This document shows, piece by piece, positions 1 through 64,000 of a DNA stretch of 64,000 bases. The notes below the pieces were generated by a model. It was not told the origin of the DNA. It did not search any database and worked only from the letters and a program-made list of their open reading frames with translations. Positions within the stretch are counted from its first letter, which is position 1, and each line of letters begins with the position of its first letter. Source of the stretch: Runella slithyformis DSM 19594 (GTDB lineage: Bacteria; Bacteroidota; Bacteroidia; Cytophagales; Spirosomataceae); the NCBI RefSeq assembly GCF_000218895.1, contig NC_015703.1:2679001-2743000 (forward strand). Reading direction: 5' to 3'. The position numbers and the translations under genes were made by a program.

Positions 1-332
1 ATAATACCTGTCCCGCTCGCAATAAAGCTCAAAGTCAATACTAAAGCGATGCCCGTCATGTAATTAGACAAGGTGGCAACGATTGACATGGCGGCCTGCT
101 GTCCGGCTTCCTGCTTGGTTTTATGGTAACGAGAGATGACGACTTCGACTAACTGCCCGGTGTTGACAAAGCGGGATACGGCAGTTCCCAATAAAGAAGC
201 TGCAAAGAAGGCTTCTACTTGGGGTGAGGTGCCAAAAATGTACACCATAAGTGTCGAAATGACTACGTTCAAAATGACATTGAGCGTATTCAGACTGAAA
301 AGGACTCCTATGTTTTTATAATCAAGTGACAA
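1..332 (-). CDS. MurJ/MviN-like lipid-linked glycan flippase, N-terminal part (cut by window edge)
   Basis: Reverse-strand reading gives about 110 residues before the window ends. Two hydrophobic segments flank a loop reading FGTSPQVEAFFAASLLGTAVSR, then TGQLVEVVISRY. This is the pattern of the MurJ/MVF N-terminus (variable FGTS-x-DAY-FVA, then GAFSQAFVP). No ATG precedes the first membrane segment, so I use a TTG at 330-332. It is the last visible gene of the nonulosonic-acid/glycan operon, 23 bp after the stop of the 554-aa membrane protein. It probably flips a lipid-linked sugar across the inner membrane. Peptidoglycan precursor or a surface glycan are both possible; the context favours the glycan. 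The family call is good, the substrate is unknown. Confidence 0.65.
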   Translation of the reverse strand, partial: MSLDYKNIGVLFSLNTLNVILNVVISTLMVYIFGTSPQVEAFFAASLLGTAVSRFVNTGQLVEVVISRYHKTKQEAGQQAAMSIVATLSNYMTGIALVLTLSFIASGTGI

Positions 333-355
333 TTTTGCGGGGCGAATAATCGTAT

Positions 356-2020
356 TTAAGGATTTAAAAATAATTGAGTTGAGCTATGCTTTATTTCCAG
401 CCAAGCCACTTTAAAAGGAGCTTTGGGTAACATTGTATCAATGGTTTCGGCTTCAATACCTTGTTGAAAGTAACTTTTATCATGCCACATCTTCTTTAAG
501 CTGTTCCGTCGGGAACTGGTTGAAACGATATAATAGCGATTGGCGTAGTTTAAAACAAGATAGATACCTTCAGTGGAATGAAGTGGAATTGCCAAACGGG
601 GTTCTGAAACCGAAAGATACCTTCCTGCTTTTTCGTAAAATTTTTCAGGAGATTCGTAAGTGATTTTAGAACGCAAATTAACAGAAATCTGCGTAGCTGT
701 CAGTATTTTTTGACTTAAATCGTATTCCTTAGGTAGGATAAACACGCCGGTCTGATGCCCTTTTGTTGCTGCTTTTACTACTTCGGAGGTAGGGCCTTCG
801 CTATACAAATCGGTATGATTGTGGAGGGTATTGTAGTAAGCAGCTGTTGTAATCCAACGTGTAGATAGGCGATAACCAATGTCTCGAAGGTAAGATAAGA
901 AGGTGACAATTACCAAAACCCCTCCGATAATAGCCTTGGCAGCTGAATATTGATTTGTAATGTTCTTTAATTGAAAAACCATTATTAGTCCTAGAGCCAT
1001 TAGTAAAGACGAATATTGTTTATAACGGCTGCCTACAACAATATCCAGCCCTTTTTCAGAACGAAAAATCGCGATGGAGCAGGCGGTTAAAAAAACAAAT
1101 AAGACTAAACTTATTAATACGAGTAATTCCCTGTTGGGTGCTTTACGGTAATCCAATCCGATTTTCAGAGTAAGGCCCAAAAGAAGGAAGCCTAATAACA
1201 CGGCCATAGCTTGCCCTAAAATGCCGCCCGCCAGTGCGCCGAAGGAGCCGATAAAGGCAAGAATGTTAATTGGGAATAGGGCTAAATTGCCGACAATAAA
1301 CGTGTCAGGGGTAGGGTGAGAGGCTAAAATAGAAAAATACATAAGTACAAATGCCACTCCGCAAAATATCCATTTGATAAGTTTTACCCTTGTATTCCCC
1401 TGTAGCCAAAGTATCGTAAACCCCACCGGCCAAAGCATTATCCCGCTGCCAATGCTAAACATGGACAATGAAGCCAAAACAACAGAAAGCCACAGAGGGA
1501 ATTCGTACACCAAAGACAGAATCGTAAAAGTGCCAACTACAAGTACCAGTATATTCGACCAAACGGCCATGGCCCAAAAGGTGGTTGCTGAATATTGAGG
1601 GTTAATAAATACGATTGACACCAAAAAAAAATAAAAACCGGAATGGACAGCAAGTCGTTTGCATAACCCATATAATATCGACAGTTCCACAACTAACAGC
1701 AGATTGCCTGATAGAATGAGCCATTGAAAATTGAGTTTTCCCAAAAGAGTGTACTGTACAAGACCAACTATTCGGGTGGCACATATAATGTGTTCATTAT
1801 GAGGCAGTAAAAGCGACTTGAGTTGTTCGGAGAAAGGGGCGTCTTTAAAACGTACAACATAACCAAGGAGAGCAGTGAAATCGTCGTTGTAAGGAATATT
1901 GAGCGAGTAAGTCCATACATACCCAAAATAGATACCTAAGTATATCCAAAGTGCTGCTTTCCAAATAAATTGCTCAGAGAAAAATCTTTCGAAATAAAAA
2001 TCAATAAAAGGACTTCTCAT
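356..2020 (-). CDS. Polytopic membrane protein, glycan operon (paralog A)
   Basis: 554 residues with roughly ten to eleven hydrophobic segments between residues 20 and 400, then a soluble C-terminal tail of about 140 residues. The N-terminal loop contains PYNDDFTALL and HNEHIICATR. A later loop contains SRYKQYSSL. This layout, with an acidic first loop and many membrane spans, recalls GT-C type glycosyltransferases and O-antigen ligase-like proteins, but I see no diagnostic motif. It is clearly a paralog of the 554-aa protein at 3508-5172 (shared positions: N/DDxxALL, EHxIxxxxxI, WxMAxWSN, SRYxxYSxL). The start abuts the stop of the GT17-like gene, so translation is probably coupled. Likely role: transfer or polymerisation of the operon's glycan at the membrane. 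Confidence 0.7.
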   Translation of the reverse strand: MRSPFIDFYFERFFSEQFIWKAALWIYLGIYFGYVWTYSLNIPYNDDFTALLGYVVRFKDAPFSEQLKSLLLPHNEHIICATRIVGLVQYTLLGKLNFQWLILSGNLLLVVELSILYGLCKRLAVHSGFYFFLVSIVFINPQYSATTFWAMAVWSNILVLVVGTFTILSLVYEFPLWLSVVLASLSMFSIGSGIMLWPVGFTILWLQGNTRVKLIKWIFCGVAFVLMYFSILASHPTPDTFIVGNLALFPINILAFIGSFGALAGGILGQAMAVLLGFLLLGLTLKIGLDYRKAPNRELLVLISLVLFVFLTACSIAIFRSEKGLDIVVGSRYKQYSSLLMALGLIMVFQLKNITNQYSAAKAIIGGVLVIVTFLSYLRDIGYRLSTRWITTAAYYNTLHNHTDLYSEGPTSEVVKAATKGHQTGVFILPKEYDLSQKILTATQISVNLRSKITYESPEKFYEKAGRYLSVSEPRLAIPLHSTEGIYLVLNYANRYYIVSTSSRRNSLKKMWHDKSYFQQGIEAETIDTMLPKAPFKVAWLEIKHSSTQLFLNP

Positions 2021-2992
2021 TTATAAATGGCGTAAAACCTTTTTTATCGCTTGTTTAATGGCAAATAAAGCCCTGTGTCGGACTGTGTAAAGCGTTGGAT
2101 AATCTGTAAGACGGTTTTGTTGATAATTGGTTTCTACTACATTGGTACGAAGCCAAGCCAGATTTTCGCGTACATACCGGGGGGAGTTTTCCGGTGTCAG
2201 CGTCACTTTTTCCATCCATAGATCACGGTGTAAGTCCAGTTTTTTTCCTCGGAAAGCAGAAATAGGAATATGATTACAACGTATACTTTGAGTTATTTCC
2301 CGGTCGGTCATACCCCCGTGAGGAAATGTTCTGAATTTGCGAAGAATATACGCGCGTTCATAGCAGTATGAGTATTCAAACACCAAGGTTCTTTCCCATT
2401 CGTGTGTGGTGCCAATGTGGTCGGAACGGAGAAATCCCATGTCCATATCGCCGGCAGCAGTACGTAATCTTGCTACAGTAGTGATGGGCGTAGCCCTAAC
2501 CGCATTCCAGAGATTATCGAAATCATACCAAAATCGCCGTCTGGGAATACATACCAAGTCATTTGCAGAGTTTAACTTCTGGACTAACAATTTATAGTTT
2601 TCGGAATCAGATACAAGGTCAAGTGCTTCGTCGGCATCCGAGAGCAGCACCCACGTATCATCGGAATACCTGTTAATGATATATTCTCTTGCCAAAGAGC
2701 GCTGTCGTCGCTCTGAATCCATTCCCTGGGTATCTACATCTTTGCGCGAGTAATCAATGGGAGAATATTTAATATTTGCTGAAATAATATGAATTCTATC
2801 CAGAAAAGGGGCAAAGCGTTCGTCTGAATCAAGCACTTGCCGCGCAAAAACACCTTTATATTCGCCTTGGAAGGTATACTCATTTTCTACAATGATCCAT
2901 TCTGCAATAAATTCTCCGCCAAGTATCAGTTTTATCAGCAACGATTCTTTTTCATAAGGCTCGCTAAATAAAAAAGTATCAATGATTTTCAT
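2021..2992 (-). CDS. GT17-like glycosyltransferase
   Basis: 323 residues. It begins KIIDTFLFSEPYEKESLLIKL, has an IVENEYTFQGEYKG segment near residue 35 and a WVLLSDADEALDL segment near residue 118. This is the arrangement of glycosyltransferase family 17 (IDTFLFNNE..., VE..xTFxG, DWVLLSDADEIP), where the DxD-like Asp-Ala-Asp is expected to bind the nucleotide-sugar metal. No signal peptide, so it acts at the cytoplasmic face. It overlaps the 3' end of the KdsC-like gene by 14 bp and abuts the next membrane-protein gene, so it is part of one operon. It probably adds a sugar to the nonulosonate-containing glycan. Donor and acceptor are unknown. Confidence 0.75.
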   Translation of the reverse strand: MKIIDTFLFSEPYEKESLLIKLILGGEFIAEWIIVENEYTFQGEYKGVFARQVLDSDERFAPFLDRIHIISANIKYSPIDYSRKDVDTQGMDSERRQRSLAREYIINRYSDDTWVLLSDADEALDLVSDSENYKLLVQKLNSANDLVCIPRRRFWYDFDNLWNAVRATPITTVARLRTAAGDMDMGFLRSDHIGTTHEWERTLVFEYSYCYERAYILRKFRTFPHGGMTDREITQSIRCNHIPISAFRGKKLDLHRDLWMEKVTLTPENSPRYVRENLAWLRTNVVETNYQQNRLTDYPTLYTVRHRALFAIKQAIKKVLRHL

Positions 2993-3476
2993 ATCTGTTC
3001 GTATGGTTTTTTAAAATCATGTCCACAAATTCACGTACTGCGCCCTCGCCGCCTTTTGTTTTAAGTAAAATGATATTTGGGATATTTTTTATCATCGAAA
3101 CGGCATTGGCCGGACAGGCCGGCAAGCCCACCGCTTTCAATAATTCCAGGCAGTTGATATCATCGCCAATGTAGGCCACTTCGGCCATTGTAATATCCAT
3201 TTCGGCGCAAATTTGCTCTGCCGCTGTGAGTTTACCCCCGTCACGTTTTCCCTGAAATAAATAGTCTGCCTTGATTTTGGCCGCGCGACGCGCGACGATC
3301 TGTGTATTTTCAGAAGTAACAATGCCTGTTTTGATGCCGGCATTGCGAAGCAATTCAAACGCCATGCCGTCGTGGGTGTGAAAGCGCTTTAGCTCATCAC
3401 CGCTTTCGGTATAATACATGCTTCCGTCCGTTAAAACACCATCAACGTCGGTTAAGAAAAGTTTTATCTTCATCAT
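2979..3476 (-). CDS. KdsC-family HAD phosphatase (nonulosonate- or KDO-phosphate phosphatase)
   Basis: 165 residues, the normal length of KdsC. Motif I is DVDGVLTDG (about 9-17), motif II IVTSEN, the conserved KRDGGKL stretch follows, and motif III is YIGDDINCLELL. These are the HAD residues for Mg-dependent phosphate removal. True KdsC hydrolyses KDO-8-phosphate. Because this gene sits with neuB- and neuA-like genes and no kdsA/kdsB is nearby, I infer that it dephosphorylates a 9-phosphorylated nonulosonate, as in the phosphorylated Neu5Ac/KDN route. In some bacteria such a domain is fused to NeuA; here it is free-standing. A second Met (3473) is an equally good start. Confidence 0.85.
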   Translation of the reverse strand: MMKIKLFLTDVDGVLTDGSMYYTESGDELKRFHTHDGMAFELLRNAGIKTGIVTSENTQIVARRAAKIKADYLFQGKRDGGKLTAAEQICAEMDITMAEVAYIGDDINCLELLKAVGLPACPANAVSMIKNIPNIILLKTKGGEGAVREFVDMILKNHTNRYENH

Positions 3477-3487
3477 TCAGGTTTGCC

Positions 3488-3517
3488 ACTGATTAAATAA
3501 CAACTGATTAAATAACA
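3488..3517. repeat. Tandem 15-bp duplication at a gene end
   Basis: ACTGATTAAATAACA occurs twice head to tail. The right copy contains the stop codon of the 554-aa membrane protein (TTA at 3508-3510), and the left copy holds a second in-frame stop exactly 15 bp on. It looks like a recent slippage duplication that left the protein unchanged. Confidence 0.8.
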
Positions 3518-5172
3518 ATGGTACGGTTTGTCTTATAAAAACGGATAGAATGGTTCTTGAAAATATGCACTAAAAATAAGCTGTAGATGCCTTTAGGCAG
3601 CCGGCAGACGGCTATTTCTCCCACAAAGCCGGGTTTGAAATAAGCAAAGTTACGAACCAATTGACTCGGCTTTGTCTTGATGGAAGTGGATGGGTAGAGA
3701 TAACTGTGCTCGTTATTTTTCAGCATCCACACCCACATTTCTTCCTCTTGAAGTTGGAACACAGGTTCTTCTGATTTAACATTGTAGACCGTTGAGCACC
3801 CGCTTGTGTCGGTAGAGGTATCTGTTTGGATGGTGGTGGAAATGGCCGGAGAGTCCGCCGGCGGTGTTAACCAATCGGAGGGTTGTTTTACTAATTGGGT
3901 TTGTTCTGCAGTTAATAAATGCTTATCCAACGTCTCACGGAATATTTGCGGGAACGCCATTTGATCCTTTTTTTCTACGTACAGGGTGTTATTGTATTTC
4001 ATGTTGTAAGCGTCCGTAAAAAAACGCTGGTTGTCCATGTACCGATAGCCCCAATCCTTGTAGTAAGAGAGTATTGACACTAAAATGCTCATAGGTAACG
4101 TGACATAAAACATCCAATTGGCCTGATGCCTTGGGTATACATAAGACACGAAGGTGATATAAACAATAGAGACAGCCAGAGCCGAATAATGTCGATAGCG
4201 GCCTAAATACATCGCTTCCAGACCTACAGGCTCGGTTCTTAACAGGGCAACGGCTGCACCTGTCATAAGTATAAAAAGAAAAGCGGCGGCCAACTTAAAG
4301 TAGAATGAAGTAAAGTAGCCTGCGTTTCTTATCTGCAAAAAATTGATTGCGAAAAGTATAGTTGTCAGTACAAAGCCGAGGGCTAAAGCGAGGTTTCTCA
4401 AACTTCCGGCTACAAAATCGCCGTAATTCCCAATAAATATCATACATCCTGCCAACCACTTTAAGGGGTTGGCTTGAACGCCATACTGATGGTCAGGAAC
4501 ACCCAGTGATTTAGCCCACCAATAGCATGTAATCGAAACAGCACTTAATGAAAGCCATATTAAAATTCGACTTTTTTCAGCTCGTTGAAAAAGCAAAACC
4601 GTAAAACCGATAATCAAAACCAATAGGCCGTTTCCATTGGAAAACGTTGCCGAAAAGGCAAGCAGGAAAGCCAACCCAAAACGCCAAAAATCTTTTTGGG
4701 TAGAAATTAAAAGATTCAGGGATTCTATGCCCAACCAGACCACAATCAAATTGGACCAAAGGGCCATCGGCCACAGGGCGGTTTCTGAGAATTGAGCCTG
4801 AAACAGGATAAAGGGAACGGGAAGAAAGAGAAATGAAGGTAATTTGGCTTCTTTGGTTGATGAGTAAAGCAACCAAAGAACACGGACCCAAAAGAGATTT
4901 CCGAGTAAAATCATGGCTTTCAGATTCATACTTCCTGTAAAAAGTACCTGAGAATAAGCAATGACTTTGGCGGGAAGGATAACGTGTTCTCGAAAAGGAA
5001 CAAACAAAAGCCGCCATGATTCATCGGTAAACGGAAACGCACGATTGATAAAAGCTAAAATAGCAGGGATGTCGTCTTCATTGGGAAAAGGAGTACTGAA
5101 TCTCCACAAATACCAGAAAAAAAAGAAAACCGGCAAACTGCTTAATACAAAAAATGCAGCCTTTTTGAGCAT
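3508..5172 (-). CDS. Polytopic membrane protein, glycan operon (paralog B)
   Basis: 554 residues, the same length as its paralog at 356-2020 and with matching landmarks: PNEDDIPAIL near residue 30, REHVILPAK near 62, WPMALWSN near 135, GRYRHYSAL near 327. About ten membrane spans are followed by a soluble tail rich in Ser/Thr (residues 430-480). The family is not recognised with certainty. The architecture suggests a GT-C glycosyltransferase or glycan polymerase/ligase-like enzyme with periplasmic acidic loops. It lies 13 bp after the neuA-like gene and 31 bp before the phosphatase gene, so it is cotranscribed with activated-sugar synthesis. Confidence 0.7.
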   Translation of the reverse strand: MLKKAAFFVLSSLPVFFFFWYLWRFSTPFPNEDDIPAILAFINRAFPFTDESWRLLFVPFREHVILPAKVIAYSQVLFTGSMNLKAMILLGNLFWVRVLWLLYSSTKEAKLPSFLFLPVPFILFQAQFSETALWPMALWSNLIVVWLGIESLNLLISTQKDFWRFGLAFLLAFSATFSNGNGLLVLIIGFTVLLFQRAEKSRILIWLSLSAVSITCYWWAKSLGVPDHQYGVQANPLKWLAGCMIFIGNYGDFVAGSLRNLALALGFVLTTILFAINFLQIRNAGYFTSFYFKLAAAFLFILMTGAAVALLRTEPVGLEAMYLGRYRHYSALAVSIVYITFVSYVYPRHQANWMFYVTLPMSILVSILSYYKDWGYRYMDNQRFFTDAYNMKYNNTLYVEKKDQMAFPQIFRETLDKHLLTAEQTQLVKQPSDWLTPPADSPAISTTIQTDTSTDTSGCSTVYNVKSEEPVFQLQEEEMWVWMLKNNEHSYLYPSTSIKTKPSQLVRNFAYFKPGFVGEIAVCRLPKGIYSLFLVHIFKNHSIRFYKTNRTIVI

Positions 5173-5185
5173 GATGAACTTCGTT

Positions 5186-5938
5186 TTACCCCTCTGCCAA
5201 TCTATTGTTAAATTTTACGCAATCAACCAGTTGCATTGTGTCTTCTGCTTTACGAAAGCCAACGAGGTCGTCAATGTCAATGGCATAATCAAACGGTAGC
5301 ACGTAGGGAAGAATCGGGTAGCCCGACATGGATTTTTTTTCAAGAATAACGTTGGGTCTGATGACGTCCAAGTTGCCGATATGCCAATAGACAGGCGGGA
5401 GTTTTTGACGCGGTTCGTTGTAAAATTCGGGTAAGGTAGGGTGGCTCATCAAAGGTTTCATGGTAGAGGCCTCTTCGTCATACAGCCACAATTTATATGG
5501 AGTAACAGGAGAGAGAGTTATCGTTCGAATGCTGTCTGCTTCGGGAGTTTTCAGCAAGCGTTGTATGGCATCTTCGATATGATGCACCGAACGAACAGGT
5601 GACGTAGGACGCAGCTGCACCACTAAATCCGGTCGATAATTCTCGTTTTCAATAAACCAGCGCAGGGCATGATCGAATACATCAAAATCGGTACTCAGAT
5701 CCTGAGCAAATTCGGCAGGACGAATAAAAGGAACCTCTGCCCCGTATTGTGCCGCGACATTGGCGATTGTTTCGGAATCAGTTGAAATGATGGTACGCGT
5801 AATGGAGGGGGTTTCAAGCGCTGCTTTAATGCTGTACGCAATCAGCGGATGACCGGCCAGCGGTAATAAGTTTTTATTGGGAAGACCTTTGCTCCCACTG
5901 CGAGCCTGAACAATAGCCAAAACGTTGGGTCTGGACAT
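5186..5938 (-). CDS. neuA: Acylneuraminate (nonulosonate) cytidylyltransferase, NeuA-like
   Basis: 250 residues. The nucleotide-binding motif VQARSGSKGLPNKNLLPLAG (about 10-29) is the CMP-sialic acid synthetase signature. RPTSPVRS in the middle and a DIDDLVGF segment near the C-terminus also fit. It condenses CTP with a nonulosonic acid to give the CMP-sugar in the cytoplasm. It follows neuB by 20 bp. The exact sugar (Neu5Ac, KDN, legionaminate or other) cannot be read from the sequence: no 2-epimerase or aminotransferase gene is visible in this window. Confidence 0.9.
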   Translation of the reverse strand: MSRPNVLAIVQARSGSKGLPNKNLLPLAGHPLIAYSIKAALETPSITRTIISTDSETIANVAAQYGAEVPFIRPAEFAQDLSTDFDVFDHALRWFIENENYRPDLVVQLRPTSPVRSVHHIEDAIQRLLKTPEADSIRTITLSPVTPYKLWLYDEEASTMKPLMSHPTLPEFYNEPRQKLPPVYWHIGNLDVIRPNVILEKKSMSGYPILPYVLPFDYAIDIDDLVGFRKAEDTMQLVDCVKFNNRLAEG

Positions 5939-5958
5939 AACTTAATGGAGTTGGCTGA

Positions 5959-6852
5959 TTAAGCCGTTTGGGCTTTACGATATTTTAATTTATTGCGTTG
6001 CTCGGCCTCAATGTCTAAAATTTCTTTTGCTTTGTACGCGAGCGCATCATAAATGCTGTGCAAATCACGTACTAACTTATGCAGACCGGCTACTTCAAGC
6101 GAGGCAGCGTGGTCAGTGCCTTTCCACGTGCGGTCTTTGGTGAAATGGCGCTCGATCCAGCGCGCGCCGAGTGTATAGGCGGCAACGTCGGCGGCAATGC
6201 CGAGGTGGTGTCCCGAAAAGCCGATTTCTTTTACACGGTCACCGTAGAGATCGTATAAGCGGTTGATTTCCAATAAACAAATATCCTTAAAAGGCACAGG
6301 ATATCCCGACGTACAGTTGTACAGCACAAGTCTGCTTTTAGCTTGCCCCGTTTCTTCAAAGAAAGCAACGATTTCTTCAATCTCGTTGAGCGTGGTCATT
6401 CCGGACGAAATGTGAATGTCGCCGGTGTAGCCGTCTCGCAGCAATTGCAGCATTGCATAGTGATTATTACAGGCCGAGGGGACTTTGATGAAATCGGGTT
6501 TCAGGCCAATGATCTCGTGCGCGGAGGTCATATCCCATACCGACGTGGCATAGCCGATGCCGATGGAATCGGCGTAGGCTTTGAGGTCGGCGTGTTGCTC
6601 GCACGTCAATTCTAAAAATTCACGGTGTGCTCCGTACGTATTTCCGTAAGAATTGTAAGGCGTAGGGTGCGGAGCATTGTATTGGTCGTCTGTCAGCAAT
6701 TCACGGGCGTTGCGTTTTTGAAATTTGGCATAATCCGCCCCGCAGTCCTTCGATAATTTGATCAACTCCTTCGCAATTTGAAAGTCGCCCATGTGGTTAC
6801 AACCGATTTCGGAAATAACGAGAGGTGTATGATAGTCAAAACGGAATCCCAT
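5959..6852 (-). CDS. neuB: N-acetylneuraminate synthase family protein (NeuB-like), short form without SAF domain
   Basis: 297 residues. NeuB TIM-barrel motifs are present: SEIGCNHMGDFQIAKELI near 14, AKFQKRNARELL near 42, KVPSACNNHYAML, SSGMTTLNEIEEIV, and HFTKDRTWKGTDHAASLE near 235. The enzyme family condenses PEP with an N-acylmannosamine-type sugar, or its 6-phosphate. The usual length is about 345 residues because of a C-terminal SAF (antifreeze-like) domain. Here the protein stops soon after the barrel, so that domain is missing. First gene of the operon, with a TAnnTTTG promoter about 56 bp upstream. Family call firm, substrate open. Confidence 0.88.
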   Translation of the reverse strand: MGFRFDYHTPLVISEIGCNHMGDFQIAKELIKLSKDCGADYAKFQKRNARELLTDDQYNAPHPTPYNSYGNTYGAHREFLELTCEQHADLKAYADSIGIGYATSVWDMTSAHEIIGLKPDFIKVPSACNNHYAMLQLLRDGYTGDIHISSGMTTLNEIEEIVAFFEETGQAKSRLVLYNCTSGYPVPFKDICLLEINRLYDLYGDRVKEIGFSGHHLGIAADVAAYTLGARWIERHFTKDRTWKGTDHAASLEVAGLHKLVRDLHSIYDALAYKAKEILDIEAEQRNKLKYRKAQTA

Positions 6853-7195
6853 GGAATATAGCTTTACGTGTTTTTTGTATTCGTAGTGTTTGGACTTAAA
6901 TTCTTGGCAAAGGTAATGGATGGTCGGCAGTTTTTGCCTTTTTGCCGGTCATTGCATATAATTCAAATCTCCATCCTACCTTTGTGAGAACTCTGAGGAA
7001 GAATAGATGTACGTTGGCAGTCGGTTGGTGAAGATGAGATCGTATTGAGAAACTTTTTCTTCCGGTTTGAGTTTTAAAAGTGTGTTCAAAGGTATTGGAA
7101 AACGACTGCTTCACCGTCAGAAAAGCACAATCTTTGAACTATTCGTGCTTAAAATGGCAAAATTAATCAGTTTACCTGTTTTGTATCTATTAAAA
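6853..7195. other. Divergent intergenic region neuB / hemH
   Basis: 343 bp between divergent genes. It holds the neuB-side TACCTTTG box. Short open frames on both strands have no recognisable content. An in-frame upward extension of hemH to 7067 is possible but unlikely, because it lies ahead of the conserved ferrochelatase N-terminus. Confidence 0.5.
6908..6915 (-). promoter_or_regulatory. Bacteroidota-type -7 box for the neuB operon
   Basis: Read on the minus strand the sequence is TACCTTTG, matching TAnnTTTG. It lies about 56 bp before the neuB ATG. I see no clear -33 TTG at the right spacing. Confidence 0.5.
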
Positions 7196-8257
7196 ATGAC
7201 CTCATCTGTTTCTGAATCCCTGCCGGTTACTCAAAAAAAACTTGGAAAAACGGGTGTATTGATTGTCAATCTCGGCACACCCGACAGCCCTTCCACCCCG
7301 GATGTACGCAAGTATCTCCGTGAGTTTCTGATGGACGGACGCGTTATTGACATTCCCTACGTGCAGCGATTTATGCTCGTAAATCTGATCATTGCGCCTT
7401 TTCGTGCGCCCAAATCGGCGAAAGTTTACAAAGAATTGTGGCTGCCGGAAGGCTCTCCCCTGAAAATATACGGCGAGCGGGTTGAAAAATTATTGCAGGA
7501 TGAGCTCGGAGATGACTACGTGGTCAAATTGGCCATGCGGTATCAGAATCCTGCCATTGAGGTCGGCCTGATGGAATTTCAAAAAATGGGCTTAACGGAT
7601 ATTATTGTCGTACCCTTTTTTCCGCAGTATGCCTCGGCCACCACGGGTTCGGTGTATGAAGAAGTGATGCGTGTGTTAACCAAATGGCAGGTGATGCCGG
7701 AGCTTCGCTTTGTCAATCAATTTGTCAGTCATCCCAAATTCATTCAGGGCTTTGTGCAAAATGCCCAAAAATACATGGCTGAGCATGAGTTCGATCACTT
7801 TTTGTTCAGCTACCACGGGTTGCCTGAGCGTCAGATCGCTAAAGGAGACGTGACCGGCAAAGTGTGCCGTCTGGGTGAATGCTGCGGCTCGCTTACGGCC
7901 ATGAACCAGCATTGCTACCGGGCGCAGTGTTTTGAAACCACACGTTTATTGGTCAAAGCGCTGAATATTCCCGAAGGAAAATACGTGACCAGCTTTCAGT
8001 CGCGCTTGGGTAAAACACCCTGGGTACAGCCCTATACAGAGGATGTGATCAAAGAGTTGGCCGGTAAGGGCATCAAAAGTGTCTTGGCGTTTTCTCCCGC
8101 TTTTGTGTCTGATTGTCTCGAAACGACCATTGAAGTAGGCGAAGAATACAAAGAACTGTTTGAAGAATCTGGCGGCGAACATTGGCAGCTTGTAGAAAGT
8201 CTCAACGACAGTCCGCTCTGGATCGAAACGCTGGTGGATTTAGTGAAAAATCCATAA
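7196..8257 (+). CDS. hemH: Ferrochelatase
   Basis: 353 residues from the ATG at 7196, which places GVLIVNLGTPDSP near residue 20 as in other ferrochelatases. ATGs at 7067 and 7154 would add residues with no family match. Motifs: SYHGLPER near 205 (catalytic His), SFQSRLGKTPWVQP near 266, and SPAFVSDCLETTIEV near 300 with the conserved acidic residue. It inserts Fe(II) into protoporphyrin IX to make haem. A segment at about 223-246 has five Cys (CRLGECC...HCYRAQC), reminiscent of internal [2Fe-2S]-binding inserts described in some bacterial ferrochelatases. A perfect hairpin terminator follows. Confidence 0.95.
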   Translation: MTSSVSESLPVTQKKLGKTGVLIVNLGTPDSPSTPDVRKYLREFLMDGRVIDIPYVQRFMLVNLIIAPFRAPKSAKVYKELWLPEGSPLKIYGERVEKLLQDELGDDYVVKLAMRYQNPAIEVGLMEFQKMGLTDIIVVPFFPQYASATTGSVYEEVMRVLTKWQVMPELRFVNQFVSHPKFIQGFVQNAQKYMAEHEFDHFLFSYHGLPERQIAKGDVTGKVCRLGECCGSLTAMNQHCYRAQCFETTRLLVKALNIPEGKYVTSFQSRLGKTPWVQPYTEDVIKELAGKGIKSVLAFSPAFVSDCLETTIEVGEEYKELFEESGGEHWQLVESLNDSPLWIETLVDLVKNP

Positions 8258-8272
8258 AATAATCAGAACGTT

Positions 8273-8308
8273 AAAAGCAATAGCCGGCGTCAGCCGGCTA
8301 TTGCTTTT
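8273..8308. terminator. Bidirectional hairpin terminator hemH / gatB
   Basis: Perfect 16-bp stem AAAAGCAATAGCCGGC with loop GTCA. A-tract on one side and T-tract on the other, between convergent genes. Confidence 0.9.
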
Positions 8309-8346
8309 ATAGATTGAAAGAAATTGGCCGTTGAAAAAAAACGGGT

Positions 8347-9834
8347 TTATCCCAGTTTTTTGCCCAGCAACTGATTGACCACTTTCGGGTCGGCGCTGCC
8401 TTTTGATTTTTTCATGACCTCGCCCACAAAAAGGCCCATCAGGCCTTTTTTGCCTTTTTTAAATTCCTGTACCTTGTCCGCCATTGCGCTCAATACTTCA
8501 TCCACAATGCCTTCCAAAGCAACGGCGTTGCTGTTTTGCAACCAATTATTTTGTTGGGCTGCTTCCAATGGATTTTGCGTTGGATTTTCGAGCAAAAGGG
8601 GCAAGAGCTTTTGCGAAGCGGTCGTATGACTTACCTGATTACTTTCCACCAACTTGATCACTTCCGCCAACTGAGCGGGAGAAAGCGGGAATCGGTCGGC
8701 TGTAGCCTCAGCATTTTCATTCAGGTAGGTTTTTACCGGGCCCAGTACCCAATTGGCAGCGACTTGGTAATTTCCGGTGGCAGCGCCTAACTGTTCGAAA
8801 TATAAGGCCACATCCTTGGTATCGGTCAGCGTGGTCGCGTGGCCTGCTGACAATCCATATTTCGTGGTGAATTTCTCAAATAGCTGACGGGGCAACGGCG
8901 GCATTTCGTCCCGGATTTTGGCCATCCATTCGTCTGAAATAAATACCGGGGCCAGATCAGGTTCGGGAAAATATCGGTAATCGTTCATGGTTTCCTTCAC
9001 CCGCATTCCGGAGGTTTCGCCCGTTTCGGGGTCAAACATGCGCGTTTCCTGCAAGATGGTTTCTCCGTTCTCCACCATTTCTACCTGCCGGCGGAATTCC
9101 GTTTCTACGGCTTTCATCACGTTTCGGATGGAGTTCATGTTTTTGACTTCCACCTTTGTACCCAATGTCTGTGCACCTTTCAGACGTACGGAAACGTTGA
9201 GGTCACAGCGTAGCGAGCCTTCTTCCATGTTGCCGTCGCAAATATCAATGAACCGAACCAACTGCCGGACGGCTGTCAGAAATGCCCCGGCTTCTTCGGC
9301 CGATCCAAGGCAAGGATCGGTCACCATTTCGATGAGCGGCGTGCCGGCGCGGTTATAATCCAGGAGAGTATCGGTCAATGCCCCGTCGTGGACCGACTTG
9401 CCGGCGTCTTCTTCCAGGTGGATATGGTGAATCTGCACGGCTTTTTCAACCGTTTTACCGCTCTTATCTTTGAACGTCACGGGAATTTGGCCGCCCACAC
9501 AGATCGGAAATTTATCCTGCGAAAGCTGATAGCCTTTGGGAAGGTCGGGATAAAAATAGTTTTTGCGGTCAAAAATCGTATTCCGGGTAATGGAACAGCC
9601 GCAGGCCAAGCCCATCCGCACGGCATACTCAACGGCTTTTTTGTTCAGCTTCGGTAAAGTGCCCGGATGCGCCAGCGTGATCACGCTGATGTTGGTATTG
9701 GGCTCACTGCCGAATTGATTGGCATCGGACGCAAAAATTTTGGTGTGGGTCTGTAATTGGCAGTGTACTTCCAGGCCAATCACAATTTCGTATTTGGCAA
9801 GTACTTCGGGCGATAGGGTGAGTGTCTCGGTCAT
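8347..9834 (-). CDS. gatB: Asp-tRNA(Asn)/Glu-tRNA(Gln) amidotransferase subunit B
   Basis: 495 residues, normal for GatB. The N-terminus has YEIVIGLEVHCQLQT, then DRKNYFYPDLPKGYQLSQ and HLEEDAGK, followed by the GatB/YqeY tail. GatB binds the misacylated tRNA and activates its acyl group with ATP, while GatA supplies ammonia; gatA and gatC are not in this window. The ATG overlaps the stop of a small upstream reading frame (ATGA at 9831-9834), which suggests translational coupling. The 3' end faces hemH. Confidence 0.97.
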   Translation of the reverse strand: MTETLTLSPEVLAKYEIVIGLEVHCQLQTHTKIFASDANQFGSEPNTNISVITLAHPGTLPKLNKKAVEYAVRMGLACGCSITRNTIFDRKNYFYPDLPKGYQLSQDKFPICVGGQIPVTFKDKSGKTVEKAVQIHHIHLEEDAGKSVHDGALTDTLLDYNRAGTPLIEMVTDPCLGSAEEAGAFLTAVRQLVRFIDICDGNMEEGSLRCDLNVSVRLKGAQTLGTKVEVKNMNSIRNVMKAVETEFRRQVEMVENGETILQETRMFDPETGETSGMRVKETMNDYRYFPEPDLAPVFISDEWMAKIRDEMPPLPRQLFEKFTTKYGLSAGHATTLTDTKDVALYFEQLGAATGNYQVAANWVLGPVKTYLNENAEATADRFPLSPAQLAEVIKLVESNQVSHTTASQKLLPLLLENPTQNPLEAAQQNNWLQNSNAVALEGIVDEVLSAMADKVQEFKKGKKGLMGLFVGEVMKKSKGSADPKVVNQLLGKKLG

Positions 9835-9966
9835 TTATCTTCGGTATATCCTCCCGTCACTTTACGGAAAGCATCAATAATTTCAACAAAATAAGGATTT
9901 TCAAGGTGCAAAATCAGCGCGTTCAAGTAAACTATAACTGCCTCAGTAATTCGCTGATTTTCGGGT
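9832..9966 (-). CDS. Short reading frame coupled to gatB (possible C-terminal half of a small protein)
   Basis: Downstream of the 51-aa frame, and in a different frame, the minus strand reads about 44 codons without a stop (…ITEAVIVYLNALILHLENP…, ending VTGGYTEDK) and terminates with a TGA that overlaps the gatB ATG. The composition looks protein-like. There is no ATG, so it is either translated from a rare start, reached by frameshift from the preceding 51-aa frame, or the tail of a gene broken by an indel. I do not recognise it. Confidence 0.3.
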
Positions 9967-10087
9967 TATTTCGAATATCTTCATCCATTTTTTTCTCCAA
10001 TTCTTTTTTGCTGGCCAACAGTCTCTTGGCCCAAGCGACTGCCCGCTCCTGACGGATTTGCTCCTCGGTTTTCGCGATCGTTTCCAT
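9932..10087 (-). CDS. Small charged helical protein, hypothetical
   Basis: 51 residues starting METIAKTEEQ, very rich in Glu, Lys and Arg, and predicted to be a single long amphipathic helix. A longer open frame reaches 10192, but its extra N-terminus runs through promoter-like sequence and is probably not translated. It overlaps a second short frame that is coupled to gatB. The two may be halves of one protein of about 85 residues. The function is unknown. Confidence 0.4.
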   Translation of the reverse strand: METIAKTEEQIRQERAVAWAKRLLASKKELEKKMDEDIRNNPKISELLRQL

Positions 10088-10145
10088 TGTCTTTAATTTT
10101 TTACAAAGATAACCATTCTGCGTATAAAAATTTTTAATAGTATGC

Positions 10146-10176
10146 TTGCATACTATTTTTGTTTCTCCTAATTTTG
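10146..10176 (+). promoter_or_regulatory. Promoter TTG-N20-TAATTTTG for the acyl-CoA dehydrogenase gene
   Basis: TTG at 10146-10148 and TAATTTTG at 10169-10176, separated by 20 bp. This matches the Bacteroidota consensus TTG-N(17-23)-TAnnTTTG. The ATG is at 10213. Confidence 0.65.
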
Positions 10177-10212
10177 TACGTAAGCAGAACACTCACAAAA
10201 TTCCTAAAGACC

Positions 10213-12024
10213 ATGACAGCAGTAGAAAATCGTGCCGGTATTAAAGGAGGCGAATTCCTAATCAAAGACACTGAAGCATCACAAGTATTTATTCCTGAAG
10301 AGTTTACGGAAGAGCAATTGATGATTGCGCAGTCGTGCCGTGACTTTTTGGCCACCGAAATATGGCCGAGGGTAGAAGAAATTGACGTAGCTAAATCGCC
10401 CGAATTGATGTCATCATTGATGGACAAAGCCGGTGAGTTAGGATTGTTAGGTACGGCAGTACCGGAAGAATACGGCGGTTTTGGGATGAGTTTTAATACC
10501 TCCATGCTCGTTGCGGAAGCCACGGGTGCCGGCAATTCATTCTCGGTAGCCCTTTCAGCCCATACGGGCATCGGGACATTGCCTATTTTATACTACGGAA
10601 ACGAAGACCAGAAATTAAAGTACCTGCCCAAACTTGCTTCGGGTGAATGGAAAGCCGCCTATTGCCTTACCGAGCCTGATTCGGGTTCAGATGCCAATTC
10701 GGGCAAGACCAAAGCGGTATTGAGCGAAGACGGCAAAAGCTATGTCCTGAACGGGCAGAAAATGTGGATAACCAACGGCGGATTTGCCGATGTATTCATT
10801 GTTTTTGCCAAGATAGACGAAGGCGGAAAGACCGATAAGAACCTGACGGCTTTTATCGTAGAAAAAACCTATGGCGGCATCACGATGAACGAGCCCGAAC
10901 ACAAAATGGGTATCAAAGGCTCGGATACGCGCCAGATTTTCTTTAATGACTGCCATGTACCGGTTGAAAATATGCTTTCCGATCGCGGAAACGGGTTCAA
11001 GATCGCGGTGAATATCCTTAACATCGGTCGGATCAAATTGGCCGTAGCAGCGGTGGGCGGTGCCAAGCAGGTGACTACGCAGGCCATTCAATACGCCAAC
11101 GAGCGTAAACAATTCGGGATTGCCATCAGTAGTTTTGGCGCGATCAAGTATAAATTGGCCGAAATGGCCGTGAAGCTGTACGCCTCAGAATCAGCTTCTT
11201 ATCGGGCGGGTCAAAACATTGACGATGCCATCACTGATCTGAAAGAAAAAGGATTGTCGGATGCCGAAGCCAAACTCAAAGCCCTGGAGCAATTTGCCAT
11301 TGAATGCGCCATGATGAAAGTCCACGGCTCAGAAGTGCTTGATTATGTGGTAGATGAAGGGGTACAAGTGTATGGAGGTATGGGTTATTCGGCCGATGCG
11401 CCCATGGACCGAGCGTACCGCGATGCCCGTATCAACCGAATTTTTGAAGGCACCAACGAAATAAACCGTATGCTGACGGTTGATATGCTGCTCAAACGTG
11501 CCATGAAGGGAGAGATCGACCTGATGGGGCCTGCCATGGCAGTAGGCAAAGAAATCATGTCTATTCCTGATTTCAGCGTGAGCGACGACGAAACACCGTT
11601 TGCGGCGGAAAAGAAAGTGATCAAAAATCTGAAAAAGGCCGCCCTGATGGTAGCGGGTGCCGCCGTTCAGAAATTTATGATGAAACTTTCGGAGGAGCAG
11701 GAAATCCTGATGAACGTGGCGGATATGGCCATTGAACTATATGCCGCCGAATCGGCCATTCTGCGGACCGAAAAACTTATCGGTATTCGAGGAGAAGCCG
11801 CCTGTGCATTACAGAAAGACCTGGCCCTGTGCTACCTGCACGAAGCTGTTGAAAAAGTGAACAGTGCCGGAAAAGCCGCGATTATGGGTTTTGCCGAAGG
11901 CGATGAACTGCGGGTGATGCTGATGGGTTTGAAACGGTTCACCAAAATTGAGCCCATGAACACCAAAAATGCCCGTCGTCGCATTGCTGATGCGATGATT
12001 GCTGAAAATAAATATGTATTCTGA
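10213..12024 (+). CDS. Acyl-CoA dehydrogenase family protein
   Basis: 603 residues from the ATG at 10213; the upstream in-frame start at 10159 lies inside the promoter. Acyl-CoA dehydrogenase N, middle and C domains occupy about 40-420. Motifs: CLTEPDSGSDANSGKT (FAD/substrate region), WITNGGFADVF, VYGGMGYSADAPMDRAYRD, and RIFEGTNEI, whose Glu is the expected catalytic base. The C-terminal 170 residues form an additional helical domain, as in very-long-chain type enzymes. It oxidises acyl-CoA to enoyl-CoA in beta-oxidation. Chain length cannot be decided. A hairpin terminator follows. Confidence 0.93.
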   Translation: MTAVENRAGIKGGEFLIKDTEASQVFIPEEFTEEQLMIAQSCRDFLATEIWPRVEEIDVAKSPELMSSLMDKAGELGLLGTAVPEEYGGFGMSFNTSMLVAEATGAGNSFSVALSAHTGIGTLPILYYGNEDQKLKYLPKLASGEWKAAYCLTEPDSGSDANSGKTKAVLSEDGKSYVLNGQKMWITNGGFADVFIVFAKIDEGGKTDKNLTAFIVEKTYGGITMNEPEHKMGIKGSDTRQIFFNDCHVPVENMLSDRGNGFKIAVNILNIGRIKLAVAAVGGAKQVTTQAIQYANERKQFGIAISSFGAIKYKLAEMAVKLYASESASYRAGQNIDDAITDLKEKGLSDAEAKLKALEQFAIECAMMKVHGSEVLDYVVDEGVQVYGGMGYSADAPMDRAYRDARINRIFEGTNEINRMLTVDMLLKRAMKGEIDLMGPAMAVGKEIMSIPDFSVSDDETPFAAEKKVIKNLKKAALMVAGAAVQKFMMKLSEEQEILMNVADMAIELYAAESAILRTEKLIGIRGEAACALQKDLALCYLHEAVEKVNSAGKAAIMGFAEGDELRVMLMGLKRFTKIEPMNTKNARRRIADAMIAENKYVF

Positions 12025-12032
12025 AAATCAGT

Positions 12033-12074
12033 TTATTCAAACCGTCAAAAAGCATTATTTGACGGTTTGAATAA
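12033..12074. terminator. Bidirectional hairpin terminator
   Basis: Perfect 17-bp stem (TTATTCAAACCGTCAAA and its complement) with an 8-base loop. The right arm encodes the last codons of the convergent minus-strand gene, so both genes share one terminator. Confidence 0.9.
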
Positions 12075-13659
12075 CAATGATTCCTTTAGCGCCTCTGGCA
12101 CCGTAGGCGGTGCCGTTGCCGTATTTGACCACGCCGATTTTTTTGATCTGCCGCACCGTCAATGAATGGAGGGCTTCCATGACAAATGCGGAATCATCTG
12201 AAAACTGCCCGTCTATGTCTAAGGCCGGGGTACTGTCGCCTGAGCCATCTAAGTTGGTGTTATTCCCTAAAAAAGCAATGGAGTAGTCGGAGCCGTTAAA
12301 CGTTACTTTCAGGCCCGGAATGCGGCGTAATAAATCAAAAACGGTTCCGGTATTGTCTCTCTCCTTGATTTTTACTTCGTAATCAAGGTTCACGAGGGTT
12401 GGCCTTTCTTCCACTTTAAGGGATTCTTTCCGCTGATAGCCTACGCCCTGCGCTACTGTCGCGGCCATCATGGATTCGCGAAGAGATAATTGTATTCGTT
12501 GTGCGGCAAAGTTGATCGGAAGCGCTTGACTTTTCAAAGCAATGGGCCGGAGTGTGACCAACGAATCAACGGGCGGGGCATCAGCGGGGATATAATCATT
12601 GGGAAGCAGGTTGGCAAACCCCTCCTGTCCCCAAAAATCATCCATAACCATGCCGTTTGGGGCGCTTATCCAACCATTTTCGTTAAAACTCAGGTATCTG
12701 TTAGGTAAAAGCAAACGTGAATATTTATACGGTCGGTCAACAAACAACGATTTGGCATCGAACCGTTGTAAGGCAAAAATGAAAAGCATCCGGTCGGAGT
12801 GCAGGATGTACTGCTCTGTTTCTGGGTTCCAAAAACAGATATCCTGCGCCGAAATCTCTTTAAAATTTCCATCGAGGATTTCCTGAGAAAGTAAAATGCG
12901 GTGAAGAAATACCTCGCTGACCCGACGGGCGGTATACAACTCAAATCCGTTCTCCTTGGTTTGATTTTGGGTCAGCGAAACCAGAAAGTTTCGAAATGAA
13001 TTGCGGTAGGCAAGTTCACGATTTCGTTGCTGCCTTTTTTGTATTTTCTCGTCTTCGGGAGGAATTTCCTGAAAGAATTTGTTGCCGGCAAAAAACGTCT
13101 TTTCGCCATCGGACTCAAACGAATCCATGTGAAACATGATTTTGAAGCCTAAGGCGCTGTTTTGCAGGATGATAGGCTCTGTAGCCGTGGCAATCACCTG
13201 CTTGCGAACGTTGTCGTACGACAAACGCACGGCTTCCGGATTGAGAATGAGGCAATTTTTTGTGAAAGGAGATTCGCCCTTGAGCCCGTTGGCAAAGATC
13301 TGCCAGCGTTTTTTCCACTCTTTGTCCATTTTGCCCCTGACCCTCACTTCCGAGAGCACGTTGGACGAAATAAGCTGAAAGTTGCACGTCCGGTTTTTTC
13401 CGCTTTCCCGTTCAATGATTGTTTTGGCCGATTTGTAACCGATAAACGAGGCCGCTAATTCCACTTTCCTGAACCGGGAAGGAATGCTGAGCGAATAATG
13501 TCCCTTATCATCGGCGGTTGTAACGATGGACGTATTGTTGACGTACACACTCGCAAACGGAATGGGTGTCTGACTGTTTTCAACGACTCTTCCCGAGATA
13601 ACCCAGGTTTGCGCAAATGAACAAAAAGGAATAAAAAGCAGAAAAAGGAGCGGTTTCAT
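12055..13659 (-). CDS. Secreted CarboxypepD_reg-like protein with C-terminal TonB-plug-like domain, no barrel
   Basis: 534 residues. A signal peptide (about 1-16) is followed by a CarboxypepD_reg-like domain (VISGRVVENSQTPIPFASVYV..., residues 19-100). A central region of about 300 residues contains a long QxRNRE basic helix. The C-terminus has VFDLLRRIPGLKVTF...YGARGAKGIIVI, the hallmark of a TonB-receptor plug. The beta-barrel that would follow in a SusC-like receptor is absent: the stop comes directly after the plug. It may be a periplasmic or outer-membrane partner protein. It follows purN by 48 bp and may share its transcript. Confidence 0.75.
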   Translation of the reverse strand: MKPLLFLLFIPFCSFAQTWVISGRVVENSQTPIPFASVYVNNTSIVTTADDKGHYSLSIPSRFRKVELAASFIGYKSAKTIIERESGKNRTCNFQLISSNVLSEVRVRGKMDKEWKKRWQIFANGLKGESPFTKNCLILNPEAVRLSYDNVRKQVIATATEPIILQNSALGFKIMFHMDSFESDGEKTFFAGNKFFQEIPPEDEKIQKRQQRNRELAYRNSFRNFLVSLTQNQTKENGFELYTARRVSEVFLHRILLSQEILDGNFKEISAQDICFWNPETEQYILHSDRMLFIFALQRFDAKSLFVDRPYKYSRLLLPNRYLSFNENGWISAPNGMVMDDFWGQEGFANLLPNDYIPADAPPVDSLVTLRPIALKSQALPINFAAQRIQLSLRESMMAATVAQGVGYQRKESLKVEERPTLVNLDYEVKIKERDNTGTVFDLLRRIPGLKVTFNGSDYSIAFLGNNTNLDGSGDSTPALDIDGQFSDDSAFVMEALHSLTVRQIKKIGVVKYGNGTAYGARGAKGIIVIQTVK

Positions 13660-13707
13660 GACAGGCTGCCAAAGGCTTTGATACCCAAAGTACCTACTGC
13701 CTGATTT

Positions 13708-14289
13708 TTAACCGTTTAACGCATTTAATAACTTTTCTACCACTGCCGGATAATGTTGATGTTCCAGCACCTGTACCTTGCGCGCTACGTCGTCCGGTGT
13801 ATCTTCGGGGGTTACCGGGCAAGTAGCCTGAAAGATAATGTCGCCTTCGTCGTACCGCTCATTGACAAAATGAATGGAAATACCCGACGCTGACTCCTGA
13901 GCGGCCACCACGGCTTCGTGGACAAAGTGCCCGTACATTCCTTTGCCGCCGTATTTGGGCAATAAGGCCGGATGAATATTCACGATTTTATTGGGAAATG
14001 CCCGGACCATGGCTTCGGGGACCAGCATCATAAAACCCGCTAAGACGATCAGGTCAATGCGCTCGTTTTGGAGGATTTCAATGACTTTAGGGGTATCGTA
14101 AAAGGTTTTTCGGTCAAACAGAACAACGGGAATATGCAGCCGCCGCGCCCGGGTAATGACACCCGCCTGCGGGTTATTGGACAGGATGAGCGTAATGTCA
14201 ATATCCGTGCGATTGGCAAAGTATTCGGCGATCTTTTCGGCATTTGAGCCGGAGCCTGAAGCAAAAACAGCAACGCGTTTTGGGGGCAT
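13708..14289 (-). CDS. purN: Phosphoribosylglycinamide formyltransferase
   Basis: 193 residues, the normal size for PurN. Motifs: VFASGSGSNAEKI (phosphate loop), ILSNNPQAGV, LAGFMMLVP, and NIHPALLPKYGGKGMYGHFVHE with the catalytic Asn and His; the conserved Asp lies in YDEGDII. It transfers formate from 10-formyl-THF to GAR in purine synthesis. A TAACTTTG box lies 32 bp upstream. No other pur genes adjoin it, though a PurF-like gene lies 6 kb away. Confidence 0.95.
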   Translation of the reverse strand: MPPKRVAVFASGSGSNAEKIAEYFANRTDIDITLILSNNPQAGVITRARRLHIPVVLFDRKTFYDTPKVIEILQNERIDLIVLAGFMMLVPEAMVRAFPNKIVNIHPALLPKYGGKGMYGHFVHEAVVAAQESASGISIHFVNERYDEGDIIFQATCPVTPEDTPDDVARKVQVLEHQHYPAVVEKLLNALNG

Positions 14290-14320
14290 CGGAAGAGGAA
14301 TGATTGTTGGTTGATGGACG

Positions 14321-14328
14321 CAAAGTTA
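14321..14328 (-). promoter_or_regulatory. -7 box TAACTTTG of purN
   Basis: Minus-strand TAACTTTG, 32 bp before the purN ATG. The same octamer precedes several other genes in this window. Confidence 0.55.
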
Positions 14329-14423
14329 GCTTTTTGTCAAAGCCAATGCGTTATAATTTACCGAAAACGCATAATTTCGCTTCCTTATAGAAGGCTTCTC
14401 AAGTCCGGGTAACCCCGTAAAAA

Positions 14424-14438
14424 AGACTTGCAAAGTCT
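14424..14438. repeat. 15-bp palindrome AGACTT-GCA-AAGTCT
   Basis: Perfect dyad in the leader of the following acyltransferase gene, 25 bp before its ATG. It could be an operator or part of a dispersed intergenic repeat. Confidence 0.4.
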
Positions 14439-14462
14439 GTACCTGACTCAAACTCTACCCTT

Positions 14463-15647
14463 ATGCAACTCCTCGAAGTAGGCCAAGACCCTCAACGTCA
14501 ACGAGAATTTCTGATGCTGCCCGTACGCCTTTACAAAGGTAATCCCTATTGGATCCGCCCCCTCGACAAAGACGTGGAAGATACATTTAACCCCCAAAAG
14601 AATAAGAATTTTAAGGACGGAGAATGTATTCGATGGATTGCCGTGGACGAGGCAGGGCAGACGGTTGGGCGAGTGGCGGCGTTTGTGAACCGAAATACGG
14701 TCATGAAAGGCAACGAACAGCCCACGGGTGGCATGGGCTTTTTTGAATGTATTGAAGATGAAAAAGCGGCGTTTGTGTTGTTTGATGCCTGCAAAAAATG
14801 GTTGGCGGAGCGGGGAATGGAAGCCATGGACGGCCCCATCAACTTCGGCGAGCGCGACCGATTTTGGGGTGTGCTCATCAACGGATTTGACAAAGAGCCG
14901 CTCTATGGTATGGGCTATCATTTTCCCTACTATAAGACCTTTTTTGAGGCGTATGGTTTTCAAACGTATTTTGAGCAGTTGACCTTCTTTTTGCTGATGC
15001 CAAAGGACCGATTTATGGAGCGCGTCAACCGCGTTTTCTTTGAACGGGCCGAGCGGATCCTGACCATGAAAAACTACGAATTCAGGCACATTGATAAAAA
15101 GCAACTGGACAAATACGCCGAAGATTTTCGAATTGTGTACAACAAAGCCTGGGCAAAAAACTTGGGTGCGGAAGATATGACCCCCGATAAAGCGCGGGCA
15201 ATCATGCAGCGAATGAAGCCGATCCTGGACGAAGAGTTGATGTGGTTTGGATATTATAACGGTGAGCCAATTGCGTTTTTTATCATGCTTCCCGAGCTGA
15301 ATCAAATCTTCAAATACGTCAACGGAAAGCTGGATTTAATAGGCAAAATCAAATTTCTGTACCATAAACTCATGAAAACCAACCACAAAGCGTTTGGGGT
15401 GATTTTTGGCGTAGTGCCTGAATTTCAGGGTCGTGGGGTAGAATCAGCCATTGCATTGTCGGCGTCCAAAGTGGCTTGGCGTCCCAACTATCAATATACC
15501 GAGTTGGAAATGAACTGGATCGGCGATTTTAATCCCAAAATGATTCGTTTTGTGGAATTATTGGGCGGTACTCCTCACAAGGTACACGCTACATACCGTT
15601 ATCTGTTTGACCGAACCAAAGAATTCAAACGGCATCCTGCCATTTAA
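14463..15647 (+). CDS. GNAT-superfamily-like protein
   Basis: 394 residues, cytoplasmic, no signal peptide. The C-terminal half contains FGVIFGVVPEFQGRGVESAIAL (about 305-326), which matches the acetyl-CoA-binding V-x-P-x-(Q/R)-G-x-G motif of GNAT acetyltransferases. The N-terminal half (DGPINFGERDRFWG near 125, then YHFPYYKTFFEAYGF) resembles the paired GNAT-like fold of YghO-type hypothetical proteins. It probably transfers an acyl group to a small molecule, substrate unknown. It stands alone between purN (divergent) and a small minus-strand frame. Confidence 0.7.
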   Translation: MQLLEVGQDPQRQREFLMLPVRLYKGNPYWIRPLDKDVEDTFNPQKNKNFKDGECIRWIAVDEAGQTVGRVAAFVNRNTVMKGNEQPTGGMGFFECIEDEKAAFVLFDACKKWLAERGMEAMDGPINFGERDRFWGVLINGFDKEPLYGMGYHFPYYKTFFEAYGFQTYFEQLTFFLLMPKDRFMERVNRVFFERAERILTMKNYEFRHIDKKQLDKYAEDFRIVYNKAWAKNLGAEDMTPDKARAIMQRMKPILDEELMWFGYYNGEPIAFFIMLPELNQIFKYVNGKLDLIGKIKFLYHKLMKTNHKAFGVIFGVVPEFQGRGVESAIALSASKVAWRPNYQYTELEMNWIGDFNPKMIRFVELLGGTPHKVHATYRYLFDRTKEFKRHPAI

Positions 15648-15648
15648 A

Positions 15649-15840
15649 TTACCGGCGGTTGAGCAATCCGCCCTTGCGGCTCTGTTCGAAAGCGTCTTTG
15701 AAAATACGCGAACGGGCCGTGGCGGCAAACAGTGTTGAAAAAGCACTAAAAAAGCCCCGGTCAAAAACCTTGCGTTGAAGGGTTTGGGTGAAGAGTTCGG
15801 AGAGTGTTTCGATCATTTCATGGCCTTTATACGTTTCCAT
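15649..15840 (-). CDS. Small hypothetical protein, antisense to a neighbouring leader
   Basis: 63 residues from METYKGHEMIETL, or 55 from the second Met at 15816. Basic and hydrophobic, ending GGLLNRR. It fills the gap between two plus-strand genes on the opposite strand without touching the coding part of either when the hydrolase starts at 15881. No family is recognised. It may be real or a chance frame. Confidence 0.35.
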   Translation of the reverse strand: METYKGHEMIETLSELFTQTLQRKVFDRGFFSAFSTLFAATARSRIFKDAFEQSRKGGLLNRR

Positions 15841-15880
15841 TTTACAGTTATCCATACATTTTTTACAACCTTCCTTTCCC

Positions 15881-17248
15881 ATGAAAACAGTCATTCTTTA
15901 CAGCCTGTGCTTTTGTGCCGCTTTCCGAGTGTTCGGTCAAACTTATTATGAGGGAACCATCGGGCCGTTGAAGTTTGGCCTGAAAATCCAAAAAGAGGCG
16001 CAAGCGGCGGCTCTATACATCCCCGAGCAGGGGTTGTTTGAGTATGTTCTCAAGGCGCCCGTTTTCGGAAATGACAGCCTGCGGGCGGAGTTAAAAGAAT
16101 TTGGAACGGTATTGACCGGCAAAATAGCGGCCGAAACTTTTTCGGGCCAATGGAAGCAGAACGGATTTCCTTCTCCGCTCGCTTTGAAACGCGTCGAACA
16201 ACTGTCGTTTTTGAAACGCCCGCAGATGCCTGTGGGGCCGTTTCCGTATCAGTCAGAAAATGTCCATTTTGCCAATGCCGACCGCTCCGTTCAATTTGGC
16301 GGTACGCTGACCTTTCCCAAAGGGAGGGGCAAATTTCCCGCGGTCGTTCTCATCACCGGCTCCGGGCAGCAGGACCGCGACGAAACACTGTTTGGACACA
16401 AGCCTTTTTGGGTCATTGCCGATGCATTAAGCCGAGAAGGGTTTGCCGTGCTGCGCGTTGATGATCGCGGTATCGGGGAAACCACGGGAAAATCGGGCAC
16501 GTCGGCCGATTATGCACAGGATGTCCTGGCGGCCATTGACTTTCTGAAAGCACGCAAAGAAATCAATCCTCAAAAGATCGGGTTGATGGGCCACAGTGAA
16601 GGCGGAATGATCGCCCCGATGGTGGCAGTGCAGTCAAAAGACGTGGCATTTATAGTTTCCCTAGCCGGATTGGGTGTAGGCGGACGAGAATTGTTGCTGA
16701 AGCAAAGCGATGATATTTTGGCAAAAACGGGTACCAATGCGACGTACCGGGGCCATGTACAATCGCTTAATGCTGCCCTGTATGATGCCGCCATACGGTT
16801 GCCGCTTGAAGATGATATCAAAGACAGCCTTCAAGTCGCTTTTGATCGCTGGCTCAAAGCTCAGCCTGACGCGGTATTGGGCCAAATGGGTTTTAAAAGT
16901 GAAGTTGGCAAAAAAAACGTTACTCGACAGTTTGATCAAATAGGCTCAAAATGGTACCGCTATTTTTTGAAATATGACCCACAGCCTAATTTAGCTAAAA
17001 TCAAAATCCCCGTACTGGCACTCAATGGAAGCAACGATGTGCAGGTTTCTGCCAAAGAAAACCTGGCAGGTTTTGAGAAGGGATTGACGGCGGCGGGAAA
17101 TAAAAACTTCAAAACGGTCGAATTACCCGGATTGAATCATCTCTTTCAGACATGTCAAAAATGTACCACGGCAGAGTATGGCCTGTTGGAGGAAACGTTT
17201 TCGCCGGAGGCGCTGAAACTCATCATCAATTGGCTGAAGCAACAATAA
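15881..17248 (+). CDS. Secreted alpha/beta hydrolase
   Basis: 455 residues from the ATG at 15881, which gives a clean signal peptide (KTVILYSLCFCAAFRVFG). An N-terminal beta-rich domain (20-125) precedes the alpha/beta-hydrolase fold. The nucleophile elbow GHSEGG lies near 230 (Ser), the acid is probably the Asp in LNGSNDVQV near 386, and the His is in LPGLNHLFQTC near 420. RVDDRGIGETTG supports a dienelactone-hydrolase/peptidase-like family. Probably periplasmic or outer-membrane associated. Substrate unknown: ester or peptide bond. It ends 2 bp from the convergent LysE gene. Confidence 0.85.
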   Translation: MKTVILYSLCFCAAFRVFGQTYYEGTIGPLKFGLKIQKEAQAAALYIPEQGLFEYVLKAPVFGNDSLRAELKEFGTVLTGKIAAETFSGQWKQNGFPSPLALKRVEQLSFLKRPQMPVGPFPYQSENVHFANADRSVQFGGTLTFPKGRGKFPAVVLITGSGQQDRDETLFGHKPFWVIADALSREGFAVLRVDDRGIGETTGKSGTSADYAQDVLAAIDFLKARKEINPQKIGLMGHSEGGMIAPMVAVQSKDVAFIVSLAGLGVGGRELLLKQSDDILAKTGTNATYRGHVQSLNAALYDAAIRLPLEDDIKDSLQVAFDRWLKAQPDAVLGQMGFKSEVGKKNVTRQFDQIGSKWYRYFLKYDPQPNLAKIKIPVLALNGSNDVQVSAKENLAGFEKGLTAAGNKNFKTVELPGLNHLFQTCQKCTTAEYGLLEETFSPEALKLIINWLKQQ

Positions 17249-17250
17249 GC

Positions 17251-17877
17251 TTATTTTAAAAACTCCTGCCAGAAAAGTTTGGTTGCCACGCCCAGAAAGA
17301 CCAGTCCCGTAACAATATTGATGTAATGAATCACTTTAATGGTGAGCAAGCGGCGCAGGCGGTGGGCATACACGGCCAAGGCTGACTCCGTAGCGCCAAC
17401 ACCGACAAGACTCATGCTGAAAAACATAATCATTTCGCTGAGGTCGTAGCGCCCTTTGGTACGGAGATAGGTGGCAATGGCCGCCCACGACATAAAATTG
17501 ATGGGATTGAGGGCATTGAGGGCCACGCCTTTAAAGAAATATTTTAGGTTAGAACGTCTTCGGCTTCGGTCATCTTCATAGGTTTTAGGTTCCAGCGTTG
17601 GTACTTTCAAAAAGTTTCCAATGGCCAAAATTACCAAAAAGATAATCCCAACGGCCCCGACCCATTTGTCAAAATGGTTGATTTGGGGTAAAAATGCCGT
17701 TCCGAAAATGGCCGTAAAAATGAAAAAAGCATCACTGGCGACCACGCCCAGCGCAATCTGTACTCCGCTGCGATAGCCGCGCTCAATACTCGTTTGTATC
17801 AACGCAAAAAAAACCGTTCCAAAGGTCAGACACAATAAAATTCCCGCGATCAATCCGTATAAAGCTGCCGGAAGCAT
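17251..17877 (-). CDS. LysE/RhtB-family amino-acid exporter
   Basis: 208 residues with about six membrane spans. The N-terminus has LIAGILLCLTFGTVFFALIQTSIERGYRSG, equivalent to the LysE signature G-x(n)-P-G-P, but with the usual Pro-Gly-Pro replaced. ALNPINFMSWAAIATYL in the middle matches the conserved NPK/NP motif of the family. It exports amino acids or related metabolites across the inner membrane. 57 bp separate it from the upstream Nudix gene on the same strand. Confidence 0.8.
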   Translation of the reverse strand: MLPAALYGLIAGILLCLTFGTVFFALIQTSIERGYRSGVQIALGVVASDAFFIFTAIFGTAFLPQINHFDKWVGAVGIIFLVILAIGNFLKVPTLEPKTYEDDRSRRRSNLKYFFKGVALNALNPINFMSWAAIATYLRTKGRYDLSEMIMFFSMSLVGVGATESALAVYAHRLRRLLTIKVIHYINIVTGLVFLGVATKLFWQEFLK

Positions 17878-17934
17878 AGGTTTTCGGTTATTGTTTAATA
17901 AAAAAGTAAGGCTGTTCGTATAGTGACAGCGTGC

Positions 17935-18492
17935 TTAAATACCTCTCAGTCTCGCCACTTTCAGCAGGCCCATGACGCTCAGAGAATCGGTTATTTCGGA
18001 GCGCATTACCATTTCAATGGCTTCCCTGAGCGGAATCCGTGCCACGTGCAGTTGCTCGGTGTCTTCAGGTTGCTGTTGGGCTTGGGTAAGTTGCTCGGCA
18101 ACGTACAGAAAACCCTCTTCGTCGCCAACGGAATTGGACAGGTGAACCCGCGCAATTTGGGTCCATTGGGCCGCAATAAGACCCGTTTCTTCCAGCAATT
18201 CGCGTTTGGCACCCTCAATGGGGTCTTCATCCATCGGGCCGCCGCCTTCGGGAATTTCCCATGAGTATTCTTCCAACGGATAGCGATACTGACCTACGAG
18301 ATAGGTAAAGCCTTCGTCGTCGATGGGAATCACGCCGATGGCTTTATTTTTATAATGGACCACGCCGTAAATCCCCGGCCCGCCGCTGGGATTGAGGACT
18401 TCTTCGTGCCGTACCTGAATCCATTTATTATCGTACACCACCTTGGAGGTGAGCGTTTTCCACGGGTTTTCTGTTTCGAAAGGAAGAGACAT
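17935..18492 (-). CDS. Nudix hydrolase, ADP-ribose pyrophosphatase type
   Basis: 185 residues. The Nudix box is complete: the Gly-x5-Glu-x7-Arg-Glu-Leu-x-Glu-Glu-x-Gly-Leu pattern occurs in the stretch GGGPMDEDPIEGAKRELLEE, followed by TGL (about residues 82-104). The upstream beta strands (VRHEEVLNPSGGPGIYGVVHYKNKAIGVIPI) match the ADP-ribose pyrophosphatase subgroup. It hydrolyses nucleoside diphosphate derivatives in the cytoplasm. It is followed by the LysE-type gene. Confidence 0.9.
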   Translation of the reverse strand: MSLPFETENPWKTLTSKVVYDNKWIQVRHEEVLNPSGGPGIYGVVHYKNKAIGVIPIDDEGFTYLVGQYRYPLEEYSWEIPEGGGPMDEDPIEGAKRELLEETGLIAAQWTQIARVHLSNSVGDEEGFLYVAEQLTQAQQQPEDTEQLHVARIPLREAIEMVMRSEITDSLSVMGLLKVARLRGI

Positions 18493-18586
18493 ATCCGGCT
18501 GAATTTCTAATGGAGTGTGTTAAAGATAAAATAGAATGCTTTGCTGCGACGTTAATATTTAATACACGATGTTGGGGGTAAACCCG

Positions 18587-18594
18587 TAACTTTG
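18587..18594 (+). promoter_or_regulatory. -7 box TAACTTTG before the CDF gene
   Basis: TAACTTTG directly overlaps the first possible GTG codon (18594) of the downstream frame. If this box is used, transcription begins near 18600 and the true start must be further in. No TTG at the usual -33 spacing. Confidence 0.5.
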
Positions 18595-18617
18595 TGGCCA
18601 ATTACCCCAAAAAAGTC

Positions 18618-19622
18618 GTGCAAGTTAGCCAAAATTCTAAATTCCGTTGGATTATCCTCTCGCTTAGTCTGAGTATAATTCTGATGGTAATCAAGTTTTC
18701 CGCCTATTATCTGACCTGTTCCAATGCCATTTTAAGTGATGCGCTGGAGTCGATCATCAACGTCATTGCCAGTGGTTTTGCCTTTTACAGTATCTACCTT
18801 TCATCGCAGCCCAAAGATACCGATCATCCCTACGGACACGGGAAAATAGAGTATTTCTCTTCGGGTTTTGAAGGGGCGCTTATCATCATTGCGGGCGTAT
18901 GGATCGCGGTGGAAGCCGTTCAGCATTTACTGCATCCTCAACCTATTCAGCACTTGGATTGGGGACTTCTCCTGATCCTGTTTACGGTTATTGTCAACGG
19001 CATTGTGGGCTATTATCTTCAAAAAGTGGGGAAAAGTACCCGCTCGGAAGCGCTCATTGCCGATGGCAAACACCTGATGACCGATAGCCTGAGCAGTGTG
19101 CTGATTCTGGTAGGATTGGGCCTGCTCATTCTTACAGGACTGCAATGGATCGACAGTGCGGCATCGTTGGTATTGTCACTGGTGATATTTTACAATGGAT
19201 TTACGCTCATTCGCGGGTCGGTAGCGGCGCTGATGGATCAAACCGATCCGGAGCTGTTGGAACGTATCGTCAACATTCTCAAAAACCACAAACGCGCCTA
19301 TTGGATCGATGTGCATAACATGCGTATTCAGAAATACGGCTCCGATCTGCACATTGACTGCCATTTGACCCTGCCGTATTATTGGGATCTGCGACAGGTA
19401 CACGAGGCGGTGCAGGAATTTGAAGAAGCGCTGGAGAAAGATGCCGGCGGGCATGTTGAGTTTTTTATTCACGTCGACCCCTGCCTTCCCGAATGCTGTC
19501 ATTATTGCCGCCTGGCCGATTGTCCCGTTCGGGCCGAAGCTTTTAGAAAAGACATTGATTGGAGTATTCATAACTTATCCAAAAATCAAAAACACTTTGT
19601 GGAGCCTGAAGGAGACTCCTAA
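18618..19622 (+). CDS. Cation diffusion facilitator family transporter
   Basis: About 334 residues, starting at the GTG at 18618. The longer frame starts at 18594 inside a promoter-like TAACTTTG, so I prefer the inner start. Six membrane spans; HPYGHGKIEYFSS between spans 2 and 3; span 5 metal site HLMTD (His-x3-Asp). In span 2 the usual His/Asp-x3-Asp is replaced by Glu-x3-Asn (SDALESIINV), so the selectivity may differ from Zn. The cytoplasmic ferredoxin-like domain ends in a Cys-rich tail (CLPECCHYCRLADCP, six Cys) that could bind metal. It exports divalent cations. Confidence 0.9.
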   Translation: MQVSQNSKFRWIILSLSLSIILMVIKFSAYYLTCSNAILSDALESIINVIASGFAFYSIYLSSQPKDTDHPYGHGKIEYFSSGFEGALIIIAGVWIAVEAVQHLLHPQPIQHLDWGLLLILFTVIVNGIVGYYLQKVGKSTRSEALIADGKHLMTDSLSSVLILVGLGLLILTGLQWIDSAASLVLSLVIFYNGFTLIRGSVAALMDQTDPELLERIVNILKNHKRAYWIDVHNMRIQKYGSDLHIDCHLTLPYYWDLRQVHEAVQEFEEALEKDAGGHVEFFIHVDPCLPECCHYCRLADCPVRAEAFRKDIDWSIHNLSKNQKHFVEPEGDS

Positions 19623-19742
19623 ACGGTTTTTTAATTTTTTAAATAAGTCCAATATTTGCAGATATTGTTGATAATCAGCAAATTGATAATCAGTACTTTG
19701 CTTTGTCTAAAATTTAACATAGCGTTTTGGAATCCGATTTCT

Positions 19743-19750
19743 TAACTTTG
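19743..19750 (+). promoter_or_regulatory. -7 box TAACTTTG before the PurF-like gene
   Basis: TAACTTTG 35 bp before the ATG at 19785. A TTG at 19727-19729 is closer than the normal -33 spacing. Confidence 0.5.
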
Positions 19751-19784
19751 TGTTAACAAATCGTCACACACTTCATACTCCCTG

Positions 19785-21692
19785 ATGAGCGACGTCATAA
19801 AACACGAATGCGGGATTGCCCTCATTCGACTCCGAAAGCCGTTTCAATACTATATTGATAAATACGGCACACCCCTCTACGCGGTTTATAAGCTTCATAC
19901 CTTGATGGAAAAACAGGTGAACCGAGGCCAGGATGGTGCCGGGGTAGCCAACATCAAACTGGAAGTTCCGCCCGGCAGCCGCTATATCAGCCGCTACCGC
20001 TCGGTCGATGCCCAACCCGTAGCTGAGATCTTTAAAAAGGTACAGAAGAAATTCAAAAAAGCCTTCAAAGAACTCAAAGGGGACCAAAAAGACCTCCGTT
20101 ATGATGCCAAGTGGCTGCAGGAAAACGTGGCCTTTACGGGCGAGGTTTGGTTAGGTCACTTACGGTATGGTACCCACGGGGCCAACGAAATAGAGAACTG
20201 CCACCCGATGCTGCGTCAAAACAACTGGCGAAGCAGAAACCTGGTCGTCGCCGGAAACTTCAACATGACCAACGTCGACACGCTTTTTGATAAGCTCGTT
20301 TCGTTGGGTCAGCACCCCAAAGACCGGGTCGATACCGTTACGGTCATGGAAAAGATCGGCCACTTTTTGGATGAAGAGAACCAACGCGTTTTTGACCGCT
20401 TCAAAGGCATTTACGAAAATCCCGATCTCTCCGACGTCATCGAAGACAACATGGACATGGTGCGCGTATTGCACCGCTCGTGCCGCGATTTCGACGGTGG
20501 TTTTGCCATGTGCGGCATGACCGGTTCCGGACAGGCCTTCGTGGTGCGTGACCCTTCGGGCATTCGTCCGGCGTATTACTATGCCGATGATGAAGTGGTG
20601 GTGGTGGCTTCCGAAAAGCCCGCCATCAAAGCGGCTTTTGATGCCAATTATGCCGATATTAAAGAAATCTCTCCCGGTCATGCGCTGATCATTGATAAAT
20701 ACGGCGAATACGACCAACACCAGATTCTGAAGCCGTTGGAGAAACGTTCGTGCAGTTTTGAGCGAATCTATTTTTCCCGGGCCTCCGATCCTGATATTTA
20801 CCACGAGCGCAAGCAACTGGGTAAATTGCTGATTCCTCAAATTTTGGAAGAAGTCGACTATGACCTCGAAAATACGGTCTTCTCTTACATTCCGAATACG
20901 GCCGAAACGGCCTTTTTTGGACTGGTGGAAGGACTGGAAGAATACTTAGCCAAGCAGCGCAAAAAAGCCATTCTGGACGGAAATCTGTCGCCCGAAGAGC
21001 TGGATAAAGTGCTGTCGTTCCGCCCGCGTATCGAAAAGTTGGTCTCAAAGGATGTGAAGCAGCGGACGTTTATCACGAGCGACGCCGCCCGTGATGAAAT
21101 GGTTTCGCACGTGTACGACATGACCTACGAGGTAGTCAAAAAAGGCGTGGATACGATCGTGGTGGTGGATGATTCGATTGTGCGCGGTACGACGTTGGAA
21201 AAAAGTATTTTGCGTTTGCTGGACCGCCTCGGGCCCAAGAAGATCGTCATCGTGTCGTCGGCCCCGCAGATACGTTATCCTGACTGTTACGGTATTGATA
21301 TGTCGAAAGTGAAAGACTTTGTCGCTTTCCGGGCTACGTTGCAACTCCTGAAAGAACGCGGTTTAGACAACCTGCGCGACGAAGTATACGCCCAGTGCGT
21401 TGCTTCGCTTGAAACAGACAATGCATACCACCAAAACTACGTAAAGGCCCTGTTTGAGCCATTCACCCCCGAAGAAGTTTCGCGCAAAGTAGCTGACATC
21501 GTTCGTCCGAAAGACTTAAAGGCCGAATTGTCCATTATTTTCCAAACGGTCGAAAATCTGCACGAAGCCTGTCCGAACCACAGCGGTGACTGGTATTTTA
21601 CCGGAAACTATCCCACGCCGGGAGGAAATCGGGTCGTAAATAAAGCCTATGCTAATTTCTACGAAGGCAAAGGGGTCGTGAGAGCGTATTAA
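19785..21692 (+). CDS. purF: Amidophosphoribosyltransferase family protein, long form
   Basis: 635 residues, about 130 longer than classical PurF. The glutamine amidotransferase nucleophile is Cys9 (KHECGIALI), which requires removal of a short propeptide. NRGQDGAGVA, HLRYGTHG and SGIRPAYYY follow. The PRPP-binding motif is VVVDDSIVRGTT (about 460-471), and the YGIDM loop follows. Insertions at about 70-110 and 165-220 account for the extra length. It makes 5-phosphoribosylamine from PRPP and glutamine, the first step of purine synthesis, or is a paralog with a related role. A strong terminator follows directly. Confidence 0.88.
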   Translation: MSDVIKHECGIALIRLRKPFQYYIDKYGTPLYAVYKLHTLMEKQVNRGQDGAGVANIKLEVPPGSRYISRYRSVDAQPVAEIFKKVQKKFKKAFKELKGDQKDLRYDAKWLQENVAFTGEVWLGHLRYGTHGANEIENCHPMLRQNNWRSRNLVVAGNFNMTNVDTLFDKLVSLGQHPKDRVDTVTVMEKIGHFLDEENQRVFDRFKGIYENPDLSDVIEDNMDMVRVLHRSCRDFDGGFAMCGMTGSGQAFVVRDPSGIRPAYYYADDEVVVVASEKPAIKAAFDANYADIKEISPGHALIIDKYGEYDQHQILKPLEKRSCSFERIYFSRASDPDIYHERKQLGKLLIPQILEEVDYDLENTVFSYIPNTAETAFFGLVEGLEEYLAKQRKKAILDGNLSPEELDKVLSFRPRIEKLVSKDVKQRTFITSDAARDEMVSHVYDMTYEVVKKGVDTIVVVDDSIVRGTTLEKSILRLLDRLGPKKIVIVSSAPQIRYPDCYGIDMSKVKDFVAFRATLQLLKERGLDNLRDEVYAQCVASLETDNAYHQNYVKALFEPFTPEEVSRKVADIVRPKDLKAELSIIFQTVENLHEACPNHSGDWYFTGNYPTPGGNRVVNKAYANFYEGKGVVRAY

Positions 21693-21716
21693 GCGTTAAT
21701 CATTAGCAATTATTAT

Positions 21717-21752
21717 AAACCCCTGTCAGCTAAAACGTTGACAGGGGTTTTT
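21717..21752 (+). terminator. Rho-independent terminator of the PurF-like gene
   Basis: 12-bp stem AAACCCCTGTCA / TGACAGGGGTTT with a 10-base loop, followed by a T-tract, 24 bp after the stop. Confidence 0.9.
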
Positions 21753-22176
21753 GTGTGCGTTTTGTTTTGACAACCATATTTCTCATTTGATTCAATTATA
21801 ATTTATACGGGTAGTGTCTTTAGGGCAAGGATAAGGGCATTTCGAAACAGAAATGATAATGATTTTTTCATGATTTTAAGGAGTTTTAATGAAATATGAT
21901 AGACCGAAGTTTAATTGTAATGCGTTAGAATTAGCAGAAATTTTTGAGTTGGCATAAGGATCCATATTTGGCTTTAATTCGCCAACTCTTTTTTCTGTTT
22001 GATAAGCGGCAAGCACTTCCACAGAAAGCCTTTTAGTCACAAAGTAGTTTCCACCTATTCCATAAGAAAGAGTAGATAAGGTACCTCTTTGAATCTCTTC
22101 AGCGTTGTACCCACCTATATCATTATGTTTACCTATTAAATATTTTACTTCTGTAAAAAGTCCCGCTTTTTTATTA

Positions 22177-23242
22177 TTGATGGGTGAATAGGTTTATAAA
22201 GTTTGTAAATTGCATTTATGAAAGCAAAATACAAACCATCAGATTACGAAATACTACGTCGCCGCTGCGTGGAGTTGAAAGAAGCGGGTTGGAAGCAGAA
22301 GGACATCACCTCGGCTCTTGGACTGACCGAGGGCTGGGTAAGCCAGACGCTGAAAAAGTATCGGGAGTTGGGGGCGGAAGGCTTGCTGGCCCGAAAGCCG
22401 CCAGGTTCGTTGCCTAAACTGACGTCAGAACAGCTTTCGCAGCTTGTCGAAGAGCTTAAACAAGGTGCTGTCAGCCACGGTTTTCCCGGCCACATCTGGA
22501 CACGCTCTCGTGTCAACGAGTTGATTGGCAGGCTATTCGGTGTCAGCTACGACCTAACGCAGGTGGGGCGTATCCTAAAAAAAACTGGGATGGAGCTTGC
22601 AGAAGCCCGCCAAAAAGGCTCGCCAGCAGAGCAAGCAGAAAGTCCAGCAGTGGCGGGAAGAGACGGTACCGGAATTAAAAAAAGCCGAGGATGAGAACCG
22701 TGCTATCGTATATATCGATGAATCAGGCTTCTATCTGCTCCCCCTCGTTTGCCGTACGTGGGCACCCAAGGGTAAAACGCCCATTATCGAGGAGAAGGCG
22801 GGCAAAGAACACCTCAGTCTGATCGCCGCGATGGCCCCTAATGGGAGGCTGTACGTCGGCGGACAAGACAAGGCATACAAGTAGTGAGGGGGTGGTTGAC
22901 TTTCTGGAGTACCTATGCCGCAGGTACCGCAGCAAGGACTTGATCGTGATCTGGGATGGCGCGACCATCCACCGTAGCCAAGCCATAAAGGACTTTTTGG
23001 CGCGCAAGAAAGGGCGCGTGCACCTTGTGGCCCTGCCTGGTTATAGCCCGGAACTGAACCCGGTCGAGTTGCTGTGGAGTCAGTTAAAAAGAGAGCTCAA
23101 AAACCGGGTATTCCTCGACCTGACAGATTTGGCCGAAGTGTTGAAAGAAAAAATTGAGGAGGTCAGAAAAGACACGGAATTGCTGGTTTCATTCTTTAAA
23201 AAGAAGGAAGTAGCTTTCTTTACAGGATAATTCATCTATCAA
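22177..23242 (+). mobile_element. IS630-family insertion sequence (1066 bp)
   Basis: The ends form an imperfect terminal inverted repeat: TTGATGGGTGAAT at the left and the complement of TTGATAGATGAAT at the right (11 of 13 match). It is flanked by the dinucleotide TA on both sides (22175-22176 and 23243-23244), the target duplication typical of IS630/Tc1. It carries one transposase gene, broken into three frames. It sits within an outer-membrane protein gene. Confidence 0.9.
22218..23230 (+). pseudogene. IS630-family transposase, two frameshifts
   Basis: Three frames make one protein of about 337 residues. Frame 1 (22218 to about 22584) is the helix-turn-helix part (DITSALGLTEGWVSQTLKKY). 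At an A8 run (22577-22584) the frame must move +1 to give LKKLGWSLQKP, the family consensus. Frame 2 carries VYIDESGF with the first catalytic Asp and ends near 22884. A second +1 change around 22870-22880 leads to frame 3, with IWDGATIHRS (second Asp) and YSPELNPVELLW (Glu). The A8 change could be programmed or due to transcript slippage. The second has no slippery run, so the copy is probably dead. Confidence 0.88.
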
Positions 23243-23634
23243 TAATTATGTAGAATCGTCCAAAGGGTCCCCAAGTAAATGTATTGTAATTGCGGTCAGT
23301 TAATATCTCGGGTGAGCCAAATTCCTCTCTTCTGAAATTGTAATTGAGTGCTCCGCCAATCACAAGACGATTAAAAAAAGGATATCCTACTCCTAATGAT
23401 GAATTGAGTTGAAGCTGATTTCTAGTTAAGTCATCGATATCATTATTGGGTTTTTTGTGAATAGTAATTGTGCTATTAGTGTTCCTGAACGACAAATTTC
23501 CATTTAGGAAAATAGTCTTAGAGGAGACCTGTGCCATTGTATTTTGAATACTGCAAATACAAATGAGTGCAATTACTTTTAGCAAGTTTTGAGTTAGATA
23601 TTTCATAACATTAGTTTGGAAAGGTTGATAATGC

Positions 23635-23685
23635 AATGTTAAAAACGTTCAATGCAATTGGCTTGCATTGAATTAAATTTTTTAT
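23635..23685 (-). promoter_or_regulatory. 51-bp upstream element, copy A
   Basis: 46 of 51 bases match the element at 26951-27001. The core is a perfect dyad CAATGCAA-TTGGC-TTGCATTG. It ends 29 bp before the start of the interrupted barrel gene. Confidence 0.7.
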
Positions 23686-23711
23686 CCTATTTTTTTGTTA
23701 TTATTAGCGTT

Positions 23712-25115
23712 TCATCTTAAAATTTGAACCCACCCTTTCAACTTATGCTGAACAACTTCACTTGACAATTGATAGTAATAAATCCCATAAACCAAATCTC
23801 TGCCATCCCAGCTATTATCATAGTTGTTATTCATATATACCCTATTTCCCCAACGATTATAAACTTCTAACTTCCAAGGTATAAGGGTAATATTATCAAT
23901 CACAAATAAATCATTTAGCCCATCCCCATTAGGCGTAAATACATTGGGAACCTTACCCGGACAATCAAGATAGTTAACAATAATTGTATCACTACTTGGG
24001 CAATTTGCTGAAAGTGACTTGGCATTGTAAACGCCACTGGAATTTGCTTTAAAAAAAGTACCGGTACTGCCATCTTGCCACAGAAGATTTTCTCCCATTG
24101 AAGACAATAAAGGAGGGGAGGTATTATTACATAGTATAGTATCAGACCCTAAATTTACTTTTCTTTTGAGCGATACCTGAATTGAGTCGCGAACTCTACA
24201 ACCTTTGTAAGCCAGTTCTAAGGTATATCTCCCGGCTTGCTTAATAACATAATTACTTTGGTTTGTCCCGTCATTCCATAAAAACGTATAAGGCTTCAAA
24301 CTATCCAGTTCAAAACTGAGCTGCTGTCCTTCACACAAAGTAGTATCGGCCCCCAGAAATTTAGGTATAGGCAAACCGGGAACATCTACTTCTTCAACTG
24401 TTATTTTATCCACTAAATAATAGGGCCCAATATCAGTATTATAAGTAGCCTTTTCGAAAGTAGTTTGTTCATGGCTCATGAAATTACCTATCGTAAGATA
24501 TTCATATGCTTCTTTAGCCTGAAAACAATCGCTGATTTTCTCCCATTTCTTTGGATTGGAAAGCACTCGATTTTCGACTACCTGTGGTATTTGTAATAGC
24601 CCGGCCCCGGGAGGAGTGAAATTGGTGAGAGAATCCATAGAAAACAATACCCCCATGTTGTTACAAGCTAAGGAGGAGGTAAAGTAAAACAAGACATAAA
24701 ACTCTACGTGGTATATCTTGCCTTTTTGCAATGGTTGTTTGAGCTTTATTTGTAAATACTCTCGATAATTCTTAGAAATTACGTCATTAGGCGGAGTAAA
24801 TTTACTAAAATCAGATAAAAAAATCCCCGCACACATTGTTCCTTCATAAGGGGTAAGAGAATAATTATCTAAACTTGTTGTGCAGGGTCTCTCCGTACTT
24901 TCAGTCCAAATATCACTTGTCCCGAAGGTGGGGGTGTACCACTCTTTTACATACCTCTGTATCCCAAGTTGGTTGGTAATTCTACCACAAGGAATCTGAA
25001 AATATTCTTCAAAACTCGAATTGGGAACTAAGTTTTGAGAAAAACCGGGTGCACAACTGAAACATAACAATAAAAGGCCATTTAAAAACTTCGGCCAATA
25101 GTTAAAACAGGCCAT
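23712..25115 (-). CDS. Type IX secretion cargo with gliding-motility (type B) C-terminal domain
   Basis: 467 residues. A signal peptide is followed by NLVPNSSFEEY, a lectin-like opening common in Bacteroidota surface proteins. Two Ig-like/PKD-like modules lie at about 245-320 and 320-380 (LGADTTLCEGQQLSF..., LGSDTILCNN...). NVFTPNGDGLNDLF near 391 is the hallmark of the CHU_C/TIGR04131 domain, and the chain ends GIYYYQLSSE...WVQILR as type B sorting signals do. It should be exported through the type IX system and held at the surface. The start lies within the preceding barrel gene (34-bp overlap). Confidence 0.88.
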   Translation of the reverse strand: MACFNYWPKFLNGLLLLCFSCAPGFSQNLVPNSSFEEYFQIPCGRITNQLGIQRYVKEWYTPTFGTSDIWTESTERPCTTSLDNYSLTPYEGTMCAGIFLSDFSKFTPPNDVISKNYREYLQIKLKQPLQKGKIYHVEFYVLFYFTSSLACNNMGVLFSMDSLTNFTPPGAGLLQIPQVVENRVLSNPKKWEKISDCFQAKEAYEYLTIGNFMSHEQTTFEKATYNTDIGPYYLVDKITVEEVDVPGLPIPKFLGADTTLCEGQQLSFELDSLKPYTFLWNDGTNQSNYVIKQAGRYTLELAYKGCRVRDSIQVSLKRKVNLGSDTILCNNTSPPLLSSMGENLLWQDGSTGTFFKANSSGVYNAKSLSANCPSSDTIIVNYLDCPGKVPNVFTPNGDGLNDLFVIDNITLIPWKLEVYNRWGNRVYMNNNYDNSWDGRDLVYGIYYYQLSSEVVQHKLKGWVQILR

Positions 25116-25609
25116 GGAATAGGAACGGAGATTTTTGGTTTTATACGACCATCGATAAAATCACTATGTAGAAGTTCAAACATGGCATTAGCTCTGAAAA
25201 TCCATCCTGAATTAGGTCTTTGAAAACGATAACCTAAACGAGAACTAGCTGAAACACTTGGAATAAAAGGTTCTGCAATGATAAATTGAGGATAAGGAGG
25301 CGTCGTTTTTTGCCTAAAATAGGCGAATTGTACACCGGCTTCAAAATGGTGTTTCCTTTTTGTGGTAATACCTGCAAAATCAAAATAAATGCCTTGACGT
25401 GGTGGGATTCCCCCTTTTACTCCCAGCCCTATTCTACTACTCCAAGCTATTTTCTTACTTTCTGCCAAAATACGCTCGTAGCTCAAGGAATAAACAGTAG
25501 GTGCCGGTATGTCTAATTGGATTGAATTACGAGCTAAAAAAAATCTATCCTGTGTTTTACTTTCAGTAACAGCTACAAGCAATGTCAATAACAAGAGCAG
25601 ATGTTTCAT
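25082..25609 (-). CDS. Small outer-membrane beta-barrel protein, partner of the type IX cargo
   Basis: 175 residues with a signal peptide (KHLLLLLTLLVAVTES) and about eight amphipathic strands (for example SLSYERIL, IYFDFAG, HHFEAGVQFAYF, SSRLGYRFQ, GWIFRANAMFELL). It ends in VLTIGRSF, a typical C-terminal strand with terminal Phe. It overlaps the start of the type B cargo gene by 34 bp. Type B cargo is often paired with PorP/SprF-like barrels. This one is much shorter than SprF (about 300 residues), so it is an analogue at most. Confidence 0.65.
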   Translation of the reverse strand: MKHLLLLLTLLVAVTESKTQDRFFLARNSIQLDIPAPTVYSLSYERILAESKKIAWSSRIGLGVKGGIPPRQGIYFDFAGITTKRKHHFEAGVQFAYFRQKTTPPYPQFIIAEPFIPSVSASSRLGYRFQRPNSGWIFRANAMFELLHSDFIDGRIKPKISVPIPWPVLTIGRSF

Positions 25610-25644
25610 AGGATTTTTAACTTTTTTATTATCAAATGTTCAAA

Positions 25645-26905
25645 TCATTCGATTAATATAGGAATTTTTTCTACTTTCTGCGTGGTTTTTTTGTTGGGAA
25701 TGATATGTAAAAAATAAACTCCAAAAGGCAAATCTGCCACATTTACCTCAATTTTATTTCCATCTATAAAAGCTTTTCTTTCAAATACATTCTGCACTGA
25801 AATAGTCCTTAAAGCGGAAGTCGATTTTTCGGAATAAAGCAAAATTTGTTCCGGCAATAACTCTGCGGACTCTGTATTTTTAAATTGAAGAGTAACTATG
25901 TCTTTTGCCGGATTGGGATAAGCCACCATCATAGCTACTGCTGGGAGGAATAATAAATTGATAAGGTGTTGAATTGCCACATGAATTGGTACATACCAGT
26001 TCAATAACGGCACCATCTGTCGTAGTGACGTAACAATCATTTCCGTTTGGAATTAAAGACGCACTTCCGGACCAAACTGAATAAGTAGAAGTGCTGCCTG
26101 GGGAAGCTGCATGAGATAGTTGCCACATATTTGATCCAGCATCAAATAACCAAGAATTAGGGTAAGAGATAATAGGAGGCCCATACCAAATAGTTGCTGA
26201 TGAGGATGAATTTAGTGTATAGCTGCATGAACTATATAAAGCAGAAATAGTTAACTGGCCTAAATTTCCATTGGACGGACTTGAAGGGAATATTATAGAT
26301 TCAGCATTTAGTAATGGATTTCCTGATGCGCCCGGATGAGATAAATTAAACCCGCTTGGAGCTGTCCAATTATAGTTACAATGAAAATAGCAATCAGTTG
26401 CGTTGTTTTGTAATGCTGGTAACGATGAGATTGCAATTTCTTGATTAGGAGAACAACCAATGACAGTACCATTATTTGGAGGAGCAGGAGCAGGTAGATT
26501 CTTATTGATTAACTGGGATTCAAAACCTATTTGTATTGAAGCAATCGTAAAAGCAGTAACACTAATAGTTGCATTCCCGCTGACAATATTAAATGTATGA
26601 GTATAACTATTAGATTCCCAAATGTATCTACTTACTACAGTAGTTTGTGGCAGATAATTCGGATCATAAACATCGGTGATAGTTATATCCCATCTATATG
26701 TTCCTCCAGGTAGACCTGTTACGGTGAAAGTACCTGCTTGTCCCGGACATATTCGACTGGGCTTGCTAATATCGATAGCTTGTGTACAAGTAGTTGAAAA
26801 GATAAAAAATGTACCCAACAAGATAAATACTTTATTTACACAAACTTTCCGAATAATTTCCCCAAAGAAATTGCCTTTAGAGAATGAGGTTAAAAGTGTT
26901 TTCAT
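25645..26905 (-). pseudogene. Type IX cargo protein (type A sorting domain) broken by a frameshift before the sorting domain
   Basis: The main frame (from 26905) has a signal/anchor segment (VFILLGTFFIFSTTCTQA), then repeated Ig/PKD-like beta modules (RICPGQAGTFTVTGLPGGTYRW, NYNWTAPSG, YQFIIPP), and stops at 25880. The next frame, +1 and overlapping, contains VAYPNPAKDIVTLQF and ends with GVYFLHIIPN...KIPILIE, a complete type A sorting domain. The natural junction lies near 25921-25935 (PPSSSYDGG to AYPNPAKD). As it reads, the product lacks its export signal. Possible reasons: real lesion, phase-like variation or sequencing error. First gene of the operon, with element copy B upstream. Confidence 0.8.
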
Positions 26906-26950
26906 AACAGTAAATGGTTGTGTTATTATTTTTTTAACTATTGACGGAAC

Positions 26951-27001
26951 AATATTAAAAACGTTCAGTGCAATTGGCTTGCATTAAATTAAAGTTTTTA
27001 T
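26951..27001 (-). promoter_or_regulatory. 51-bp upstream element, copy B
   Basis: Second copy of the element at 23635-23685, 46 bp before the start of the type A cargo gene. The dyad core here is TGCAA-TTGGC-TTGCA, slightly shorter than in copy A. Confidence 0.7.
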
Positions 27002-27054
27002 GTTATTTATTATGTGATGGTTGAGTATGATTCAATAGTCTGATAATCAGTGTG

Positions 27055-27348
27055 TTACGCTCCCATTATTTCGTCATTGTCATTTCTTAAACTACGCGGG
27101 GGATGAGCTAGTAAATGAGCAAATAGTGTAGTTAAATCAGGCGGAGAAGTTTCATAATAGTAAGTCTGCCTACTACGACTGTAAGCTATTGGAAAAGCTA
27201 AGTCTTCGATGAGTTCATCGCGGAGATAGTGCCAAGCCCGTAGTGAGAGGCCAAGTTTAGCGGCCATTTGTGGAGGGCTTCCTGTTGCTTTTTGCCTAAC
27301 AAGCAAATCAACCCGTTCTACCAATTCTAAGTATCGTTTTATGGCCAT
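27055..27348 (-). CDS. Small HTH DNA-binding protein
   Basis: 97 residues from the ATG at 27348 (MAIKRYLELVERVDLL). PPQMAAKLGLSLRAWHYLRDEL is a helix-turn-helix of the HTH_11/DeoR-like kind, followed by a short wing FPIAYSRSRQTYYYE. Such small regulators are frequent beside secreted-protein genes in Cytophagales. It lies directly upstream of the type IX cargo operon, on the same strand, and is a natural candidate to bind the 51-bp dyad elements. That link is inference. Confidence 0.7.
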   Translation of the reverse strand: MAIKRYLELVERVDLLVRQKATGSPPQMAAKLGLSLRAWHYLRDELIEDLAFPIAYSRSRQTYYYETSPPDLTTLFAHLLAHPPRSLRNDNDEIMGA

Positions 27349-27554
27349 ATAGATTTTGATTGTGTGTGGTATCATGTTCGCAACGATTCAATAGTAAATT
27401 TATTTTAGAAAATTTAGCGAACGGAGAATATTGCTAATTCGGCTATTCTTTTTGTCGTGCCGACAGTACTTCAGTGTCTATTTCTCTCATTCGACCGCGA
27501 TTGATTATAAATGATTGATTTTATGCTTGTATAGCAAAATTCAAAACTCACTCC

Positions 27555-28478
27555 ATGAAATCCCTCACCCGCCGTCATTTTCTCCACTCCTCAGGCATAT
27601 TGGCCGGGGCTGCACTATTGCCCCGATTCCGGTCTGCTCCTAATTCACTGCGCTTGGGCGGGCCTATCTTTCTAAAAAGTGATGATCCCGTTGAATTGGC
27701 AAAAGAGCATCGACGTTTGGGTTATAGCGCGGCGTATGTTCCGAAAGTGGAACTGAAAGATACCCCGCGCATTGCGGCGCTTCGCAAAGCCTTTGCGGAG
27801 CAGAATGTCATCATTGCCGAAGTAGGCGCGTGGGTCAATATGCTGGATGCTGACGCCGAAAAACGAAAGAAAAACATGGAGTACGTGACCGAACGGCTGG
27901 CGTTGGCGGAAGAAATCGGTGCGCTGACCTGCATTGACATTGCGGGTTCGTACCATCCCAAACAATGGGACGGACCGGATGCCCGCAACCTCACCAAAGA
28001 GTACTTTGACGCCACGGTTGAAAACTGCCGAAAAGTGATTGACGCCGTCAAGCCCAAAACGGCCAAATTTGCCCTCGAAATGATGGGGTGGAGCCTGCCC
28101 AACGACGCTGATTCCTGCCTGAAGTTCATCAAAGCCATGGATCGGCCCGCATTTGCGGCGCACATCGACATTGCCAATATCATCAACTCGCCCGAGCGAT
28201 TTTACCAAAATACGGCCCTGATCAACGATACATTTAAAAAATTGGGCAAGTGGATCGTCTCATGCCACGCCAAAGATGTAGTGGGAAAAGACGTGCATTT
28301 TGCCGAAACCATGCCCGGACGCGGCGGCATGGATTACGCCGCTTATCTGCGAAATGTAACGGCGCTGCCGCGCGAAGTGCCTTTGATGTTAGAGCATCTT
28401 CGTACCGCTGAAGAATACGACGAAGCGCGTTTATACGTCATGAAAGTGGCCAAAGAGACGGGCATTGCATTGGCCTAA
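27555..28478 (+). CDS. Tat-exported sugar phosphate isomerase/epimerase-like TIM-barrel protein
   Basis: 307 residues. The N-terminus MKSLTRRHFLHSSGILAGAALL is a twin-arginine signal (RRHFL). The rest matches the xylose-isomerase-like/AP endonuclease 2 barrel: EVGAWVNMLD near 95, LALEEIGALTCIDIAG, FALEMMGWS near 185, HIDIANIINSP near 213, SCHAKDV near 240 and LMLEHL near 285. The Glu, Asp, His and Glu residues at strand ends would bind a divalent metal. It probably acts on a sugar or cyclitol in the periplasm. Exact reaction unknown. Single gene, convergent with a lipoprotein gene 2 bp away. Confidence 0.8.
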   Translation: MKSLTRRHFLHSSGILAGAALLPRFRSAPNSLRLGGPIFLKSDDPVELAKEHRRLGYSAAYVPKVELKDTPRIAALRKAFAEQNVIIAEVGAWVNMLDADAEKRKKNMEYVTERLALAEEIGALTCIDIAGSYHPKQWDGPDARNLTKEYFDATVENCRKVIDAVKPKTAKFALEMMGWSLPNDADSCLKFIKAMDRPAFAAHIDIANIINSPERFYQNTALINDTFKKLGKWIVSCHAKDVVGKDVHFAETMPGRGGMDYAAYLRNVTALPREVPLMLEHLRTAEEYDEARLYVMKVAKETGIALA

Positions 28479-28480
28479 CG

Positions 28481-28909
28481 TTACGGCACACGAACATATT
28501 TACTCTTAGAACTTAATGAGCACAGAGTGAGAATAAACTCATCATCTGTCAATTTTATTTCCCACGTGGGGCAGCCTATGCAATCAATCAGTGCACATCC
28601 GGGATTGTAGGGGATAGGGCTTTGAGGGTTTATCTCAAAAGTTTTTCCATTGATATTCAAGGCATTCGGACCGCAGCAAATTCCTAAGTCATTCCTATGT
28701 AAAATTGCTCCGTCGCTTCTGAAAATGAGGTAGTTGGCAGGGGTTCGATTGTCATAGGCAAGCACCCATTCCTTTTTTCCATTGTTTGTTACTTCATACG
28801 CTTCCAAACGCCATTTTCCTACCAGAGGTTGCAAAGTTTCGGGAGCCACATTTTTGTCGCGGCATTGGGCCATTGACAAAAACAATAAGAAGGAAAGGAG
28901 ATATTTCAT
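28481..28909 (-). CDS. Lipocalin-like lipoprotein
   Basis: 142 residues. The signal peptide ends in the lipobox LSMAQC (Cys at about 17), so the mature protein is lipid-anchored. LVGKWRLEAYEVTNNGKKEWVLAYD and the later FRSDGAILHR and WEIKLTDDEFILTL match the lipocalin-like beta barrel that is common in Bacteroidota lipoproteins. Six further Cys (GICCG, CALIDCIGC, TLC) may form disulfides. Role unknown, possibly binding a small hydrophobic ligand. Confidence 0.75.
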   Translation of the reverse strand: MKYLLSFLLFLSMAQCRDKNVAPETLQPLVGKWRLEAYEVTNNGKKEWVLAYDNRTPANYLIFRSDGAILHRNDLGICCGPNALNINGKTFEINPQSPIPYNPGCALIDCIGCPTWEIKLTDDEFILTLCSLSSKSKYVRVP

Positions 28910-28966
28910 GGTTTCCCAAAGTGTTTGCTTTCAGGACGCTTTGTTTGTCCAAATCGTTGGAACTTC

Positions 28967-29027
28967 AGGCGTCTGACGGTTTGAACTGGGGCCGCATCGG
29001 CGTACCGGCCCAGCCCGTCGGACGCCT
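28967..29027. repeat. GC-rich nested hairpin in the kinase leader region
   Basis: Outer arms AGGCGTCTGACGG (28967-28979) and CCGTCGGACGCCT (29015-29027) pair at 12 of 13 positions. Inner arms TGGGGCCG (28987-28994) and CGGCCCA (29006-29012) also pair, with one bulge. It lies 66 bp upstream of the kinase promoter box. No coding content seen. Confidence 0.55.
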
Positions 29028-29092
29028 TCGCTTTTTCGCCCCATTTTTAGCGGATTTCGTCACAGATTTTACTTCAGGGCAGCCACATCGTA

Positions 29093-29100
29093 TACTTTTG
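29093..29100 (+). promoter_or_regulatory. -7 box TACTTTTG before the sensor kinase
   Basis: TACTTTTG fits TAnnTTTG and lies 46 bp before the kinase ATG. No clear -33 TTG. Confidence 0.45.
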
Positions 29101-29145
29101 AATCGTCTAACCTAAAACAGCCATTTTTTTTAATTCATTTACACG

Positions 29146-30714
29146 ATGACTCTCCAACGCTTCCGCCAAATTGAATTTTGGGTGATTACCGCCCTGACGG
29201 CTTTGTTTCTGTTCATTGCGCTTGCCACTGATTATCGGTATTTTTCGCGCGTTTGGTTTCAACTTGAGGCGCTCGAACAGCAACGTATCTATCTTCGGTA
29301 CGATTGGGTAACCAATGGGCTGTGGCCTATTCTGAGTATTTTTCTAACCCTTTATGGAAGTTGGTACGTGCTGAATCGCGTCATTATTCCACGGTATTGG
29401 CCCGATCAACTCAACTTTTTTGTGGTTGGCTCGTTACTGATCAGCATTGTTGTGCTGACGGGTGCCTGGAGCTATTTGTACAGTTGGAAGGAACTGAAGT
29501 TTCGGCACGACATCAATTACAGTATTATAGGAGCCAAAGTTTTGTCATCGTTTCGACTTCGGAACTTAGCGTTACTCAGCGGCGGACTGGTGTTGGCGTT
29601 ATCATTGTATACCCTTCTGTCTCAGGCGTACCAATGGGCACTGCAACAAACGGAGACCAACGTAAATCATAAAGTCATTAAAGATGGCAGCAGCCTGGCA
29701 TTCATTGGATTTGTACTATGGACTGCTTTTCAAATGACGCCCGGTAATTTTTTCTTTATCCCTTCCCTGATTTGGGTACAGGGCGCATTTATTCACGCTT
29801 ATTTATATCATACTAACCTTCTGAGATGGAGAACGTTTGCTTTTCGTCAAAGCAATGAAAATCGCCAAGCCTTCCTAAACTTGTTCACTGCGTTGGCCAT
29901 CAGTTTCGGCAGCAGTATCGTTTGGGTGTTGTTACATGACTCATTTCGAAATTATCTGTATGGCTACAACGCAGGGGATGTGCTTGCATTCTGGTTAGTT
30001 TCCTGGTTGGGCGCCCTCGCCGTTACGCTAATTCGTCAGTTTATGGTGAGGCCCTTAGAAACTAATCTTAATCGTAACCAAGCCGAGCTTTCGGCCCTTC
30101 GCGCCCAGATCAACCCGCATTTTTTGTTCAACGCCATGAACACGCTTTATGCCACGGCCATTGAAGAGAACGCCGAAAAAACCTCCCACGGGATTCAGCA
30201 GCTGTCGGATATGATGCGTTTTATGATGCATGAAAACAACCAGGAGCAGATTGATGTACAACAGGAAGTGGCTTATTTGCGAAACTATATTGATTTGCAG
30301 CGCCTTCGTCTGTCGGAGTCGGATAAGCTGGAGCTGAAAGTTGACTTAGATGATGCCCTTTGTTTGCGGAGCATTGCCCCGATGTTGCTGATTCCTTTTG
30401 TTGAAAATGCCTTCAAACACGGCATCAGCCTGCGCAATGCTTCCTGGATTTTCATCAAATTATATTGCCACCGGGAAAAACTTCATTTTTCGGTCTTCAA
30501 CAGCATTCATCCGCGCCATGAAGAAGACCCCGAGAAGTATTCGTCGGGGATCGGGTTGGTCAATGTGCAGAAACGGCTCGAACTGCTGTATCCTCAAAAC
30601 CATGACCTTCGGATTCATCGCACCGAAAAGGAGTTTTCGGTGCAGTTGGCCATTGATTTTGCAAAAAAAGGCAAAAAGTTAAACTCTATCCTGGCTACGT
30701 ATGACCAACTCTGA
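29146..30714 (+). CDS. LytS/YehU-type sensor histidine kinase
   Basis: 522 residues with about seven membrane spans in the first 300. The His_kinase (PF06580) motif ALRAQINPHFLFNAMNTLYA (about 322-341) carries the phosphoacceptor His. The ATP-binding part has PFVENAFKHGIS (N box) and SSGIGLVNVQKRLELLY (G box). It phosphorylates the LytTR response regulator encoded 43 bp downstream. No extracellular sensing domain is visible, so the signal is probably detected within or near the membrane. Confidence 0.93.
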   Translation: MTLQRFRQIEFWVITALTALFLFIALATDYRYFSRVWFQLEALEQQRIYLRYDWVTNGLWPILSIFLTLYGSWYVLNRVIIPRYWPDQLNFFVVGSLLISIVVLTGAWSYLYSWKELKFRHDINYSIIGAKVLSSFRLRNLALLSGGLVLALSLYTLLSQAYQWALQQTETNVNHKVIKDGSSLAFIGFVLWTAFQMTPGNFFFIPSLIWVQGAFIHAYLYHTNLLRWRTFAFRQSNENRQAFLNLFTALAISFGSSIVWVLLHDSFRNYLYGYNAGDVLAFWLVSWLGALAVTLIRQFMVRPLETNLNRNQAELSALRAQINPHFLFNAMNTLYATAIEENAEKTSHGIQQLSDMMRFMMHENNQEQIDVQQEVAYLRNYIDLQRLRLSESDKLELKVDLDDALCLRSIAPMLLIPFVENAFKHGISLRNASWIFIKLYCHREKLHFSVFNSIHPRHEEDPEKYSSGIGLVNVQKRLELLYPQNHDLRIHRTEKEFSVQLAIDFAKKGKKLNSILATYDQL

Positions 30715-30757
30715 CCATTGACGGTGTATTTTTACGATTCATAAATTCATTTGACGG

Positions 30758-31495
30758 ATGATTGCCATAGCCATTGACGACGAGCCCAAAGCGCTGGATA
30801 TTGTACGAAATTTTGCGGATAAAGTACCTTTTTTGTCTTTGAAAGCTACCTTTCAGGACGCTTTTGAGGCCTTGGACTTCCTGCAAAAAGAGCCCGTAGA
30901 TCTGATTTTTTTAGACATCAAAATGCCTGATATTTCAGGACTTGAATTTTTGAGGGCCCTTCCCAGTCCGCCAATGGTGATCTTTACCACGGCTTACGCC
31001 GAGCATGCCGTGCAGAGTTATGATTTTGATGCCATTGACTACCTGCTCAAACCGTTCGCCATCAGCCGCTTTCTGAAAGCCTGTACCAAGGCTCATGATG
31101 CGCTGAAGGTGAGGGAACTGGCCCTGGTGGAGGAAGGCAGGCGTCATCCCGGGCTGATTGAGACGTCTCCGGTTCGGCCAACGTCTCCCGTGCCGGAAAG
31201 TATTTTTGTCAAAAATGGCTATGAGCAGGTGCGGGTCATGCTGGACGATATTCTGTATCTGGAAGCCGGCGGTAACTACGTAGTTTTTGTGACCAAACCA
31301 CAAAAGATCGCCTCCCGAATGACCATGAACGAAGCGGAGACCCTGCTGCCCAACGAACGCTTCGTGCGTATACACCGATCCTACATTGTAGCCAAAGATA
31401 AAATAGACCGTTTTGACCGCTATGAGGTCTGCGTTAATGCGCAGGCCCTGCCGATCGGGGCCAATTACAGCCATTTACAGTTAGCAGTTAAATGA
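30758..31495 (+). CDS. LytTR-family response regulator
   Basis: 245 residues. Receiver domain at 1-120: acidic pair IAIDDEPKA, phosphoacceptor Asp in LIFLDIKMPDISG, the switch TTAYAEHAVQSY and Lys in YLLKPF. The LytTR DNA-binding domain (about 145-245) has IFVKNGYEQVRVMLDDILYLEAGGNYV and FVRIHRSYIVAKDKI. All active residues are intact. It forms a pair with the kinase upstream and probably regulates few promoters. Binding sites are expected as two short direct repeats. Confidence 0.95.
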   Translation: MIAIAIDDEPKALDIVRNFADKVPFLSLKATFQDAFEALDFLQKEPVDLIFLDIKMPDISGLEFLRALPSPPMVIFTTAYAEHAVQSYDFDAIDYLLKPFAISRFLKACTKAHDALKVRELALVEEGRRHPGLIETSPVRPTSPVPESIFVKNGYEQVRVMLDDILYLEAGGNYVVFVTKPQKIASRMTMNEAETLLPNERFVRIHRSYIVAKDKIDRFDRYEVCVNAQALPIGANYSHLQLAVK

Positions 31496-31515
31496 ATGAG
31501 CGCTGAAGGTATCAA

Positions 31516-34191
31516 TTATTCATTGGCCAGGCTCCTGACGGGATTTGTTAAAGCGGCTTTGATGCTTTGAAAACTAACCGTCAATAAAGCGATTCCCAAA
31601 GCCACGATCCCTGCCAGGACAAACATCCACCACTCTATTGTAATTTTGTAAGCGAAGCCTTGCAGCCAGGCATTCATTGTATACCACGCAACGGGCGAAG
31701 CGACGATCAGCGCGATCAGTACTAACTTCACGAAATCTCCCGTCAATAACTGTACGATACCGGCCACCGAAGCGCCAAGGACTTTGCGAATGCCAATTTC
31801 TTTGGCCCGTTGTTCGGCCGCCTGAACGACCAATCCGAAAATGCCCAATGCCGACAGAAACATCGTCAGACTGCTGAAAAACGTAAAAAATTGACGAAGT
31901 CTGTCTTCTGCTTCATATTGTTCGGCCAGCAGATCTGATACTTGGTGTATGGCCAGCAATTTGGCAGGAAACAGCTTTTTCCACAGCGCGGTCAGAGCAC
32001 TTACTACGGCCTTTTCTGTGCCCGGTTGTATCCGAATCAACATTCCCCCGTATTGGGCCGATCTGTTTGCTAAAATGACGGTAGGCTTGATCGGCTCATG
32101 CAGTGATTCATTATTGAAGTTTTCCACGATGCCTACCGGTACCGTATGGGCATTTTTGATTTGCTTTTCCAGTGTGTTAACGCGCAGTATTTTAGCGGCT
32201 GACGCGGTAATAAGTGAGGGTTGGAGCTTAGTCGTTGCTTCGTATTCCTCCCAATTAACGGCTTGCAGTGAGTCAGAATTAAGCGCATCGGTCGAAAATT
32301 TTTTATCAAAGAAACGCCCTTTGGCCAGTTTGAGTTGAAGGGTTTGCGCCAAGTCTAAGTCGCCCGAGATATACCATACTTTTACTTTGGTACTGGCGTC
32401 AGCCGGATCTTCTACATCCTTCGACATAAAGCCCGCTCCCTGTGTGGGTACCCATTGCGTTATACTTGCCTTTTCAACGCCGGGGATGTTCAGTAATTCA
32501 TTTTTAAAGACATCACTTTTGCCATCCCACGATACGTAATCTATGCTTAATAAATGGTCTTTATTGAAACCTATATCCCTGGTCTGAATAAAATCAAGCT
32601 GCTTCTGAACAACGATGAGGGCAAGAAGTACGAAAATGGAAATACAGAATTGAATCACAACCAGGCTTTTACGTAATCGATGCTGTCCGAAGGCAGGATG
32701 CTTCTGAAACGCTCCTTTCAGGGCGTTAGAGGGTTCCAAACCGGAGATAAGCCAAGCCGGATATAACCCCGTAAGCAAACAGGTGATCAGGACTACCCCC
32801 AACACCGACAGAATGCCTTTCCCATCGGAAACGGCCGTTTTGATCAATGGATGCCCAAGGTACTCTTCTACCGACTTCAGAGACGTCGAATAGAGACAAC
32901 CTGCCAAAAAAGCGGCGATACCGAAAACAATGAAAGCTTCGGCCATGAACTGCAAGGTAAGCTGAAAACGCGTTGCGCTCAGAATCTTTCTTACGCCGGT
33001 CTCTTTCAGGCGGGTAACGGCCTTAGCGGTACTTAAATTGACAAAATTGATACAGGCAATGAACAGTAACAGCAACGCAATGCCCGAAAAAATAGAGATG
33101 TTGTTGGCGTTGCCGTAGGTTTTGTCTTTTTTCTCGAAATCTGAGTGCAGATAAACGTCTTTCACCGACTGAAACTCAAATTGATACTTGGGCCTGTTTC
33201 CGGTAAACGTGCTGTACCATTTGTTTACTTTTTCGGAAAACCTGGCAATATCAGTACCCGGTTTGAGTAAAATGTAGTTTCGTGAAAACGTACCGAACTC
33301 CTTAGGACTCAACTCTTCCGTACGCCCTTTGTGAAGGTGGATGACATCCGCCCGCAAGTGGCTGTTGGCAGGCAGGTCTTCGATGATGCCTGTGATCAGA
33401 AACGGGTTGGCCTTTTGATCATACGAAGGAATATCGTGGATGATTTTTCCGACCGGATTTTCGTTGGGAAAGTATTTGTTTTTAAACGTGCGGGAAATCA
33501 ACAGATTGGAATTTCCGTGAATATAACGCTGTGGGGTCCCCTCAATAACGTTAAGATCCAACATTCCCCAAACGGTCGTGTCGGCGTGTAAAACGCGCGT
33601 TTTGATCTCGTTGCCGGGTTTATCCGGGCCCGTATTCAAATGCATGTCAGCGGTATACAAGGCAGAATAGGATTCTACTTCGGCATAATCTTTTTTGAGC
33701 TGAGGAGCCAAACCGGCAAAAGAGGAGGAAAATTGATCATACACTCCTTCTGCCATCTTATTGACGGTGACAATGCGATATAGATCGTCTTTTCGACTCC
33801 ACTGACGGTCATAGGACAAATCATTGATCACCACTGAAGCTACCATCATACAGGCCCACAGTCCAATGGACAAACCCGTAATATGGATCAGTGAATACCC
33901 TTTGTTTTTAAAAAGGTTGCGTGCGGCGATTTTAAAATAGTTTCGTAGCATATCTGTAGGAGAAGGAGTGGGATAAGGATTTGGTTGTCGTCTCATCAAA
34001 GAAGGGCGCATCAGACTCAATACGTCCCGTACGTAGCGTCGGCGGGCCTGACGCAGGCCCAGCCGGTCTACGCGTTGTTGGAATAGTTCGTCTAAATCAC
34101 CTTCCATTTCTTCCGCCCGATGCGGGGCCAGCAAAAGGTGTAACAGGCGCGCAGCCCAGCGAGGAGGATGAGAAGCGGATTTCTTTTTCAT
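31516..34191 (-). CDS. FtsX/MacB-type ABC transporter permease with PadR-linked prefix domain
   Basis: 891 residues. The first 80 (HPPRWAARLLHLLLAPHRAEEMEGDLDELF...) form the permease prefix domain found in PadR-linked permeases. A membrane span near 110 is followed by a periplasmic MacB_PCD domain. An FtsX domain lies near 380-500, then a second periplasmic domain and a final FtsX unit near 760-890 (KEIGIRKVLGASVAGIVQLL). No ATPase is in the window, so an ATPase encoded elsewhere is needed. Likely exports a peptide or drug, or transduces mechanical force. Its start overlaps the end of padR by 4 bp. Confidence 0.9.
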   Translation of the reverse strand: MKKKSASHPPRWAARLLHLLLAPHRAEEMEGDLDELFQQRVDRLGLRQARRRYVRDVLSLMRPSLMRRQPNPYPTPSPTDMLRNYFKIAARNLFKNKGYSLIHITGLSIGLWACMMVASVVINDLSYDRQWSRKDDLYRIVTVNKMAEGVYDQFSSSFAGLAPQLKKDYAEVESYSALYTADMHLNTGPDKPGNEIKTRVLHADTTVWGMLDLNVIEGTPQRYIHGNSNLLISRTFKNKYFPNENPVGKIIHDIPSYDQKANPFLITGIIEDLPANSHLRADVIHLHKGRTEELSPKEFGTFSRNYILLKPGTDIARFSEKVNKWYSTFTGNRPKYQFEFQSVKDVYLHSDFEKKDKTYGNANNISIFSGIALLLLFIACINFVNLSTAKAVTRLKETGVRKILSATRFQLTLQFMAEAFIVFGIAAFLAGCLYSTSLKSVEEYLGHPLIKTAVSDGKGILSVLGVVLITCLLTGLYPAWLISGLEPSNALKGAFQKHPAFGQHRLRKSLVVIQFCISIFVLLALIVVQKQLDFIQTRDIGFNKDHLLSIDYVSWDGKSDVFKNELLNIPGVEKASITQWVPTQGAGFMSKDVEDPADASTKVKVWYISGDLDLAQTLQLKLAKGRFFDKKFSTDALNSDSLQAVNWEEYEATTKLQPSLITASAAKILRVNTLEKQIKNAHTVPVGIVENFNNESLHEPIKPTVILANRSAQYGGMLIRIQPGTEKAVVSALTALWKKLFPAKLLAIHQVSDLLAEQYEAEDRLRQFFTFFSSLTMFLSALGIFGLVVQAAEQRAKEIGIRKVLGASVAGIVQLLTGDFVKLVLIALIVASPVAWYTMNAWLQGFAYKITIEWWMFVLAGIVALGIALLTVSFQSIKAALTNPVRSLANE

Positions 34192-34514
34192 GCGTTAGCG
34201 GGGGTTGGGATCGAATTCCACATTTGATTTCGTAAGTGACGAATATCTTCCAGTGCCCGGCGGCCAAGGGTCGTTACGGAATAAAGTCGCTTCCGGCGGC
34301 CTCCCCGTTCGGCGGTCATTCCTCCCATTTCAGAACTGACCAGCCCCTTTTCCTGTAACCGATTCAGCGCTGAATGGACCGCTCCCAGGTTTACTGACCG
34401 TCTCATTTGCTGCTCAATCTCATTGACAACGGCCGCGCCGTAGGCGTCGCCTGATCGAATGGCTACGGCCAGCAATACCACTTCTTCAAACTCGCCTAAA
34501 TACGTTCCTTTCAT
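34188..34514 (-). CDS. PadR-family transcriptional regulator
   Basis: 108 residues from MKGTYLGEFEEVVLL; the longer open frame upstream lacks family content. The winged-helix part contains SVNLGAVHSALNRLQEKGLVSSEMGG, and RKRLYSVTTLGRRALEDI is the PadR C-terminal helix region. It represses until ligand binding releases it, and it overlaps the permease gene by 4 bp (ATGA-type coupling). The GTTAT/ATAAC dyad 13 bp before its ATG is a plausible autoregulatory operator. Confidence 0.92.
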   Translation of the reverse strand: MKGTYLGEFEEVVLLAVAIRSGDAYGAAVVNEIEQQMRRSVNLGAVHSALNRLQEKGLVSSEMGGMTAERGGRRKRLYSVTTLGRRALEDIRHLRNQMWNSIPTPANA

Positions 34515-34527
34515 AGATAAGAGATTA

Positions 34528-34545
34528 GTTATGTAAATGTATAAC
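34528..34545. promoter_or_regulatory. Candidate PadR operator
   Basis: GTTAT-N8-ATAAC dyad, 13 bp upstream of the padR start. The position suits autoregulation. The link to PadR is inference. Confidence 0.4.
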
Positions 34546-34621
34546 AAATGTCCTGCCGGTAAAATAAGGTGCCTTTTTTGGCCTGATTTGGGCGTTTTTG
34601 GGAGGGAGCACGGTTGCGTAT

Positions 34622-34661
34622 TGTCCGGAATCGGACACATCATGTACGCTTCCGGACAATG
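34622..34661. promoter_or_regulatory. TGTCCG palindrome with a third half-site
   Basis: TGTCCG-GAAT-CGGACA (34622-34637) is a perfect dyad. A further TTCCGGACAATGCG follows at 34650-34663, which is an inverted copy of the sequence leading into the dyad (ATTGTCCGGAA). It lies about 260 bp before the MFS gene and 110 bp before padR. Confidence 0.45.
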
Positions 34662-34919
34662 CGTATACCCCGGGTCCATTATCGGAGACAGTTCAGACAT
34701 GGAGAGCAGATTTATGTCACAAAAGACCCGATGAAGTATACATGGAGGGTTGTTTGGAAATATGCTTTTTTGGTTAATAACTCTCATTTTATCTGAGTTG
34801 AATGGCTGTTTTCAGAAGTGGATATATCTACGGAGCGAATCGAAAATAGTCTGTAAGATGTAGAACCGACCGACGCTTTTTTAGTATTATTGCAGAAAAT
34901 CCATAACCCTCCTTACCCA

Positions 34920-36212
34920 ATGTCTAAACCTTCCAACCAAAACACGCTTTTTGGACTTCCCGTGATTGTGGCCGCTCTTGGCTATTTTGTGGATATTTAT
35001 GATTTATTGTTATTCGGTATTGTACGCGTTCCCAGCCTCAAAGATTTAGGACTGAGTGATCAGGAAGTGTCGACCATTGGGGCTTCCATCATCAACTGGC
35101 AAATGGGCGGGTTGCTCATCGGAGGGATACTTTGGGGAGTATTGGGAGACAAACGCGGCCGTCTTTCGGTGCTGTTCGGCTCCATCATTACGTACTCCAT
35201 TGCCAATATTTTGTGCGGATTTATTCAGGATACTTCCTTTATGCCCGCTACCGACCTGTACAAATATTTACGTTTCATTGCAGGAATCGGCTTAGCCGGA
35301 GAATTGGGGGCGGGCATTACGCTGGTTTCCGAGATTTTGCCCAAAGAACTGCGCGCTATCGGTACCTCATTGGTGGCGGGAATCGGTCTGCTGGGAGCGG
35401 TTGTGGCGTATTTTACCGTCGAGATCTTTGGCGATTGGCGCATTGCGTACTTTGTGGGCGGTGGTTTGGGCTTTGGTCTGCTGTTGCTGCGTATCGGGGT
35501 GATAGAGTCGGGGATGTTTACGGAGGTATCCGGGCAAAAACACGTTGCCAAAGGGGATTTTTTATCATTTTTTACCAATTGGGAGCGCTTTGTTCGCTAT
35601 ATGAAGTGCATTGGCATTGGATTGCCTACGTGGTTTGTCATTGGAATTTTAGCCACGTTCAGCAATGAATTCGGCAAAGCGCTGGGCATTGTTGAGCCGA
35701 TCAAACCGGGGCTGGCTATCATGTGGTGTTATGTGGGATTGGCGGCAGGCGATTTGGCCAGTGGGTTTCTCAGTCATTACTTTCATTCCCGCAAAAAAGC
35801 CGTGGCCGCTTTGATGGCTTTTGCGGGGTTGTTCAGTATTGTGTATCTTTTTGCAGGTATTAATTCTTCGTTTCAATTATACGGTCTTTGTATGCTGATG
35901 GGCTTTGGCATCGGCTATTGGGCCATGTTCGTTACGATCGGGGCAGAACAATTCGGTACCAATCTGCGCGCAACGGCCGCTACTACTGTACCTAATATGG
36001 TACGCGGTATGGTGATCATTATGACCACACTTTTTACCGGTTTTAAAACAGGTACCATGGATGTGTTTGGGTGGTTTCAGCTGACCGTACCGCAATTGGG
36101 AGTCATTGGGGCAGGAACGTTGGTGGGTGTATTGAGCTACTTTTTAGGCTTTTATTCCACCCTGACCGTTCCCGAAACTCACGGCAAAGACCTTGACTTT
36201 ATTGAAGAATAG
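34920..36212 (+). CDS. MFS transporter (copy 1 of a tandem pair)
   Basis: 430 residues from the ATG at 34920 (MSKPSNQNTLFGLPV), 12 predicted membrane spans. The loop 2-3 signature is GDKRGRLSVLFGS near 85, and an ELGAGITLVSEILPKELRA loop marks the region after span 4. This belongs to the metabolite/sugar-type major facilitator superfamily. Asp in span 1 (GYFVDIYDLLLF) may take part in proton coupling. The downstream gene is a paralog, about 125 bp away. Substrate unknown. Confidence 0.88.
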   Translation: MSKPSNQNTLFGLPVIVAALGYFVDIYDLLLFGIVRVPSLKDLGLSDQEVSTIGASIINWQMGGLLIGGILWGVLGDKRGRLSVLFGSIITYSIANILCGFIQDTSFMPATDLYKYLRFIAGIGLAGELGAGITLVSEILPKELRAIGTSLVAGIGLLGAVVAYFTVEIFGDWRIAYFVGGGLGFGLLLLRIGVIESGMFTEVSGQKHVAKGDFLSFFTNWERFVRYMKCIGIGLPTWFVIGILATFSNEFGKALGIVEPIKPGLAIMWCYVGLAAGDLASGFLSHYFHSRKKAVAALMAFAGLFSIVYLFAGINSSFQLYGLCMLMGFGIGYWAMFVTIGAEQFGTNLRATAATTVPNMVRGMVIIMTTLFTGFKTGTMDVFGWFQLTVPQLGVIGAGTLVGVLSYFLGFYSTLTVPETHGKDLDFIEE

Positions 36213-36231
36213 AGACAGGTTCATAATGATG

Positions 36232-36260
36232 AATGAAGCTTTCGCCTGAGGTTCTTCATT
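36232..36260 (+). terminator. Weak hairpin between the MFS copies
   Basis: AATGAAG / CTTCATT with a 15-base loop, followed by TTTT. It may partly uncouple the tandem genes. Confidence 0.3.
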
Positions 36261-36336
36261 TTTACCAAGCTTTAAATCGACTGATACGATACGCTGCCTT
36301 GCATGGGCAAAATCGCTTAAACTCGACCTACCTTTC

Positions 36337-37548
36337 ATGAAATACCGCGCTCTTTTTGCTTTGCCTGTCATTGTATCGGCCTTGGGCTTTTTTGTGGACG
36401 TATATGACTTATTGATCTTCAGTATCGTACGCGTACCGAGCCTGCAATCAATGGGGTATTCGGAGGCGGAGGTCTCCAAAATCGGAACCTTTATTTTTAA
36501 TTCTCAGCAGGCCGGCTTGTTGGTGGGCGGTATTCTGTGGGGAGTGCTGGGCGATAAACGCGGGCGACTTTCGGTCTTATTCGGTTCCATCGTGACCTAT
36601 TCGCTGGCCAATATTGCCTGTGGTTTTGTAGAAGAGCCCAATACGTATGCACTGCTGCGTTTTGTGGCGGGGGTAGGTCTTTCGGGAGAGATCGGCGCCG
36701 CCATGACCCTCGTGACGGAAATCATTCCCAAAGAGATTCGCAGCCTGGGGCCTACCTTGGTTGCGGGGGTGGGTTATCTGGGGGCGGGCGCCGCTTACCT
36801 GACGCAGGAATGGTTTGAATGGCGTACCGCCTACATGGTAGGCGGCGGCATGGGGTTATTGCTGCTTTTATTGCGTATCAGTGTATTTGAGTCCGGACTG
36901 TTTTTGGAAATGAAAGAGTCAAAGGTAAGGCGAGGAAATTTCTTTTATTTTTTCAGCAGTTGGCCGCGTTTTGTCAAATACGTACGGTGTGTGATGGTGG
37001 GTATTCCGACCTGGTTTGTGGTGGGAATATTGGGCACCTTTGGCAATGAATTCGGAAAAGCGCTGGGCATTGCTGAGACCATTTCTCCCGGCAAATGCGT
37101 CATGTTTATTTATTTTGGTCTTACTGCCGGCGATTTTTTCAGCGGCCCGTTGAGCCAATGGCTGCATTCGCGGCGTAAAGCCATCGGTTATCTGATGTTT
37201 TGCGGAAGTATTTGCGTGGGTATTTACTTATACGGCGGAGTATCTTCTCCGACGGTACTTTACTCCGTCTGCTTTTTGGCAGGAATATGCACGGGATACA
37301 TTGGACTGTATTTGATGATGGTGGCGGAACTGTACGGCACCAACCTTCGGGCTACGGCTACTACTTCGGTCCCGAGCGTAGTGCGGGGCATGGCCATACC
37401 GATGACGCTCGCTTTTCAGGCATTCAAGCCTTCTTTTGGAGCATTGGGCGGCGCGGCATTGCTGGGTTTATTATGTTATGGAATAGCCCTTTTTTCATTG
37501 ACCCGAACCGAAGAAACCTACGGCAAAGAACTGGATTTCGTGGAATAA
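36337..37548 (+). CDS. MFS transporter (copy 2 of a tandem pair)
   Basis: 403 residues. It repeats copy 1 motif by motif: FFVDVYDLLIFSIVRVPSL, WGVLGDKRGRLSVLFGS, GLSGEIGAAMTLVTEI and PTWFVVGILGTFGNEFGKALG. It is shorter by a leading segment and by the loop at about 120 of copy 1. Twelve membrane spans. A tandem duplication that has diverged, so it may differ in substrate range. A GGGGCAG hairpin lies 92 bp downstream. Confidence 0.88.
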   Translation: MKYRALFALPVIVSALGFFVDVYDLLIFSIVRVPSLQSMGYSEAEVSKIGTFIFNSQQAGLLVGGILWGVLGDKRGRLSVLFGSIVTYSLANIACGFVEEPNTYALLRFVAGVGLSGEIGAAMTLVTEIIPKEIRSLGPTLVAGVGYLGAGAAYLTQEWFEWRTAYMVGGGMGLLLLLLRISVFESGLFLEMKESKVRRGNFFYFFSSWPRFVKYVRCVMVGIPTWFVVGILGTFGNEFGKALGIAETISPGKCVMFIYFGLTAGDFFSGPLSQWLHSRRKAIGYLMFCGSICVGIYLYGGVSSPTVLYSVCFLAGICTGYIGLYLMMVAELYGTNLRATATTSVPSVVRGMAIPMTLAFQAFKPSFGALGGAALLGLLCYGIALFSLTRTEETYGKELDFVE

Positions 37549-37676
37549 CGTAGGGGCGGGGCCGCTTACCTCCGTTTTTTGCGCAATGATATGCGCGCAG
37601 TTATTTAGCGGCAGAGGCGATAGGTAAGATGCAAATGTAAGGGGCAGACGCAAGGCCTGCCCCTACGGTTTTAATG
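37549..37676. repeat. Interspersed GTAGGGGCAG-type palindrome and terminator-like hairpin
   Basis: CGTAGGGGC at 37549-37557 faces GCCCCTACG at 37659-37667. Within it GGGGCAG (37641-37647) pairs with CTGCCCC (37657-37663) over a 9-base loop. The arrangement resembles small dispersed palindromes in many bacterial genomes. It separates convergent genes and could terminate both. Confidence 0.55.
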
Positions 37677-38750
37677 TTATCTCAAATTCACTTCACCGTA
37701 TTTGGAGACGATCTTGACTTTGGTGCCGCTGCCGTTTCCGAATTTCCCCACGTATTGTTTGGTCATGCGGGGGCTGTGGCGGTTGGCGTCATCTTTGCGT
37801 TCGTCGTCGTTTTGAGTAAAAGATACCTTGCGGTCGCCGGGGTATTTGAACCCGCCGTAACTCACCGTGACGTCGAAGTTGCAGTCGTTGTTTTCCATCG
37901 GAATGGTGACGGAGGAGTAACTGGCCTGAATGTCTACATTCTCCGCTGATTCATTTAATTGGTCAATTCGGAAACCGCCCGAAAAGCTCAATTTGATTTT
38001 ACTTGAACCCTTTAGGTTGCCGATGCGTCCGCCGGAATAGCTGATCTGTCCGTCCAGCGTTTCTACCTCGCCGATCTTCATTTTGCCGAATTTATTGCTT
38101 AACACGACACTGCCGGCTTTGTCGAGTTCGAGGGTAGAATAGGCAATGTCCAGATTTCCGTTTGACATATGCTGTATCTCGGCTTTACCGTAGGCTACAT
38201 CAATGTCATTTTTGCTGCCCGACAAATCAGTAGCATTAAAACTCCCATATTTAGACTCTATCACGAGCGGTGCCTTGAAATAAGGAATATTTGTGGCACC
38301 AAAGCGGTTTTTGACGGTCAGTGGGGTATTTTTAGGCATCGACACGGTATAATCGATCTGTACGAAGTTTTTCTCACCGTTGTTATTCTTCCAACTCCAG
38401 TTTGAATTGCCGTTTTTGTTGATCAACGTGTGGATACTGATCTGATTTCCGTCTTTTTTATCCTCAATCATTACCCCGTCCAAATACTGCTGCACGCGGT
38501 CTTCGTTGTTGGCATTAGCCGTAATGCTGATGTCAACGCGGATTTCACTTTTATCCCAGAGATTCACTTTTACCTGACCGAATTGATTGTCGATCAGCAA
38601 GGTCTCTTTGGCCGAGACGTCATACATTTTAATGACAGACTTCTTCTTTTCGATGCTGCCGTATTCTTCGGCGCGGGCTGTCAGCGTGAATAATAAACCA
38701 ATGACTATCATCCAATAGCCGGAAGACTTATATGAGTTTATCGTTTGCAT
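37677..38750 (-). CDS. Secreted beta-helical (DUF4097-like) adhesin-like protein
   Basis: 357 residues with a signal peptide (SGYWMIVIGLLFTLTARA). The mature part is a repetitive run of beta strands: NQFGQVKVNLWD, NRFGATNIPYF, ESKYGSFNATDL, NKFGKMKIGEV, SASYSSVTI and SKYGEVNLR. The F/YG-x-(V/I) turns recall the putative auto-transporter adhesin DUF4097/head-GIN folds. It overlaps the upstream anti-sigma gene by 23 bp, so it is the target or envelope partner of the ECF system. Confidence 0.7.
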   Translation of the reverse strand: MQTINSYKSSGYWMIVIGLLFTLTARAEEYGSIEKKKSVIKMYDVSAKETLLIDNQFGQVKVNLWDKSEIRVDISITANANNEDRVQQYLDGVMIEDKKDGNQISIHTLINKNGNSNWSWKNNNGEKNFVQIDYTVSMPKNTPLTVKNRFGATNIPYFKAPLVIESKYGSFNATDLSGSKNDIDVAYGKAEIQHMSNGNLDIAYSTLELDKAGSVVLSNKFGKMKIGEVETLDGQISYSGGRIGNLKGSSKIKLSFSGGFRIDQLNESAENVDIQASYSSVTIPMENNDCNFDVTVSYGGFKYPGDRKVSFTQNDDERKDDANRHSPRMTKQYVGKFGNGSGTKVKIVSKYGEVNLR

Positions 38751-39396
38751 GGTTGTTTTTGTTTTTGATGCGTTGAAGGATATCCAACTGTTGGTTCAAT
38801 AGATCAATCTGCCATTGCAGGTTTTGGATCATGGCCTGAATCACCGTTTCCCGGTTGGGGTTCTTCGGAAGGTCGGCTTTCAGGTTTTGGTATGAGCGCT
38901 CAAGCTGATCCAGTTCTACTGCAAATTCTTTATAAAGGGCGGGATCGCTTTCGGTCATTTGGCGCAATTCCGTCCGTTTGTTGTCGATCAATTGGGTGTA
39001 TTGGGTCATTTGTTTGGCATAACCCGGATTGGCCAATGCCACTTCAGGGGCTTCAGTTACGCCGTAATTCTGATTGATACGGTATCCCGCCCAACCCAAC
39101 CCAAGGAGGAGCGCTATGGAGGCGGCGATGCGCCAATTCAGGTTTTTGCCGGTTTTCCTGAAAAAGGGATTATAACTTCCGCCGTTTTGAAAATCTTCGT
39201 GGACGATCTGATTCAACGTGGCCTCTTTCGACGGTGTATTTGACGTTATTTCAGGAATTACGGGCGCCTCCGGTGAGGTAATACCTTCTGCCTTAGGCAA
39301 TTTCTCACTCAACCGACTCCAAAGGTCATCAGAAGGCTCATGTACATCAAATGCCTCGCGGTTGTCTCTGACGAATCGTTGCAGTTTATCTTTCAT
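38728..39396 (-). CDS. Anti-sigma-factor-like membrane protein
   Basis: 222 residues. Cytoplasmic N-terminus of about 95 residues (KDKLQRFVRDNREAFDVHEPSDDLWSRL), a single membrane span (IAASIALLLGLGWAGYRI near 98), then a periplasmic helical region rich in Gln/Asn/Leu (about 130-215). The gene lies 108 bp after the ECF sigma gene. The position and topology fit a membrane anti-sigma factor, though no zinc-binding ZAS motif (HxxxCxxC) is visible. Confidence 0.75.
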   Translation of the reverse strand: MKDKLQRFVRDNREAFDVHEPSDDLWSRLSEKLPKAEGITSPEAPVIPEITSNTPSKEATLNQIVHEDFQNGGSYNPFFRKTGKNLNWRIAASIALLLGLGWAGYRINQNYGVTEAPEVALANPGYAKQMTQYTQLIDNKRTELRQMTESDPALYKEFAVELDQLERSYQNLKADLPKNPNRETVIQAMIQNLQWQIDLLNQQLDILQRIKNKNNHANDKLI

Positions 39397-39504
39397 TTTC
39401 TTTCTATTTGGGTGTGGTATTGAGTGCTTTGTATAGAGTGTCGGTATTAATGATTAATACTTATGGGAAGGGTGATTCCCTACTCACTACTTCCTGCTCA
39501 CTAC

Positions 39505-40071
39505 TCACTGCTTATTTTTTAACATTTCCAATAACTTTTTCTTTCCCCGCATGTATTGAGTGCGGGAGGTACTTTCGCTGATGTTGAGGATCTCGCCGAT
39601 TTCTTCGTGGTCGTATCCTTCAAACAAATATAACGACAGCACCACTCGGTATCCTTCGGGGAGTTGTTCGATTCCCCGGCGGACGCGTTCCACGTCCATT
39701 TGAATACTTTCTTCGTCAAACGGTACATCGTCGGCGATGTCATGGTCATCTTCACCGTAGCCATAGCCTTCGATGTCAACAAGTTGCATTTTACGCTGTC
39801 GGAGGTGGTTTATGGCCTTATTGACCACGATCTGCTTCAGCCACGCCCCAAACGTGGACTGCCCCCTGAACGTATGTAAATGGCAGAAAGCATCCAAAAA
39901 TGCCTCTTGCAGCACGTCTTCGGCTTCACCAATGTGGTTGACCACCCGTACGCACACATTCATCATGGATTTCGAATAAAGCCTGTACAGTTCATACTGG
40001 GCTTTTCTGTCTCCCTGCTTACAGCGTTCTACGAGTTCAACGTGTTTGTCTATGTAATGTCTAGGTTCCAA
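39505..40071 (-). CDS. ECF RNA polymerase sigma factor
   Basis: 188 residues. Region 2: LYRLYSKSMMNVCVRVVNHIGEAEDVLQEAFLDAF. Region 4: RRGIEQLPEGYRVVLSLYLFEGYDHEEIGEILNISESTSRTQYMRGKKKL. These are the core binding and the -35 recognition helices of a sigma-70 ECF factor. The gene is first in a sigma / anti-sigma / secreted-protein operon. It probably responds to envelope stress. Confidence 0.95.
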   Translation of the reverse strand: MEPRHYIDKHVELVERCKQGDRKAQYELYRLYSKSMMNVCVRVVNHIGEAEDVLQEAFLDAFCHLHTFRGQSTFGAWLKQIVVNKAINHLRQRKMQLVDIEGYGYGEDDHDIADDVPFDEESIQMDVERVRRGIEQLPEGYRVVLSLYLFEGYDHEEIGEILNISESTSRTQYMRGKKKLLEMLKNKQ

Positions 40072-40221
40072 TCGGCTGTATTTTCAAGGTAATGACAATG
40101 GGAAAAAAGAAATGTTGCATCCGTTTTAAAAAAATGTTTAAGAAATATTGTCACCGTTACGTGTAGCATAATGTAGGGACAAAATCTGCAAAATGCGCGT
40201 AAAATCCTAAAACCAATTGGC

Positions 40222-40229
40222 TAACTTTG
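40222..40229 (+). promoter_or_regulatory. -7 box TAACTTTG before corA
   Basis: TAACTTTG 22 bp before the corA ATG. Confidence 0.5.
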
Positions 40230-40251
40230 GCACAAATGAGCAGAAAGAGGT

Positions 40252-41196
40252 ATGGTTAGAATTTATTACCGAGAAGGCAAGCAAATCAAACGCGAGACAG
40301 ACGTCCGGGAAATTGCGCATTTAAAAACTATTTTATGGATAGATCTGCAATCACCGACGCAGGAAGAAGAAGAGTGGGTAGAAACCAAGTGTGATATCAG
40401 TTTTCAAACCCCGCAGGAAATCGTAGAGATTGAAAGCAGCTCGCGGTATTTTGAGCAAAATAATACCATCAATGCCAACTCTAATTTTTTAAAGATCAAC
40501 TCAGAAGGCTACAGTATTTATCCGGTATCGATACTCATTAGGGAAGGGGTACTGTTTACCTATCGAAGCGGCGACTCCAAAACGTTTGCCGATACGGTAC
40601 GTAAAATGAAAGTAAGTCAGGAAACCTTTTTGAGCGGTGTTGATATGCTGTTGCTGTTGCTCGAAACCAGAATAGAAAGCGACGCCGACGTGCTTGAAGG
40701 TCTGTCAAAAGATATTTCAAACATTAGTAAAGACCTGAATCGCGAACAGAAAGCCAAGCAGAATATCCTGTTGAAGATCAATATGATGCAGGAAAATACC
40801 ATGCTTTTGCGCGAAACCATCATTGACAAACAACGTGTACTGTCCGGGATTTTACGAAGTCAATTTTTCCCCGAAGACCGCAAAGAGCGCCTGCGTATCG
40901 TCCTGAAAGATATCAGTTCCCTGTTGGAGTACAGCACTTTCAATTTTGAGCGGTTGGAGTACCTTCAAAATACATTCATGGGTTTGATCAATCTGGAACA
41001 AAACCAGATCATTAAGATATTTACGGTATTTACCATTATTTTTATGCCTCCCACGTTAATCGCGGGGATATTTGGAATGAATTACAACATTCTGCCTACC
41101 AGCACTCATCAATATGGATTTTGGTTTTCGCTGTTGATGATGGCCTGCTCAATGGCCGGCATGTGGTTTTTCTTTAAACGAAAGCATTGGATCTAA
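40252..41196 (+). CDS. corA: CorA-family Mg2+/Co2+ transporter
   Basis: 314 residues. A soluble N-terminal funnel domain of about 250 residues with long helices (NREQKAKQNILLKINMMQENTMLLRETI) precedes two C-terminal membrane spans. The pore signature GMN is present in FGMNYN near 281. The short periplasmic loop is NYNILPTSTHQYG. It imports Mg2+ down the membrane potential. Single gene; a very strong terminator follows. Confidence 0.93.
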   Translation: MVRIYYREGKQIKRETDVREIAHLKTILWIDLQSPTQEEEEWVETKCDISFQTPQEIVEIESSSRYFEQNNTINANSNFLKINSEGYSIYPVSILIREGVLFTYRSGDSKTFADTVRKMKVSQETFLSGVDMLLLLLETRIESDADVLEGLSKDISNISKDLNREQKAKQNILLKINMMQENTMLLRETIIDKQRVLSGILRSQFFPEDRKERLRIVLKDISSLLEYSTFNFERLEYLQNTFMGLINLEQNQIIKIFTVFTIIFMPPTLIAGIFGMNYNILPTSTHQYGFWFSLLMMACSMAGMWFFFKRKHWI

Positions 41197-41222
41197 GGGG
41201 ATAGAACGGAGAATATGATTCT

Positions 41223-41263
41223 AAAAAGAGGGGGCGCGAACAATGTTCGCGCCCCCTCTTTTT
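41223..41263. terminator. Strong bidirectional terminator corA / skp
   Basis: Perfect 19-bp stem AAAAAGAGGGGGCGCGAAC with a three-base loop, A- and T-tracts at its ends, between convergent genes. Confidence 0.95.
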
Positions 41264-41279
41264 AGAGAAATTTTTATAA

Positions 41280-41945
41280 CTAGTTCTTCTTCGCAGGGGC
41301 AGGCGTAGCCGGTTTGTTAGCGGCAGGCTGTTGAGGAGTGGTAGTGGCCGGTTTCTGCAATTGCTGAACAGCGGCATCAGCGGCTGCTTTTTGTTGCTTT
41401 TCGATTTCGGCCGGATCAACACCCAGTTTTTTCAATACAAGATTACTTACGTTCAGATCGTCAGAGCCGGCATACAGAATGATTGGGGTTGTTTGGGCAC
41501 CGCCATCCATGTTAAGAATGTAAGTATAGCTATTCTCTTTTCCAACGGCTTCAATGGCAGTGTTAATCTTGATCAATACCGGCTGAATCAATTGCTGTTG
41601 TTTTTTCTGCAATGATTCCTGCGAAGTACGCTGAAATTCCTGAAAATCAGTTTGCAGACGAGTCAGTTCCTTTTCTTTATCAGCGCGGATAATTTCAGAC
41701 CATTTAGTGGCGTTGGCCTCGTAAGCTTTGTATTTATCTTCAAACTCTTTTTGCTTGTCCTGCATCGCTTTTTGAACCTGCTGCTGCTGGATCTGGAGTT
41801 CATTTTCGATTTTTTTGCTTTCGGGCAATACTGACAAAATATAGTCTACATTGGTCCAACCGATTTTAGGGGCTTGTTGGGCTTTCGTTTCTACTCCGAT
41901 TAAAGCTACAATGGCTACCAGTGCCACGATGAATTTGCTCTTCAT
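41280..41945 (-). CDS. skp: Skp/OmpH-like periplasmic chaperone (1)
   Basis: 221 residues with a signal peptide (KSKFIVALVAIVALIGVETKA). The OmpH core is IGWTNVDYILSVLPESKKIENELQ, then a long coiled coil (Gln/Lys/Glu rich, about 50-115), and an AVGKENSYTYILNMDG strand closing the body domain. The tail of about 40 residues is Ala/Pro/Gln/Lys rich. It should hold unfolded outer-membrane proteins for BamA. The order bamA, skp, skp on one strand is conserved in Bacteroidota. Confidence 0.9.
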   Translation of the reverse strand: MKSKFIVALVAIVALIGVETKAQQAPKIGWTNVDYILSVLPESKKIENELQIQQQQVQKAMQDKQKEFEDKYKAYEANATKWSEIIRADKEKELTRLQTDFQEFQRTSQESLQKKQQQLIQPVLIKINTAIEAVGKENSYTYILNMDGGAQTTPIILYAGSDDLNVSNLVLKKLGVDPAEIEKQQKAAADAAVQQLQKPATTTPQQPAANKPATPAPAKKN

Positions 41946-41951
41946 TTTTAT

Positions 41952-42569
41952 CTACTGTTTTGGTTTGGTTGTTTTATTTGGAGGATCCGTTGCGTTTGGT
42001 TTTGCCGCAGGCGTATTAACGCCCGGGGTACTTGTTTTAGTATTTTTTGTATCTGTGACCAATCCCAATTCTTCCATCACATAATCGGTATAATCATGAA
42101 CGGGATTGGAATAGATAATGACAAAATCACTCGACTTGTCCAGCAGCATATCCAATCTTCGTTGCCGACATACTCGCTCACTTGCTTTGTATACTTGGTC
42201 GGTAATGGGCTTAATGAGTTCTTTTTTCTTTTGAAACAATAACCCTTGAAAGCCAAAAATTTTGTTGTTATACTCTCGTGCCTCGCGCTCTTTATCGTTG
42301 ATTTCCTGTTGACGTTTACGCTTCATTTCGTCAGTCAGCAATACTTCTTCCGCTTGGTACAGGCGTTGCAGCTTGTCTATTTCGGTATATTTATCCTGAA
42401 TTTCCTTGGCCCATCGATCTGAAAATTTATCCAATTCCGTTTGCGCTTTTTGATAATCAGGCATTTTGGCCGTAACATATTCCATGTCTATATAGCCTAA
42501 TTTCTGGGCTGATAATGAATAGGTTACTAAAACAAACTGCAAAAGTAGTAAAAGCCGGCGGGTTTTCAT
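41952..42569 (-). CDS. skp: Skp/OmpH-like periplasmic chaperone (2)
   Basis: 205 residues from MKTRRLLLLLQFVLVTYS, which gives a good signal peptide; the ORF could extend to 42605 without it. The OmpH motif is LGYIDMEYVTAKMPDYQKAQTELDKF. A coiled coil follows (about 35-110). C-terminal strands AFVIIYSN-like (DFVIIYSNPVHDYTDYVMEELG) fit the body domain. It lies 6 bp from the first chaperone and 68 bp after bamA. A tandem duplication with divergence. Confidence 0.88.
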   Translation of the reverse strand: MKTRRLLLLLQFVLVTYSLSAQKLGYIDMEYVTAKMPDYQKAQTELDKFSDRWAKEIQDKYTEIDKLQRLYQAEEVLLTDEMKRKRQQEINDKEREAREYNNKIFGFQGLLFQKKKELIKPITDQVYKASERVCRQRRLDMLLDKSSDFVIIYSNPVHDYTDYVMEELGLVTDTKNTKTSTPGVNTPAAKPNATDPPNKTTKPKQ

Positions 42570-42637
42570 ACATCTTTTGGATTTTGGAGGCCGGATAGCA
42601 GACATTAACTCAGTGTCAGATACCCAAATATCCCTTC

Positions 42638-45283
42638 TTATCTAAGTTGTTGTCCAATGGTAAAGTGAAATTGCGGACCACTGCGTTTTGTTTGTCCGGG
42701 CAGTGGGTCAAATCCGTACGCCCAGTCGATACCGATCAGTCCAAAGGCCGGCATAAAGATCCGTGCTCCCACCCCGGCCGAACGCTTGAGGTCAAAAGGA
42801 TTGAAATCTTTGTATTTTTTCTGCGGCGCATCCGTTCCCCAGTTGTTGCCGGCCTCGGCAAATACCAATCCAAAGATCGTAGCCGACGGGTTGAGTGAGA
42901 GTGGGTAGCGAAGTTCCATGACGTATTTGCTGTAGGCAACTCCCCCCAGACTTGAAGCCACTCCTGTATTGGTTGCACCGGTAGTTTGGGAAGCATCGGT
43001 GGTGCTCAAACGGTTATAGATCGGAACAAGCAAACGATCACCATACCCCCGCAGCCCGATGATATCCTGCGCCAACGCAAACATCCCAAAACCTGCCAAG
43101 CCCGATCCGCCAAGCACAAACCGTTCAAAAGGACTGATGGAGAGGTTCTGGTTGTATCTGCCCAAAAAGCCTAAGTGTGCTCGGGTACTGAGTACAAGTT
43201 TGCCCGCCACGGTCTGAAACCAACTGGCATCAAACATCCATTTATGGTATTCAACCCACTTATACCGACTTTCGTTAGTTGCAAAATTGGTTTGACCCGT
43301 GATGGCTGAATAAGGAGGTGTAAATGTTCCGCTCAAAGAGAATGAAGAACCTCCGCGAGGGAATTGTGGATTATCAATTGTATTTCGGGACAATGTTAAA
43401 TTGAGCGTCAGGTTATTTGAAACTCCGTTAGGATACCCAATTCCAAACAGGTCAAGGCTATCCATTCTGTAACGTTGATACGACAAAGCACTGCTCAACA
43501 CAAAATAGCGATCCGGTACTTTGAGTCGCTTCCCGAGTGAAACGGTTATTCCTGAGTTTCTGTAAGAGCCTAAAAACTTTAAGGCGGTATTATTGGAACG
43601 GATAAAAAAGTTGGACTGGTCTACAACCCGATATACTGTATGGCTTAAATTCACGCCAAACGTGACCGGTTTTTTTCCTCCAAGCCAAGGTTCGCTAAAA
43701 CTAAGCGTATATGTTTGAAACTGACGTCCACTGGCTTGAAAACGAATGGCTACTTTTTGACCGTCACCGGCAGGCAGCGGTTTCCACGCTTTTAGGTTAG
43801 TAATATTTTTGGTGGAAAAGTTGTTGAAAACCAATCCCAACGTACCGACAAATCCGATAAATCCACCCCAACCGCCGGAAAGTTCAATCTGGTCACTTGG
43901 TTTTTCTTCTACCGTGTACTCAATGTCAACCGTACCGTCTTCCGGGTGGGGGATAGGCTGGATACCGATTTTTTCGGCGTCAAAATACCCCAATTGTGAG
44001 AGTTGACGCTGTGTATTGATAATTTCTGTTTTGCTGAACTTCTGACCGGGCAACGTAAACAATTCACGCATTACCACGTGGTCGCTGGTTTTGGTGTTGC
44101 CGTTCAGAATGATTTTATTGATGGTTGCCTGTTTTCCTTCAAAAATGCGCATTTCAACGTCTATTGAGTCACCTTCAATGGACTTTTCAACGGGCCGACA
44201 GTTGTAGTACAAATAACCGTCATCCATATACAGTGAACTGACATCCTGACCCGGATTGGCTTCGAGGCGTTTTTGAATTTCTTCCGGATTATAAATATCC
44301 CCTTTTTTCAATCCGAATACCCTATTCAGCACTTCCGTAGAATGAAGGTAATTCCCTTCCCACGTTATGTTACGAATATAATAACGCGGACCTTCATCAA
44401 GATTTATGACCAGATCAATGGTTTTGCCGTCCGCATTCTGGATGATTGAATCAGAGGCGATCGTTGCATCTCTGAAACCGTTCTTATTATACAGTTCAAT
44501 AAGCTTCTCTTTATCTTCGTCGTATTTCTTGGGAATAAACTTAGAAGGAGTAAACAACCGCCCAAAACGCATTTGCTTGGTGGCTTTCATCTTGTTACGA
44601 AGCTTTTGCTCGTAAATCTCCGTCCGTCCGTTGAAAACGATCTGACGAATCTTGACTTTAGGCCCTTTCGATACAAAAATCTTGAGAGTGGCATTTCCGC
44701 GCGTAGAGTCCGTGATCTGGGCAATGCGCACTTTTACATTCAAAAAGCCTTTGTCCATAAAAAAACGTTTTACGGCCAACTGCGTGTTTTTGATCATCGT
44801 GCTGGAAATAATACGCCCTTTCGGAAGTTTGATTTTATCATTGAGGGATTCCTGCTCGCCCTTACGGATACCGTCATAGGTCACTTTGAATAAGCGTGAC
44901 TGCTCTTTGATATGAAGCTCCAGCCAAATTTGCTCACCTTCGATTTTGCGATAAAGCACTTCTACGTCCTCAAGAATTTTCTGGTCCATCAATTTTTTGA
45001 TGGCACCCGTAATCGCATCGCCGGGCACTTTGATCTTGTCGCCTATTTTTAGACCGGACATCGAGATCATGGAGTTGGGATCCAAAAACTGATTGCCGGT
45101 CACAACGATATCGGCAATCGTAAGCTCCTTGGGATTGGCGTAACTGATAGTTTCTTCAGCGGGGGTAGCAGCAGGCAAACCGCGTTGGCCGAGGCCCAAT
45201 TGCTGGGCCATTGCCGAGACGACAGTACACAAAAAAAGCGCCGCAAAAGTAGCTAAGCGGACGGGTTGGCTAAAATTTTTCAT
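42638..45283 (-). CDS. bamA: Outer-membrane protein assembly factor BamA
   Basis: 881 residues from MKNFSQPVRLATFAALF, which has a clear signal peptide; the ORF reaches 45310 without it. Five POTRA domains occupy about 50-440 (IADIVVTGNQFLDPNSM, VRQIVFNGRTEI, IRNITWEGNYLHS, INKIILNGNTKTSD). The Omp85 barrel (about 490-881) contains GGWGGFIGF, a WVEYHKWMFDASWF segment, FVLGGSGLAGFG, the conserved RGYGDR-type loop (IIGLRGYGDRL), and ends in FHFTIGQQLR. It inserts barrels into the outer membrane. It lies downstream of uppS in the common order. Confidence 0.96.
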   Translation of the reverse strand: MKNFSQPVRLATFAALFLCTVVSAMAQQLGLGQRGLPAATPAEETISYANPKELTIADIVVTGNQFLDPNSMISMSGLKIGDKIKVPGDAITGAIKKLMDQKILEDVEVLYRKIEGEQIWLELHIKEQSRLFKVTYDGIRKGEQESLNDKIKLPKGRIISSTMIKNTQLAVKRFFMDKGFLNVKVRIAQITDSTRGNATLKIFVSKGPKVKIRQIVFNGRTEIYEQKLRNKMKATKQMRFGRLFTPSKFIPKKYDEDKEKLIELYNKNGFRDATIASDSIIQNADGKTIDLVINLDEGPRYYIRNITWEGNYLHSTEVLNRVFGLKKGDIYNPEEIQKRLEANPGQDVSSLYMDDGYLYYNCRPVEKSIEGDSIDVEMRIFEGKQATINKIILNGNTKTSDHVVMRELFTLPGQKFSKTEIINTQRQLSQLGYFDAEKIGIQPIPHPEDGTVDIEYTVEEKPSDQIELSGGWGGFIGFVGTLGLVFNNFSTKNITNLKAWKPLPAGDGQKVAIRFQASGRQFQTYTLSFSEPWLGGKKPVTFGVNLSHTVYRVVDQSNFFIRSNNTALKFLGSYRNSGITVSLGKRLKVPDRYFVLSSALSYQRYRMDSLDLFGIGYPNGVSNNLTLNLTLSRNTIDNPQFPRGGSSFSLSGTFTPPYSAITGQTNFATNESRYKWVEYHKWMFDASWFQTVAGKLVLSTRAHLGFLGRYNQNLSISPFERFVLGGSGLAGFGMFALAQDIIGLRGYGDRLLVPIYNRLSTTDASQTTGATNTGVASSLGGVAYSKYVMELRYPLSLNPSATIFGLVFAEAGNNWGTDAPQKKYKDFNPFDLKRSAGVGARIFMPAFGLIGIDWAYGFDPLPGQTKRSGPQFHFTIGQQLR

Positions 45284-45438
45284 AGGTAGGTACACAATTC
45301 TTTCGCTCACGGTTCGGTATCAATTCTTTATAATTTCTTTGATGATAAGGTTTCCGGTCAATAACAAGGGAAAACAATGGTAGAAATCCGCGATAAGAGT
45401 ATAATTATCCAAAATGGTATAACGTCAAAACAGGTGCT

Positions 45439-46188
45439 TTATTTCGCATCACTCAGAATCTGTTCGCTCGTTTTGCCAAATCGACGTTCCCGCTGTTGAA
45501 ACGATAAAATAGCTTCGTGCAAATGGTTACGGCGAAAGTCGGGCCAAAATACATTGTCATAAAAATAGAGTTCGGCATAGGCCAATTGCCACAAGAGAAA
45601 GTTACTGATTCGGTGGTCGCCTCCGGTACGCAGCATCAGGTCTACTTCCGGACGGTCAATGGTCGACAGCTTGGAATTAAGGAGGTTTTCGGTAATATCT
45701 TCGGGACGCAGCGTACCTGCCTGTACTTCACGGGCAATTTGTTGGGTAGCCTGAACAATGTCCCATTTTCCGCTGTAACCGAGCGCTAAAATCAGATTAA
45801 GTCCCGTATTATTCTTTGTTTTATCAATGGCATCCTGCAATTCAAGCTGGCAGGATTTGGGAAGACTCTCCAGATCACCGATACTGTCCAGTTTGACATT
45901 GTTTTTTTGCAAAGTCGGCAACTCATCCCCAATGGTATGGACCAAAAGCTCCATCAACATCCTTACTTCGGTTTCAGGGCGGCCCCAATTTTCGGTCGAA
46001 AAGGCGTATAATGTCAAATAGTTGACTCCCAACTCAGCGCAGCCTTCCGTGGCTTCCCGTACGGCTTTGATGGCATTACGGTGTCCAAAGATCCGCATAG
46101 CGCCGCGTTGCTTGGCCCAACGCCCATTGCCGTCCATGATAATGGCAATGTGTTGAGGGAGTTTGGTACGGTCAATTTGCTCTTTCAT
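45439..46188 (-). CDS. uppS: Undecaprenyl diphosphate synthase
   Basis: 249 residues, normal for UppS. HIAIIMDGNGRWAKQRG (about 13-29) has the catalytic Asp, then HRNAIKAVREATEGC, TLYAFSTENWGRPETEV, and LMLRTGGDHRISNFLLWQLAYAELYF near 195. It condenses IPP onto FPP to give C55 lipid carrier for peptidoglycan and glycan assembly. A promoter with both TTG and TAACTTTG lies about 98 bp upstream. The convergent neighbour of this operon is corA, 4 kb on. Confidence 0.96.
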   Translation of the reverse strand: MKEQIDRTKLPQHIAIIMDGNGRWAKQRGAMRIFGHRNAIKAVREATEGCAELGVNYLTLYAFSTENWGRPETEVRMLMELLVHTIGDELPTLQKNNVKLDSIGDLESLPKSCQLELQDAIDKTKNNTGLNLILALGYSGKWDIVQATQQIAREVQAGTLRPEDITENLLNSKLSTIDRPEVDLMLRTGGDHRISNFLLWQLAYAELYFYDNVFWPDFRRNHLHEAILSFQQRERRFGKTSEQILSDAK

Positions 46189-46285
46189 TACAAGGGATAT
46201 TGAGTCGTTTCGTTTGTCAATCAGGATTGAATAAAAATAAAATGTAAGATTCCTGATTGATAGTTGACGACTAAAAATTGGGCAG

Positions 46286-46314
46286 CAAAGTTAGAGAAAT
46301 TATCACGGATTCAA
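46286..46314 (-). promoter_or_regulatory. Promoter TTG-N18-TAACTTTG for uppS
   Basis: Minus strand: TTG at 46314-46312 and TAACTTTG at 46293-46286, 18 bp apart, matching the Bacteroidota consensus. About 98 bp from the uppS ATG. Confidence 0.65.
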
Positions 46315-46341
46315 AACGCCCCAACCGGTTGAATTTGAGTA

Positions 46342-47727
46342 TCAGACCTTCTTGTTTTTCCATTTACCGCGTTTAAAAAGAACAATTCCCACTACCGCCA
46401 GTAATGATTCGCTGAAAGCAACGGAGGTATAGACGCCTTCGGGGCCCAGATTCATTTTTTTTGCCAGTACGTATGCCAGCGGGATTTCGACCGCCCAAAA
46501 ACAAAACAGGTTCATCAACGTAGGCGTAAGGGTATCGCCGGCTCCGTTGAACGACTGACTGATGACCATGCCGTAGGCAAAAAATAAATAGCCTAAACAA
46601 ACGATACGTAAGCAGTTAACGCCTGTATTGACCGTGATCGGGTCGGCATTGAACCATGAAATGATAGGGCGCGAGAAAATAAAAAAGACAATGGCCACCA
46701 CAGCCAGAAAAAGAAAATTGAGAAAAGCCGCCCGCCAGACCGATGCCTCGGCACGGTCGGGTTTGTTGGCTCCGAGATTTTGGCCAACCAACGTTGCGGC
46801 GGCGTTGGCCATGCCCCACGAAGGTAAAATGGTAAATACAATGATACGAATGGCAATGGTGTAACCTGCGACAATACTTGGCCCGAAGTCCGAAAGAATA
46901 CGCGTCAGAAATACCCAACTGGCCGACGCGATGAGAAATTGGCTCGTTCCGCCCGCCGCTACGCTCAGCAGATTACGGATGATGCCGATGTGGACTTTGA
47001 ACTGCGAAGCCAACACCTGAATTGTGCCTTTGGTTTTGGCAAGGGCATTCAGTTGATAGAGTACGCCGATGGTACGCCCGATGGTAGTGGCCATGGCTGA
47101 CCCTGCCACCCCAAATGCCGGAACGGGTCCTAATCCGAAAATAAAGAGCGGGCACAGCACGATGTTGATGCCGTTGGCAATCCAGAGGGAACGCATCGCT
47201 ACGGCGGCATCGCCGCCCCCGCGCAGTACACCGCTCAGGGTATAGAGCAACATGATGGCCGGACTGCTCGCAAAAATGATCCGTGTAAAGTCAGCCCCGG
47301 AAGCAATCAGTGCCGGCGAGCCACCCATGGCCCGTAAAATAGCTTCGGCCCCCAAAAAACCCGAAAGGCCCATGACGACCCCCAACCCCAATGAAACCAG
47401 TATTACCTGTGCAGCGGCATGTCCGGCTTCAATAAACTGTTTTTCTCCCACCCGTCGGGCCACAATGGCAGTAGCGGCCGTGCTTAATCCGATGGCAACG
47501 GAATAGACCAATGTGAGTACCGATTCGGTGAGACCTACGGTAGCAATGGCATCCGTACTGATTTTGGAAACAAAAAAAACATCGACCACTGCAAACAGCG
47601 ACTCCATGACCATTTCAAGGATCATGGGCACCGAAAGCAGAAAAATGGCACGATTGATACTGCCCGAAGTGTACTCCTGTTCTTCGCCTTTAAGGGCTTG
47701 GAGTAATAACGTGAAAATTTTCCGCAT
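46342..47727 (-). CDS. MATE-family multidrug efflux transporter
   Basis: 461 residues with twelve predicted membrane spans. The N-terminus has INRAIFLLSVPMILEMVMESLFAVVDVFFVSKI, and the two-fold repeat typical of MATE proteins is visible (FGVAGSAMATTIGR and LGPEGVYTSVAFSES). It exports drugs or metabolites with Na+ or H+. The gene is on the same strand as uppS, 153 bp upstream. Substrate unknown. Confidence 0.92.
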   Translation of the reverse strand: MRKIFTLLLQALKGEEQEYTSGSINRAIFLLSVPMILEMVMESLFAVVDVFFVSKISTDAIATVGLTESVLTLVYSVAIGLSTAATAIVARRVGEKQFIEAGHAAAQVILVSLGLGVVMGLSGFLGAEAILRAMGGSPALIASGADFTRIIFASSPAIMLLYTLSGVLRGGGDAAVAMRSLWIANGINIVLCPLFIFGLGPVPAFGVAGSAMATTIGRTIGVLYQLNALAKTKGTIQVLASQFKVHIGIIRNLLSVAAGGTSQFLIASASWVFLTRILSDFGPSIVAGYTIAIRIIVFTILPSWGMANAAATLVGQNLGANKPDRAEASVWRAAFLNFLFLAVVAIVFFIFSRPIISWFNADPITVNTGVNCLRIVCLGYLFFAYGMVISQSFNGAGDTLTPTLMNLFCFWAVEIPLAYVLAKKMNLGPEGVYTSVAFSESLLAVVGIVLFKRGKWKNKKV

Positions 47728-47781
47728 GGCTGTAGTTTAAAGCATTTTGAACGATTCATATTCGTCGTTCATACTGCGAAT

Positions 47782-48696
47782 TTACGAACTTTTTATGGTC
47801 CATACTGCAATACGTTTGTCATCACCGGCCGAAACCAATTGATTTTCGACCCCTGACCAAAGGAGTTTATTGATGGAGGTTCCGTGGCCTGCGTGCCGGG
47901 CACGGTCGATGACTTTCAGCAACCGAAAGGTCTCAGCATCCCATATTTTAATGGATTTATCCATGCTGCAGGTAGCTGCCCATCGTGCGTCGGGGCTATA
48001 AACGATGTGATTGATGGCAAATAAATGAGCCACCACATCCTGATGCAATTGATAGTTGTCGGTCACATTCCATACTTTCAAATGGGCATCCCGGCTGCCC
48101 GACAATAAATAGCGGCCATCGGGTGAGTAGTGTACTGTAAAAACCGAATTGGTATGTGATACCAACGTATGATGCAGAAGATGGTCGTCAAGTCCGAAGA
48201 TTCGGATTGTGTGGTCGCTGTACCCAACGGCAAATTCGCGGCTAACGGGATTGATACTGATGCATCGGGCACTTTGCGCGCCCGCTTTCAAATGCTTCCG
48301 AACGGCAAACCGGTCTTTATCCATCACGGTTACGACGCCGTCAGAAAGTGCAATAAAGGCTTGGTCTTCAAAGAACTGAATATCAAAAATAGCGGCCGAA
48401 GTGAGTCGAATGGAGGAGATCGTCTGTTTTTCGTAAGGAGCAATGCGTTGAATTCCTTCGTAATTTTGCCCGACCCAAAGTTGGTTATCCGCCGAGTCAT
48501 ACGCAATCGCATAGACAGAAGCGGGGACCTGTGCCACTACTTCCCCCCAATCCGGACGGGCCAAGTCCCATTGTACTACCATACCATCGCCGCCGGCCGA
48601 AAAAAAGTGATTCGGTCGAAGGGCCGGTTGGAGTGTATACACACAATCGCGATGACCGGAAAAAGTATCTGTTTTTTGAACGCTAAGTTTTGTCAT
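47782..48696 (-). CDS. WD40-repeat protein
   Basis: 304 residues with about seven WD-like repeats of 38-42 residues: FSGHRDCVYTLQP...VVQWDLA, LVSHTNSVFTVHYSPDGRYLLSGSRDAHLKVWNV, VVAHLFAINHIVYSPDARWAATCSMDKSIKIWD, and INKLLWSGVENQLVSAGDDKRIAVW. This predicts a cytoplasmic seven-bladed propeller without enzymatic motifs. It may be a scaffold. It is divergent from the phosphopantetheinyl transferase gene. Confidence 0.9.
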   Translation of the reverse strand: MTKLSVQKTDTFSGHRDCVYTLQPALRPNHFFSAGGDGMVVQWDLARPDWGEVVAQVPASVYAIAYDSADNQLWVGQNYEGIQRIAPYEKQTISSIRLTSAAIFDIQFFEDQAFIALSDGVVTVMDKDRFAVRKHLKAGAQSARCISINPVSREFAVGYSDHTIRIFGLDDHLLHHTLVSHTNSVFTVHYSPDGRYLLSGSRDAHLKVWNVTDNYQLHQDVVAHLFAINHIVYSPDARWAATCSMDKSIKIWDAETFRLLKVIDRARHAGHGTSINKLLWSGVENQLVSAGDDKRIAVWTIKSS

Positions 48697-48793
48697 TTTT
48701 GAAAAAGGACCGCCAACGTGACGTTGGATATGTGTAAAATTACGGGTTATCTTTACGCCTTACACTATACAAGTACAGGATAACTCTATTATA

Positions 48794-49429
48794 ATGCCCT
48801 TGGTTCGACAATGGACAGTTTTTGATGACTGTGAAATTTTAGTTTGGCAAATTGGTGAGTCCCCTGAGAAGTTGCTTAAGGAGCTGATTGTGACCGCCGA
48901 AGAGTGGGAGGAGTTTAAAACCATTTCGCATCCCCAAAAACAATTGGAGTGGCTGACCGGGCGGCGAGCCATGCAGGTGTTGGTAGAAAGTACAGGCGGG
49001 TGCTATAAAGGAATGCTCAAAGACGAATATGGGAAGCCTCATTTAAAGCACCGGATCGCTGAAGTGTCCCTCACGCATACGCTCCGATACGTAGGGGTGA
49101 CATTGCACCCCGTTAAATCTCTCGGAATTGATATGGAGCGCATGGCCGATAAGTTGGCCCGAGTGGCGCCCAAGTTCTTATCCGAAGAGGAAAAAGAACA
49201 CGCGCAAATGGAGTTGTCCAAATTGGTGACCTATTGGTGCGCCAAAGAGGCACTCTATAAACTGCACGGCACCCGACAGCTGAGTTTTAAAGACCACATA
49301 GCTGTCGAGGCCTTTCAGGACACGGATGCTTATGTGCAGGGCTCGATCGGTTTTAACGACCTTCCCCGGCAATTTCACCAACTGCACCGGTTTTGGGTCG
49401 AGGATTTCTGCGGGGTGGTGGCGGTATAA
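48794..49429 (+). CDS. 4'-phosphopantetheinyl transferase (Sfp type)
   Basis: 211 residues. The N-terminal part has WLTGRRAMQVLVES and VSLTHTLRYVGVTLHP. The magnesium and catalytic motifs are LGIDMERM (Asp and Glu near 114-118) and WCAKEALYKLHG near 150 (WxxKEAxxK). It transfers phosphopantetheine from CoA to a carrier-protein serine, such as fatty-acid ACP or a secondary-metabolite carrier. No polyketide or NRPS gene is seen here, so it is probably the housekeeping enzyme. Confidence 0.9.
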   Translation: MPLVRQWTVFDDCEILVWQIGESPEKLLKELIVTAEEWEEFKTISHPQKQLEWLTGRRAMQVLVESTGGCYKGMLKDEYGKPHLKHRIAEVSLTHTLRYVGVTLHPVKSLGIDMERMADKLARVAPKFLSEEEKEHAQMELSKLVTYWCAKEALYKLHGTRQLSFKDHIAVEAFQDTDAYVQGSIGFNDLPRQFHQLHRFWVEDFCGVVAV

Positions 49430-49435
49430 CGGGGG

Positions 49436-50284
49436 TTATTCCGGCAGCGGCTCATTCAAAATAGCTGCCATCTTTTCTATTTCATTGACCTTATCATTAT
49501 CTCCCGTTTTTTCAAAAGCCAGCGTTAGATTGCGCAGCACGCGTTTGAGAATGTCAAGGTTGCTGCACGGCTGGTAAAAAGTCTCGTTGGTTTTGAGATT
49601 CAATTGTGCAATATAATGGTCAATGTCGGAACGCATAAAGACAAGCCCCTTATTGAATACATTGATGTAAAACTGAATCGAATCCTGCTTGTACGTTAAC
49701 ACAAATAAATTGGGTAGGTTAACGCCGTAAACGGGCATATTGAGCCGTTGCGCAATGATCATATAAATGCAGCAAAGGGAGATCGGATTGCCCTTCCTGG
49801 TATCCAATACCACATTGATCATGGAATTGCCGGCCGAATGGAAATTCTTGGTATTGGAGCCAAACTTTAATTTTGAAAAAAAGACGTGGTTCAGAGCCCT
49901 GATTTGATCGATCGGGTGCATATCAATCTTAAATTCAAGCCAGGTTTCATAATAAAACTGTTCAAAATCGCTGCGAATTTTTTCCAATGACAGGTCCGGA
50001 TACTGGTAGGTAGCCACGATCCACAGCCCTTCCAAAAGGTCAACTGCTCCTCCGTTGTGCCAATTTGTTAAGCGTTCGAGGGTCAACACATACTGAAGTT
50101 CATGAATCAGCTCTTCGATCTTTCGCTGTACGTCAGGGCTAAAGCCCGCACTTTCCCACTCATTTTCTAAGAAAGGAATGATTTTTCCTCCCTGCTGCCT
50201 GATTTCGCGTTCAACCAAACGAGATACTTCCTGGTCGTCATCGTCGAGTAGCGAAACCAGCGCTTTGATTTCTTGCTCTGTCAT
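49436..50284 (-). CDS. SirB1/transglutaminase-like family protein
   Basis: 282 residues from MTEQEIKALVSLL; the longer frame to 50341 adds non-family residues. The transglutaminase-like SirB1 N-terminal domain contains ALNHVFFSKLKFGSNTKNFHSAGNSMINVVLDTRKGNPISLCCIYMIIAQRLNMPVYGVNLPNLFVL. In this family the usual transglutaminase triad has diverged; here Cys is retained in SLCC. A C-terminal TPR-like part ends in the chain. Cytoplasmic, function unclear. Divergent from galE by 93 bp. Confidence 0.8.
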   Translation of the reverse strand: MTEQEIKALVSLLDDDDQEVSRLVEREIRQQGGKIIPFLENEWESAGFSPDVQRKIEELIHELQYVLTLERLTNWHNGGAVDLLEGLWIVATYQYPDLSLEKIRSDFEQFYYETWLEFKIDMHPIDQIRALNHVFFSKLKFGSNTKNFHSAGNSMINVVLDTRKGNPISLCCIYMIIAQRLNMPVYGVNLPNLFVLTYKQDSIQFYINVFNKGLVFMRSDIDHYIAQLNLKTNETFYQPCSNLDILKRVLRNLTLAFEKTGDNDKVNEIEKMAAILNEPLPE

Positions 50285-50347
50285 ACGGTGTGATTTGGCG
50301 TTGTTGGCGATAAATAAAAACAATTTTTTTTCAGCGCCCAAATTTTA

Positions 50348-50355
50348 TAGTTTTG
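50348..50355 (+). promoter_or_regulatory. -7 box TAGTTTTG before galE
   Basis: TAGTTTTG, 22 bp before the galE ATG. Confidence 0.45.
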
Positions 50356-50377
50356 TTACTCACTTTTTACTCAATAT

Positions 50378-51400
50378 ATGAAAATATTAGTTACGGGCGG
50401 GGCCGGCTTTATTGGCTCACATACAGTGGTTGAATTACAAAAGTCGGGCTTTGAACCTGTTATTATTGACAATTTCAGCAATTCTGAGGAAAAAGTACTG
50501 GAAGGGCTCGAAAAAATAATCGGGAAGCCGGTGGTATGCTATAAGGCAGACTGCAATGATGAAGCGGCTTTGCGCCAACTGTTTGAAAAAGAAAACATAG
50601 AAGGGGTGATTCATTTTGCGGCCAACAAAGCCGTGGGGGAATCGGTCGAAAATCCGCTTCTTTATTATGGAAACAACATTGGTACAACCGTTTTGCTGTT
50701 GAAGCTGATGAAGGAGTTTGAGGTACATAATTTTGTATTCTCTTCTTCGTGTACGGTCTATGGGCAACCCGACCAATTGCCCGTAACGGAGGCGACTCCT
50801 CGTCAGGAGGCGGCATCACCGTATGGCAACACCAAGAAAATCTGCGAGGATATTATCCGTGATTTTATTTTTTCAAAGCCTTCCATGAAAGCGATTGCGT
50901 TGCGTTATTTTAACCCCATCGGGGCGCATGAGACCGCTGAAATAGGGGAGTTGCCGCGCGGAGTTCCGAGCAATCTGGTGCCGTACATTACCCAAACCGC
51001 CGCCGGACTGCGTCAGAAACTGACCGTTTTCGGCAGCGATTACAATACGCCCGACGGGACCTGCATCCGTGATTTTATTCACGTGGTAGATCTGGCCAAA
51101 GCGCACGTAAAAGCATTGGAATTGCTGGCCGGAGTGCAGGAGGAAAATTTCTACGATGTATTCAATATCGGTACGGGAGAGGGAGTGACGGTTTTGCAAT
51201 TGATCAAGACGTTTGAAGAAGTCAATAACCTGAAACTGAACTATAGTATCGGACCGCGTCGGCCGGGAGATGTGGAGCAGATCTATGCGCAGGTAGATAA
51301 ATCGCGGGAAGTGATGAAATGGCAGACCGAAAAGACCCTGGAAGATTCATTGCGTGATGCGTGGCGTTGGGAACAAAAATTAGCAACTCGAAAAAAATAG
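50378..51400 (+). CDS. galE: UDP-glucose 4-epimerase
   Basis: 340 residues. The Rossmann NAD motif is GGAGFIGSHT (7-16). SSSCTVYGQPDQLP follows near 120, and the catalytic pair is in SPYGNTKKICED (Tyr-x3-Lys). NPIGAHETAEIGE and RPGDVEQIYAQVDKSREV match the GalE family tail. It interconverts UDP-glucose and UDP-galactose for glycan synthesis. The next gene, 40 bp downstream, makes dTDP-sugars, so both feed envelope glycans. Confidence 0.95.
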   Translation: MKILVTGGAGFIGSHTVVELQKSGFEPVIIDNFSNSEEKVLEGLEKIIGKPVVCYKADCNDEAALRQLFEKENIEGVIHFAANKAVGESVENPLLYYGNNIGTTVLLLKLMKEFEVHNFVFSSSCTVYGQPDQLPVTEATPRQEAASPYGNTKKICEDIIRDFIFSKPSMKAIALRYFNPIGAHETAEIGELPRGVPSNLVPYITQTAAGLRQKLTVFGSDYNTPDGTCIRDFIHVVDLAKAHVKALELLAGVQEENFYDVFNIGTGEGVTVLQLIKTFEEVNNLKLNYSIGPRRPGDVEQIYAQVDKSREVMKWQTEKTLEDSLRDAWRWEQKLATRKK

Positions 51401-51440
51401 TTACGTAAAGCCGGAATACCAAAAATTTATTCTCAACACT

Positions 51441-52496
51441 ATGCAAAAAATACTTATCACCGGAGGGGCGGGCTTCATTGGGTCACATGTAGTACGACGA
51501 TTTGTGACGCAATACCCTTCTGCCCAAATTGTCAATTTGGATGCCCTTACCTATGCCGGTAACTTAGCTAACCTGACCGATATCGAGCATCAGCCCAATT
51601 ATACGTTTGTCAAAGGAGATATTACCGACGCAGCGTTTATTGACGAGCTTTTCAACGCCCATGATTTTACGGGCGTGGTTCATTTGGCGGCCGAGTCGCA
51701 CGTAGACCGCTCTATTTCTGACCCCATGGCGTTTGTAATGACCAATGTGATCGGTACGGTGAATTTGCTCAATGCGGCCCGTATCGCCTGGAAAGGCAAA
51801 GAAGAAGGGCGTCGTTTTTATCATGTTTCGACTGATGAAGTCTATGGGGAATTGCATGACCCTAAAGAGTTTTTTGTTGAAACCACAAGCTACGACCCGC
51901 GCTCGCCGTATTCGGCCTCCAAAGCCTCGTCTGATCATTTTGTGCGGGCGTATCATAATACGTACAAATTGCCGGTGGTGATTTCTAACTGTTCCAACAA
52001 CTACGGACCCAACCATTTTCCCGAGAAGTTGATTCCGCTGATGATCAATAATATTCGCAACAATAAGCCTTTGCCGGTCTATGGCAAGGGAGAAAACGTA
52101 CGGGATTGGCTGTACGTGGAAGATCATGCGCGTGCCATTGATTTGATCTTCCATGAAGGTGTCAACGGAGAAACGTATAATATCGGAGGCTGCAATGAGT
52201 GGAAAAACCTGGATTTGGTGTTTTTATTGTGTAAAGTAATGGATGAGAAATTAGGAAGGCCCGAAGGGACTTCCGCGCAGTTGATCACCTACGTGACCGA
52301 CCGCGCCGGCCATGACCTGCGCTATGCCATCGATCCTTCCAAACTGATGAATGCATTAGGCTGGAAACCGTCGGTTACGTTTGAAGAAGGGCTGGAAAAA
52401 ACGGTTCAATGGTATTTGGATAACCAAAAATGGTTGGATGATGTGACCTCCGGCAATTATCAGAAGTACTATGACGGGATGTATGTAGATCGTTAA
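51441..52496 (+). CDS. rfbB: dTDP-glucose 4,6-dehydratase
   Basis: 351 residues. Rossmann motif GGAGFIGSHVVRRFV; HLAAESHVDRSISDP near 80 is diagnostic for RfbB; VSTDEVYGEL has the catalytic Thr-Asp-Glu, and YSASKASSDHFVRAY the Tyr-x3-Lys. NNYGPNHFPEKLIPL, then RDWLYVEDHA follow. It produces dTDP-4-keto-6-deoxyglucose, the precursor of rhamnose and other deoxy sugars. rfbA, C and D are not in the window. A very long palindrome follows the stop. Confidence 0.96.
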   Translation: MQKILITGGAGFIGSHVVRRFVTQYPSAQIVNLDALTYAGNLANLTDIEHQPNYTFVKGDITDAAFIDELFNAHDFTGVVHLAAESHVDRSISDPMAFVMTNVIGTVNLLNAARIAWKGKEEGRRFYHVSTDEVYGELHDPKEFFVETTSYDPRSPYSASKASSDHFVRAYHNTYKLPVVISNCSNNYGPNHFPEKLIPLMINNIRNNKPLPVYGKGENVRDWLYVEDHARAIDLIFHEGVNGETYNIGGCNEWKNLDLVFLLCKVMDEKLGRPEGTSAQLITYVTDRAGHDLRYAIDPSKLMNALGWKPSVTFEEGLEKTVQWYLDNQKWLDDVTSGNYQKYYDGMYVDR

Positions 52497-52506
52497 GTTT
52501 TCTATT

Positions 52507-52562
52507 CTACCCACAAAACGACAAAGGGACTGCATGCAGTCCCTTTGTCGTTTTGTGGGTAG
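52507..52562. terminator. 56-bp perfect palindrome, terminator between convergent genes
   Basis: 28-bp arms from CTACCCACAAAACGACAAAGG to the centre ACTGCA/TGCAGT, with no loop at DNA level. It lies 11 bp after the rfbB stop and 9 bp before the stop of the giant surface protein. In RNA either strand folds into a hairpin ended by an ACTGCATGCAGT top. Confidence 0.9.
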
Positions 52563-52570
52563 GTTGGTAG

Positions 52571-55500
52571 TTAAATGCTTTTCCCTGCTTTTTTGGTTTT
52601 TCGAATGACAAACGGAATGCACAGATTTTCAGGGCAACAGTTCGTTCCCGGTACAATGATGATTGGACAACATCCTCCTGCCGGGCAGGTGGCATTAAGA
52701 GCGGTAAAGGTATAAACGCCTGTTTGGGTCAATAATACTTCATTGCCCTGAGCTATTGGAGTTGGGCTGCCGGTCTTAAACCATTTCACATTAGTGTAGT
52801 TAGCAGGTACATTCAACTGTACTTTTTCGCCGGTACATAGTTTGATGGGTACAGTAAAGCATTGGACGTCTTTATCATCTTCGTTATCTTTACCATTGCC
52901 CGGGGTGGAATCCCGATCTTTTTCATTTGTTCGGCTGATTTCGGCCGTATTGTAATGGATTCCTGCCTGCATAACCTTACTTTTATAGGTCAACGTGACG
53001 GTATCTCCATTGGCAGCAACAGATCCGATGTTCCATTGGATAACATTATTGCTGATGGAAGCCAAACCGCGGGAAGATGTAAAAGAGCCCGGAATGAATT
53101 GTATCCCTGCCGGAATGCTATCGGTTACTTCAACGCCATTAGCCTTATTGGTAAATTCATTCCAAACTTTAATGGTGTAGATAAGAGTATCGCCGATATT
53201 GGCAATTTTACTGCTTATCCTTTTTTTAAGGGCCAAGTCAACTTCGCAATTTTGGACCGTTACAATCACAGGAGTACGAATAACAGAGGTACATAAGGGA
53301 GTTAACCCTGAAAGTACTACATAGAAGGTATCCGTTACGGCAGCTATACCGACCGGTTGGAAATTGAGTGTTGTGGCAAGAACATTTCCGCCGGTCGGGG
53401 CGTCGTACCATATTACGCCGGCACCTGTAACATTAGGTCCAATAACCGTTGCCTTCAAAATCGGAAAAGGTGAGCCTTTACATACCGTTGCATTGGGTGT
53501 AATTATGGATAATTGGGCGCAATCGCAATCCGGGGCCGTAAATGTAGTATCAAATTTACAGAAGGCTGTTACGCTGTCAGTAATCACTAGATTGACATTG
53601 TGCGGGATGTCAGTGATGGTGTAAGGGTTGCTGCCTGACACTGTCCCTGCGTTTACTTTAATGAAGCCATTTTGATTAACTACGGAGAGAGTAAGGCTAT
53701 AGACGGCCGCATTTGGAGAACACACCGGAGATGAAGACAGAACCCAGTTAGGTTTGTTACAGACAATAAAGACTCCACCGTCGAGGGTTGGATTATCCTT
53801 ATTTATTCCGGTTTGGGTCACATCAATTACAATGAATTGGCTCAAACCTGTAATTGGATCAAAGTCTGAATCCAAGCTGTCAGGTACTCCCGCAGCATTT
53901 TGGACTGTACTTAAAATCAGCCCTGAAGGAAGCGAAGCGGTCAGGATTTTGACTCTGTACGTACCATTGCTAAGGCTGTCAAAAGTATACAGTCCATTGC
54001 TGTTGGTGGTATCGGTAGCCAAAACGGTACCAATACTGTTAAGAAGTTGGACTACCACTCCCGGGATGCCCGGTTCACCGGCATCCTGCCGGCCATTGTT
54101 ATTAAGGTCTTTCCAGACAAAGTCGCCCAGAGAGCCCAATTTAGGTGCAAAACCTGCATCAGCCTTAAAATTATTTTGGCCTGCTGTGCCGGTAGTGAAC
54201 GTAAAAGTCAGATTGGCTCCGGTCGGTTCAAAATCAGAATCAATGTGATCGCTGGTGCTGTTAGCTATGGTAGGAAGTAAGCCGGCTAAGCTGCTTTGTG
54301 CAGCAAAATTACTGATTTTGAGGATGTATTTAGTGTTGAACTTTAGATTAGCCTGGTACTTGATATACGCCGGCCCGCCGGTTGTTGTTGCCGAAGAAAA
54401 ATAATATTGACCTCCGTTGCCCGTTTGTACAGAGGCCAGTGAATTGCCCATTGCATCACACAGCGTCACCGTTACGCCATCAATGCCTATTTCATTGGCA
54501 TCCTGCCTGCCATTTCTGTTTTTATCATTCCAGATTCGGTTACCGATCTCAATGGGTTGTGGGGCACAAAGTATCTCTAAACCGCCCAGACCGTTTGCTT
54601 TGCCATACCCATACACATCATTCCTATATAAAACCACTCCCCCATTTGGGTTAGGGTCTTCGCCGAAAGCGTCACCGTCTCGCTCTCCATTTGAATTGAT
54701 GAGGCGTTTAATTCCGCCGGTATTTTGCAATTCTGTCGGATTGATAGCCGTCATGGCTAACTTACCGCTTCCTGCCAGAAGCGCAAGTCCGGCTTGAGTG
54801 CTTATCTCATGGTTGGCGCCGTTTTGCGTGCGTTCACCCCAATAGTATTTTCCTCCACCTATTCCCGCAGCATTCGTTTGCTCTGCTGAAGTCGTACTGC
54901 CGCATACTGAGCCGCCGTTTTCAATCAGCCAGGTTCCGTTTGGCCCGCAGGGGCCCGCTCTCAGGACTTCGCCCGGACCGATGACAGTGTATAAATCGGG
55001 CTCATTTGCAATGGGTAATCTGTTTTCGAATCCCATCTGATCGCCAAAGCGATCTCTAAGCCCCACGATCATAGAGCCATCTACATCAAATTCAATATCA
55101 GTAAGCCATGCCTGAGGGTAGGTTTTAAAATTATTGTTACGGTCAGGCTCAAAATAAGGAAGCGGAATCCAAGGACGCCAACGCTGTGCTCTGGCGTCTC
55201 CGATAGGGGGGATATCAGCGTTGGAGGCACCCTTAATGTAGGTGAGCGGAAAGTGAAGAACTTGGGTGAAAGTGCCTTCCTTAAAAGCATAAACTGTGGC
55301 GGCCAGCCCTGTAGAGTCATTTTTCTCAAGGGCATCTTCGCGGGTACATACAACGCCTATATATACTTTATTACGATAATATTTAGTCGCAAACGGACGA
55401 TAACTTTTGCCGTTACAAGGGTTAGGAATAATGTAAGAGACGGTATCTTTGGTGGCTATGTCTAATGAATACAGCTTACGATTTTTGAGATTTATGACCC

Positions 55501-56413
55501 AAAGGGTTTTTCCGTCTTCAGAAATATCAAGACCTCCAAGGCTGGTCGTACCTACAGCATCATACGCCGGAATATCATAGCTGTCAAGACGAGCGTTGGG
55601 GGTAATATCATCGGGCAAATCCGTATGCATATCAACCCCGGCAATGGCACCAAAGTTAAAAAATTCGGTCGTGGAGGTATCTGTACTGCTAATGGAAGTA
55701 ACGAAAATGGCACCGGGCCCCTTTGCGGTAAAACCTACGTGGCGTTTTGTAAAAGCAGACGTAAAAACTTGAGCGGTTTCACGCTTGTAAGCAACGCCCC
55801 ACACCGAACCAAGATCTTTTACAAAAGCATAAGGGGAAATCTTTTTGGTTGAATCGATTCCTTCATAGGGGACACCCACTAATACATCTCTATAACCCAC
55901 TGAAGTGGTCGCGGCATTGACCGCTACGTAGCAGGTTGTTACAGTCTGCGGATTTTGTGTCTCGCAATAATGGTTTGGATAATTGATGCCCAGATCTACA
56001 CCGACCGAATTGCCGGCGGCAAACTGAACGGAGGTTTTGCTGCCGATGGGGTTGTATGGGCCATCGTAGTCGCTCTCCATAAAATCTTTAAATTCGATTC
56101 GCAAGGTATCGGATAAGGGAGCATTGTGGATCGTATAGGTTCCGTCATTCGCAGTACGGGTTGAGTCGGCCAGTGTACCGTCTTTTTTATAAGCACAGAC
56201 CAACACGTTTCCGGCGCCTATTTCACTAAAGCTGCCTATGATCGTTTTGAGGCCATCAGCATTAAAATCTCGGTATACTTTACCTTTGATTGTTTGTGCT
56301 TTGGCCGCTGTTCCCGCAATACAGCTAAGAAAAATAAGTGCCGGAATTACGAGAAAGATAGAATGTGGTACCCTTGCCCCCCTGAAGAGTACATGCCTGT
56401 ACAAAGCCCCCAT
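52571..56413 (-). CDS. 1280-aa secreted surface protein with SdrD B-like and DUF11 domains
   Basis: Signal peptide near the N-terminus (IFLVIPALIFLSCIAGTAAKA). A first SdrD_B-like domain starts at IKGKVYRDFNADGLKTI (about 41-130). A propeller-like region (about 200-600) includes SEDGKTLWVINLKNRKLY. Two SdrD_B domains follow: IGNRIWNDKNRNGRQDANE near 615 and LGDFVWKDLNNNGRQDAGEPG near 757. A DUF11 repeat near 1055 begins CEVDLALKKRISS. The end is Cys-rich (CPAGGCCPIIIVPGTNCCPENLCIPFVI) with a basic tail, and no recognisable type A or type B sorting domain. Probably a surface or matrix protein. A 942-bp gene-free region lies upstream. Confidence 0.85.
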   Translation of the reverse strand: MGALYRHVLFRGARVPHSIFLVIPALIFLSCIAGTAAKAQTIKGKVYRDFNADGLKTIIGSFSEIGAGNVLVCAYKKDGTLADSTRTANDGTYTIHNAPLSDTLRIEFKDFMESDYDGPYNPIGSKTSVQFAAGNSVGVDLGINYPNHYCETQNPQTVTTCYVAVNAATTSVGYRDVLVGVPYEGIDSTKKISPYAFVKDLGSVWGVAYKRETAQVFTSAFTKRHVGFTAKGPGAIFVTSISSTDTSTTEFFNFGAIAGVDMHTDLPDDITPNARLDSYDIPAYDAVGTTSLGGLDISEDGKTLWVINLKNRKLYSLDIATKDTVSYIIPNPCNGKSYRPFATKYYRNKVYIGVVCTREDALEKNDSTGLAATVYAFKEGTFTQVLHFPLTYIKGASNADIPPIGDARAQRWRPWIPLPYFEPDRNNNFKTYPQAWLTDIEFDVDGSMIVGLRDRFGDQMGFENRLPIANEPDLYTVIGPGEVLRAGPCGPNGTWLIENGGSVCGSTTSAEQTNAAGIGGGKYYWGERTQNGANHEISTQAGLALLAGSGKLAMTAINPTELQNTGGIKRLINSNGERDGDAFGEDPNPNGGVVLYRNDVYGYGKANGLGGLEILCAPQPIEIGNRIWNDKNRNGRQDANEIGIDGVTVTLCDAMGNSLASVQTGNGGQYYFSSATTTGGPAYIKYQANLKFNTKYILKISNFAAQSSLAGLLPTIANSTSDHIDSDFEPTGANLTFTFTTGTAGQNNFKADAGFAPKLGSLGDFVWKDLNNNGRQDAGEPGIPGVVVQLLNSIGTVLATDTTNSNGLYTFDSLSNGTYRVKILTASLPSGLILSTVQNAAGVPDSLDSDFDPITGLSQFIVIDVTQTGINKDNPTLDGGVFIVCNKPNWVLSSSPVCSPNAAVYSLTLSVVNQNGFIKVNAGTVSGSNPYTITDIPHNVNLVITDSVTAFCKFDTTFTAPDCDCAQLSIITPNATVCKGSPFPILKATVIGPNVTGAGVIWYDAPTGGNVLATTLNFQPVGIAAVTDTFYVVLSGLTPLCTSVIRTPVIVTVQNCEVDLALKKRISSKIANIGDTLIYTIKVWNEFTNKANGVEVTDSIPAGIQFIPGSFTSSRGLASISNNVIQWNIGSVAANGDTVTLTYKSKVMQAGIHYNTAEISRTNEKDRDSTPGNGKDNEDDKDVQCFTVPIKLCTGEKVQLNVPANYTNVKWFKTGSPTPIAQGNEVLLTQTGVYTFTALNATCPAGGCCPIIIVPGTNCCPENLCIPFVIRKTKKAGKSI

Positions 56414-56652
56414 ACGTTGAATAATTGTTTGTGGAATTACTTTCCTGAAAATTTAAAAGAGATATATATCCCTTTTATTGGAATTTACAAAGCAATAAAT
56501 ATACCATAAATAAACTTTGAGGATAAAAATAGAGCTGCTTTTTGGTAAAATACAGAAAAAAATAAATTTATCTTTTTCCAACAATAGGAACACTGGTACA
56601 AAAGATACTGTTTGTTTTCGTTTAAATCAGAAATGATACGAGTTTTATGGGT

Positions 56653-56680
56653 CAATAACCATACCGGAGTATGGTTATTG
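56653..56680. repeat. 12-bp stem hairpin CAATAACCATAC-CGGA-GTATGGTTATTG
   Basis: Perfect dyad, about 240 bp upstream of the giant gene. A second hairpin (56699-56712, GGCCC-CGGA-GGGCC) has the same CGGA top and lies 18 bp further on. They could be a structured leader or an operator pair. Confidence 0.6.
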
Positions 56681-57183
56681 TGATTATTCTTATGAGTTGG
56701 CCCCGGAGGGCCCTAAAATGAAAAACTTATATATTTTTAGATATATGACTGGCGATAGAGGATATTGTTTCTTTAAATAGGTATCTAATATAGGGTTTTA
56801 ATTATACTGAAAAGGTAATTTATGGCTAAATGTATGCTTAATTTGGCTAATTTTTTGGTATAAGTCGAATTGGTATCATATTTGTAAAATATATACAGGT
56901 GTTTCCTGTTCATTTATTAAAAGATAAAGCAGAATTTTATGACTTTATTTCAAAATCCGTGAAGGTCCAAAACAACATGACCCCGTCTCATGAAGACGAG
57001 GTCAATGCTAAACACTTTACCCTACTTTAAAAGATTTTCCGCTATACGGCAGTTTTTTTGTTTTTACATAACATTGAATACAGTCTCTCTATCAGCACTC
57101 TCAGGTGAGTTCTTTGCAATTATCTTTTCAACCGCTAAATTATGGTGAATTTAAACATACACCGAATCATTCAGGCTTCAAAC

Positions 57184-57267
57184 GCCGTGAATCCTAACTA
57201 TTTGCCGGTGAAATGACTATAAAGCCCGGTGAAACAACTGAATTAAGCCGTAAAATTGACTCCTGAG
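57184..57267. repeat. Four tandem 21-bp direct repeats (consensus ccGTGAAAT)
   Basis: Units begin at 57184, 57205, 57226 and 57247; GTGAA/GTAAA cores fall at 57187, 57208, 57229 and 57250, exactly 21 bp apart. An isolated GTGAAT at 57145 is also in phase (two periods earlier). The spacing equals two helical turns, as expected for direct-repeat binding proteins such as LytTR regulators. It lies downstream of the acyltransferase terminator. Confidence 0.65.
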
Positions 57268-57302
57268 CCGGACTTTTCCGGCTCGCTTTTCCGCTAAAAA
57301 TA

Positions 57303-57330
57303 AAAAATCCTCGACGAGTCGAGGATTTTT
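57303..57330. terminator. Terminator of the acyltransferase-like gene
   Basis: Perfect 13-bp stem AAAAATCCTCGAC with loop GA and A/T tracts at the base, 25 bp past the stop of the minus-strand gene. Confidence 0.9.
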
Positions 57331-57355
57331 GAAAGTATGGTTGTAAAATGATGAG

Positions 57356-58465
57356 TTAGATCAGAATCCCCTGCCTTACCAATTCTTTAAAAACATATTT
57401 CCCAAGAGCCTGTTTGGGATTGACAAACGGAGGTTTCAAAAGGTATTCTTTTAAGCCATCAGAAATTTCGTAGGTAGAATAAAGGATTTTATCAAACAGT
57501 ACCGGCGCATCCTGTAATTCAAAAATGCTGTATCTGCTGAAATTGAATTCGTACTGAATTCTTTTATAGGCAGAGTGAGGCGGTGACTGCAGTGATTCTT
57601 CCCGGTTAACTAATGCGTTATGAATATAATTCCATCCTTCCCATTGCTCAGGATAGGAAGCCACATACTTGGCAAAGAAATCAAATAGATACTGTAATGT
57701 TTGAGTTGAAAACTCTTCCCTGGTGATACCGGCTTCGGCCTTAATGGCTTCACCCAGGTAAAGCATATTGCTGCGGTCGGGCTTGCGGTATGAAACAACA
57801 GGAACAAGCGGGACTCCCGTAAGATAACTAAGGTAGGTCATGCCTTTTCGGGCGTTAATTTTTTGACTTAAAAAGTCGACCGGATCAAGTTTTTCATCCC
57901 CTGAGCCTGTATTCCCATCCAAATAGACCAGAAGTGATCGGCCTGATTTAAGCTCTCTGATCAATTTCAGGAGTATTTGGGGATCTTCGGCGTTGAGTAC
58001 ACTGACTTGGCTTTCAGTGTCGTATTTTTCTTTCATCCGAGCGGTGTAGCTCATCATGGATTCAAGTTGTTTATTATACACATCCTGCCTGACGATGGTA
58101 GAAAAATTGTGCCCCATACGGATGAGCATGTTGGCTATGATCCGATAAGAGCCTAGGTGAAAGGTACAAAAAATGTGGGGGGTACGAGCGGATTTCAGCG
58201 CTTTGACATTTCCTTTGACTTCGCAGAAATCACCTATTTGAAGTAGATTACGCTCGAAACTTTCAAAAGCCAGATTGTTTAATAAGCTTTTGAAAAGACC
58301 GAAGTGTTCTGATTGGGGGATTTCCGGGAGAAAGTTGGTAAGGTTGGCTGAAAAAATGGCAAACCTTACCGTAAATCCTTCCTCTTCGTGTAAATTGACT
58401 CGGTTGAGCGCGTCTTCACAGTCCAGAAGTGCACGTTGATAATTGGCTGAATCCGAGGTCTTCAT
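57356..58465 (-). CDS. Divergent lysophospholipid acyltransferase (LpxL/HtrB-like)
   Basis: 369 residues, cytoplasmic or membrane-associated, no clear span. The LPLAT-like core has IFCTFHLGSYRIIANML (about 97-113), in the place of HFGNWE: the His is kept but the acidic residue of the H-x4-(D/E) motif is Arg. LVYLDGNTGSGDE and INARKGMTYLSYLTGVPLVPVVSYR match the second and third LpxL blocks. A C-terminal tail of about 80 residues is extra. Its start lies 10 bp after the stop of a 58-aa peptide gene. I infer acylation of that peptide or a lipid; no published case is claimed. Confidence 0.7.
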   Translation of the reverse strand: MKTSDSANYQRALLDCEDALNRVNLHEEEGFTVRFAIFSANLTNFLPEIPQSEHFGLFKSLLNNLAFESFERNLLQIGDFCEVKGNVKALKSARTPHIFCTFHLGSYRIIANMLIRMGHNFSTIVRQDVYNKQLESMMSYTARMKEKYDTESQVSVLNAEDPQILLKLIRELKSGRSLLVYLDGNTGSGDEKLDPVDFLSQKINARKGMTYLSYLTGVPLVPVVSYRKPDRSNMLYLGEAIKAEAGITREEFSTQTLQYLFDFFAKYVASYPEQWEGWNYIHNALVNREESLQSPPHSAYKRIQYEFNFSRYSIFELQDAPVLFDKILYSTYEISDGLKEYLLKPPFVNPKQALGKYVFKELVRQGILI

Positions 58466-58475
58466 GCAATGATAA

Positions 58476-58652
58476 TTATAGAGCTAATGACTTTTCGGCC
58501 TGTTTTTCAATAGTGATACCATAGCAGGACGCCATTGGGTCTTTTCCGCCGAAGTTAAGAATACGGTTGGATTCATTTTTGGCAAAAAACTTACCTTCTT
58601 TGATGAATGAGTTCAATGCTTTTTTGGGTTCGATAGTGAATGAGTTTTTCAT
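58476..58652 (-). CDS. 58-aa peptide, candidate substrate of the acyltransferase
   Basis: Too short for most ORF filters. The sequence begins MKNSFTIEPKKALNSF, continues with IKEGKFFAKNESNRILNFGG, then KDPMASCYGITIEKQ, and ends AEKSLAL. It has one Cys, a Gly-Gly step between a basic helical N-part and a short C-part, and a TAnnTTTG box 100 bp upstream. The arrangement, leader plus GG plus small core and a dedicated enzyme gene 10 bp downstream, resembles RiPP precursor organisation. No family recognised; it could also be an accessory subunit. Confidence 0.55.
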   Translation of the reverse strand: MKNSFTIEPKKALNSFIKEGKFFAKNESNRILNFGGKDPMASCYGITIEKQAEKSLAL

Positions 58653-58751
58653 TGTTTTGGTTTTGATTTAATGAATGGAACAAGGGTTTTAAGACAGTGA
58701 TACGCAATGCGTTTTGAGAAAAGGTGGTTTTGTTGTTCTCTTCTGATAATG

Positions 58752-58759
58752 CAAAGGTA
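58752..58759 (-). promoter_or_regulatory. -7 box TACCTTTG for the peptide/acyltransferase operon
   Basis: Minus-strand TACCTTTG, 100 bp before the peptide ATG. Identical to the neuB box. Confidence 0.5.
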
Positions 58760-58772
58760 GCCTTCGGATATG

Positions 58773-58804
58773 TTGCAGGGTATCCGTACTAATTGCTATA
58801 TTTG
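58773..58804 (+). promoter_or_regulatory. Promoter TTG-N21-TATATTTG for the LytTR gene
   Basis: TTG at 58773-58775 and TATATTTG at 58797-58804, 21 bp apart. It lies 102 bp before the LytTR ATG. Confidence 0.6.
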
Positions 58805-58814
58805 TAGGGATTTA

Positions 58815-58856
58815 TAGTCACTATTGACTATTTTGTGCCTTTATGAAGTAGTCAAT
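58815..58856. promoter_or_regulatory. TAGTCA-N4-TGACTA operator with a third half-site
   Basis: Perfect 16-bp dyad at 58815-58830, directly after the predicted transcription start of the LytTR gene, plus another TAGTCAAT at 58849-58856 that forms an inverted repeat with ATTGACTA (58823-58830). Well placed for repression. Confidence 0.5.
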
Positions 58857-58906
58857 GTGAGGTAATGGAAGTTGTTATTTGGTAGTGTAGAGCGTATTAA
58901 CTTACA

Positions 58907-59893
58907 ATGAGTTCACTAACTCTGACTCGGTCCCTGTATCGAAGCCCACAAAATGGCTTGGTATTTCTGTTGGTTATAGTCCTGTTTTTCGAAATCATCG
59001 GATGGGCTATTTCTCCGCAAAATAAGCTGTACACCTATAGTTCGTACCAAACCCTTTTTTCGTATTTAAAAAACCTCTTTTTGGGGTTGCTTGCTCCTGA
59101 GTTTTGTACGTTATATATAATGGTGTTTTTAATTGATGCTTTTCACCGTTTTCTCGGCATCAGAAAAGTAAACATCAATTTCTCCTCAATGGTAAAATAT
59201 GAGGCTTCATTTTTACCATTGTTCATTATCTCTTTTTTCCTGTTCTTTCCTATTACCTTACATGTTCGCTTTTTGCTGAGAGAGTTTCCGCATTACTCAT
59301 TGAATCGGTATATTGACCTGTATGTTTTTCAGGGGTTTACTTTACAGACCTACCTTATGTATCTGCCGTTCGTTGTATTGCTGGGGTACATTTTGGTGAA
59401 TGCCGCACTCGTTAAAGATTTTCTGGACAGTGGTTTATCTGCAAAAGGTGTTGTTACAAAAGCACTCAAAACGGGGCCCTTTTCGCAAATACAGCCCCTA
59501 TCTCCTGCCTTGGCAGTAGGGGAAGTTGAAAAAAAGGACGTCTACCCGCGTGTTATTGAAGCCAAAATGGGTACAGGCGATATCTATTTAAAATTGGAAG
59601 AATGTTATTATTTCGAAACAGATGAAGAGCGCTACTATGTAGTGCATCCCAAGGGTCGTTTTCGCGTAATGAAACCATTGTCCATTTTAGAGGAGGAATT
59701 AAATCCCCTGCACTTCTTTAGGGCGCACCGAAGTTATCTCATAAACCTTGACCACCTAAACAGTTATATCTACTGGGAAAAAGGAAAGTACATTATCTAC
59801 ATGAGAGCGGCTGATGAACTCAAAGAAATCATGATGTCTCGTCAGCGTTTCCCTGCTTTTAAAGATGCTTTGGCAGCCAATCGAAGCCGTTGA
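58907..59893 (+). CDS. Membrane-anchored LytTR transcription regulator
   Basis: 328 residues. About four membrane spans (near 20-36, 53-75, 99-120 and 148-168), then a linker and a C-terminal LytTR domain (about 220-320): DIYLKLEECYYFETDEERYYVVHPKGRF, FFRAHRSYLINLDHLNSYIYW. It has no receiver domain, so phosphotransfer is not expected. This is a one-component membrane regulator that presumably senses in or at the membrane. Its promoter region faces the peptide operon. Confidence 0.88.
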   Translation: MSSLTLTRSLYRSPQNGLVFLLVIVLFFEIIGWAISPQNKLYTYSSYQTLFSYLKNLFLGLLAPEFCTLYIMVFLIDAFHRFLGIRKVNINFSSMVKYEASFLPLFIISFFLFFPITLHVRFLLREFPHYSLNRYIDLYVFQGFTLQTYLMYLPFVVLLGYILVNAALVKDFLDSGLSAKGVVTKALKTGPFSQIQPLSPALAVGEVEKKDVYPRVIEAKMGTGDIYLKLEECYYFETDEERYYVVHPKGRFRVMKPLSILEEELNPLHFFRAHRSYLINLDHLNSYIYWEKGKYIIYMRAADELKEIMMSRQRFPAFKDALAANRSR

Positions 59894-59903
59894 TACTGTA
59901 CAC

Positions 59904-60584
59904 CTATAACGTATTGATGTGCGATTTGATCTGTAAGCCAAACTTCAAAAGCTGCCGGTTACTTTCCAGTCCCAATTTATGAATCAGGTTTTGCTTATGA
60001 TTGGCTAATGTTCGATAGCTGATACAAAGCGAATCGGAAATCTCATAGCCGGTCAATCCTTCGGTCACTAAGTAAAGAATCTGCTTTTCCCGTTTCGTCA
60101 GAGTTTTTAGTTTTTGCTTTGTCTCACTGTCTATTTCCCTCAGGCCCTGCTTTTTGATCAAATCTTTAAATCCATCGCTGTAATACTTGGATTGTGTTTG
60201 AATGTACAGCATGCACTTGTAGAGCTCTTCCAGACGATCTTCAGAGTATAAATATCCTTGAAAATTGGCATCAAGGGCTTTGGTCAACTCTTTTGAATTG
60301 GAATTATTGAAGTAAAGGACCAATTTGGGAGGATGGCAGGATTCTGATAATTCTTTTAATAGATGGTTTGTTTCTTTCCCAATCAGGTTTGCCTCCACAA
60401 TGACGCATTTGGGCTTTTTGGTATGGATTTTTTGGATAAGGTCGTTTAGCTCATTGGCGCGGCCCACTACGTCAAAGCCTTCTCTTTCCAGCAGTTTACT
60501 TAAGACTTCGCAGGAAAACGGTTCCTCTTTTGCTACCAATACAGAAGAGTCAACTTTGCGAAGCCGCATTTCATTGTTTTTCAT
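59904..60584 (-). CDS. NarL/LuxR-type regulator with degenerate receiver domain
   Basis: 226 residues from the ATG at 60584; the frame extends to 60623 but the extra residues look non-coding. Receiver fold at about 12-125: the acidic pair is replaced (VLVAKEEPF), the phosphoacceptor Asp position is Glu64 (CVIVEANLIG), and the conserved Lys is Ser (GYLYSEDRLEEL). The LuxR HTH is intact: LTKREKQILYLVTEG, GYEISDSLCISYRTLANHKQNLIHKLG. It probably acts without phosphorylation. It lies 10 bp from, and convergent with, the LytTR gene. Confidence 0.88.
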   Translation of the reverse strand: MKNNEMRLRKVDSSVLVAKEEPFSCEVLSKLLEREGFDVVGRANELNDLIQKIHTKKPKCVIVEANLIGKETNHLLKELSESCHPPKLVLYFNNSNSKELTKALDANFQGYLYSEDRLEELYKCMLYIQTQSKYYSDGFKDLIKKQGLREIDSETKQKLKTLTKREKQILYLVTEGLTGYEISDSLCISYRTLANHKQNLIHKLGLESNRQLLKFGLQIKSHINTL

Positions 60585-60660
60585 AGTCGTTTTGTGAGTA
60601 TAGTTTAATCGGTTTTGTATCAAGATACATTAAGCTCTACTCCAAACGCAAGATTTTTCC

Positions 60661-60712
60661 GTGAATCCTACTTTTTTAGCCGTGAAATCACCGTAAATAT
60701 AGTGTTTCACGG
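60661..60712. repeat. 21-bp-spaced CCGTGAAA sites with a hairpin, upstream of the LuxR-type gene
   Basis: GTGAATCC at 60661 and GTGAAATC at 60682 are 21 bp apart. An inverted copy GTTTCACGG closes the block, so 60680-60712 folds as CCGTGAAA-t-CAC...GTGTTTCACGG. The direct-repeat half resembles 57184-57225 (cGTGAATCCTA then CCGTGAAAT). Confidence 0.6.
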
Positions 60713-60724
60713 ATCGGGCATAAA

Positions 60725-60751
60725 AAAAGCCTCAATTTTCATGAGGCTTTT
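60725..60751 (-). terminator. Terminator of ndk
   Basis: 10-bp stem AAAAGCCTCA / TGAGGCTTTT with a 7-base loop, just after the ndk stop on the minus strand. Confidence 0.8.
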
Positions 60752-60777
60752 CGGTATATTTTTTGTGCTGAAAAACG

Positions 60778-61197
60778 TTAAAACTGCTCTGTTTTTGAGA
60801 AGTAAAAGCTTCCTTCGAGGGCTGCATTCTCATCGGAGTCAGAACCGTGTACGGCATTGGCTTCAATGGATTTGGCAAACAGCTTACGGATAGTGCCTTC
60901 GGCGGCCTGTGCGGGATTCGTCGCGCCGATCAGGGTACGGAAGTCAGCAACGGCATTTTCTTTTTCCAGAATGGCGGCGTAGATAGGCCCCGAAGACATA
61001 TAGTTACAAAGGTCGTTATAAAAAGGACGCTCAGCATGTACAGCATAAAACTCACCGGCCCGTTCTTTGGTCAATAAGGTTTTTTTGAGGGCAACGATCC
61101 TGAATCCGGCCTCTTCAATTATTTTTAAAATAGCTCCTGAGTTACCGTCTGCCACTGCGTCAGGCTTAATCATCGTAAATGTTCGGTTGGTCGTCAT
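60778..61197 (-). CDS. ndk: Nucleoside diphosphate kinase
   Basis: 139 residues, the family length. [28 protein letters not shown] at the N-terminus is the NDK start. [16 protein letters not shown] at the C-terminus includes the Ser/Asp loop, preceded by NAVHGSDS with the catalytic His. It exchanges gamma-phosphate between NTPs and NDPs. The leader has a CGAACGGC hairpin, and a TAATTTTG box lies 131 bp upstream. Confidence 0.96.
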
Positions 61198-61229
61198 TGT
61201 TGATTCTTTTATGTGTTATTAAAGGATTT

Positions 61230-61247
61230 CGAACGGCCTGCCGTTCG
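61230..61247. repeat. Hairpin in the ndk leader
   Basis: Perfect 8-bp stem CGAACGGC / GCCGTTCG with a CT loop, 33 bp before the ndk ATG. No T-tract directly after on the minus strand, so a terminator is less likely than a regulatory or processing structure. Confidence 0.5.
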
Positions 61248-61327
61248 GTGCTTTATGAAGGAGACCCATCTTTTGAGATGTATAACGTTGCTAAAAAATA
61301 AATAGACATTCTCCTAAAAATACGCCG

Positions 61328-61335
61328 CAAAATTA
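61328..61335 (-). promoter_or_regulatory. -7 box TAATTTTG before ndk
   Basis: Minus-strand TAATTTTG, 131 bp before the ndk ATG. Confidence 0.4.
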
Positions 61336-61377
61336 GGAAGTCTATGCGGCTTTCGGAAACATTTCAACGAAAGTTGC

Positions 61378-61385
61378 TAACTTTG
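61378..61385 (+). promoter_or_regulatory. -7 box TAACTTTG before the DHH gene
   Basis: TAACTTTG with the ATG at 61392 only six bases further, so the transcript would be leaderless or nearly so. Confidence 0.5.
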
Positions 61386-61391
61386 CAGGCT

Positions 61392-62420
61392 ATGCAACAG
61401 TGGAACGCCTTTTACGAACTGATTCATTCGGATTCAAAACGTTTTGTGATACTTACCCACCAAAACCCGGATGCGGATGCGATCGGGTCTTCTTTGGGAT
61501 GGAAACTATACCTTCAGAAAAAAGGACATATCGCTACGGTCATTATTCCTAACGAATGCCCTTCCAATCTGCGTTGGATGCCGGACTTTGCCGAAGTGGT
61601 CACTTTCGACCAAAATGCACAAACCGTAGCCTTATCCAAAAAGCTTTTAGAGGAAGCCGAGGTCATTTGCTGTCTGGATTTCAATGCGCTGCATCGTATA
61701 AAAGGGCTGGGGGGACTGGCTCAAAATTCTCAAGCCGTCAAAGTCCTGATCGACCATCATATCGAACCTGAAACATTTGCCGATTTTGTTTTTTCAGATA
61801 CAACAAGAGCGGCTACGGCTCAGTATATTTTGGAAATCATCCAACAACTGGGCGATGCGCCGTTGCTGGATAAGCCCATCGCTGAATGTCTCTATGCCGG
61901 CATCATGACCGATACGGGCTCGTTCCGACATGGCAGTACCACGCCGGAAGTACATTTGGCCGTCGCGGAATTGATGAAAACAGGCCTGAATGTAAATTAT
62001 GTACACCGCTCTATTTTTGATAATAATTCGCTCGGACGCACCCGCCTGCTCGGCTATGTGCTTTCTGAGAAACTGACGTACCTGCCTGAGTACCGTACCG
62101 TGTACATGACCATTTCAATGGATGAGCTTAAACGGTTTAATTCAGAGATCGGCGATACGGACGGAATCGTCAATTTTGGCCTTTCACTCGAAAATGTGGT
62201 GATGTCGGTACTGCTCATTGAGCGACGGGACGAGATAAAGCTGTCGTTTCGGTCAGTGCAGGATTTTTCGGTGCGAGACCTTGCCAATAAGTACTTTTCC
62301 GGCGGAGGCCACAAAAATGCGTCGGGCGGGCGTACGGGCACAACATTGGCCGAAACGGTAAATTTGCTTTTATCCGTACTTCCCGAATACCAAACCCAGC
62401 TTTTAAACGTTGAGAAATAG
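61392..62420 (+). CDS. DHH/DHHA1 phosphoesterase (NrnA-like)
   Basis: 342 residues from the ATG at 61392; the frame runs up to 61344 but through the promoter. The DHH part has HQNPDADAIGSSLGW near 22 and VLIDHHIEPE near 118, with the metal-binding Asp and His. The DHHA1 part ends with FSGGGHKNASGGR near 308. NrnA-type enzymes degrade short oligoribonucleotides and dephosphorylate pAp. The FKBP lipoprotein follows on the same strand, 96 bp away. Confidence 0.92.
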   Translation: MQQWNAFYELIHSDSKRFVILTHQNPDADAIGSSLGWKLYLQKKGHIATVIIPNECPSNLRWMPDFAEVVTFDQNAQTVALSKKLLEEAEVICCLDFNALHRIKGLGGLAQNSQAVKVLIDHHIEPETFADFVFSDTTRAATAQYILEIIQQLGDAPLLDKPIAECLYAGIMTDTGSFRHGSTTPEVHLAVAELMKTGLNVNYVHRSIFDNNSLGRTRLLGYVLSEKLTYLPEYRTVYMTISMDELKRFNSEIGDTDGIVNFGLSLENVVMSVLLIERRDEIKLSFRSVQDFSVRDLANKYFSGGGHKNASGGRTGTTLAETVNLLLSVLPEYQTQLLNVEK

Positions 62421-62516
62421 TTTGTCAGTCAATACTTTATCAGAATAACTCATTAAAAAGTAATCAATCAATCACAAATAACGGATAACAATTAACTGTG
62501 CAAGAGCACTCATTTC

Positions 62517-63398
62517 ATGAAATTTAAATCAATACTTTCTTTTTTTGCAGCGGGAGCCCTGCTTGCTGCGTGTAACAATCGCGTCAGTGTAAGCGACACA
62601 GGCTTGAAATACCAGATTCATGACCAGAAAGGCGAAGGTCGCAAACCCAAAATCGGTGATATCCTGACCGTACAACTGGTTCTGAAAAACAGTCGTGATT
62701 CGGTTTTGCGAGATACTTACAAAGAAGGTCGTCCGCTTCAGGTGATGCTCCAAACCCCTCCTTTTAAAGGTTCTTTTGAAGAAGGGCTGGCGATGTTGGC
62801 CAAAGGCGACAGTGCCTCCTTTTTCGTAAGTGCAGATTCGCTTTTTACGCGTATGATGCAGCCCCTGCCCGCAGGTATTACCAAAGGAACCGACATTCAG
62901 TTTACGGTCAAAGTACTTGAAGTTCAAAATGAGCAGGAATTCCAAAAAGGACAGGCTGCCGCGCGTGAAGGACAGGTAAAAGTGGATGCTAAGATCATTG
63001 ATGCTTACGTGGCCAAAAATTCGCTGAAAACGATTGAAACGCCGTCAGGGTTAAATTACGTAATCGTAAAAGAAGGAGAGGGAGTGAAGCCCGTAGCCGG
63101 CAATATGGTATCGGTGCATTACGTTGGTAAGCTGCTGGATGGCAAAGAATTTGACAGTTCATATAAAAATCCGCAAAGCGGCGGCAAGCCGGTCGATTTC
63201 CCGATTGGTCAGGGAATGGTGATTCCCGGTTGGGAAGAAGGCATTATGAATATGCGAAAAGGCGGTAAGAGTACGTTTATTATACCATCAAGTTTAGCCT
63301 ACGGCGAAGCCGGCTCGCCGGGTACTATTCCGCCAAATTCGGTATTGGTATTTGACGTAGAGCTTGTGGATGTAAAAAATGCGCCGAAACAGCAATAG
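62517..63398 (+). CDS. FKBP-type peptidyl-prolyl isomerase lipoprotein, two domains
   Basis: 293 residues. The signal peptide ends in a lipobox ALLAACNN (Cys near 19), so it is anchored to a membrane. A first FKBP-like domain at about 30-140 (KIGDILTVQLVLKN, FEEGLAMLAKGDSASFFV) lacks several active residues. The second (about 175-285) is complete: VSVHYVGKLLDGKEFDSS, GQGMVIPGWEEGIMNMRKGGKSTFIIPSSLAYGEAG. It probably assists folding of periplasmic proteins. A second FKBP-like gene starts 116 bp downstream. Confidence 0.92.
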   Translation: MKFKSILSFFAAGALLAACNNRVSVSDTGLKYQIHDQKGEGRKPKIGDILTVQLVLKNSRDSVLRDTYKEGRPLQVMLQTPPFKGSFEEGLAMLAKGDSASFFVSADSLFTRMMQPLPAGITKGTDIQFTVKVLEVQNEQEFQKGQAAAREGQVKVDAKIIDAYVAKNSLKTIETPSGLNYVIVKEGEGVKPVAGNMVSVHYVGKLLDGKEFDSSYKNPQSGGKPVDFPIGQGMVIPGWEEGIMNMRKGGKSTFIIPSSLAYGEAGSPGTIPPNSVLVFDVELVDVKNAPKQQ

Positions 63399-63406
63399 CA
63401 GTTATG

Positions 63407-63480
63407 GGTGAATAGTGATCAGTGAATCGTTTTTTGAACGGTACAAACCACAAACCACCGATTACTGCTCATTATTCACC
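63407..63480. repeat. Long imperfect inverted repeat between FKBP genes
   Basis: GGTGAATAGTGATCAGTGAATCG (63407-63429) pairs with its near complement ending at 63480 over about 22 positions with few mismatches. It resembles dispersed intergenic repeats and may destabilise or terminate the upstream transcript. Confidence 0.45.
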
Positions 63481-63514
63481 TAATTACTTACTTACAAATT
63501 ATTTAATAAACAGA

Positions 63515-64000
63515 ATGAGGGGAACGTTAATTTTAGGGTTAGTTGTAAGCTTGGCTGTGACGATTGTAGCTTGCGAACAAACCGAAGAAGCCTTTCAAGA
63601 CCGTAAAACGCGCGAGAATAAAGCCGAAATACGAAGCTATTTGGCCGCCAATGGGATTCAGGCCGACAGCCTCCGGAGTGGCCTGTATTTTGCAGTTAAA
63701 AATACAAACCCCACGGCTCAAAAGCCTCAGATAGGAGATGAGATCACGTTTCGATACGTTGCCAAACGTTTTGACGGCACCGTCGTAGACAGCAGTCTGG
63801 CGGGAATAAATGATGTCTATATTCGCTCCTTTAGCTCCCGAGATATCACCGATCCTGCGTATGCTATGGCGTATCGTTTTAATCCGGTTCCTTCGTTTGA
63901 AGAACTGCTGTCTGCACCGCAGGAAAAAGTCAGAGAAGGAGATAAAGTGTCCCTTTTTGTGCCGTGGTCGTTGAGAGGGACGGGCGATGTATCGCTTTTG
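63515..64000 (+). CDS. FKBP-like lipoprotein, N-terminal part (cut by window edge)
   Basis: 162 codons visible from the ATG at 63515. The signal peptide ends VTIVACEQ (lipobox Cys near 20). The mature part has SGLYFAVKN, then KPQIGDEITFRYVAKRFDGTVVDSS near 75, the FKBP-like opening strand motif. FEELLSAPQEKVREGDKVSLFVPWSLRG near the edge is the flap region. It belongs to the same lipoprotein FKBP group as the gene before it, and the C-terminus is outside the window. Confidence 0.8.
   Translation, partial: MRGTLILGLVVSLAVTIVACEQTEEAFQDRKTRENKAEIRSYLAANGIQADSLRSGLYFAVKNTNPTAQKPQIGDEITFRYVAKRFDGTVVDSSLAGINDVYIRSFSSRDITDPAYAMAYRFNPVPSFEELLSAPQEKVREGDKVSLFVPWSLRGTGDVSLL

Follow-up and report, generated by a model that had tools for sequence, protein, structure and literature searches.

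What does a gene of only 58 codons do when it sits between an acyltransferase gene and a divergently transcribed regulatory gene? This question is raised by a locus of Runella slithyformis DSM 19594 that lies in the 64,000-nucleotide stretch of DNA analyzed here (the window), in which a sequence-only reading had seen a candidate lipidated-peptide system. A small ribosomal precursor gene adjoins a candidate modifying enzyme, an arrangement expected of a RiPP, and we consider it likely that the peptide is a RiPP precursor fatty-acylated by the neighboring enzyme, an LPLAT with an RRE-like domain. The features on which this reading draws are given in Table 1.

Table 1. Features of the peptide-acyltransferase locus (window positions)
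Feature	Position	Strand	Basis
LPLAT-RRE acyltransferase, 369 aa	57356..58465	-	Pfam PF03279, AF2 model, Foldseek
Winged-helix domain of the acyltransferase, 66 residues, RRE (PqqD)-like	57359..57556	-	AF2, Foldseek, hhalign
Catalytic-motif block CTFHLGSYR, residues 100-108; HX4R replaces HX4(D/E)	58142..58168	-	Alignments
Precursor peptide gene, 58 aa; leader MKNSFTIEPKKALNSFIKEGKFFAKNE, core with invariant Cys43	58476..58652	-	ORF, substitution pattern, alignment
Codon of invariant Cys43, proposed acyl acceptor	58524..58526	-	Cys column in 31/31 aligned peptides
Peptide promoter, -7 element TACCTTTG of the Bacteroidota type	58752..58759	-	TAnnTTTG in 42/44 upstream regions
Palindromic operator (putative) TAGTCA-N4-TGACTA between the divergent genes	58815..58830	.	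Motif conservation
Four-span membrane LytTR regulator without receiver, proposed sensor	58907..59893	+	Pfam, hydropathy
LuxR/NarL-type regulator, 226 aa from ATG, apparently degenerate receiver; TTG start at 60623 possible	59904..60584	-	Pfam

The open reading frame (ORF) had been placed exactly where we find it, with the acyltransferase gene 10 bp past its end. When the peptide frame of the window was compared with that of the nearest Runella, substitutions were mostly silent (pS 0.73, pN 0.08; 25.5 synonymous and 10.5 non-synonymous differences over the 58 codons), the opposite of frame decay, and comparison with two more distant Runella gave pN values of 0.25 and 0.28 and pS values of 0.74 and 0.72. 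A homologous small ORF occupies the same place in the window and in nine further Runella genomes. Because of this purifying selection and the homologous ORFs at the same place in relatives, the ORF is more than a chance frame; it is a genuine gene under purifying selection. A search of the genome for a second copy found none, the next match having an E value of 0.47. That the peptide belongs to no recognized family also held, with no match in Pfam and an NCBIfam match of 14.7 bits against a cut-off of 500; an NCBIfam search of ten precursors likewise returned no family except one weak chance match.

The peptide had been said to look like a RiPP precursor, with a basic N-terminal part, a Gly-Gly step and a short Cys-containing C-terminal part, and this description survives in part. 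The 31 aligned clade peptides share a leader pattern, M-K-(K)-x-F-x-I, with A-K-x-E mostly kept, and their leaders have a median net charge of +4. A single Cys column is invariant (31/31); the last Cys lies 12 to 20 residues from the C terminus and the first half is free of Cys, and Ser is likewise found in the C-terminal half of all 31 near peptides. The Gly-Gly step is not conserved, and its use as a cleavage cue is not supported: FGGKDP occurs only in the window, and relatives have FGDKDP, LGESDP, FDYDNA and others.

Of 59 relatives, 20 have a homolog of the acyltransferase. All 17 close homologs (L006 and L008-L023) are directly preceded by such a small ORF, and the three distant ones (L024-L026) are not. 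In a broader set of 72 loci (L046-L117), a peptide profile gave matches upstream of the acyltransferase at all 40 loci of the Runella-Spirosoma clade, as expected if the small ORF is a conserved partner of the enzyme, and five of the 40 carry two or three copies (L073, L076, L077, L079 and L116). A second profile, built from precursors with an ELEER-type leader, matched 14 other loci, and Cys-bearing small ORFs were picked by eye, without statistical control and in one listing restricted to ORFs with Cys, in 14 further loci, so that 68 of the 72 loci have a Cys-bearing small ORF. The profiles were trained on 31 and 16 sequences of these sets, so that matches to training members arise by construction; the second profile also matched precursors outside its training set, in L099, L109 and L149. 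No precursor was found in L097, L098, L110 or L115, of which L097 and L110 are short or cut, nor was one found in L042. The distance to the enzyme gene is large for some distant precursors (~8 kb in L091, ~15 kb in L149). The searches used profiles, a narrow regular expression having missed known precursors. In these counts, relatives within one clade are not independent of each other. In our estimate, the acyltransferase very probably acts on the 58-aa peptide.

A pattern-based scan of named genomes yielded 70 loci, with conservation partly built in, as the two sequence patterns used contain parts of two conserved enzyme motifs. Matches at 1e-20 were found in 4 genomes of an even sample of 395 from the phylum, and the enzyme family extends over several families of Bacteroidota, with some further members in records titled Pseudomonadota.

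A possible means of recognizing the peptide lies at the end of the enzyme, where the last 66 residues are modeled as three strands and three helices (AF2 pLDDT 95.4). A Foldseek search of 350,542 PDB chains placed five chains at the top, namely, 5v1v and 5v1u (both TbiB1 with leader), two chains of 5why and 6jx3, a lasso B1 protein with leader; 5why, for which the match is known at chain level, we take to be the RRE-bearing CteB. SuiB and the PbtF RRE followed at ranks 13, 14 and 16, with WW domains from rank 6, and all of these scores are weak (E values of 0.49 and above, probability up to 0.87). With hhalign, the profile of the domain, built after four short C termini were dropped, matched 30 PqqD-family sequences from Bacteroidota genomes at 48% (E = 1.8e-4), whereas none of 20 column shuffles exceeded 1.6% and the LytTR, LuxR and receiver domains stayed at or below 0.8%; against the PqqD-like N-terminal domain of the neighboring M50 family, it reached only 3.7%. 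Pfam found no PqqD match in the five C-terminal domains searched, and the best match of the C-terminal profile among PDB sequences was an unrelated protein (E = 0.11). We read the modeled domain as RRE-like, a reading backed by fold retrieval more than by sequence.

The genes near distant homologs of the enzyme point toward peptide modification. Among 35 distant loci, we found an M50-like gene in 12, an arginase-family gene in 8, an ATP-grasp gene in 7, a SPASM partner in 6 and an S41 peptidase gene in 5, together with LytTR response regulators in 11 and histidine kinases in 10, one representative of each neighbor cluster having been identified by family search. The M50 representative matched Pfam at 5.9e-5 and a daptide-type protease at 2.9e-26, both below cut-off; the arginase-family representative scored above cut-off (4.1e-55), and the grasp-with-spasm representatives matched TIGR04192 (2e-55) and TIGR04193 (4.6e-30), both below it. 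The other representatives were a LytTR protein with a receiver, a PF06580 kinase (L083) and an S41 peptidase. Radical-SAM/SPASM genes are present in L040 and L117, the best match in L040 being TIGR04463 (1.8e-62), with maturase-family scores below cut-offs. Genes for a ketosynthase and a FabA-type dehydratase accompany arginase and M50 genes at two loci (L095 and L109), and L109 also has a carrier protein gene. The possibility that the FabF/FabZ branch represents aryl-polyene-like clusters without peptides was rejected: of the six loci of this branch, four (L041, via L149, L089, L091 and L095) have precursor-like ORFs, as does L109; none was found in L098 or L115. The RRE-like domain and these RiPP-type and fatty-acid-synthase neighbors support the earlier idea of a lipidated RiPP, of which we infer the acylation step.

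In the Runella-Spirosoma clade, the neighborhood is different and constant. The divergent gene had been called a four-span LytTR regulator without a receiver, and we agree: it has a LytTR match (7.2e-19), no receiver match and four hydrophobic stretches in its N-terminal half. Beyond it lies a LuxR-type gene (GerE, 1.4e-13; Response_reg, 7.3e-9). In its receiver, VAKEEP and VIVEANLIG stand where, on our assumption about the positions of the receiver motifs, acidic residues and the phospho-Asp are expected, and the receiver thus seems degenerate. The LytTR gene adjoins the enzyme gene at all 43 clade loci, which include one place twice (L043 and L048). The LuxR-type gene is near it at 40 of the 43; the other three are cut stretches, and longer stretches show the gene for two of them (G015 and G016). 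The LytTR frame of G015 is split into two ORFs, and the LuxR match in L073 is a 140-aa piece.

Across the 59 relatives, the LuxR gene (E value of 1e-20) is found in the 17 genomes that have the enzyme of the four-gene type, in G006 and, weakly, in G050; the membrane half of LytTR is found at 1e-20 in these 17 genomes and in G006, and other genomes, e.g., G014, give weaker matches. In G006, the LuxR gene and a partial LytTR gene are present without the enzyme, probably through an assembly gap, because the contig ends at the LytTR gene. No conserved protease or exporter was found in the module, and beyond the enzyme, peptide, LytTR and LuxR genes, no gene cluster was shared by over 9 genomes in a comparison of 19. 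We concluded that the two regulators join the peptide-enzyme pair in a four-gene module fixed in the clade. Its least conserved part is the LytTR membrane half (53%), compared with 70% for the LytTR DNA-binding half, 74% for the enzyme and an average of 83% for the LuxR receiver half. Variability of the membrane half fits coevolution with a ligand, in the manner of pherotypes, without amounting to proof.

The region between the divergent genes contains a promoter, which we call on what we take to be the Bacteroidota -7 consensus, and a palindrome. A relaxed form of the latter, T(A/G)GTnA-N4-TnACTA, is present upstream of the peptide gene in 43 of 44 regions, or 41 of 42 distinct places, since two places are included twice (L018/L034 and L033/L053), and it lies 70 to 71 bp 5' of the -7 element wherever that element was found (42/44). 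The palindrome appeared in 1 of 2200 dinucleotide shuffles, a control that tests chance only, as the motif was read off the same regions. Genome-wide, there is one occurrence of the strict operator pattern and three of its backward control, so that uniqueness is not itself significant. Because a 6-4-6 palindrome suits a LuxR/NarL-type dimer, the LuxR-type protein is the first candidate to bind it; LytTR is also possible. By its conservation, the palindrome suggests local regulation only.

How might these parts work together? Like an RRE, the C-terminal winged-helix domain would bind the precursor by its basic leader, and the LPLAT domain would acylate the core, with acyl-ACP or acyl-CoA as the donor of the fatty acyl group. 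The target would most likely be the invariant Cys43, giving an S-acyl product that may shift to N after cleavage. Leader removal and release of the lipopeptide would then fall to unlinked host proteases and exporters. Within the Runella-Spirosoma clade, the product or its level would be read by the four-span LytTR protein, the LuxR-type protein or both, and their action on the operator would feed back on the promoter of the peptide gene. In its fullest form, this amounts to peptide quorum sensing in Bacteroidota, in which an LPLAT-RRE enzyme acylates Cys, a one-component, four-span LytTR receptor senses the lipopeptide and drives its own promoter with a LuxR-type partner, as a fatty-acyl counterpart of ComQXPA, and the enzyme family serves a broad class of Cys-acylated RiPPs; we put this forward tentatively, as a proposal that is possible rather than probable. 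A lipopeptide pheromone is plausible by analogy, and we rate a signaling role for the lipopeptide at somewhat less than an even chance.

Its most serious competitor, to which we give a substantial probability short of one-half, is that the locus yields a secreted lipopeptide, antimicrobial or other, whose production the two regulators merely control, with no signal involved. In other clades, the enzyme family stands beside RiPP-type modification and protease genes, and the LytTR response regulators (11/35) and PF06580 kinases (10/35) near distant loci suggest that LytTR may serve such clusters as a general regulator; lantibiotics, too, are known to be autoinduced. Against this, the fixed set of the clade has no immunity or transport gene, and four distant loci (L081, L093, L094 and L102) have a layout like that of a signaling system. 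In these, the LPLAT, kinase and LytTR regulator families (of at least 90 aa) are the only ones common to all four, and the trio adjoins a Cys-bearing small ORF. A small ORF, a modifying enzyme, a histidine kinase and a LytTR regulator are also the components of agr-type signaling, in which, unlike here, the modifier is AgrB and not an acyltransferase; the identified member of the kinase cluster (L083) belongs to PF06580.

For signaling and secretion alike, the proposed product is fatty-acylated, and we turn to the enzyme. The gene had been described as LpxL/HtrB-like, and it matches Lip_A_acyltrans (PF03279) at 1.9e-9 over residues 86 to 275; the unusual motif reading, F-H-L-G-S-Y-R, is also correct. 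The AlphaFold (AF2) model (pLDDT 91.9, pTM 0.89) retrieved PatA of M. smegmatis (E = 3.0e-13; TM 0.76 by target), LpxM (5.2e-12) and PlsC (7.6e-5), and all 16 Foldseek matches at E values of 0.001 or better were to PatA, LpxM or PlsC. On its predicted structure, the acyltransferase is an LPLAT with the PatA/LpxM fold and a catalytic His. It shares this fold and the invariant His with mycobacterial PatA and the lipid A acyltransferase LpxM and differs from them in its HX4R motif, its RRE-like domain and its peptide partner. In an alignment of 52 chosen divergent members, 47 have Arg at position 108, where HX4(D/E) has its acid, and the others have Gln (3), Pro (1) or Ser (1). A second alignment, of 72 enzymes without L082 (start unclear) and L116, shows 65 Arg, 4 Gln, 1 Lys, 1 Pro and one gap at this position, so that none of the 71 enzymes with that column has D or E; the catalytic His is present in 71, with one gap in a partial frame.

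With the acid mostly replaced by Arg, acyltransferase activity is not assured from the motif, and the LPLAT domain could have lost acyl transfer, the protein now binding or chaperoning the peptide or delivering it to the membrane. Against this loss, H103, Y107, D183, G208 and W275 are invariant in all 52 members, as expected of an active site (the scan patterns overlap two of these motifs), fatty-acid-synthase genes adjoin one branch, and PatA reportedly relies on an acidic residue that lies outside the motif. We regard loss of transfer as unlikely and fatty acylation as quite probably the modification. Slightly less credible still is the notion that lipid A or an ordinary membrane lipid receives the acyl group, with the peptide as a small regulator of the enzyme. 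The Pfam family name and the glycolipid-directed activities of PatA and LpxM speak for it; however, an enzyme present in only 20 of 59 relatives does not belong to core lipid metabolism, its best NCBIfam matches are far under the cut-offs (about 21 bits versus 209 to 273), it has an RRE-like domain and, in distant clades, RiPP-type neighbors, and elsewhere it is accompanied by a different precursor type.

Returning to fatty acylation of the peptide, we asked which residue might accept the acyl group. Of eight residue types (C, S, T, K, R, Y, D and E) in 27 distant cores, many of them chosen with Cys in view, only Cys is present in all 27; three of the cores have neither Lys nor Arg. We lean slightly toward Cys as the acceptor, an estimate held down by this way of choosing distant precursors. 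An invariant Cys would also suit lipidation by Lgt, Lsp and Lnt, as in the DAG-RiPPs described from Bacteroidota (PMC12636315), but such a lipoprotein-pathway origin is highly improbable, as the leaders (median charge +4) lack a signal-peptide hydrophobic core before the Cys by hydropathy (highest 12-residue mean 1.23, median 0.71, 31 peptides) and a dedicated acyltransferase gene adjoins the peptide gene. DAG-RiPPs are lipidated Cys-bearing RiPPs made through the general lipoprotein pathway with a signal peptide (PMC12636315); the likeness to our peptide is a Cys-bearing, here proposedly lipidated, peptide in Bacteroidota, and the dedicated enzyme and the missing signal-peptide core set it apart.

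As the sequence-only reading had stated for selidamides, known fatty-acylated RiPPs (selidamides, nostolysamides, lipolanthines, goadvionins and lipoavitides) are described with GNAT enzymes in PMC9505594 and PMC13060382. They share with our system a ribosomal precursor fatty-acylated by an enzyme of the cluster, a step that we propose here. Phaeornamide has a peptide arginase beside it, and some distant homologs of our enzyme likewise adjoin an arginase-family gene, or else fatty-acid-synthase genes. Unlike them, the present enzyme is an LPLAT (PF03279, PatA/LpxM fold) with an RRE-like domain and not a GNAT; no lanthionine synthetase was seen among the genes identified; and selidamides are acylated on Lys or Orn, whereas the invariant core residue here is Cys. 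A passage of the daptide paper mentions acyltransferases as PF00583 and TIGR01575 entries (PMC10036551). Among the papers listed, titles and abstract openings, mostly from outside the subscription literature, yielded no description of an LPLAT acting on a RiPP. If our reading is true, a PatA/LpxM-type acyltransferase with its own leader-binding domain would be another enzyme solution for fatty-acylated RiPPs, and LPLAT-RRE enzymes may point to acylation of Cys rather than of an amine. Such clusters are easily overlooked, because the family libraries searched here give the enzyme only lipid-acyltransferase matches.

The closest analogy to the four-gene set is ComQXPA, which likewise combines a lipid-transferring enzyme, a short precursor, a membrane sensor and a LuxR-type regulator, ComA being of the LuxR type. 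The enzyme here, the only one of the module, has an acyltransferase fold and ComQ is an isoprenyl transferase, absent here; the sensor is a one-component membrane LytTR protein instead of a histidine-kinase receptor; and the genes are divergent and convergent, whereas those of ComQXPA lie on one strand. By this comparison, the set resembles ComQXPA in layout and logic and is not a member of it, because ComQ and the kinase are absent. In the ComQXPA census, ComX precursors of B. subtilis strains have 52 to 73 residues, and no loci are reported outside Firmicutes (PMC4008528). The module is a small, testable candidate for lipopeptide signaling in Bacteroidota, a phylum for which that census reports none. 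The clade that carries it is set off in the enzyme phylogeny as well: in a tree of 66 enzymes, built without L082, L116 and eleven further rows (near-copies, L110 and L111), many deep branches are long or open, and all 32 clade members used fall on one side of a branch with SH-aLRT support of 96.

Among the distant loci with homologs of the LPLAT-RRE acyltransferase, whose C-terminal domain is RRE-like, four from Chitinophagaceae-like genomes (L081, L093, L094, and L102) share one run of consecutive genes: a Cys-bearing small ORF, the enzyme, a histidine kinase, and a LytTR response regulator. This layout is agr-like, and it is perhaps the cleanest test case. Elsewhere, long tandem arrays of similar precursors occur in L083 and L088, with arginase-family and M50 genes close to both arrays and grasp-with-spasm genes additionally near that of L088 (the last two names reflecting scores below curated cut-offs). 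L109 and L095 are apparent hybrids.

In three gammaproteobacterial MAGs (L101, L105, and L114), the enzyme follows a peptide of 47-49 aa, in which CRVV(V)F stands toward the end, and is in turn followed by a choline-dehydrogenase-like GMC oxidoreductase, the family name having been assigned on the L114 member. Because the enzyme of L091 clusters with Bacteroidota enzymes and its locus shares their gene content, despite the record title Thalassovita, this MAG contig may be misbinned.

In Runella slithyformis itself, the 1280-aa neighbor of the module belongs to a similarity cluster; of the 19 genomes compared, 8, all of them Runella, have a member of this cluster close to the module.

Coordinates of the loci and of the neighboring gene
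Locus	Positions	Content
L081	7625-10903	Four-gene run
L083	11428-12706	Six precursors
L088	1062-5267	Twelve precursor matches (profile search)
L109	5340-11511	RiPP-type genes (arginase, M50, precursors) alongside ketosynthase, carrier-protein-like, and dehydratase genes
L095	4060-14396	RiPP-type genes (arginase, M50, precursors) alongside ketosynthase and dehydratase genes
Window	52571-56413	1280-aa protein gene, 3' of the enzyme gene
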